Below are positions 1 to 28,947 of a stretch of DNA of 28,947 nucleotides, piece by piece (the first letter of the stretch is position 1; each line of letters begins with the position of its first letter). Source of the stretch: a virus. The notes beneath the pieces were generated by a model. That model saw only the letters and a program-made list of their open reading frames with translations. It did not search any database and was not told the origin of the DNA. The translations under genes and the position numbers were made by a program. The stretch covers positions 1 through 28,947 of IMG/VR virus record IMGVR_UViG_3300025120_000369; one strand, written 5' to 3'.

Positions 1-2
1 AA

Positions 3-155
3 GAGTGGTTACCAAATCATTTATATTATTGGTGTCAAGTTAAAATAACAAAAGAAGAACACAAGAAAGATAATTTAGCAAGAGATGAACATACTCTTGA
101 TGAAAAAGAAAATTTAATACACTATAACGAAGCTAGTATAGAATTATTAATATAG
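3..155 (+). CDS. C-terminal fragment of an unknown protein
   Basis: An open frame enters from the left edge and ends at TAG 153-155, giving about 50 residues that begin EWLPNHLYYW and end ASIELLI. It is rich in Lys, Glu and Asp after an aromatic start. I do not recognise the family. The next gene begins about 50 bases downstream behind a TATAAATA motif, so this looks like the last gene of an upstream unit. The other two forward frames close quickly (stops near 42-48), which supports this frame. Confidence 0.55.
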   Translation, partial: EWLPNHLYYWCQVKITKEEHKKDNLARDEHTLDEKENLIHYNEASIELLI

Positions 156-173
156 GAGTAAAATTGAATAATT

Positions 174-181
174 TATAAATA
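174..181 (+). promoter_or_regulatory. T4-type late promoter candidate (TATAAATA)
   Basis: The octamer TATAAATA is an exact match to the T4 late promoter consensus. It sits in the short gap between the partial first gene and the cupin gene, 23 bases before the ATG at 205. A start about 6 bases downstream would leave room for the AGAGGA ribosome site at 195-200. The DNA is AT-rich, so chance occurrence is possible. Confidence 0.45.
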
Positions 182-204
182 AGATTTAAAAACAGAGGAT
201 TATT

Positions 205-588
205 ATGATTTATAATGAAGATGACAGAGCACAAAGACTATTAGATGTCTTTGATATTTTACCAGGACAAGTAAATGTTTCGTATGTAAATAATACGAGT
301 CATATTGTAGCATGGCATAAACATAATCTACAAACAGATTATTGGGTTTGTATAAAAGGTTCGTTTAAGGTAGGATTAGCTACAGTAGAAAATGGTTGTG
401 AGTTTGAATATCTATCAGATAAAAATCCAAGAGTGTTAGAAATAACACCAGGAATTTATCACGGATATAAAGCATTAGAACCAGGTTCTATATTATTATA
501 TTATGTAACAAGAAAGTATGATATAGAAGATGAGATAAGAAGACCGATAGGACACTTCGGAGAACAATGGGATACAGAAAACAAATGA
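205..588 (+). CDS. RmlC-like cupin, sugar 3,5-epimerase / ketoisomerase-like
   Basis: This 127-residue single-domain cupin resembles the dTDP-4-dehydrorhamnose 3,5-epimerase and sugar ketoisomerase superfamily. Visible motifs are AWHKHNLQTDYW (residues 36-47, with H38, H40 and D45), the G-S-F-K-V strand after it, TPGIYHGY (81-88, with H86) and a C-terminal YDIEDEIRRP segment like the Y-x-P-x-x-E ending of RmlC proteins. Full RmlC enzymes are about 180 residues, so this is a trimmed version. The role would be making or remodelling a deoxysugar nucleotide for host or phage surface glycans, but substrate and activity are inferred. The ATG follows AGAGGA. The stop TGA overlaps the next start (ATGA). 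Confidence 0.65.
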   Translation: MIYNEDDRAQRLLDVFDILPGQVNVSYVNNTSHIVAWHKHNLQTDYWVCIKGSFKVGLATVENGCEFEYLSDKNPRVLEITPGIYHGYKALEPGSILLYYVTRKYDIEDEIRRPIGHFGEQWDTENK

Positions 589-800
589 GTTTGAGTTGGG
601 TAAATGTAGATTGGTTTAAAAGAAAGATTCTTCACGAATATCAAAGTGGTGGTGATGAAGCTACAAAGAAGTATCTTAAAGTTATAGCACAAGCTATTAG
701 TGATACTGATTATGTAGAACTATTAGAATATGCTAATAGTCTAACACCAGAAGATACAAATCCTGATAAATCAGAAGAGGATAGATTATGGCGAATATAA
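585..800 (+). CDS. Small unknown protein between the cupin and RimK-like genes
   Basis: A 71-residue acidic protein. I chose ATG 585 because it forms an ATGA overlap with the cupin stop; an in-frame ATG at 567 would overlap by 22 bases. The N-terminus (SLSWVNVDWFKRKIL) could be an amphipathic helix. The C-terminal third is rich in Thr, Ser, Asp and Glu (around LTPEDTNPDKSEED). I recognise no family. It overlaps the RimK-like gene by 13 bases, so the two are probably co-translated, and it could be a partner or substrate of that ligase. That link is only a guess from position. Confidence 0.6.
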   Translation: MSLSWVNVDWFKRKILHEYQSGGDEATKKYLKVIAQAISDTDYVELLEYANSLTPEDTNPDKSEEDRLWRI

Positions 801-1687
801 GTGGTTGGATAATACATAAAAAACCATTAAAAGAAAATTACGAAGTCCAAAGACTTGTTGAGGAATTTGAAAAACAAGGTGTAGATATTCGCGTTGTAAA
901 TCCAAAAGATGTAGATATCTTTGTAGATAGAGATGATAGAAAATCTATTATCGTTAGTGGTGAACCAAGAAAATTACCTGATTTTGTTATACCAAGAACG
1001 GGTAGTGGAACAACATACTTTATTAAAGCTATTATAAGACACTTAGAAAGATTAGGTGTAGTTATGATTAATGGTAGTGAATCCATTGATGCAGTTAAAG
1101 ACAAATTATATTCACAACAGATATTAGGAGAATCAAATTTACCAGTTCCAAAGACTATGTTGGTAAAACATCCAATTAATATTGATTTAGTAGAAAAGAA
1201 TTTAAGTTATCCTATGGTAGTAAAAACATTAAGTGGTTCATATGGAGCGGGGGTATTCTTAGTTGAGGATAGAAAACAATTCAGACAACTTATGAAGATG
1301 GCAGAGATAACGAAACCAAGTTATAATATTATATTACAAGAATTTATACAAGACTCTTATGGTAAAGATTTGAGAGTGCTTGTTGTCAATGGTAAAGTTG
1401 TTGGTTGTATGATGAGACAATCCATTGATGGAGATTTTAGAGCGAACATCACAAGAGGTGGTGAAGCAATACCTTATCAAATAGATGAAGATATTGAATG
1501 GATTTCTGGTGAGTGTGCGAGACTACTTCACTTGGATATTGCAGGTGTTGACTTGTTATTCAACAATGGAAGTTATACAATTTGTGAGGTTAATTCTGCA
1601 CCAGGGTTTGAAGGTATGGAAAAGTATACAAAGATAAATGTATCTGAAGAGATGGTAAATTATGTGGTTAAAAAAATTGGTGGTTGA
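788..1687 (+). CDS. rimK: RimK-family ATP-grasp amino-acid ligase
   Basis: This 299-residue protein has full ATP-grasp architecture in the RimK group, which ligates glutamate to protein C-termini such as ribosomal protein S6 or makes related peptides. The pre-ATP-grasp domain spans about 1-100. The glycine-rich ATP loop is SGSYGAGV (149-156) and the hinge is QEF (184-186). The RimK signature GDFRANITRGG is at 215-225. The metal-binding pair is D254-E267 in AGVDLL and CEVNSAPGFEG (266-276). Length matches cellular RimK (about 300). The start follows AAGAGGATAG. It overlaps the preceding 71-residue gene. The acceptor is unknown; S6, another host protein or a phage peptide are all possible. Confidence 0.88.
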   Translation: MANISGWIIHKKPLKENYEVQRLVEEFEKQGVDIRVVNPKDVDIFVDRDDRKSIIVSGEPRKLPDFVIPRTGSGTTYFIKAIIRHLERLGVVMINGSESIDAVKDKLYSQQILGESNLPVPKTMLVKHPINIDLVEKNLSYPMVVKTLSGSYGAGVFLVEDRKQFRQLMKMAEITKPSYNIILQEFIQDSYGKDLRVLVVNGKVVGCMMRQSIDGDFRANITRGGEAIPYQIDEDIEWISGECARLLHLDIAGVDLLFNNGSYTICEVNSAPGFEGMEKYTKINVSEEMVNYVVKKIGG

Positions 1688-1745
1688 CGGGTATATTATT
1701 TCCCTTTTCTTAACTACCAAAGGTAAATATCGGGGAAAAAAATAA

Positions 1746-2096
1746 ATGAACAAGCTATTTTTAGCAATTATAATATTATTAGTAGGAAACCTACTAGCGT
1801 GGTTTCAATTGAACGCACAATTCAAATGGACAGAGAGTTCTTTTTGGAATAATGCTTATGCAATGTCAATCTTTGGACTACCAGTCGGGTATGGTTTCTT
1901 TATAGCAACAAAACTATGTTACGAACATTTCGGTTTTACCTGGAATATGAGAATGATAGGATTTGGTGTTGGAACATTAGTGTTCGGTATAATGTCTTGG
2001 TTAATGTTAGACGAGATACCTACTTTAAAAACTATTATATGTATTTTATTAGCAGTAGCAATTATATTAATTCAAGTAACAAACTTAGTGGAGTAA
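1746..2096 (+). CDS. Four-helix inner-membrane protein, DMT-like
   Basis: A 116-residue hydrophobic protein with four predicted membrane helices, roughly residues 3-22, 36-56, 67-88 and 94-113. Size, topology and the last-helix pattern (LDEIPTLKTIICILLAVAII) recall small drug/metabolite-transporter-like or DUF486-type proteins. No specific substrate motif is visible, so transport is only a possibility. Start context is GGGGAAAAAAATAAATG. It lies 58 bases after the RimK-like gene and 4 bases before the next gene, in a run of small accessory genes. An overlapping +1-frame open frame at 1916-2119 is treated as a shadow. Confidence 0.7.
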   Translation: MNKLFLAIIILLVGNLLAWFQLNAQFKWTESSFWNNAYAMSIFGLPVGYGFFIATKLCYEHFGFTWNMRMIGFGVGTLVFGIMSWLMLDEIPTLKTIICILLAVAIILIQVTNLVE

Positions 2097-2100
2097 GAAT

Positions 2101-2325
2101 ATGGCAGAACAAGAAATAGCATTTAGACAAGCACCTGGAGATAGGTGGAAGATAACAAATTCAGATGTAATCTATGGTTCTTTAACAGATGCACTAAATT
2201 CAATATACATAAAACATAAGGTATCAGATTTTCGTATTGATGCAAAAAAAGGTATTATATTTATTGATGATGGTGTAGAAGTAGAAGAAGTTATAGAAAC
2301 ATATAGTTTATATGGGGAGAGATAA
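2101..2325 (+). CDS. Small unknown protein
   Basis: A 74-residue soluble protein beginning MAEQEIAFRQAPGDRW. It has a predicted alpha/beta pattern, with a strand pair near KKGIIFIDDGVEVEEVIETY, but no motif I recognise. The ribosome site GGAG lies 9 bases before the ATG. Its stop shares a base with the next start (TAATG at 2323-2327), so it is probably translationally coupled to the nucleotidase gene. Confidence 0.65.
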   Translation: MAEQEIAFRQAPGDRWKITNSDVIYGSLTDALNSIYIKHKVSDFRIDAKKGIIFIDDGVEVEEVIETYSLYGER

Positions 2326-2888
2326 TGAGAATAGGAATAGATGTAGACGGAGTATTGAGAGATTTTGTAACAGCTTTTAGAGGAGTTGTTGGACAAGAAT
2401 ATCCAAACGCTCAAATACCAGAAATGATTTCAACTTGGAAATTTGAAAATGATATTACAGGATTATCTGACACAGAAGTGAGAGAAATATATCGAAATAA
2501 ATTTTCTAAACAATGTTTTCAAGAAGCACTTCCATTTAGTGAAGCAGTTCCAACCTTTTGGATGCTTGAAAAATGGGCAGAACGAGAAGGACACGAATTA
2601 ATAATCGTAACTTCTCAAATACAACAAAACAGACATTACACTTTGTCTTGGTTAGGTAAATATACTATGAATCCAAACCAAGTTATTTTCGCAAGAGGAA
2701 AACATAAGTGGATAGAAGATATAGATTATCTGATTGATGATTCACCAGTCAATCATAAATATTGGGTGGAAAATAGAGAAGATAAAGATAACTTTATTGT
2801 ATTTAACAGAAGTTATAATCAAGATGTTGAATCTAAATATAGAATAGATTCCTTATCAGAGATTAAAGAAATAATAGAAAGAGGTTAG
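2325..2888 (+). CDS. HAD-superfamily 5'(3')-deoxyribonucleotidase-like phosphatase
   Basis: This 187-residue protein carries the HAD phosphatase motifs in order. Motif I is GIDVDGVLRDF (residues 4-14), with nucleophile D6 and acid/base D8. Motif II is IVTSQ (94-98), with T96. A lysine for motif III lies in RGKHKW (124-129), and motif IV is LIDDSP (136-141). The FENDITGL cap insert and overall size fit NT5C-type nucleotidases, which dephosphorylate (d)NMPs. In phage infection this would adjust nucleotide pools or salvage. Substrate is inferred. It is coupled to the upstream gene by TAATG and is followed one base later by a small membrane protein gene. Confidence 0.78.
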   Translation: MRIGIDVDGVLRDFVTAFRGVVGQEYPNAQIPEMISTWKFENDITGLSDTEVREIYRNKFSKQCFQEALPFSEAVPTFWMLEKWAEREGHELIIVTSQIQQNRHYTLSWLGKYTMNPNQVIFARGKHKWIEDIDYLIDDSPVNHKYWVENREDKDNFIVFNRSYNQDVESKYRIDSLSEIKEIIERG

Positions 2889-2889
2889 T

Positions 2890-3114
2890 ATGATAAAATA
2901 TAAACATACAACAGATGATTTAAAATTAATAGGTATAGGATTTATTCCAGCGTCAATAGCACTATATATAATATACTATTTAGCATATTTTCTTTGGTGG
3001 ATACCATTTTTAGTGGTATTTCCAGCGTTAGCATACTTTTTTGGTATGCTTTTAGAGGAAAAAGTTATGATAATTTATTATTTTATCAAAAAGCTCTTGA
3101 CAAATAGGAAATAA
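2890..3114 (+). CDS. Small two-helix membrane protein
   Basis: A 74-residue protein with a polar N-terminus, two hydrophobic segments (about 12-32 and 36-55, aromatic-rich YYLAYFLWWIPFLVVF) and a basic tail ending LLTNRK. It starts one base after the nucleotidase stop. Function is unknown; it could sit in the host inner membrane. The last codons contain the -35 element of the uvsE promoter (TTGACA at 3097-3102), so the gene end doubles as regulatory DNA. Confidence 0.65.
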   Translation: MIKYKHTTDDLKLIGIGFIPASIALYIIYYLAYFLWWIPFLVVFPALAYFFGMLLEEKVMIIYYFIKKLLTNRK

Positions 3115-3125
3115 AAGGTTATATT
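3097..3125 (+). promoter_or_regulatory. Sigma70-like promoter driving uvsE
   Basis: TTGACA (3097-3102), a 17-base spacer and TATATT (3120-3125) form a near-ideal host sigma70 promoter. The expected start, about 7 bases after the -10 box, falls on or next to the uvsE ATG at 3132, so the message may be leaderless. The promoter overlaps the end of the preceding membrane protein gene. A closely similar element occurs at 6486-6514. Confidence 0.75.
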
Positions 3126-3131
3126 ATAAGT

Positions 3132-4064
3132 ATGAATTTAGGTTACGCATGTATTAATATGAATTTGTCCAATCCAAAACAATTTGGTTCGGATAATGAC
3201 AAAGTTACAACAAATCGCTCAATGATTAGACGAACTTTTGACGAAAAAGGTCTAGGATATGTATCTGAACTAGCATTACAAAATGTTATTGACTTAAATG
3301 AGATTATTGAGTGGAATGAACAGAACAATATCAAGTTCTTTCGTATGAGCTCAGAGATATTCCCTTGGGCTTCCGAATACAAATGGAAAGATTTACCAGA
3401 TATGGAGTTAATAAAGGTATGGCTAAACAATGCAGGACTTCTAGTAGAACAATATGGACACAGGTTGACTTCGCACCCGGGGCCTTTCAATGTTTTAGTT
3501 TCGCCAAACCCAAATGTAGTTGATAATACTATCACAGATTTGTCTATTCACGGAGATATCTTTGATTTTATTGGTTTGAGTAGAACGCCATACAACAAAA
3601 TCAATATTCATTGTAACGGGGTGTATGGAGATAAGGAATCAGCGTTAGATAGGTTTTGTAAAAACTTCGAACGACTACCAGAAAATGTTCAGACTAGACT
3701 CGTAGTAGAAAATGACGACAAAGCGTCTATGTATTCAGTAAAAGATTTATATGAGGGTATTCACAAGAGGATTGGTATTCCAATTACATTTGATTATCAT
3801 CATTACAAGTTTAATACAGGTGGACAAACAGAACAAGAAGCATTAAAACTAGCTATGTCTACTTGGCCAGATGGTATTGTTCCAGCAGTTCATTATTCAG
3901 AATCAAAAGCAGAACATCAGTTGGATGAGTCGATTAGACCACAAGCACATTCTGACATAATAAATGACTTACCTAATACTTATGGACAAGAGGTTGATAT
4001 TATGGTGGAATCAAAATCTAAAGAGTTATCAATATTACCATTTATAGAGAAAAGTTATGAGTAA
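3132..4064 (+). CDS. uvsE: UV-damage endonuclease (UvsE/UVDE)
   Basis: A TIM-barrel repair nuclease that nicks DNA 5' of cyclobutane dimers, 6-4 products and some other lesions. At 310 residues it has the usual length of bacterial UvsE. The N-terminus MNLGYACINMNL matches the family's R-L-G-Y start, which supports ATG 3132 over the internal ATG at 3159. Family signatures are FFRMSS (69-74), SHPGPFNVLVSP (114-125, H115), IHCNGVYGDKE (159-169), LVVENDDK (190-197, E193), FDYHH (220-224), PAVHYSES (251-258), PQAHSD (270-275) and MVESK (291-295). These include the expected metal ligands. It has its own sigma70-like promoter and no evident Shine-Dalgarno site. Phage carriage suits sunlit habitats. 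Confidence 0.92.
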   Translation: MNLGYACINMNLSNPKQFGSDNDKVTTNRSMIRRTFDEKGLGYVSELALQNVIDLNEIIEWNEQNNIKFFRMSSEIFPWASEYKWKDLPDMELIKVWLNNAGLLVEQYGHRLTSHPGPFNVLVSPNPNVVDNTITDLSIHGDIFDFIGLSRTPYNKINIHCNGVYGDKESALDRFCKNFERLPENVQTRLVVENDDKASMYSVKDLYEGIHKRIGIPITFDYHHYKFNTGGQTEQEALKLAMSTWPDGIVPAVHYSESKAEHQLDESIRPQAHSDIINDLPNTYGQEVDIMVESKSKELSILPFIEKSYE

Positions 4065-4281
4065 AAAAACAAAAGTATGGAGTATAGGTGATGGTATGTG
4101 GAAACTTCACATAGCTGACGAGAGTTTGTATATGAAAATTAGAGATACATTAAAACTCAGAAGAGAAAGAAACTGGTCACCGGCTGTTTATATGAAAGAG
4201 GGTGTAATTTACGCTTGGGATTTACATTTAGACAAAAAACAACTAGATACTGCTAAAGAAATTATTAAAAAACACAAATAA
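4057..4281 (+). CDS. Small basic unknown protein
   Basis: A 74-residue Lys/Arg-rich protein beginning MSKKTKVWSIGDGMWK. It overlaps the end of uvsE by 8 bases, so translation is probably coupled. An aromatic-rich strand region (VIYAWDLHL) is followed by a C-terminal helix (KKQLDTAKEIIKKH). I recognise no family. The short compact alpha/beta make-up is typical of small accessory proteins in T4-like phages. Confidence 0.62.
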   Translation: MSKKTKVWSIGDGMWKLHIADESLYMKIRDTLKLRRERNWSPAVYMKEGVIYAWDLHLDKKQLDTAKEIIKKHK

Positions 4282-4289
4282 AGGTTATT

Positions 4290-4883
4290 ATGGCAATAAA
4301 AGAAATTGTTAAATATCCAAACGATATATTAACAACACCAACAAAAGAAATAGACTTAGAAACTGCACAAAAAACAGCAGTTGATTTATTTCAGACTCTT
4401 AGTGATAAGGGTGGATTGGGATTATCAGCAAATCAAATCGGTGAAGATAAATCAGTTTGTGTTGTAAATGTTACTAATCCATTTTTCTTACAAAATCCTA
4501 AAATAGTTAAAAAAGAAAAAGAGATAATTTATAAAGAGGGTTGTTTATCTATACCAGATAAGATGATAACAACAAAAAGATATGAAAAACTTTGGGTTGA
4601 AGCAGACAATGTTGATGACACTATGTTCTTTGGTCCAGAAAAATCTAATCAAGTGAATAATGATTTACTTGTATTAGAGTCGGTTTGTGTTCAACACGAA
4701 ATAGACCACTTAAATGGACTTACTATATATGATAGAGAACATAAGTTGGAACAATACATACGAACTGAAAAAAAATATGGTAGAAACGAAAAGGTTACCA
4801 TTTCAAAAGGAAAAAAAACCTTAACACTAAAATATAAAAAAAGTATTCCTTATTTAGATAAGGGTTGGGAAATCAATGGATAA
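4290..4883 (+). CDS. def: Peptide deformylase with C-terminal extension
   Basis: A metalloenzyme that removes the N-formyl group from new proteins. The three family motifs are present: GLGLSANQIG (42-51, usually GxGLAAxQ), EGCLS (83-87, metal ligand C85) and QHEIDH (135-140, ligands H136 and H140, catalytic E137). The enzyme is 197 residues. Beyond the catalytic core, about 155-197 form a basic extension with YGRNEKV, KYKK and KGWEI segments, vaguely like a SEC-C tail but without its cysteines. There is also an acidic insert around 105-130. Phage deformylases are known in marine phages. The ATG follows AAAGG by 5 bases. Confidence 0.9.
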   Translation: MAIKEIVKYPNDILTTPTKEIDLETAQKTAVDLFQTLSDKGGLGLSANQIGEDKSVCVVNVTNPFFLQNPKIVKKEKEIIYKEGCLSIPDKMITTKRYEKLWVEADNVDDTMFFGPEKSNQVNNDLLVLESVCVQHEIDHLNGLTIYDREHKLEQYIRTEKKYGRNEKVTISKGKKTLTLKYKKSIPYLDKGWEING

Positions 4884-5028
4884 ACACAGAGTTTTAGAAT
4901 TATTAATTGATGCTATTGAACGAGAAGATTGGTCAATGGTTGAAGATGCAATTAAATTAATCAAAGGTGAAGACGAATATGTAGAAATGTTAGACTTTGA
5001 TAATGAAGATGCAAGAGATATATATTAA
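4876..5028 (+). CDS. Small acidic unknown protein
   Basis: A 50-residue open frame, ATG 4876 to TAA 5026-5028, overlapping the end of the deformylase gene by 8 bases. The product starts MDKHRVLELLIDAIEREDW and ends NEDARDIY; it is acidic and looks mostly helical. Support comes from the overlap arrangement, which repeats elsewhere in this genome, and from the absence of any other gene in this gap. No family recognised. Confidence 0.55.
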   Translation: MDKHRVLELLIDAIEREDWSMVEDAIKLIKGEDEYVEMLDFDNEDARDIY

Positions 5029-5060
5029 TATTTACAATAGTATAACAACAGGAGAATATT

Positions 5061-5582
5061 ATGTTTAAGAAATTTATTGTAACACTTATATTATTATTTG
5101 TATTTAATGGTTATGTGTATGTGAATATCTTTGAATCACAAAAAGAAAATCACAACCAAAATTTAAAGTTATATAAAGATAGACTTACAGAATTAGAATC
5201 AGTTATAGATGAGTTTAAATTAGAAGGGTTAGATGTTACTGTAACTATGTATCACCCGACACGAGGTCAAACAGATTCAACACCAAATATTTTAGCTGAT
5301 GGAACTAAAATTAGAATACACAAAGCATCAGAATATAAATATGTTGCTGTCAGTAGAAATTTATTGAAGAAAAATGGTGGTTGGTTAGATTATGGAGATT
5401 TTATATTTTTACGCGGAACAAGTGGAAAAGACGGGGTATATCAAGTAAGGGATACAATGAATAGAAGATTTGTAAATCGTATAGACATATTAGAAAGTCC
5501 AGGAACTAAACCATACAAGTTTGATAGTGCTAAAATTGTCAAGACAACTATGGAAAGTGATTTTGTATTTGTAAGTGATTAA
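5061..5582 (+). CDS. Membrane-anchored 3D-domain (double-psi barrel) protein, possible lysis or cell-wall factor
   Basis: A 173-residue protein with an N-terminal signal anchor (about 5-23), a short coiled-coil-like linker (30-52) and a C-terminal domain resembling the 3D family of double-psi beta-barrels related to MltA/RlpA lytic transglycosylases. Signatures are VTMYHPTRGQTDSTP (61-75), ILADGT (77-82), VAVSRNLL (95-102), LDYGDFIFLRG (109-119) and VRDTMNRRF with RIDIL (129-144), giving the family aspartates D131 and D142. The likely place of action is the periplasmic side of the inner membrane on peptidoglycan, perhaps in lysis. Activity is inferred. A good AGGAG precedes the ATG. Confidence 0.68.
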   Translation: MFKKFIVTLILLFVFNGYVYVNIFESQKENHNQNLKLYKDRLTELESVIDEFKLEGLDVTVTMYHPTRGQTDSTPNILADGTKIRIHKASEYKYVAVSRNLLKKNGGWLDYGDFIFLRGTSGKDGVYQVRDTMNRRFVNRIDILESPGTKPYKFDSAKIVKTTMESDFVFVSD

Positions 5583-5590
5583 AATAATTT

Positions 5591-5612
5591 GTATTTTGGG
5601 AGAATAAAATAC
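5591..5612 (+). other. Small hairpin after the 3D-domain gene
   Basis: A perfect 7-bp inverted repeat, GTATTTT (5591-5597) and AAAATAC (5606-5612), encloses the 8-base loop GGGAGAAT, 9 bases after the stop. It lacks a following U-tract, so it is not a clear terminator. The stem is AT-only apart from one G-C pair. Confidence 0.35.
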
Positions 5613-5619
5613 TATTTAT
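5613..5619 (+). promoter_or_regulatory. TATTTAT motif, candidate late promoter
   Basis: TATTTAT (extended CTATTTATTAC) lies in the 92-base gap between 5582 and 5675, directly after a hairpin. It matches motifs in the gaps at 10172, 21566, 24535 and 27639. It is about 55 bases before the next ATG. The evidence is only the shared sequence and position. Confidence 0.3.
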
Positions 5620-5674
5620 TACTAGTAGAATAATTAAAAATTAAATAAATGAACAATTAGGAAAATAAGTTATA

Positions 5675-6496
5675 ATGCCAAACTTTTTAAAAGACTCGCC
5701 TTTGAGTCGAAATCTAACAGAAAAAGAGATAGACAATCTCTTGTTAGCACTTCAACACATACAAATGACTATTGAAGGTTACACTTCAACAGATAGAGAT
5801 ATTATTGAACGATATAATTCTAAATATTATAAAAATAATATACCAACAAAAACTAATATGAACTCAACAAAAATAGATATACTAAGAGCAGAAATAGGTG
5901 CAAAACTTGGTAATTTTGGTAAGAAAAGACAAGGATTTCCAACGGGACTTGTTAGTAAAAAGGTAGAATTGGTAGAAAATTTATCTAAACAATGTTTTGA
6001 TATAGTAAAAAAACCAAAATCTGACTTATCAAGAGCAGAAGTTGAACATATTTTTCCAATAAAATTCCAAGTATTAATGATAATACAAGATTATTTAGAC
6101 GGAAGATGGAAATTTGAAGTTCTTGAAGGTGGAAAACTTGGTGATTTTGAGAATGGACAAAGATATGTTGAAATTAACTATCCAATCTTTCATCTAACAA
6201 CGATTACTACAAGAGAAGAAAATATGAATTTAGTTCCAGAAATTAATAGAATAATTGAACATTGGAAAGCTTCTGATAAAGTAACTCCTGTTGGTCAACA
6301 CGATATGGAAAGTGTTAGAAAAGCAATTGAAAATGCAGAACATTATAAAAGAAATAACATTGTTTTTTATAAAGATGTCACCCTAGTTGGAATTCACCAA
6401 CATCATTTTCAATTAGTAAGTTCATCTTATAAAGAATTAATGGGTAAACGCATAATAAAAAAATCAAACCCGTTGAAGAAATTCCTTGACAAATGA
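5675..6496 (+). CDS. Unknown protein, possibly HNH-nuclease-like
   Basis: A 273-residue soluble protein. The N-terminal half is helical and basic (about 10-110). The central part has AEVEHIFPIK (121-130, E124-H125) and then, some 50 residues later, LTTITTREENMNLVP (174-188). An E-H-x-x-P motif followed by a strand and a T-x-E-E-N-x-x-L segment recalls divergent HNH/His-Me finger nucleases seen in phages, but the second metal ligand is not obvious, so this is a weak call. The ATG lies downstream of TTAGGAAAAT. The last codons contain the -35 box of the next gene's promoter. Confidence 0.4.
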   Translation: MPNFLKDSPLSRNLTEKEIDNLLLALQHIQMTIEGYTSTDRDIIERYNSKYYKNNIPTKTNMNSTKIDILRAEIGAKLGNFGKKRQGFPTGLVSKKVELVENLSKQCFDIVKKPKSDLSRAEVEHIFPIKFQVLMIIQDYLDGRWKFEVLEGGKLGDFENGQRYVEINYPIFHLTTITTREENMNLVPEINRIIEHWKASDKVTPVGQHDMESVRKAIENAEHYKRNNIVFYKDVTLVGIHQHHFQLVSSSYKELMGKRIIKKSNPLKKFLDK

Positions 6497-6514
6497 GAAT
6501 AAATGTTGTATATT
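6486..6514 (+). promoter_or_regulatory. Sigma70-like promoter driving the glycosyltransferase gene
   Basis: TTGACA (6486-6491), a 17-base spacer and TATATT (6509-6514). It begins inside the last codons of the preceding gene. The expected start near 6521 leaves a very short leader before ATG 6529, with AGAGGT at 6515-6520 as a possible ribosome site. It closely resembles the uvsE promoter at 3097-3125: both share TTGACAAAT, a central GA-AATAAA stretch and TATATTA. Confidence 0.75.
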
Positions 6515-6528
6515 AGAGGTATAAATTA

Positions 6529-8004
6529 ATGAAACAAGATTATAAACATAAATTATATGGAAGACGAATACTACACATAATGTCACCAGTTAGGTGGAAG
6601 GGTAGTAAACATATCGTCCACGCGGATTCAAACTATAAGGTAATGGCCAAAACTATTAAATGGTTACCACAATGTCATCACACAATATTAACCCCCGAAA
6701 ATCACACAATACCAGATTTAGGAGAGAATGTAACATTAGTTCCATTCCCATATGCTCAATCAGTATTATTTAATCGTGGATTCTTTCACGGAAGACATTT
6801 AGTTAAACACACAGATTGGAGAGCAAAAGATTTTGACTTTGTATTTAATCATCAACCAGAATTATTATACAATGTCTATAATGCATTATTAACTGGTAGA
6901 TATGGTATGTCAGTAGATTCATTTAACTTTTTCCATTGGGTTGATTGTGCAAAGAGTAGACCAACTGGTGGCTATCCTGTTGGATTCTTCAGACAATTAG
7001 AAGCTATTGATTTGTCTTATCGTTCTTACTTTCATTGCCCTGTTAGTTTAGATTATATGAAATCTAATTGGGATAAAAATGACCATACCACAAAAGGTGT
7101 TGATGAAAAAGTAATGAAAGAGAAAATAAATTACTTTCCATTAGGAGTTGGTGATTTACCTGACCCAGAACCATTTCCATTACCAGATAAAAAGATTTTA
7201 GTATTCAATCACAGATGGAACAACACAACAGGTATAAAAAAATTAATTAAGTTCACAGAGGACTTAGATAGAGATGAGTGGTTAGTTTGGGTTACAGATG
7301 ATGAAGCTAAAAAACCAAAAGCAGGTGCACCAGCACCAGATTGGATGATGGTTAAGAACTTACCAAGTGGCGGAAATTATCGTTATCTATTAGACAAATG
7401 TTTTGCAAGTTTATGTTTTGTAGATGATTATATGACTTGGAATTTATCAGCTCAAGATGCTATCAAAGTTGGTAGACCAAGTTTAACTTATAAACACGAT
7501 ACACACGAGTATGTATTGGGTAAAGATTATCCAATGTATTTTAAAGACAAAAAATCATTTAAAGAAATGTTAGATAATATGTCAGTCGGACAAACATTAG
7601 ATTGGACTTTACCAGAACACGATAAACAATTTGAAGAAAACTTAGTTGGTGATTTAATCAACGCTTTAGATAGTAAAAAGAAAAAAGTAAACAGCACAAA
7701 ATCTGGTGTAGAGTGGTTATATCACATTTTACAAGGAAATGGATATAAGAAAAATTTACTTCACAACTCACACCCAAATTTATTCCTAAGTAATTCTTGG
7801 GAAAAGATTAGGTTATGGTGTATGGGTAAAGGTGTATTAGATGACCCAACAAAAGAATTTACAAGACTATGGATACCTGATGAAAGACGAGATGAAATAC
7901 AAAAGATAGTTGATGACGCAGGTGGTCTCGGGGAAAATGGTAAAAAGTTAGAACACTCATTAAAAGACCCGACTTTTAATGATAAAGAAAACCAATGGTG
8001 GTAA
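6529..8004 (+). CDS. GT-B-type glycosyltransferase-like protein
   Basis: A 491-residue cytosolic protein with two Rossmann-like halves. The N-terminal half (about 10-210) starts GRRILHIMSPVRW. The C-terminal half (about 220-390) has the usual GT-B nucleotide-sugar layout: ILVFNHRWNNTTGIKKLI (223-240), WLVWVTDD (251-258), a segment of short hydrophobic strands (291-298) and NLSAQDAIKVGRP (305-317), where the acidic residue and G-R-P sit as in GT4-like enzymes. A further 100-residue basic tail domain follows. Donor and acceptor are unknown; phage DNA bases or surface glycans are possible targets. It has its own sigma70-like promoter, so early expression is likely. Confidence 0.65.
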   Translation: MKQDYKHKLYGRRILHIMSPVRWKGSKHIVHADSNYKVMAKTIKWLPQCHHTILTPENHTIPDLGENVTLVPFPYAQSVLFNRGFFHGRHLVKHTDWRAKDFDFVFNHQPELLYNVYNALLTGRYGMSVDSFNFFHWVDCAKSRPTGGYPVGFFRQLEAIDLSYRSYFHCPVSLDYMKSNWDKNDHTTKGVDEKVMKEKINYFPLGVGDLPDPEPFPLPDKKILVFNHRWNNTTGIKKLIKFTEDLDRDEWLVWVTDDEAKKPKAGAPAPDWMMVKNLPSGGNYRYLLDKCFASLCFVDDYMTWNLSAQDAIKVGRPSLTYKHDTHEYVLGKDYPMYFKDKKSFKEMLDNMSVGQTLDWTLPEHDKQFEENLVGDLINALDSKKKKVNSTKSGVEWLYHILQGNGYKKNLLHNSHPNLFLSNSWEKIRLWCMGKGVLDDPTKEFTRLWIPDERRDEIQKIVDDAGGLGENGKKLEHSLKDPTFNDKENQWW

Positions 8005-8005
8005 T

Positions 8006-8785
8006 ATGAGAGAATTAAAAGCAGAACAAATACAAAAAAATTATGATACATTAATTAACACTATTCAGTTATATATAACTGGTGATAGGAAAGATAAAGT
8101 CTTAAAAATGTATAATGATATGGAAGATAGATTTATGATGGCTCCCGCAAGTGCTAAGGAACATTATCATAACGCAATGTTAGGTGGTTATGTAGACCAT
8201 ATAAACAGAGTAGTAGATTTATCATTAAAGGTAAAAGAATTATGGGAACAGAATGGTAGTAAAGTAGACTTTACAGAAGAAGAATTAGTTTTTTCAGCGA
8301 TTCATCACGACTTGGGTAAAGTTGGTGATTTGGAAAACGATTATTATGTTCCACAAGATAATGAGTGGAGAAGAAAAAATATGGGGGAAATATTTACACA
8401 CAATCCAAAGTGTGAATATATGTCAGTAACAGATAGAGCATTTTTCTTATTACAACATTATAATATTAAAATTAGTAAAAAAGAATTTATCGGTATTAGA
8501 TTAACAGACGGAATGTATGAAGAAGCAAATAAAAGTTATTTAATAGCTTATAAGTCAGAGTTTCAACTTCGTTCAACCATACAATATATTCTTCACCAAG
8601 CTGATATGATGGCCGCTCAGATAGAGGGTCGTCTTACAAAAGAGTCAATTGAGAAAGATGAGACAGAAGTTCAAGAAAGAATACAAAGTCTAAAAGAAGT
8701 AGTTGGTAGTCCTGATAAAGCTAAAGATGAAAAACCTAAAATAACAAACGATTTATTTGAGGAATTATTTGGAGAGAAAAGATGA
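8006..8785 (+). CDS. HD-domain metal-dependent phosphohydrolase
   Basis: A 259-residue protein from ATG 8006. An in-frame ATG at 7979 would overlap the glycosyltransferase gene by 26 bases, so the later start is preferred. HD motifs in order are GGYVDHINRV (60-69, H65), SAIHHDLGK (97-105, the H101-D102 doublet) and ILHQADMMAA (195-204, D200). Such proteins hydrolyse nucleotides or nucleotide second messengers, and the family includes dNTPases and (p)ppGpp or cyclic-dinucleotide hydrolases. The substrate cannot be assigned here. The C-terminal 50 residues are charged and probably flexible. Its stop overlaps the next start (ATGA), linking it to the membrane protein and late sigma genes. Confidence 0.75.
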   Translation: MRELKAEQIQKNYDTLINTIQLYITGDRKDKVLKMYNDMEDRFMMAPASAKEHYHNAMLGGYVDHINRVVDLSLKVKELWEQNGSKVDFTEEELVFSAIHHDLGKVGDLENDYYVPQDNEWRRKNMGEIFTHNPKCEYMSVTDRAFFLLQHYNIKISKKEFIGIRLTDGMYEEANKSYLIAYKSEFQLRSTIQYILHQADMMAAQIEGRLTKESIEKDETEVQERIQSLKEVVGSPDKAKDEKPKITNDLFEELFGEKR

Positions 8786-9042
8786 TAGTAGAAGTAATGT
8801 TAGGAGTCTTTGTTGTAGGTTGTTTAGTTCAAGCTTATGTAATTTGGAACTTGATGATTAAACAAGAGAAACTTGAAGATTGGACTGAAAAGTATATTGA
8901 CAAGATTCAACAAGTTAATACAAATCTTACTGAAATAGACTATAAAGGATATTTTGAAGTAGATGATGAAGTAGGAACAATTTTTACACAGATTAAAGAA
9001 GAAGTAAAATCACTAGAAGAATTAACAGAAGAGGAGTTATAA
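8782..9042 (+). CDS. Single-span membrane protein with acidic tail
   Basis: An 86-residue protein with one N-terminal membrane helix (about 4-26) followed by a charged helical region (KQEKLEDWTEKYIDKIQQ) and an acidic tail ending TEEEL. It overlaps the HD hydrolase stop by 4 bases and its own stop shares a base with the late sigma start, so all three are likely co-translated. Function unknown. Similar small proteins occur beside gp55 in marine T4-like phages, as far as I recall. Confidence 0.65.
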   Translation: MIVEVMLGVFVVGCLVQAYVIWNLMIKQEKLEDWTEKYIDKIQQVNTNLTEIDYKGYFEVDDEVGTIFTQIKEEVKSLEELTEEEL

Positions 9043-9770
9043 TGCCAAGAAAAGCTAAAAAGGGTTCATCAAGATATTATTTTACACAGAAAACAGAGGA
9101 TGCTATTATTCGTTATAATAGTGAAGAAAGAGCTCCTATGAGAAATAAGATTTACAACGACCACATAGCTGCGGCATTTGACAAGTTGTGTGAAAATATA
9201 ATTCATACATTTAAATTTTATTACTTTGATGTTTCTTCAGAAGAAGTAAAACACGAAGTGGTTAGTTTTTTAGTTATGAATATGCATAAGTTTACAGCAG
9301 GTAAAGGGAAAGCTTTCTCTTACTTTAGTATTGTAGCTAAAAATTATTTAATATTACACAACAATAACAATTATAAAAAAATGAAAACACACGATAAAGA
9401 AGATGTGTTGGATTGGGATAGAAGTATTCAAACAGAAATACAACAGAAAGATACAAGTCAAGCATACAATGAGTTTGTAAAACAAATGTTAGAATACTGG
9501 GATAATAATATGAATGTAATATTCAGACGACACAAAGATATTCGTGTTGCTGACGCAGTATTACATATTTTTAGAATAAAAGGTAATATAGAAAATTTCA
9601 ATAAAAAAGCGTTATACATCTTGATAAGAGAAATGACGCAGTCAAATACACAACACATTACACGAGTTATTAATGTAATGAAGAAATATCAAAAAGGAAT
9701 CTATAAAGAATTTCAACTAAATGGATACATTGATACAAAGACCACCGGGTCATTTGTAATCCATAATTAA
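9042..9770 (+). CDS. 55: Late-transcription sigma factor (T4 gp55-like)
   Basis: A 242-residue basic protein whose region about 44-115 matches a sigma region-2-like helical domain seen in gp55 proteins of marine T4-like phages. It includes AFDKLCENI, VKHEVVSFLVMNMHKF and GKAFSYFSIVAKNYLI (90-105). The remainder is a divergent helical C-terminal part. It would direct host RNA polymerase to late promoters together with the sliding clamp. T4 gp55 is 185 residues, so this one is longer. It is coupled to the upstream gene by TAATG. Its target may be the TATATTTATTA-like sites in nearby gaps. Assignment rests on motif recognition, not on a search. Confidence 0.7.
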   Translation: MPRKAKKGSSRYYFTQKTEDAIIRYNSEERAPMRNKIYNDHIAAAFDKLCENIIHTFKFYYFDVSSEEVKHEVVSFLVMNMHKFTAGKGKAFSYFSIVAKNYLILHNNNNYKKMKTHDKEDVLDWDRSIQTEIQQKDTSQAYNEFVKQMLEYWDNNMNVIFRRHKDIRVADAVLHIFRIKGNIENFNKKALYILIREMTQSNTQHITRVINVMKKYQKGIYKEFQLNGYIDTKTTGSFVIHN

Positions 9771-9795
9771 TATATATAATTACTTATTAAAGAAT

Positions 9796-9826
9796 TTGGG
9801 TTTATTTCTTTACAGGATAGACCCAA
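9796..9826 (+). other. Leader hairpin before the two-helix membrane gene
   Basis: A 9-bp stem, TTGGGTTTA (9796-9804) and TAGACCCAA (9818-9826), including one G-U pair, with a 13-base loop. It ends 31 bases before ATG 9858 and is not followed by a U-tract, so it is more likely a 5'-leader structure than a terminator. It could stabilise the message or adjust translation. Confidence 0.5.
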
Positions 9827-9857
9827 TGTTAGTTCAATAATACGGAGGATATAGACT

Positions 9858-10079
9858 ATGAAAGATATCGTAACAACAATAAAGGGATATGTAAATGATT
9901 TAGTTCAGTTATCAATGTCGCTTGTTGCATTCGGAGCAGTAGCAGGGATTTTATTTCCAGGTGGAATGTTTGGAATGGATGTAATCGGTAATCTGATATC
10001 ACTAGTTAATAAGTTTGGAGAAGCTGGTTTTGCTGGTTTCATCACTTTAGTGGTATTAGTCGGTTTATTTCGTAAGTAG
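9858..10079 (+). CDS. Two-helix small membrane protein, holin-like size
   Basis: A 73-residue hydrophobic protein with an amphipathic start (MKDIVTTIKGYVNDL), a first membrane helix (about 14-34), a Gly-rich turn (PGGMFGMDVIGN), and a second membrane helix (about 54-71) ending in a basic FRK. I recall similar proteins in marine T4-like phages without known function. Size and topology would fit a holin, but so would other small membrane roles. It is set apart as a single transcription unit: strong GGAGG ribosome site, a hairpin in front, and a hairpin plus intrinsic terminator behind. That suggests strong, separate expression. Confidence 0.75.
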   Translation: MKDIVTTIKGYVNDLVQLSMSLVAFGAVAGILFPGGMFGMDVIGNLISLVNKFGEAGFAGFITLVVLVGLFRK

Positions 10080-10093
10080 GAACACGAAATACA

Positions 10094-10120
10094 TAAGCAA
10101 TAAATCCTACATATTGCTTA
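10094..10120 (+). other. 9-bp hairpin in the 3' region of the membrane gene
   Basis: A perfect inverted repeat, TAAGCAATA (10094-10102) and TATTGCTTA (10112-10120), with a 9-base loop. It begins 14 bases after the stop and is followed 10 bases later by the intrinsic terminator stem. It has no T-run of its own. It may protect the 3' end of the message. Confidence 0.55.
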
Positions 10121-10130
10121 ATTAAAAATT

Positions 10131-10164
10131 GGGAACAGAATAAAATATTTTGTTCCCTTTTTTT
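10131..10164 (+). terminator. Strong intrinsic (Rho-independent) terminator
   Basis: GGGAACAGAATA (10131-10142) pairs with TATTTTGTTCCC (10146-10157) to give a 12-bp stem with one G-U pair and a 3-base AAA loop, followed at once by seven T residues (10158-10164). It lies between the two-helix membrane gene and the virion module and would insulate the baseplate operon from upstream transcription. Confidence 0.9.
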
Positions 10165-10171
10165 ATTGCCA

Positions 10172-10180
10172 TATATTTAT
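10172..10180 (+). promoter_or_regulatory. TATATTTAT motif, candidate late promoter of the virion module
   Basis: TATATTTAT, extended to TATATTTATTAC, lies just past the terminator and 17 bases before ATG 10198. After a transcription start about 6 bases downstream, the AAAGGA ribosome site (10185-10190) would be at the very 5' end of the message. Because the terminator isolates the module, a promoter is needed here, which strengthens this site. Confidence 0.5.
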
Positions 10181-10197
10181 TACCAAAGGATTATATT

Positions 10198-10593
10198 ATG
10201 TCAAACGATTATGAAATATTCAAAGGTAAATCGTTAGCCTCACTATTTGAAGATATTTATCAAAACCAAACCTATAACAGAAACCAATTAGATGTTTTGA
10301 CAAAAAATATCACAGCAATGATAAAAGATGGTGATACAGCAGTTCAGATTATACCAATGATGAAAGAATACTTAGAAATCAATGTTAGAAATGATGAATT
10401 ATTGATTAAATTAGCTTCAATTGTTCAGAAAATTATTTCTGCAGAAAATAAGGGTGAGTCTGAAAGTGAGTTCGGATTATCTGAAAACGAAAAAGAACAG
10501 ATACTACAAACCATAGTGGAACACGATACTATGGATTTACAAAAAGCATCTGACAAGATTACAAAAGAAATAAGTTCTTCTAAAAAAGATTAA
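10198..10593 (+). CDS. Conserved small virion-module protein
   Basis: A 131-residue acidic, helical protein. I chose ATG 10198 because AAAGGA sits 7 bases upstream; an earlier in-frame ATG at 10150 lies inside the terminator stem and adds a spurious hydrophobic leader. The region FKGKSLASLFEDIYQNQ followed by an evenly spaced helical repeat looks like a phage-specific family often placed just before the baseplate hub gene in marine T4-like phages. This is my recollection, not verified. It may be a baseplate or assembly factor. The gp5-like gene begins 3 bases after its stop. Confidence 0.6.
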   Translation: MSNDYEIFKGKSLASLFEDIYQNQTYNRNQLDVLTKNITAMIKDGDTAVQIIPMMKEYLEINVRNDELLIKLASIVQKIISAENKGESESEFGLSENEKEQILQTIVEHDTMDLQKASDKITKEISSSKKD

Positions 10594-10596
10594 AAA

Positions 10597-11829
10597 ATGC
10601 CATATAAGAAATCAATTAATAATGTAGCACTTGGAAACACCAATGAATTTTTTAACAAAATTAAAGGTGAAATAACAAGTTTAATAAAATCAAGTGAAGT
10701 TGAATTTTATGAACTAGAATTATTTTCAGTTCAAAGTATATTATTAGATGAGTCAGAACTACCAAAAAAAAATTATAAGTATTATGGAGCAGTTAGAGGA
10801 TATTGGGTAAATGATAATACAAAAAAAACTTTACCAAAGGGAGAAGAATGGGTATTACCATTAGACCCACATATTAAAAGATATCCTGTAATTGGTGAAA
10901 ATGTTGTTTGTGTAAACTATCTCGGTAGAACATACTATACAACTATTTTAAATCACCAAAACAATCCAAATAATAATATTATGACAGGATTGGTAAATAA
11001 GGGTAAGGTTGGAGAAGCTTCACCAACAATTTCAACATCACCTATGTTCAATAAACCAGTATTAGCTAATGCTGGTGATATTATTTTTCAAGGTAGATTT
11101 AATAATTCTATTAATATAGGTTCTCAAGATTTGGTAGGTTCATCAATTAAGTTGGTTGCTCACGGTAGAGAAAACCCAAGTTATGATTTAGAAAAAGATG
11201 CAGCTTCTATTTATATACAAGATGGTGGAAATGTAAAAGTTAAGAATCCAAATAGTAAAATGGGTTCAAATATAGTTACTGGAAAAAAGATTGTGTTAGA
11301 TGCAGATTATATTGTAATTAATGCTAAAAAACAATTAAAATTACAAGGCGGTGATTTGGTAGAAGTGGTAGGTGGTAACACAGAAATTAAACATAACGCT
11401 GGTGGACAAATAGCAACAGGAGAAACTGAAAAAGCTATTGATGAGTTAAGAGAAAGAACTAAAACAAAAATAGTTGATAGTTTTAATAAGACTAAAGACG
11501 AATTTATACAAGCAAAAGATAAAGGTCAAGAGGCATTTGATAAAGGAATTAAAGATTTAAAAGACCTTGATGACAAAATGAAAGATGCTGTCAAAGATAT
11601 TGAAAAGAAAATTAAACAAATTAGACAAGTGTCATTTACTTTTGATGCACAAGAATTTACAAAACTACAAGACAAAGTAAATAAATTACAATCAGAGTTG
11701 GGTTCTACACCACCAACAGACCCAGTTAGAATTACGAGGTTGGGTATAGAATTGATTAATGTATTTAGAAGTTTTGTAACATTAGATTTTATGAACAAAG
11801 ATATCGTAACGATTAAGAAGAAAAAATAG
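10597..11829 (+). CDS. Baseplate hub/spike protein with OB-fold (T4 gp5-like)
   Basis: A 410-residue protein. The N-terminal region carries an OB-fold-like segment (KYYGAVRGYWVND around 60-73, LPLDPHIKRYPVIGENVVCV around 87-106), the pattern of gp5-type hub proteins where the path to the tail tube tip is formed. AGDIIFQGRFNNSINIGS (about 157-174) is a typical linker to the spike. A beta-rich stretch follows (SIYIQDGG, KKIVLDADYIVINAKKQL), resembling a short needle repeat. From about 275 to 355 there is a strong charged coiled coil. No lysozyme motif is visible, so the T4 gp5 lysozyme domain appears to be absent. It sits just upstream of gp25 and gp6. Confidence 0.68.
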   Translation: MPYKKSINNVALGNTNEFFNKIKGEITSLIKSSEVEFYELELFSVQSILLDESELPKKNYKYYGAVRGYWVNDNTKKTLPKGEEWVLPLDPHIKRYPVIGENVVCVNYLGRTYYTTILNHQNNPNNNIMTGLVNKGKVGEASPTISTSPMFNKPVLANAGDIIFQGRFNNSINIGSQDLVGSSIKLVAHGRENPSYDLEKDAASIYIQDGGNVKVKNPNSKMGSNIVTGKKIVLDADYIVINAKKQLKLQGGDLVEVVGGNTEIKHNAGGQIATGETEKAIDELRERTKTKIVDSFNKTKDEFIQAKDKGQEAFDKGIKDLKDLDDKMKDAVKDIEKKIKQIRQVSFTFDAQEFTKLQDKVNKLQSELGSTPPTDPVRITRLGIELINVFRSFVTLDFMNKDIVTIKKKK

Positions 11830-11837
11830 GAGTAAAA

Positions 11838-12290
11838 ATGAAATCGAATAAATTAGTATCGTTAATAAAAGAAGTTGTCAAACAAGAGGTTAAAAAACAG
11901 ATAACTGATATACTTATTAACGAAACAAATATTCCCAAAACAAAACCAGTAGTTAAGAGAAAAAAGGTTAAAGAACAAAAGTTCACAGATGACCCGACAC
12001 TTAACAAAATTCTAAACGAAACTGCAAATGGTTCAAGAGATTTGGAAGAGTATCCATCATTAGGCGGTGGAACTTTTGATTCAAATCGCATGACTGAACT
12101 ATTAGGTTATGGAAGTGGTGTTGGAAGTGGTATGGGAAATAAAGAAATTAAACGAGAAGTAGCGGCCGCAAGCACATTGAAAAGTGCTGGTATGAATCCA
12201 GATGCAGCTCCAGAGCACTTAACAAACGCACTAACAAGAGACTATACGGATTTGATAAAAGCTATTGATAAAAAGAAAAAAGGTAAATAA
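11838..12290 (+). CDS. Small virion-module protein of unknown role
   Basis: A 150-residue protein with a basic helical N-terminus (about 5-30), a Lys-rich linker (35-47) and a Gly-rich middle (LLGYGSGVGSGMG), followed by a helical end finishing KKKKGK. The pattern suggests a flexible structural or chaperone-like protein. It starts 8 bases after the gp5-like gene with an AGGAG site, and its stop shares a base with the gp25 start. Location between hub and wedge genes implies a baseplate role, but I recognise no family. Confidence 0.6.
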   Translation: MKSNKLVSLIKEVVKQEVKKQITDILINETNIPKTKPVVKRKKVKEQKFTDDPTLNKILNETANGSRDLEEYPSLGGGTFDSNRMTELLGYGSGVGSGMGNKEIKREVAAASTLKSAGMNPDAAPEHLTNALTRDYTDLIKAIDKKKKGK

Positions 12291-12703
12291 TGGCAAGTGC
12301 AAGAGAAAACGATTTAAACCCAGATATTAAAATAGGTTTAGAACTTCCTTTCGCTAGAAGTAGTAGAGGTTTGTTCGGCCAAACAGCAACTACATTAGAA
12401 CAAGCCGGACATAATATAAAAAATCTTTTACTAACATCAAAAGGTGAAAGAGTAATGCAACCTGATTTTGGTTCTGACCTAAGAAGTTTATTGTTTGAAC
12501 AAGCAGGTGATAACATTAATAATGATATTAAGGAAGCTATAAGTGACGCTATGTCTAATTGGTTACCTTATATAAATATATCTAATGTTAATGTAATAGA
12601 AAATGAAACAAATCTAAATCAGATGAAGGTTAGTATAGATTTTTCTTTAAACTACGACCCAAACAGATTTAATACAATAACTTTGGATATTGAAGGAGAA
12701 TAA
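12290..12703 (+). CDS. 25: Baseplate wedge protein gp25-like
   Basis: A 137-residue protein of the T4 gp25 family (lysozyme-like fold, no lysozyme activity required), which sits in the inner baseplate and seeds sheath assembly. Family traits are the opening LELPF-x-RSSRGLFGQT, then TLEQAGHNIKNLLLTSKGERV and MQPDFGSDLRSLLFEQ (about residues 60-75), and the terminal half with strand repeats ending FNTITLDIEG. Length matches gp25 (132 in T4). The TAATG start overlap and the gp6 gene 4 bases downstream reproduce the usual gp25-gp6 pair. Confidence 0.9.
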   Translation: MASARENDLNPDIKIGLELPFARSSRGLFGQTATTLEQAGHNIKNLLLTSKGERVMQPDFGSDLRSLLFEQAGDNINNDIKEAISDAMSNWLPYINISNVNVIENETNLNQMKVSIDFSLNYDPNRFNTITLDIEGE

Positions 12704-12707
12704 ATAA

Positions 12708-14606
12708 ATGCCAAATGTAACAAAAGATGTAAAATATTTAAATAAAGACTTTTCACAATTTAGAAGTAATCTTATAGAATTTGCAAAACAATATTACCCA
12801 AACACGCACAAAGACTTTAATGAGTCTTCACCTGGTATGATGTTTATTGAAATGGCAGCTTATGTCGGTGATGTGATGTCCTATTATGTTGATTCACAAT
12901 TTAAAGAATCTCTACTAGGATACTCAGAAGAAATAAGAACTCTTTACTCAATGGCACAAACATTTGGATACAAACCAAGATTATCAGCTCCTTCTAGTGT
13001 AAAAATGGAAGTATTCCAATTAGTTCCTGCAAAAGGTAGTGGTAATAATGTAGAACCAGATTATGATTATTCATTAAATATACCAGTCGGAGCAAGAATT
13101 GAGTCTACAAATGGAACAACATTTAGAACTACACAAGATTGTAATTTTAAATATGATTCGATAAGGTCACCAAGAACTTTTGAAATTTTTGAAAGAGATA
13201 CAAATACACAAACACCCACATTTTATTTACTTAAAAAAGAAGTTCAAGCTAAAAGTGGAAATATAGTATCAGAAGACCATACATTTACTGGAGCAAAAAA
13301 ATATTCAAGAATTAAATTAGCAAATCAAAACATTATAGAAGTAATAAGTTGTGTTGATAGTGATGGAAATACTTGGTATGAAGTTGATTCTTTAGCACAA
13401 GACACAGTATTTGATGAAACAGAAAATGTTTCTGATAATGACCCAACACTAGCAGAGTATTCAGCTAATGTTCCTTTCTTACTTAAATTAAAAAGAGCAT
13501 CAAAAAGATTTACAACTTTTAGAAGACCAGACGCACAAATGGAATTAAGATTTGGAGCTGGTGTTAGTGATAGTCCAGACGAAGAAATTATTCCAAACCC
13601 AGACAACATAGGTTCAAACTTATCAGATAGTCCTACAAAATTATTTGAATCATTTGACCCTGCAAACTTTTTAAAAACAAAAACATATGGGGAAGCACCA
13701 AATGATACAACATTAACAATACAATATTCATATGGTGGTGGAAATACAGACAATGTTCCATCTGGTGATATTACAAAAATATCAGGAATTAGTTTTGAAA
13801 TAGATACTACATCATTAAATTTACCAATGACAGAATTTGTAAAAAATTCAGTAGCGTTTTCAAATCCAGAAGCATCAAGTGGTGGTCTTGGAGCTGAATC
13901 ACCAGAGGAGTTAAGAGAGAATATTAAAGCACATTTCCAAGCACAAGGTAGAGCAGTTACTAAAGAAGATTATATTGTAAGAACTTATTCTTTACCAGAC
14001 AAGTATGGAAATATAGCAAAAGCTTACATAGCCCAAGATGATGTTTTATCAGTTAGTGATACAACACAACCACAACAAAATCCATTAGCACTAAATTTAT
14101 ATGTTCTTGGATATGATAGTAGTAAGTTCTTAACAAGTGTAAATGATGCAGTAAAAGAAAATTTAAAAACTTATTTAATAAGATTTAGACCAATAACAGA
14201 CGCGGTTAATATTAAAAACGGATATGTTATTAATATTGGTGTTAATTATTCGATAGTTACAACAAATAATTCAAATCACGCAATTGTATTACTCGCAGTT
14301 AATAATTTAATTAAAAACTATTTTGAAATTGATAGATGGCAAATAAACCAACCAATCATACTTTCAAAACTACAAAATGAAATATCAAGTATCGATGGAG
14401 TAGCATCAGTTACAGATTTGAGAATAACAAACAAATATAAAGCTATAGATGGTTATAGTGGTAATGTATATGATATACAATCTGCAAATAAAAATGGAGT
14501 AGTATATCCAGCACTTGACCCAAGTATATTTGAATTAAAATATCCATTAAAAGACATTGTTGGTAATGTAGTTGGTGGTGAAAATAGTAATGGAGGACAA
14601 TACTAA
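12708..14606 (+). CDS. 6: Baseplate wedge protein gp6-like (baseplate J-like)
   Basis: A 632-residue protein close in size to T4 gp6 (660). The N-terminus has the typical KYLNKDFSQFRSNLIEFAKQ and SSPGMMFIEMAAYVGDVMSYY segments, followed by a conserved helix and G-Y-K-P-R turn near residue 85. The baseplate J-like core is visible around AVTKEDYIVRTYSLPDKYGNI (roughly 420-440). Six gp6 dimers form the inner ring of the baseplate together with gp25. The C-terminal part ends with Gly/Asn-rich sequence. It is joined to the next gene by a stop-start overlap (TAATG). Confidence 0.9.
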   Translation: MPNVTKDVKYLNKDFSQFRSNLIEFAKQYYPNTHKDFNESSPGMMFIEMAAYVGDVMSYYVDSQFKESLLGYSEEIRTLYSMAQTFGYKPRLSAPSSVKMEVFQLVPAKGSGNNVEPDYDYSLNIPVGARIESTNGTTFRTTQDCNFKYDSIRSPRTFEIFERDTNTQTPTFYLLKKEVQAKSGNIVSEDHTFTGAKKYSRIKLANQNIIEVISCVDSDGNTWYEVDSLAQDTVFDETENVSDNDPTLAEYSANVPFLLKLKRASKRFTTFRRPDAQMELRFGAGVSDSPDEEIIPNPDNIGSNLSDSPTKLFESFDPANFLKTKTYGEAPNDTTLTIQYSYGGGNTDNVPSGDITKISGISFEIDTTSLNLPMTEFVKNSVAFSNPEASSGGLGAESPEELRENIKAHFQAQGRAVTKEDYIVRTYSLPDKYGNIAKAYIAQDDVLSVSDTTQPQQNPLALNLYVLGYDSSKFLTSVNDAVKENLKTYLIRFRPITDAVNIKNGYVINIGVNYSIVTTNNSNHAIVLLAVNNLIKNYFEIDRWQINQPIILSKLQNEISSIDGVASVTDLRITNKYKAIDGYSGNVYDIQSANKNGVVYPALDPSIFELKYPLKDIVGNVVGGENSNGGQY

Positions 14607-15712
14607 TGCATTTCTTTAGTTTCGCAGAAAAAGACGCAACACTTTACGAGGGTAGTGCTACACAAAGTAGAAATACTGGATTAGACGAAATATTAGAAGT
14701 TCGTAAAGATATGAACGCTGATGGTTCAGTAGTAAATGTATCACGAACTTTAATCAAATTTGATATATCAGATATATCATCATCAATAGTAGCAGGAATT
14801 ATTCCTGAAAACGCAAGATATTATTTAAATTTATATGACGCAAAGTCAACTGAATTAGCAACAAGTCAATCTTTATTTGCACACCCAGTAAGTCAGTCTT
14901 GGGTTCAAGGTGATGGAAGATTCTTCGACCAACCAGCAACAACAGAAGGTTGTTCTTGGAGATATCGTGATGGGGAAACAACAGGAACTCAATGGATAAG
15001 TGGTTCAAACAATACAGGTGGAACTTGGTATGCAGGAAGTGGTTACGAAGCATCCCAATCATTCAATCACGAAACAACAGATATGAGAATGGATGTTACA
15101 GATATTATGACCAAATGGATTAGTGGTTCTATAGCTAATGAAGGATTTATAGTGAAGCGTTCAGGTAGTATTGGTAATACATCATCTTCATTAGATGAAG
15201 GAAGCACAGATAGACTTGGAAACTTCTCTTTCTTTTCAAGAGATACACATACAATTTATCCACCAAAGTTAGAAGTGGAGTATGATGATGCAACATTTAA
15301 TACTGGTTCATTAACAACATTAGGTGCAGATGACATTGACGAAGTTACCGTTTATATGAAAGGTTTGAGAGAAGAATATAAAGAGAAATCAAAAGTTAGA
15401 TTTAGAGTGTATGGTCGTGAAAGATTTCCAACAAGAACTTATTCAACAAGTTCTCAAAATCTGACAGTAAAATTTATTCCTAGTCAAAGTCAATATTCAG
15501 TTAGAGATGCATTGACAGAGGATACAATTATACCATTTTCAACTGGTTCTTATTTGAGTTGTGATGGAACAGGTAATTATTTCAGATTAGATTTAAACGC
15601 TTTCCAACCAGAAAGACACTATCGTTTCTTATACAAAGTTGTAAGTGGTAGTGGAAATACAAGAGTAGAACATATACTAGATGAAGACCACATATTTAAA
15701 GTAACGAGGTAA
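14606..15712 (+). CDS. Baseplate-linked protein with DNRLRE-like beta-sandwich domain
   Basis: A 368-residue protein. Residues about 5-228 match the layout of DNRLRE/CBM96-type beta-sandwich domains common in secreted adhesins: AEKDATLYEG (7-16), NTGLDEILEV (23-32), SRTLIKFDIS (46-55), VSQSWVQGDG (95-104), MDVTDIMTKWISGSIANEGF (162-181) and a final YPPKLEVEYDD (218-228). The C-terminal 140 residues form a second beta-rich unit. Such domains usually bind carbohydrate or protein. Here the protein lies in a wedge operon right after gp6, so it may decorate the baseplate and touch the host surface. Binding is inferred. Confidence 0.6.
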   Translation: MHFFSFAEKDATLYEGSATQSRNTGLDEILEVRKDMNADGSVVNVSRTLIKFDISDISSSIVAGIIPENARYYLNLYDAKSTELATSQSLFAHPVSQSWVQGDGRFFDQPATTEGCSWRYRDGETTGTQWISGSNNTGGTWYAGSGYEASQSFNHETTDMRMDVTDIMTKWISGSIANEGFIVKRSGSIGNTSSSLDEGSTDRLGNFSFFSRDTHTIYPPKLEVEYDDATFNTGSLTTLGADDIDEVTVYMKGLREEYKEKSKVRFRVYGRERFPTRTYSTSSQNLTVKFIPSQSQYSVRDALTEDTIIPFSTGSYLSCDGTGNYFRLDLNAFQPERHYRFLYKVVSGSGNTRVEHILDEDHIFKVTR

Positions 15713-15716
15713 AAAA

Positions 15717-16433
15717 GTGCCTTACACAGAAGAAGAGCTAAAAAGTTATCAATTCTATTTAGACAGAATTGAAAATCAAAGACAAAAATACACAGACTAT
15801 TTATCAGACCCACGAGTTTTTTCAGAAAGTCAAAGAAATCACATTGTTGTGAGTGGAAGTAACACTCTAATAAGTTTTGAAGATATTGATGAGGAAAGAA
15901 GAAAACAATCACCTTTTCGTAGAGTTGGATTAACTAGAGATGACCAAAATGTTGTGAAGTCAAATTTATATCCTACATTTCATAAAGGAGAAAAATATGA
16001 CAATACAATAGATGGTGAAATAGATTCTTTGATACCACAAGCACCCGATTTACTAACCGCACAATTATCTAATGCACCAAATGATAATGTTTTAAATCCT
16101 TCAAGGATTGATGATGATGGAACTACCATTTCACCACAATTATTATCACCATCTAGAACAAGACCAAATGAAAGAACAGACGGTTATACTATTGATTTAG
16201 TAAATGGTGATATCATTGGATTAGATGGCTGGGAAGAATCACAAACAGAATTTGGACTTGATGTTTATTATTTACAAAAAAATCGTAAAAGAAGATTTCC
16301 AAATATGAAAATATTACAATCACATATAAATAATTTATTAGGGCCAAACATAGATTTGGAAATTATACTTATAGAAAAAGAAGACTTAGACTTTATATTA
16401 TCAGCAGAACCAATGGAATTTAACACAGAATAA
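15717..16433 (+). CDS. Virion-module protein of unknown function (GTG start)
   Basis: A 238-residue protein. The start is GTG at 15717, 4 bases after the previous stop and after ACGAGG, giving an M-P-Y-T-E-E-E-L N-terminus in line with other phage proteins here. The first 60 residues are helical and charged. The middle is rich in Asp, Pro and Asn, and the last part has EIILIEKEDLDFI. No family recognised; location suggests baseplate assembly. Confidence 0.62.
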   Translation: MPYTEEELKSYQFYLDRIENQRQKYTDYLSDPRVFSESQRNHIVVSGSNTLISFEDIDEERRKQSPFRRVGLTRDDQNVVKSNLYPTFHKGEKYDNTIDGEIDSLIPQAPDLLTAQLSNAPNDNVLNPSRIDDDGTTISPQLLSPSRTRPNERTDGYTIDLVNGDIIGLDGWEESQTEFGLDVYYLQKNRKRRFPNMKILQSHINNLLGPNIDLEIILIEKEDLDFILSAEPMEFNTE

Positions 16434-16437
16434 AATT

Positions 16438-17958
16438 ATGGCAAGAAATACATCAAGATTAAAAAATACAGACTTCGAAATCCTATATACAGGAGAATCA
16501 ATAAGAAAAGGTGTTTTACCTACAACAGATTCACCACCATTTGGCGAAACTGAAAAAGATTATATAGAGATGATAATCTCAACTACAACTGGAACAATAT
16601 TAGAAACTTTTGTAGTAGCTAAAGGTGATAAAGTAAATGAACACTTTGATAGTAATGGTGAATTTGTAAAAATAAATCCTGGTATTTTTATGAGAGAAAA
16701 AGGATATTTTTCCGGAGAATATAATATTGAATTTAACTTTTTAAGAGAAGTAGCTGGTTCTACAAATAATAATGTATTATTAACTCAACTTAATAAAGTT
16801 TGGGAAGGCCCTACATATGTAGATGATGATGGTAATATACTTGAAACAAGTTATGATGAAGAGTCAGAAACGAATATTCCAACTACCCGAAATGAAGACA
16901 ACTCAAATTTATTAAGAGAGGTATCTTTAAAATATTATATTGATGAAATTTCAAGTGATAGAACAGAGGTTAGATTACTACCATTCTCAATAGATGACAA
17001 AATCTACAATGAAGAATTTAAAGGAATTGGTAAAGATAAAGTAGTATTAACATATGATAATGAACTTGATATATTAGATGACGGAAATAACGAATTTAGA
17101 GTTTTAGATTATGAAACTATGGACGATAAATTAAAAGAACAATTAGTTGGTGGAGAACTAATCATTTCAGATGCATATGAAATATTAGATTTAACCGATA
17201 TTGAAAAGAATGTAGATTTCTTGGTTGGAGAAGATATAATTCGTCAGGGAGGACGCCTGGATTGGGGTGCTAACTGGAAACACTTTGTTAAAGATGGAGG
17301 AAGGTCACCTAATCACACAATTCACGGTGGAGATAATAATTATTATGTAGATGTTCCAAGTTATCACCATATGGTGCCTGCACTTAGAGGTGGATATAAA
17401 ACAGACTTTGTTATTACTGCAAAAGCATCGGATGTTGATAAGACTTTATTTGAACAACTTGGAAATGGAAAAAACCAAAGTTACAAATCTGGAAATGCTA
17501 CAAATGATTTTATAGCTAAAAGAGATTCGTTGAGACCAAATTTCTTTTTGGGTGGAGCTGCAATTATTGGATATCAAACATATGGTAGTTACGGTTTTCC
17601 ACTTTGGATAAGAGCAAAAGGAGAACTTACAAGATTAAAAGGTGCAAAGCTAACAATAGATATAGACGGAGAAGTGATTGGTGGAGCTAATGGAGCAACT
17701 CAAACAAAATTTACAGGACAAAAAGTTACAGACTTTGACGGAGAGAATACATTTGTGAGAATAACTACACCAATGGATACAACAGGTGGTGGTAATGACG
17801 CAACAGCAGGAGTTTTAGTTAATTTAAGTGTAAAATTTGAACATCCACTTTGGACTGGTAGTATACAGAAAAATAATGTCTTTGCTATATATCCAGATGA
17901 TGATAAGGGTGCAGCTAAAAACTTTGTTAATGCTGGATTTGATGGGGGTCGTGTATAA
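16438..17958 (+). CDS. Large unknown virion/baseplate protein
   Basis: A 506-residue acidic protein with alternating beta-rich segments and a Gly-rich C-terminal part. Recognisable blocks are YLREVSLKYYIDE-like strands near the middle (around 160), a His/Gly-rich stretch (WGANWKHFVKDGG, then YYVDVPSYHHMVPALRGG) at about 278-325, and a terminal beta-sandwich-like region (LKGAKLTIDIDGEVIGGANG). I recognise no family. It begins 4 bases after the previous stop and its stop overlaps the ATG of the 1194-residue gene, so it belongs to the same wedge operon. Role in the baseplate periphery is inferred from position. Confidence 0.62.
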   Translation: MARNTSRLKNTDFEILYTGESIRKGVLPTTDSPPFGETEKDYIEMIISTTTGTILETFVVAKGDKVNEHFDSNGEFVKINPGIFMREKGYFSGEYNIEFNFLREVAGSTNNNVLLTQLNKVWEGPTYVDDDGNILETSYDEESETNIPTTRNEDNSNLLREVSLKYYIDEISSDRTEVRLLPFSIDDKIYNEEFKGIGKDKVVLTYDNELDILDDGNNEFRVLDYETMDDKLKEQLVGGELIISDAYEILDLTDIEKNVDFLVGEDIIRQGGRLDWGANWKHFVKDGGRSPNHTIHGGDNNYYVDVPSYHHMVPALRGGYKTDFVITAKASDVDKTLFEQLGNGKNQSYKSGNATNDFIAKRDSLRPNFFLGGAAIIGYQTYGSYGFPLWIRAKGELTRLKGAKLTIDIDGEVIGGANGATQTKFTGQKVTDFDGENTFVRITTPMDTTGGGNDATAGVLVNLSVKFEHPLWTGSIQKNNVFAIYPDDDKGAAKNFVNAGFDGGRV

Positions 17959-20900
17959 TGGACTTAAATAAAATATATATATCATATAAATCTAAAATCG
18001 TAAGTATAGATAAAGAAACAGGAAAAATAAAAACCGAAAATACTTTTGATAAGAACGAATACTTATCATCTCTAAATATTTATGATGAAACTATAATAGA
18101 TGGAGCTAAACAACAAGGAAAATCAAATGGTTGGGCAATCAATTATAACTCGATAGATACAAAAAACTTAAATGTTCTTATGAATGTTGGTGGTAACAAA
18201 TCAGTAATAGTAAATTCCAGTATAGACGCAGAAACTACAAAATTAGACCCATATTCAGTAGTATTAAAAACATATGAACCAATACAAACTGATATTTTTA
18301 CAAAAGATAAAGTAAATATTGTAAAAGAAATGATACAACCTGTAAGGGATACCATAAGACTAGTTCCATTTAATGATGCAGATTTAGGGGATAATTATTT
18401 ATATCAACCAAATGATAAGTCACCACAATATATAGATAACTTGAGAACATCTAATAAGACTCAAGAAGATTTATTAACATCAGACAATTATTTATCAGGT
18501 TCACTATTTAATGAAATCTTAAGTGGTAGTAATCAAGCAGATATTAATGTTGATTACAATGACTATGATAACTTCTCAACATTTGGTTCAATAAGAAAAC
18601 GATTAGAAAATTTCTGGACTAAAATGGAAAGATATGAGTATTACTCAAAAGAAAGTGGTTCATTAGCCGCACTAACAGCTAGTGCAGTATTTAAATCTGA
18701 AATCGTAAAAAATGAAGAATTAAAAAATGGTATTGTAAACAACTTTGACCATTTTGAAAAATATCTATTCTTTGAAAGTTCATCAGCAAACACAAGTTCA
18801 TTTGGATTAGAATTTGATACATCTTGGCCAAAAGAAAATTCATCAAAACCACACAATGTATTGAGTGTAAGTTCATCTGCAGTTGCAACTTGGTATAACA
18901 ATAATATTATATCTGCATCTAATTATGACCAAGACAATCCAAATCGTTTGATAAATCTTATACCAGAATATATAAAAAGAGATGATAATACAATTGCTTA
19001 TAATCCTTCATCATATGATTCAGGTTCAGCACTTTCTAATAGAAGAGATGATGTTTCAAATAAACCTTTTTTAGATTTTTTAGATATGACTGGACATTAC
19101 TTTGATAATATATTAGTTTATATTAAAGCGTTTGAAGACATTTATAATAGAAGAGAAAATTTGGATAAAGGATTATCAAAAGACTTAGTGTGGACAGTTT
19201 CTAATGCCTTTGGTTGGAGACAACCTTCAGGAAAAGAAATAATAGATTTACACAGATATTATAAAGGACAATTTTTAAGTGGTTCAGCAACATCATCAGC
19301 ATATACAACATATTCAACAGAATCAGAAAAAGATTTAGAGAGAGAAGTATGGAATCGTATTCTTACAAGTATGCCTTATATTCTAAAAACAAAGGGAACA
19401 AAAGAGTCAATTCAAGCTCTTGTTAATTCATATGGTATACCACCATCAATTTTAAGAATAAATGAATATGGTGGACCAGACAATTTAGATTATCAACCAA
19501 CATTTGATATCCAACAAAGATTTACTAAAGCATTAGATTTCAAAGGAAGTCAGTATATTGTAAATCAATGGAAAGAATCTTCTGGAAGTTTAAGAACACC
19601 AGACTCAATAGAATTTAGATTTAGAACACCTTCATCATCAAATCAAGTATTGTTAGCAAAAGATGATGACTTTGTAGTTAGATTAAAAGACGAGGGTTCA
19701 ATTACTGATAATAAAGGTAAGATAGAATTTTTAATATCAAGTTCATTAGGAACAAGTAGTGTTACTTCATCTTTATTCCCAGTATTTAACAATGAATTTT
19801 GGTCAGTAGGTATTACAAGAGAATCAAGTAGTGTATATGATGTAATATCAGACAGAACGGGTGAATATAATACAACAAGTAGTATTAAGTATAATTTATA
19901 TGTAAAACAATACGAAGCGGGTAGAAGTAAGATACTTTATGATTCTTCTACATCAATGATACTAAGTGGTTCAACCACAGGTGATGCGTCAGCTTCCGCA
20001 CTATTAAATGGACAATGGACATCAAGTGGTAACTTGTATTGGGGTTCAACGGGTTCGTTTGGAGATATGGGTGTAGAATTTACTGGTTCATTCCAAGAAT
20101 TAAGATTGTGGAATGCTCCACTTACAGAATCAGCATTTGATAATCATACAAGAGCTCCAAAAGCAATTAATGGTAATCACGCATCAGCATCATTTACAGA
20201 TTTAATATTTAGATTACGATTAGATGAAAATAAAAATTTAGCAACATCATCTGGTTCAAGAAATGTAGCACCAGACCAAATTACATTTGCACACACAAGT
20301 AGTGCATTCCAAACTGGTAGTGCTGTAGGATTTACAGCAAATACTTATGTTAATGTTGAACAAGAAGAAAAAAGATTAACGCCTAATATAGGACTAAATA
20401 GAAAGACAAATACAAAGGTTAGAATAGAAAAAAATTGGATACCAACTGGTTCATTCTTAAGTCCAGACCACAGAAGTGAGGTAGGTTCTTTCGATACAAT
20501 GCCATTAGATTCTAATAAGGTAGGAGTTTTCTTCTCACCAACAGATGTTGTTAACCAAGATATTATAGAGTCAATTGCAGACTTAAACTTTGAACAAGAA
20601 ATTGGTGACCCAAGAGACCAAAATAAATTATTTTATAGAGGACTAAAGAAATTAGCAGATTCATACTTCCAAAAATATACAGGAACAAATAATTTTTGGG
20701 ACTATATGAGATTGATTAAATACTATGACCAAGCTATATTTGAACAAATTAAAAAAGTAATACCAGCAAGAGTCAAGTTCAACTTTGGTTTGTTAATAGA
20801 ACCTACTATCTTAGAAAGAAGTAAAAATACAATGGGTAAGACACCGAGTATAGAAAATATATCTAAAACTGGTGAAATAAATGTTGGTTTATTAGAAGCA

Positions 20901-21542
20901 ACACAATCTTATAGAAGACCAGTAGTGTCAGTAACTTCATCTTACACAGACTACACTGCAATATTATCATCAAGTTTTACAAGAGAACCATCAGTTTATC
21001 TTATTGGAAGTGCTTCACTTTCATCTTCACTTGATGATTATAGATATTTAAATACTAAAGTTAGAACAAGAGAAGTATATTATTTAACATCAAGTATTTC
21101 AGAAAGAAGTTATGATATAACACTTACACCTGGTTTATCAAGTAGTGTTATTTATGAACCAGATATATTATTCAACGAAGCTGTGATGCCTTTTTATTCG
21201 TCATCAAGAGAACATCCAACACTTAAAGAAAGAGAAGTATTTTACACAAGTTCAACAGCAGTAGGAACTGCAGGAGTAGCCACAGGTTCACAAAAAAGTT
21301 ATGCAACATTTTCAAGTTCTTTATATCACGCTTATTCATCATCTTTAAAACCAGCAGAAGTCCAACTACCAGCTGATTATATATCAGGATTTAGAAGACT
21401 TAATTTTGAAGGAACAAAGAATACAATAGAAACAACAACAGATGGTAAATTACCAATAGAAATTAAATCTACACAAGGAACTGCTGTAGTAACAAGAAAA
21501 ACCAGTGGTGGTCAAAGATTGGAAGTAGTAAGAAAGAAATAA
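17958..21542 (+). CDS. Giant baseplate/tail protein with gpI-like and LamG-like domains
   Basis: The largest virion protein here, 1194 residues (T4 gp7 is 1032). The segment at about 455-510 contains ILTSMPYILKTKGTKESI and LVNSYGIPPSILRINEYGG, the signature of phage tail protein I-like regions in the baseplate. It is followed at about 523-740 by a concanavalin/laminin-G-like domain: ALDFKGSQYI, SIEFRFRTP, FWSVGITRE, GSFQELRLWNAPLTESAFD. The C-terminal 350 residues are Ser-rich beta structure with repeated SSS and GSS patches. The protein probably bridges wedge and tail fibre or binds a glycan. The stop-start overlap with its upstream gene marks a shared operon. Confidence 0.65.
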   Translation: MDLNKIYISYKSKIVSIDKETGKIKTENTFDKNEYLSSLNIYDETIIDGAKQQGKSNGWAINYNSIDTKNLNVLMNVGGNKSVIVNSSIDAETTKLDPYSVVLKTYEPIQTDIFTKDKVNIVKEMIQPVRDTIRLVPFNDADLGDNYLYQPNDKSPQYIDNLRTSNKTQEDLLTSDNYLSGSLFNEILSGSNQADINVDYNDYDNFSTFGSIRKRLENFWTKMERYEYYSKESGSLAALTASAVFKSEIVKNEELKNGIVNNFDHFEKYLFFESSSANTSSFGLEFDTSWPKENSSKPHNVLSVSSSAVATWYNNNIISASNYDQDNPNRLINLIPEYIKRDDNTIAYNPSSYDSGSALSNRRDDVSNKPFLDFLDMTGHYFDNILVYIKAFEDIYNRRENLDKGLSKDLVWTVSNAFGWRQPSGKEIIDLHRYYKGQFLSGSATSSAYTTYSTESEKDLEREVWNRILTSMPYILKTKGTKESIQALVNSYGIPPSILRINEYGGPDNLDYQPTFDIQQRFTKALDFKGSQYIVNQWKESSGSLRTPDSIEFRFRTPSSSNQVLLAKDDDFVVRLKDEGSITDNKGKIEFLISSSLGTSSVTSSLFPVFNNEFWSVGITRESSSVYDVISDRTGEYNTTSSIKYNLYVKQYEAGRSKILYDSSTSMILSGSTTGDASASALLNGQWTSSGNLYWGSTGSFGDMGVEFTGSFQELRLWNAPLTESAFDNHTRAPKAINGNHASASFTDLIFRLRLDENKNLATSSGSRNVAPDQITFAHTSSAFQTGSAVGFTANTYVNVEQEEKRLTPNIGLNRKTNTKVRIEKNWIPTGSFLSPDHRSEVGSFDTMPLDSNKVGVFFSPTDVVNQDIIESIADLNFEQEIGDPRDQNKLFYRGLKKLADSYFQKYTGTNNFWDYMRLIKYYDQAIFEQIKKVIPARVKFNFGLLIEPTILERSKNTMGKTPSIENISKTGEINVGLLEATQSYRRPVVSVTSSYTDYTAILSSSFTREPSVYLIGSASLSSSLDDYRYLNTKVRTREVYYLTSSISERSYDITLTPGLSSSVIYEPDILFNEAVMPFYSSSREHPTLKEREVFYTSSTAVGTAGVATGSQKSYATFSSSLYHAYSSSLKPAEVQLPADYISGFRRLNFEGTKNTIETTTDGKLPIEIKSTQGTAVVTRKTSGGQRLEVVRKK

Positions 21543-21551
21543 TTTAATCAA

Positions 21552-21612
21552 AAATTTTGTTTTCGTATATTTATAATTGACACCAAAGTGTTTCAGAATG
21601 AAATCAAAATTT
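21552..21612 (+). repeat. Imperfect inverted repeat in the gap before the fibre-adaptor-like gene
   Basis: AAATTTTGTTTTC (21552-21564) and GAAATCAAAATTT (21600-21612) pair at 12 of 13 positions, bracketing 35 bases that include TATATTTAT (21566-21574) and a small ACAC-CAAA-GTGT hairpin. The stem is AT-rich. No T-run follows, so it is not a clear terminator. It may be a regulatory RNA structure or chance in AT-rich DNA. Confidence 0.35.
21566..21574 (+). promoter_or_regulatory. TATATTTAT motif, candidate late promoter
   Basis: An exact TATATTTAT 58 bases before ATG 21633, in one of the few gaps of the virion module. It is identical to the sites at 10172 and 27639. The long gap after a 3.6-kb gene is a sensible place for an internal late promoter. 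Confidence 0.4.
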
Positions 21613-21632
21613 AATCACAAATAGGAGTAAAA

Positions 21633-22220
21633 ATGGGAGTTTTAGACAACACAACCATAACTGTAGATGCTATATTAACGAAAAAAGGTCGTGAGTTATT
21701 AGCAAAAGGAGACGGACAATTTAACATTACAAAATTTTCATTGGGAGATGATGAAATAGATTACAACTTATATGATGTAACTCATCCCAATGGTTCAAAT
21801 TTTTATGGGGAAGCAATAGAGAATATGAATCTATTAGAAGCTATCCCAAACCAAGATTTAGCATTAAAATATCCATTAGGTGATATAGAGGCTTCAAATG
21901 ACGGTGATACAACGAGTGGAGCTTATGTATTATCGGTTAACCCACCTTCACTTATAATGAAATCTGATGAAAGAAACACATTTACAGCCGCACTAAGTAA
22001 TTTTTCAGGAACACCAGACTTTACATTTAGTTTAAATTCTACTGAGTATGCAACTCTTACTGGAAAAAATCCAACAGCAGGTACTGTAACATTGATATCT
22101 AAACCAGTATTTACAGACAGACAAATTGTCTTAACTATTACAGAAGAAATAACTGGTAAAAGTAAACCAATTAACATAACAATACAACCATCACAAAAAA
22201 GTGGTGGTACAGTAAAATAA
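21633..22220 (+). CDS. Virion structural protein, tail-fibre-adaptor-like
   Basis: A 195-residue protein. The N-terminal 90 residues (ITVDAILTKKGRELLAKGDG, FNITKFSLGDDEIDYNLYD, then GEAIENMNLLEA) match a conserved block I recognise from structural proteins of marine T4-like phages. The C-terminal 100 residues look like a single Ig-like beta domain (VNPPSLIMKSDE, GTPDFTFSL, VLTITEE). It probably sits in the tail or fibre region. AGGAG lies 6 bases before the ATG. It is followed 10 bases later by the first of two paralogous tail genes. Confidence 0.65.
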   Translation: MGVLDNTTITVDAILTKKGRELLAKGDGQFNITKFSLGDDEIDYNLYDVTHPNGSNFYGEAIENMNLLEAIPNQDLALKYPLGDIEASNDGDTTSGAYVLSVNPPSLIMKSDERNTFTAALSNFSGTPDFTFSLNSTEYATLTGKNPTAGTVTLISKPVFTDRQIVLTITEEITGKSKPINITIQPSQKSGGTVK

Positions 22221-22230
22221 GGAATATAAA

Positions 22231-23340
22231 ATGAGTAAAGTAACATTTGATTTAAGTAGAGATATCGTATCAGAGGAAAATCAAACTCTGACATCAGGTA
22301 TTTGGTCAGAAGGAGCCTCATCATTGACTTCTTTTTTCACATCATCAGTCCAGTCAAGTTCAAACGGACAATACTTTTTACAAGTATATAATAAAGATAC
22401 TTCAGACGCAACAGCCGCTAAACAATTCGCAGTTGTATATGGACACAAAGGTGGTAGTGGTTCACTAGGAGCTCCAGGAACAGCAGGTGGTAGAGATACA
22501 GCCGCTGTGTATGGACAATTATTAAACATAACACAACCACCAGAAACAGAATTATTTAATTTTGGTAGTTCTACATTAACAACTAAACAACACATTTATG
22601 GAATTCTATTTGATAGAAGTCGTATGAGAGAAAAAGTAGACCCAGGAAATTGGGAATTAGTATTAGGAGGGCCAAATGGTTCGGCTACACAAAAATTATC
22701 ATTAATTGATGATAGTTCTACAAACACATCTACTATAAACGATAATGGTGTTACTGAATTTAATGTAGTAACAGGTTCTATACAAGGTGGTTCAACAAAT
22801 ATTGTAACAGCCGCTTCAGATATGGGAGCTTCAACAGGTTCTTTTGGTAAGTTTTATCCAGATTTTGGATTGATTGTTTTAAGTGCTAACGCATTAGAAA
22901 AATCACAACTTGGTAGTTTAGGAGCCGCTAAACCAGCATTTAGTCCATATTTTGAATTTGGAACACCCCACCAAGATGGAACTTCTTATAGTGGTTCAAA
23001 TACACTACATAATGTAGCTTCACATAGTTTACATAGATTCGTAGATTCATTAAATTCTGGTTCATTATTCCAAGCTCGTAGAGAAGAAGTAGTAAGTTCA
23101 ACTCACTACTTTTGTAGAGTAATGAATGATAAATTCAATAGAAGTAATAATCCAACTTGGGTTACTGGTTCAAATGGAACACCAAGAATTGAAGCATTTA
23201 GAGCAAGTCCAAAGACTTACATTACACAAGTAGGTTTATATAATGATGCTAATGAACTATTAGCTATAGCCAAGTTAAGTCAACCAATTCTAAAATCAAA
23301 GTCAAGAGAAGCACTAATTAAAGTTAAATTAGACTTTTAA
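22231..23340 (+). CDS. Tail structural protein, paralogue A
   Basis: A 369-residue beta-rich, Ser/Gly/Thr-rich protein. It has a conserved-looking core (YGILFDRSRMREKVDPGNW, LSLIDDSST, FYPDFGLIVLSANALE) and a C-terminal 39-residue module starting ITQVGLYNDANELLAIAKL that is shared, without gaps, with the next gene. I infer a tail or fibre-associated structural role from position and composition. GGAATATAAA precedes the ATG. The following gene begins 15 bases after the stop. Confidence 0.6.
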   Translation: MSKVTFDLSRDIVSEENQTLTSGIWSEGASSLTSFFTSSVQSSSNGQYFLQVYNKDTSDATAAKQFAVVYGHKGGSGSLGAPGTAGGRDTAAVYGQLLNITQPPETELFNFGSSTLTTKQHIYGILFDRSRMREKVDPGNWELVLGGPNGSATQKLSLIDDSSTNTSTINDNGVTEFNVVTGSIQGGSTNIVTAASDMGASTGSFGKFYPDFGLIVLSANALEKSQLGSLGAAKPAFSPYFEFGTPHQDGTSYSGSNTLHNVASHSLHRFVDSLNSGSLFQARREEVVSSTHYFCRVMNDKFNRSNNPTWVTGSNGTPRIEAFRASPKTYITQVGLYNDANELLAIAKLSQPILKSKSREALIKVKLDF

Positions 23341-23355
23341 TAAGGAACATCATAA

Positions 23356-24519
23356 ATGGGTATCTACAAAAATATAAAACCCGAAGATGTTTCACTTAGG
23401 TCTTTTCAAGTCCACAAAGAGTTCACATTTAGTAATACAGATAGTGGCAGTGGAGTTTATGGTATTCGTGCCATAAGTGGTAGTGTCTATAATTTCAGAC
23501 AATCAACAGCAAATTCACAAAGTTTCGGAGAATACAATTCAATTTCAGCATCAGTTGGAAAAAATCCTTATTGGGCAACATACTACGAAATACCAACATA
23601 CGGGTTAATAAACTCAACATTTTATCACGACATTAATGTAGCTGATAGTTTTCAAGTAGATTTAACTCATTGGAATAAAGTTAGTTCTTCAAGAGACTCA
23701 TTTGTTACAATATCAGGGTCAGACTTTCCAGATAGAGTTTTAAGAACAGAATTTCAATCAAGACAATTACACGCTTCAGCTTCAGTAATATCTATACCAC
23801 AAGAACTTTGGGGAGAACAAATAAAACCAAAATCAGTTACAATCACAGATAACAGCACAGACACAACAATGACATTGAAAGATGACGGATTAGGAAATCT
23901 TTATGACAATGATTACTCATCATCATTTACAATAGCATCTGAATCACTAGGAACAGATGGTCAGATTACTGGTAGTATAATAGGTAATGTTATGTATAGT
24001 CACGGACTAATCGTTATCACAGATACTGGTTCTTATAAAGATGTAGGTAATACAGGTGGTGGAGATGGTTGGGAAGTAACTTTCAAAGGAACTCAAACTA
24101 TATATGAAAGAGAAATACAATGTAATGTTGAAAGAGGAGAATTTCAATCAATAAATAATTTATCAATAACACCTGGATATAGTGGTAGTCAAAGAATAGA
24201 AGCAGGATTTTTAAGTGGTAGTTATGGAACACAACACAGATTATTAACACCTATATGGCCAGCGAGTTCATCTTTTAAAACAAAGACAATAACAGAAACA
24301 GATGGTTCAGGTGGTATTAATAGTTATACCGTAAATGATTTATATGAAGGAACTGGTTCAATACACAACTTTGCAACAGGTTCAGACTTCAGTCCTTATA
24401 TATCAGTAATAGGATTATATGATTCTAACAACGAATTATTAGCAATTGGTAAATTAGCTAAACCTATTAGAAATGATAAAGAATTAGATATGAATTTTAT
24501 CGTAAGATTTGATGTGTAA
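23356..24519 (+). CDS. Tail structural protein, paralogue B
   Basis: A 387-residue beta-rich protein beginning MGIYKNIKPEDVSLRSFQ, a start typical of phage virion proteins. The last 39 residues (from ISVIGLYDSNNELLAIGKL, position 349) align without gaps to the end of the preceding protein (17 identical residues by eye), and a GLIVITDTG strand recalls GLIVLSANA there, so the two are likely ancient tandem duplicates. AAGGAAC lies upstream of the ATG. Role is inferred as tail structure. A 42-base gap with a TATATTTAT-like motif follows. Confidence 0.6.
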   Translation: MGIYKNIKPEDVSLRSFQVHKEFTFSNTDSGSGVYGIRAISGSVYNFRQSTANSQSFGEYNSISASVGKNPYWATYYEIPTYGLINSTFYHDINVADSFQVDLTHWNKVSSSRDSFVTISGSDFPDRVLRTEFQSRQLHASASVISIPQELWGEQIKPKSVTITDNSTDTTMTLKDDGLGNLYDNDYSSSFTIASESLGTDGQITGSIIGNVMYSHGLIVITDTGSYKDVGNTGGGDGWEVTFKGTQTIYEREIQCNVERGEFQSINNLSITPGYSGSQRIEAGFLSGSYGTQHRLLTPIWPASSSFKTKTITETDGSGGINSYTVNDLYEGTGSIHNFATGSDFSPYISVIGLYDSNNELLAIGKLAKPIRNDKELDMNFIVRFDV

Positions 24520-24534
24520 TAAAATAAATTACAC

Positions 24535-24543
24535 ATATTTATT
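24535..24543 (+). promoter_or_regulatory. ATATTTATT motif, candidate late promoter
   Basis: ATATTTATT preceded by C, in the 42-base gap after the tail paralogue and 18 bases before ATG 24562, with an ACGGAG ribosome site between them. Spacing to the ATG is nearly the same as at 10172, which favours a real promoter for the small basic gene and the 969-residue gene. Confidence 0.45.
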
Positions 24544-24561
24544 TACAACGGAGATATAAAG

Positions 24562-24708
24562 ATGCCTAACAGAGGAGCCAAAGATAGAAAAGCAAGAAGA
24601 CAGAAGTTAAATTCTAAATGGGCTCGCGAAGGTAGAACAGCTAATCAAAACAAGAAATGGAAAGCAAAACAACCACAAGGTCAAACAACGGGATTTGGTA
24701 AAAGATAA
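24562..24708 (+). CDS. Tiny highly basic protein
   Basis: A 48-residue open frame, ATG 24562 to TAA 24706-24708, beginning MPNRGAKDRKARRQKLNSKW and ending TTGFGKR. About 30% of residues are Lys or Arg, with no acidic cluster, so RNA or DNA binding or packaging with nucleic acid is possible. It has a good ribosome site (CGGAG) and its stop overlaps the start of the 969-residue gene (TAATG), so the two are probably co-translated. Confidence 0.6.
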   Translation: MPNRGAKDRKARRQKLNSKWAREGRTANQNKKWKAKQPQGQTTGFGKR

Positions 24709-27617
24709 TGGATAATATAAAAACAGATGTCATTAAAAGTTTTACTATCCAAGACACTTTAAATTCAAACATATGGGAAAATGGAAAATTAAAAGTAGAA
24801 ATTTTAAAGAAATTAAGAAAAATTGGTAAAGACTTTTTTAATGATTTAGATTTAGAACCAAATGTAAAACTACACGATATAACTTTAACAGGTAGTATTT
24901 CAAATTATAATTGGTCAAAATTTTCAGATGTAGATTTACATTTAAGATTAGATTTTAGTGAAGTAGATGACGATAAAGATTTTGTAAAAAATTATATGTT
25001 AGCTAAAAAAACTATATGGAATGATAAACACGATATAACAATTTATGATTTTCCAGTAGAAGTGTATGTAGAGGATATCGGTGATACCCACATTGCATCT
25101 GGACTATATTCAGTTTTAAAACACAAATGGTTAGTTGTTCCAAAGAAAAAAAAATTAGAAATAGACTTTGACGATATTCGTTCAAAGGCAGAAGGATATG
25201 TAGGTTCTATCGATACTCTAAAAGAACTAATGAGTCTTGGTAGATATAAGAAAGTAATCCAAATGATTGAAAATATCAAAATGAAGTTAAAAAGAATGAG
25301 ACAATCAGGATTAGAAAGAGGTGGTGAGTTTTCAGTTGAAAATCTCGCATTCAAAGCACTTCGTAGGTCACCATTTATAGCAACAATTTCTAAAATGAAA
25401 GATGATGCTTATGATAAGTTAATGACAATGGAAGGTGTTTTAAAAGAAGACATCAAGATTCCAATTAAAGTTGGTGATATCGTTAAAATGGGTAGGTTCA
25501 AAAATAAAAAAGTTAAAATCAAATCAATCAAATGGAATGAAAAGGGTGATTTACTATTTAATGGTAGACCAGCTTTAAAATTTAGAATACCGAAGAAACA
25601 AGTAAGTGAGTGTGTAGCATTCTCAAAAAAATTTGGTGATGATGTTGTATTAGGAAAAAATCGTGATAGAAATTATACACCAGAATTAAAAGTTGTTAGA
25701 GAGATGAGTGGTAATGGAATAGAACTTTGTTATATGGTAGACCAAGATACAGATTGGTCAGAAGGTATGAACTCAAATGGTATTGGATTGGTTAATTCAG
25801 CACTATTCGTAAAAAGAGATGAAAAAGACTTTGATAAATCAAAGAAAGAGAAAGCACCTTCAAAAGATGGAATCCGTATCAGACACGCATTATCAAAAGA
25901 CACATTAACAGAAGTTGTTAAATCATTGGTTAATTTTGATACTGGTGTAAAGGGACACACAATTGTAAGTGATGGAAATAAATTAGTTGTAATTGAAAAT
26001 ACAAGTAGAACTTCACCAAAAGTAAAAGTTCACGATATTAGTAAATCACCAGTAGTTCGTTCTAATCACGGAATTGAACACCCAGAACAAGGGTATACAA
26101 GAGGTGATGACAGAGTTTCATCTGAACTACGAATGAAAAATGCATCAGAGTTATTAGGTAAAGAAAAAAATTATAAAGAAATATTCCCACAATTCTACAA
26201 CCACACACAAGAAATGGGGCCTAAATATGACTTAGTTAGAGCTCAAAACAAACTATGGACTTCAAGTCAAATTTTAATGAACCTAAACAAAAAAGAAATG
26301 ATTTTATATCTAATACCCGGAGCAGTAAAGTTTGTTGGTGTAGAAAACAGATTACCAAAAAATCACGAATCAAAAATTAATTTAAAAGTTCGTCAATATG
26401 AACATTCACCACACGACAAGTATGATACATTTGTTACCACAGACGAAAAACCGAAAAAGAGTGCTATTAAAGATTCAGATGTAGTTGTTGAAGGAATAAA
26501 TGAGGGTGTAGATGACCCTGGTATTTTAAAAGCAGTATTCTTAGCAGGTGGGCCTGGTAGTGGAAAAACTTGGGTAGCAAGAGGATTGTTCGGAATACCT
26601 GATAGAGTTAATGTTTCTCAGTCTGGATTAAAAATGGTTAACTCAGATAAAGAATTAAAATTCTTATTAAACAAATTTGGATTTGGAACAAATTTAGATA
26701 TGTTACCAGACGAATTATTCAGACAATTAACAGACCCGAAATCATCTGATTATAGTGGACTTAGAACTTTCGCCAAAGAATTAACTGGTGTTAGAAAAAA
26801 ACAATATATGAATGGTCGTTTAGGTATGATTATAGATGGAACTGGTGATGACTTTAAAGAAATAAGAAAACAAAAAAAAGAAGTAGAAAAATTAGGATAC
26901 GATACTTATATGGTATTTATTAATACTTCATTAGAAATAGCTTTATCAAGAAACGAAAAACGAGATAGAGTCTTACCAGCAAGTATTGTAAAAAATTCAC
27001 ATAGAGAAGTAGTTAAAAATATTGGTGGATTTCAAGGTCTATTCGGTGGTAGTAATTTTTTAATCGTAGATAACAACAAAGATTTAGATGAAGAATCAGC
27101 ACAAAAAAGATTTAATATGTTAGTTAAAAGAGGTATTAGTAAATTTGTTAAAACACCTATTAAAAATAAAATAGGAAAAGGTTGGATTAGTAAAAATAAA
27201 ATTTTAAAAAAAATGACAAAAGAAAATTTTGTAAATGAAAATAAACCCGTTAAGACAAATTTTAAATTAGCTAGATTGATAGTTAAAAAATATGGATTAA
27301 AAAGTAAAGTAGTATTATCAAAAAGAGGTGGAACAAGCACAGGTGATTATAGTGTAGAGTATGATAGAATAGAACTAAGAAAAGAATATGAAAATGTAGC
27401 AGAATTCATTATTTCAGTTCTACACGAAATCAAACACGCATTAGACGCTAAACACTTAAAACCTAAAAGGTTTTTAAAAAAATATAAACAAGCTTCAAAG
27501 ATAGCAGCTTATCAAGGTTTAGATAGACACGATGCTAATAAATGGGAAAAAAGAGCTGAAAGTTGGGCTCAACGAGAATGGAAAAATAAGTGGAAAAATA
27601 AACTTGAAAAAATATAA
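24708..27617 (+). CDS. Four-domain protein: nucleotidyltransferase, Ntn-hydrolase-like, P-loop kinase, HExxH metallopeptidase
   Basis: A 969-residue fusion. Residues 1-245: polymerase-beta-type nucleotidyltransferase, with TGSISNYNWSKFSDVDLH (61-78; G62-S63, D74, D76) and a later acidic strand PVEVYVE (116-122). Residues 252-300: KOW/SH3-like piece (VGDIVKMGRFKNKKVKIK). Residues 302-565: resembles C45/choloylglycine-type Ntn hydrolases, with candidate nucleophile C302, GKNRDR (316-321) and SEGMNSNGIGLVNSAL (351-366). Residues 600-815: zeta-toxin-like kinase with Walker A GGPGSGKT (614-621), IIDGTGDD (708-715) and RNEKRDRVLP (748-757). Residues 850-969: zincin with HEIKH (906-910) and E951 as likely third ligand. 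The gene follows the tail genes behind a candidate late promoter. Overall function unknown; an injected effector or self-processing polyprotein is possible. Confidence 0.7.
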   Translation: MDNIKTDVIKSFTIQDTLNSNIWENGKLKVEILKKLRKIGKDFFNDLDLEPNVKLHDITLTGSISNYNWSKFSDVDLHLRLDFSEVDDDKDFVKNYMLAKKTIWNDKHDITIYDFPVEVYVEDIGDTHIASGLYSVLKHKWLVVPKKKKLEIDFDDIRSKAEGYVGSIDTLKELMSLGRYKKVIQMIENIKMKLKRMRQSGLERGGEFSVENLAFKALRRSPFIATISKMKDDAYDKLMTMEGVLKEDIKIPIKVGDIVKMGRFKNKKVKIKSIKWNEKGDLLFNGRPALKFRIPKKQVSECVAFSKKFGDDVVLGKNRDRNYTPELKVVREMSGNGIELCYMVDQDTDWSEGMNSNGIGLVNSALFVKRDEKDFDKSKKEKAPSKDGIRIRHALSKDTLTEVVKSLVNFDTGVKGHTIVSDGNKLVVIENTSRTSPKVKVHDISKSPVVRSNHGIEHPEQGYTRGDDRVSSELRMKNASELLGKEKNYKEIFPQFYNHTQEMGPKYDLVRAQNKLWTSSQILMNLNKKEMILYLIPGAVKFVGVENRLPKNHESKINLKVRQYEHSPHDKYDTFVTTDEKPKKSAIKDSDVVVEGINEGVDDPGILKAVFLAGGPGSGKTWVARGLFGIPDRVNVSQSGLKMVNSDKELKFLLNKFGFGTNLDMLPDELFRQLTDPKSSDYSGLRTFAKELTGVRKKQYMNGRLGMIIDGTGDDFKEIRKQKKEVEKLGYDTYMVFINTSLEIALSRNEKRDRVLPASIVKNSHREVVKNIGGFQGLFGGSNFLIVDNNKDLDEESAQKRFNMLVKRGISKFVKTPIKNKIGKGWISKNKILKKMTKENFVNENKPVKTNFKLARLIVKKYGLKSKVVLSKRGGTSTGDYSVEYDRIELRKEYENVAEFIISVLHEIKHALDAKHLKPKRFLKKYKQASKIAAYQGLDRHDANKWEKRAESWAQREWKNKWKNKLEKI

Positions 27618-27638
27618 TTGATTTTGGGAAAGTTTAGT

Positions 27639-27647
27639 TATATTTAT
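27639..27647 (+). promoter_or_regulatory. TATATTTAT motif directly before the nuclease gene
   Basis: TATATTTAT, extended TATATTTATTAT, in the 38-base gap after the 969-residue gene. It lies 8 bases before ATG 27656, so transcription from it would leave an almost leaderless message. There is no Shine-Dalgarno site in the gap. It is identical in its 9-base core to the sites at 10172 and 21566. Confidence 0.4.
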
Positions 27648-27655
27648 TATTGGTT

Positions 27656-28009
27656 ATGAAAACGAGAAGTGCTAAAAACAAAGGTAAAAGGTTACAGAAT
27701 AAAGTCCGAGATTTAATCTTGGAAAAATTCACACAATTAGAAGAAGATGATGTTCGTTCAACTACTATGGGAGATAGTGGAGAAGATGTTTTATTATCAC
27801 CTGCCGCTCGTAAATTATTTCCATTTGCAACTGAATGTAAGAATCAAGAGAAATTAAATATATGGAGTTCTCTTGAACAAGCAGAAACAAACGCTGGGAA
27901 ACATATACCATTATTAGTATTTAAGAGAAACAGAAGTAAGACCTACGCGGTTTTAGAATTTGGGAAGTTATTAGAGTTATTAAATGAAGATAGTGAGTCT
28001 ACTCAATAG
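27656..28009 (+). CDS. PD-(D/E)xK-type nuclease
   Basis: A 117-residue basic protein with a compact restriction-endonuclease-like core: NKGKRLQNKVRDLIL (8-22), GDSGEDVLLS (39-48, metal ligand D44), FATECKN (57-63, with E60 and K62) and a Q-containing helix (LEQAETNAG, Q75). D-x(n)-E-x-K is the PD-(D/E)xK catalytic triad, as in small phage resolvase or VRR-NUC-like nucleases. Its substrate, such as branched or damaged DNA, is not clear from sequence. ATG 27656 is preferred to the in-frame TTG at 27650. The gene overlaps the primase start by 26 bases, in keeping with a DNA-replication pairing. Confidence 0.72.
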   Translation: MKTRSAKNKGKRLQNKVRDLILEKFTQLEEDDVRSTTMGDSGEDVLLSPAARKLFPFATECKNQEKLNIWSSLEQAETNAGKHIPLLVFKRNRSKTYAVLEFGKLLELLNEDSESTQ

Positions 28010-28901
28010 AGTATTAAAATCACAAGGACAACAATTAACAAAAGAAAACGAATATATGTATTGGAGTCCTTTTGTTGCACACCACAAACCAAAACTACAA
28101 GTTAATGTAAAAAGTGGAAAATGGCATTGTTGGGTGTCTGGTGAAGGTGGTCACAATCTTTTTCAACTATTTAAAAAACTTAAAGCCACAAAAAAACATT
28201 ATGATGAATTAAAAGAATTATCAGATGATTTTGTTACATACAAATATGTTCCAGATACAAAAACAAATAAAGAGGTAAAATTACCTGATGAATATAAACC
28301 AATGTGGATTGAGTCCAAAGAACCAATTTACAAACACGCTTTAAAGTATTTAAAATCACGAGGAGTTTCATCAGACGATATGATTAAATACTCAATTGGT
28401 TATTGTGAAGATGGATTATACTCAAACAGAATTATTATTCCTTCATATGATGGTGAGGGTAAATTAAATTTTTTTGTTGGTAGAGATGTGTTTGATAGTA
28501 AACTTAAATATAGAAATTCACCAACACCAAAAAATATTGTTGGATTTGAATTATTTGTAAATTGGGAAGAACCAATATTATTAGTTGAAGGAGCTCTAGA
28601 TGCAATATCAACCAAGATAAATTCTATCCCGTTATTTGGTAAGACAATTATGAATTCCTTGAAAAGAAAGATTTTAGAGAAGAAAGTAAAAACTCTTTAT
28701 GTTGCACTTGATAATGATGCATTAAAAGATAGTATGAAAATTGTAGAGGAATTAATGAGTGAAGGAATAAATGTTCATATGATTAAGATGACAGAAAAAG
28801 ACCCAAATGACTTGGGATACGAAAAATTTACAGACATAAAAAACTTAACTGAAGAAACTTCATTTAAAGAATTAATAAAATATAAACTTGGGATGGTTTA
28901 A
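27984..28901 (+). CDS. 61: DNA primase (T4 gp61-like)
   Basis: A 305-residue primase that makes RNA primers on the lagging strand, normally working with the gp41 helicase. The N-terminal zinc-ribbon region is recognisable (YWSPFVAHHKPKLQVNV, then GKWHCWVSGEGGHN, residues 26-58), but most metal-binding cysteines are missing: only C49 remains. The Toprim catalytic domain is intact, with LLVEGALDAIS (199-209, E202 and D206), YVALDNDA (239-246, D243 and D245) and KDPND (272-276). Length matches T4 gp61 (342) approximately. It starts inside the nuclease gene with no strong ribosome site, so coupled translation is likely. Confidence 0.85.
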   Translation: MKIVSLLNRVLKSQGQQLTKENEYMYWSPFVAHHKPKLQVNVKSGKWHCWVSGEGGHNLFQLFKKLKATKKHYDELKELSDDFVTYKYVPDTKTNKEVKLPDEYKPMWIESKEPIYKHALKYLKSRGVSSDDMIKYSIGYCEDGLYSNRIIIPSYDGEGKLNFFVGRDVFDSKLKYRNSPTPKNIVGFELFVNWEEPILLVEGALDAISTKINSIPLFGKTIMNSLKRKILEKKVKTLYVALDNDALKDSMKIVEELMSEGINVHMIKMTEKDPNDLGYEKFTDIKNLTEETSFKELIKYKLGMV

Positions 28902-28947
28902 TTGAAAAGAAAAAAAATTAATATTCCTTTTAAGGAAATTAAATACA
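28902..28947 (+). CDS. 5' start of an unknown gene cut by the window edge
   Basis: A frame opens with TTG at 28902, immediately after the primase stop, and runs open to the window end, giving about 15 residues (MKRKKINIPFKEIKY). The direct stop-start contact fits the coupled style of this genome. The fragment is too short to identify, and the TTG start is unproven. Confidence 0.4.
   Translation, partial: MKRKKINIPFKEIKY

Follow-up and report, generated by a model that had tools for sequence, protein, structure and literature searches.

A small membrane-protein gene with folded RNA ends in uncultured phages and its relatives in a bacterial gene pair

The locus described here raises the question of why a phage that packs most of its genes closely should set apart one gene for a 73-residue membrane protein between RNA structures, and of what that protein might be. 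The stretch analysed (the window, 28,947 nucleotides of the IMG/VR virus record IMGVR_UViG_3300025120_000369) had been given a preliminary description, which placed the gene amid a leader hairpin, a hairpin after the stop codon and a strong terminator, and which proves right in substance; the features as they now stand are collected in Table 1. The close packing of most other genes is also borne out, as only 7 of the 33 ORF-derived genes of the window are preceded by more than 35 nt of intergenic sequence, the first of these gaps being the window's own start. The stop of the preceding gene lies at 9770. Positions 9042-9770 encode a conserved protein of 242 residues that is also present in an uncultured phage record and in the Flavobacterium phage immuto and the Microcystis phage Mel-JY01 (40-43% identity); it looked sigma-like to the eye, but a sigma factor was set aside for want of support in any library.

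Table 1. Positions of the gene and of its flanking signals in the window.
Feature	Position	Strand	Detail
Promoter-like box	9781..9789	+	TACTTATTA; pattern TA[TGC]TTAT[TA]A
Leader hairpin	9796..9826	+	12 pairs counting G-T
Shine-Dalgarno sequence	9844..9849	+	GGAGGA
Gene for a 73-residue membrane protein with two predicted helices, homologue of bacterial paralogue B	9858..10079	+	ATG 9858, TAG 10077-10079
Stop-codon hairpin	10066..10091	+	TATTTCGT (loop AAGTAGGAAC) ACGAAATA; TAG inside loop
Putative kissing helix, 5' strand	10076..10081	+	GTAGGA, includes stop codon
Post-stop hairpin	10094..10120	+	TAAGCAATA (loop AATCCTACA) TATTGCTTA; 9 bp
Putative kissing helix, 3' strand	10105-10110	+	TCCTAC, in post-stop loop
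Intrinsic terminator	10131..10164	+	12-pair stem 10131-10157, 3-nt loop, then seven T

Successive searches of viral contigs returned 8, 109, 464 and finally at least 544 stretches with relatives of the gene, and the gene was gathered from 253 loci, 113 of which are distinct from -60 to +40. A tblastn search of 50,697 phage records gave no match to the window protein (E ≤ 1) or to a typed consensus of the family (E ≤ 5). The reading frame is under coding constraint, with pN of 0.02-0.15 against pS of 0.07-0.38 when the window is compared with four relatives (L001, L004, L005 and L006), and protein constraint is also strong between L091 and L157 (pN 0.03, pS 0.44), two loci whose neighbouring genes, in the comparison of surroundings given next, have no cluster in common despite the constrained homologue that they share.

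The surroundings of the gene were compared in 85 loci, of which 60 carry both of the flanking families of the window, 14 carry one and 9 neither, with the gene not among the ORFs kept in the remaining 2. In immuto and Mel-JY01 the homologues of the two flanking genes adjoin, 33 and 5 nt apart, and several genes beyond them are also homologous and in the same order, with no match to the 73-residue gene between the flanking-gene homologues; the gene of the window thus lies between phage genes that are neighbours in cultured relatives. In other contigs it sits amid unrelated genes, and it thus moves as a unit. Its orientation is likewise independent of its neighbours, the nearest long ORFs being both antiparallel to it in 89 of the 113 distinct loci and both parallel in 7 (the clade of the window), while in the other 17 the flanking orientation is mixed or one side is missing. 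At its far end the 12-bp terminator with a run of seven T, noted in the preliminary description, folds far better than shuffled sequence (z -5.9, with 0/200 shuffles as good) and is found by one mechanical rule in 97 of the 106 loci with enough sequence. Between 6000 and 14000 of the window there are 6 terminator-like sites against 2.3 (sd 1.9) expected, and two of the 6 belong to this gene, namely its leader hairpin and its terminator. Just past the terminator, on the opposite strand, tRNA genes (Ala, Thr, Glu and others) are present in 8/8 loci scanned, these loci (L007, L022, L026, L037, L050, L054, L064 and L082) having been picked for looking tRNA-like there. The separate control that had been proposed for the gene gains from its promoter-like box, its own terminator, its independent orientation and its absence from the two cultured phages, and on this sequence evidence there is good support for taking it as an autonomous cassette under control of its own.

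The 3' end of this unit holds more structure than had been described. The nine-pair hairpin after the stop codon is confirmed, the region 10060-10130 folding with z -3.0 (1/200 shuffles as good), and to it can be added a second hairpin that holds the stop codon in its loop. The GTAGGA of this loop is complementary to the TCCTAC of the post-stop loop, so that the two could form kissing loops; neither the stop-codon hairpin nor the loop-loop complementarity featured in the earlier account. By one mechanical rule the stop-codon hairpin is present in 99 of the 113 distinct loci, window included, and the folding of the stop region reaches z ≤ -2 in 91/111 loci, as against 33/113 for controls taken from the middle of the coding sequence. 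When 39 matches (37 distinct) are aligned, 98.1% of cells are paired in the stop-codon hairpin and 98.8% in the post-stop hairpin. A lack of hairpin conservation in related phages, which would have counted against the preliminary description, is not what was seen: the hairpins are conserved, and the post-stop stem covaries, with double changes at 7/7 pairs in the relatives.

For the kissing helix itself the evidence is of a more mixed kind. Its seven pairs are formed in 86.3% of cells of the 39-match alignment, a helix which by itself did not exceed shuffles and whose outermost pair is mostly unpaired. A larger set of 70 aligned matches, drawn from 100 sources and 48 of them distinct, has the five-pair core paired in 48/48 rows, a result that is partly built in, since the rows were collected by a model favouring loops of the GTAGGA/TCCTAC type. 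Two of these rows, from two lineages, have both partners of one pair changed in a compensatory manner; the other 4/5 core pairs are invariant, three of them being the stop codon, and therefore the covariation of the kissing helix rests on one core pair, in two lineages, together with the adjoining pair. A count that uses no model found a hairpin whose loop is complementary to the stop region in 73/113 loci, against 497/6,896 control windows (7.2%) from the same genes, a comparison between related loci that is not to be read as a probability.

Since one kissing pair is changed on both sides in L023, further loci with AAATAGG at the stop were sought, which gave 44 stretches, 8 of them family members. 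Four of these (L169, L180, L195 and L184) carry the matching loop CCTAT rather than CCTAC; the first three form one lineage, in which the next kissing pair is changed as well, from A-U to C-G, and L184 comes from the same contig as L023. The remaining members are three without the second hairpin (L170, L192 and L200) and one in which it is present with a different loop (L209). Among stretches with a different stop codon ahead of GG there was a single family member, L217 with a TAA stop, and this had no matching loop. No match in the window reaches the Rfam gathering score, the best sub-threshold row in 9740-10220 having E 0.78. The idea that the 3' structure serves readthrough of the stop codon was rejected because the frame after the stop runs for seven codons in the window and is not conserved, as judged by eye.

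These observations bring in the alternative that survives best, namely that the 3' structure is in itself a regulatory device, whose kissing loops would sense ribosomes at the stop or whose 3' end would be freed as a stable small RNA. The pairing does take in the stop codon, the alternative loop solutions TACCTAC and CCTAT both retain that pairing, and the tail of hairpin, hairpin and terminator is compact. The kissing pairing is, however, absent from 40/113 loci, L091 and L093 among them, and among 13 virus records searched whole the element is confined to the gene, being found there in 12 and nowhere in one, apart from one weak second match away from the gene in G254 (E 0.0066). We regard a device of this kind as unlikely, if well short of negligible.

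At the 5' end, the box TACTTATTA conforms to a pattern, TA[TGC]TTAT[TA]A, that occurs 7 times on the plus strand of the window, and 5 of these occurrences fall between genes (at 5613, 9781, 10174, 21568 and 27641). This distribution suggests a phage promoter, and the pattern, standing ahead of other genes also, may be the phage's own promoter type. In relatives a box like TA[TGC]TTATTA ends directly 5' of the leader hairpin (by eye), and a loose form of the pattern was found upstream in 102/113 distinct loci. The T4-type late promoter TATAAATA, which lies within 160 nt upstream in 88/113 distinct loci, is out as the promoter of the window gene because that gene does not have it in the preceding 160 nt, carrying TACTTATTA at 9781 instead; the clade of the window lacks it too. 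Taking the spacing of T4 late promoters as a guide, we presume that transcription begins near 9794, where the leader hairpin has its foot, and the hairpin would then probably be the 5' end of the transcript. The hairpin had been described as having 9 bp; it exists, but with 12 pairs once G-T is counted. The fold has z -1.4 on 9785-9870 (14/200 shuffles as good) and z -2.1 on the 77-nt leader, so that by itself, in the sequence of the window alone, it is not strong. Across the 113 distinct loci, by one mechanical rule, a leader hairpin with G+C pairs is nonetheless present in 104, window included, and the folding of the leader reaches z ≤ -2 in 66, compared with 33 for the mid-CDS controls; the hairpins of other clades stand at the equivalent place with unrelated sequences. 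A universal outer stem TAGTTA/TAACTA around the hairpin was entertained and dropped, many relatives having it and several clades not (by eye).

A leader of this kind might also be taken for an attenuator, in which the hairpin and the T-run of many relatives would act as a conditional terminator that throttles the gene. A run of at least five T is present somewhere in the leader of 98/113 loci, often directly 3' of the hairpin by eye, and several leaders of the bacterial A genes introduced below look similar. Against this, the clade of the window has no T-run after the hairpin, the hairpin stands at the predicted start of the transcript, where termination would be unusual, and a T-run also fits a ribosome-binding enhancer; attenuation is accordingly a reading to which we give little credence.

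As to the protein, the window product could be placed in none of the families of PHROGs, Pfam and NCBIfam at E ≤ 1, and five relatives searched against PHROGs at E ≤ 5 gave just two weak rows with no function assigned. Its relatives outside phages were met in a profile search (profile A4, 62 phage proteins) of 245 genomes of one bacterial phylum, 114 of which match at E ≤ 1e-3, 81 of these with two or more matches, and 131 of which do not; the only record searched from outside the phylum was that of phage T4, whose lack of a match shows little by itself. Where the loci were read, the matches are adjacent genes for proteins of about 69 residues (here called A) and about 72 residues (B), which against Pfam and NCBIfam give no model above cut-off and weak rows at most. 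A strong hairpin (score ≥ 18) occurs in 8/12 leaders of host A genes, compared with 7/121 control leaders. In L312 and L329 (G159 and G157) the pair is repeated in tandem as A-B-A-B, with copies that are identical in the residues printed.

The phage protein is homologous to host B. Profile homology is full-length (positions 1-73) to a chromosomal match in G001 with E 1.8e-14, and by hhalign the phage family matches host B (99.4%, E 6.8e-22) better than host A (97.3%, E 1.9e-11). A tree of 53 rows groups the 25 sampled phage proteins as a single clade (100/97), which falls on the B side of an A/B split of 100/99, the tree being unrooted, built from 73 columns and having one long-branched host row that joins the phage clade. 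The mean identity of the phage proteins to host B is 36%, the best-scoring pair compared, L032 and the B protein of the bacterium TMED198, reaching 47%. This metagenome-assembled genome also includes a contig (L089) that carries a phage-type gene, its A-B pair lying on a different contig. A tblastn search with the host B protein gave no match in the 50,697 phage records at E ≤ 1. The tandem partner A was not seen in the phages, five matched virus records (G002-G006) having a single match each, though these may be fragments, and the gene is single-copy in 253/253 loci under a rule based on identity, to which copies of A type would be invisible.

From this distribution we infer that the gene passed from host to phage, and the hosts of these phages probably belong to the phylum that carries the A-B pair. 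Some phage contigs with a related gene hold other genes of note: a secretion-system sorting tail with a dockerin (PF18962, PF00404) at L113:6628-7500, TonB C-terminal domains beside the membrane gene at L113:4279-4638 and L157:4281-4610, and, at L108:5863-6306, a protein whose N-terminus has a methylation motif like that of type IV pilins (PF07963, E 1.6e-07), which two ORFs at about 5866-6769 of L112 resemble by eye. The L113 and L157 genes are uncommon cargo for a phage and give a hint of the host group. The sorting tail and dockerin, together with similar-looking tails near two host pairs (by eye), suggest a phylum in the Bacteroidota-Marinisomatota neighbourhood.

This family history bears directly on the holin that the preliminary description had offered as a possibility. 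Taken a step further, that reading would have the hairpins time the synthesis of a holin or another membrane protein of lysis. Class II holins are of similar size and have two helices, and the phage protein, at 73 residues with two predicted helices, a late-type TATAAATA box before many of its relatives and a strong terminator of its own, would not look out of place among them. Nothing positive points to it, in that no PHROGs, Pfam or NCBIfam model for it matched, its non-phage relatives are membrane proteins encoded in tandem throughout the loci read in a single phylum, and the architecture favours a high output, when holins are usually made sparingly; we consider it distinctly unlikely.

The modelled structure is of modest confidence (pLDDT 70.5, pTM 0.37). 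A sequence search of the PDB with the protein gave nothing under E 0.48, and Foldseek with the model gave nothing under E 4.9 in the PDB and BFVD. A role in superinfection exclusion or in a virion or pilus-like assembly, jobs that small two-helix proteins do perform, is improbable, for although VIA-align paired the model with two conjugation pilins (Z 6.8, rmsd 4.8, 73 aligned; Z 4.6, rmsd 4.2, 63 aligned), only 5 chains were aligned, the secretion-motor protein 7sax fell between the two at Z 5.0, such Z values are common for helical hairpins, and the single Foldseek match in the PDB had E 8.5.

The reading that we prefer, with a probability of roughly 0.6, is that a B-type membrane protein of host origin is carried by these phages as an autonomous, high-output cassette with folded ends. 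Such a cassette would run from the promoter-like box through a structured leader and a strong ribosome-binding site to a 3' end folded around the stop codon and an intrinsic terminator. The leader hairpin would begin the transcript and protect the message, and the two 3' loops would kiss, protecting its other end and perhaps pacing termination, with the outcome that much protein would be made late in infection; the abundance and stability of the message, which the preliminary description also proposed, are suggested by this architecture. The phage B protein would then enter the host membrane, where it may add to, replace or disturb the host A-B assembly. A bolder form of the argument, which we offer tentatively and think more doubtful than not, holds that the kissing-loop pair is a new mRNA 3' element that hides the stop codon and closes again after each ribosome has terminated, so driving very high output of the captured B half of a phylum-specific two-part membrane assembly, which the phage would take over or poison late. 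On that view phage genomes would offer a handle on an unknown membrane machine. Should A and B truly make up a two-part assembly in the host, the phage has picked out just one of its halves, which would point to a membrane function worth solving. Through this family, named in none of the libraries searched, uncultured phage contigs in their hundreds are tied to a single phylum of bacteria, and an RNA element at the stop codon with compensatory changes could be tested in a reporter. The titles and abstract openings of the literature consulted held nothing describing the gene, its paired host relatives or the RNA element, which is no proof of absence.

The closest comparison is with the host A-B pair itself, which shares with the phage gene its length, its two-helix layout and a C-terminal G-x-AGL-x-AL motif, the phage protein being of B type by profile and by tree. 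In the host loci read there is a hairpin in the A leader and a terminator-like hairpin after B (by eye), much as in the phage cassette; in contrast, the phage has B only, and the stop-loop complementarity was not seen by eye in 12 host tails. Among phage systems, the expression module of T7 gene 10 combines a stem-loop at the start of the transcript, a U-rich stretch, a strong Shine-Dalgarno sequence and a terminator past the gene, and is like the cassette in layout. That module drives the major capsid protein, whereas the cassette carries a small membrane protein, and we know of no stop-codon kissing loops in it. The T4 late genes e, soc and 49 also have structured leaders; what the cassette has in common with them is the upstream TATAAATA (in the 88 loci noted above) and the setting of an isolated small gene, but its leader hairpin does not cover the Shine-Dalgarno sequence, and in the window TACTTATTA takes the place of TATAAATA. 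Auxiliary genes that phages have taken from their hosts are a known class, which the present gene resembles in having a homologous host family and in being a single added gene, and from which it differs in encoding a small membrane protein rather than an enzyme and in bringing an RNA architecture of its own.
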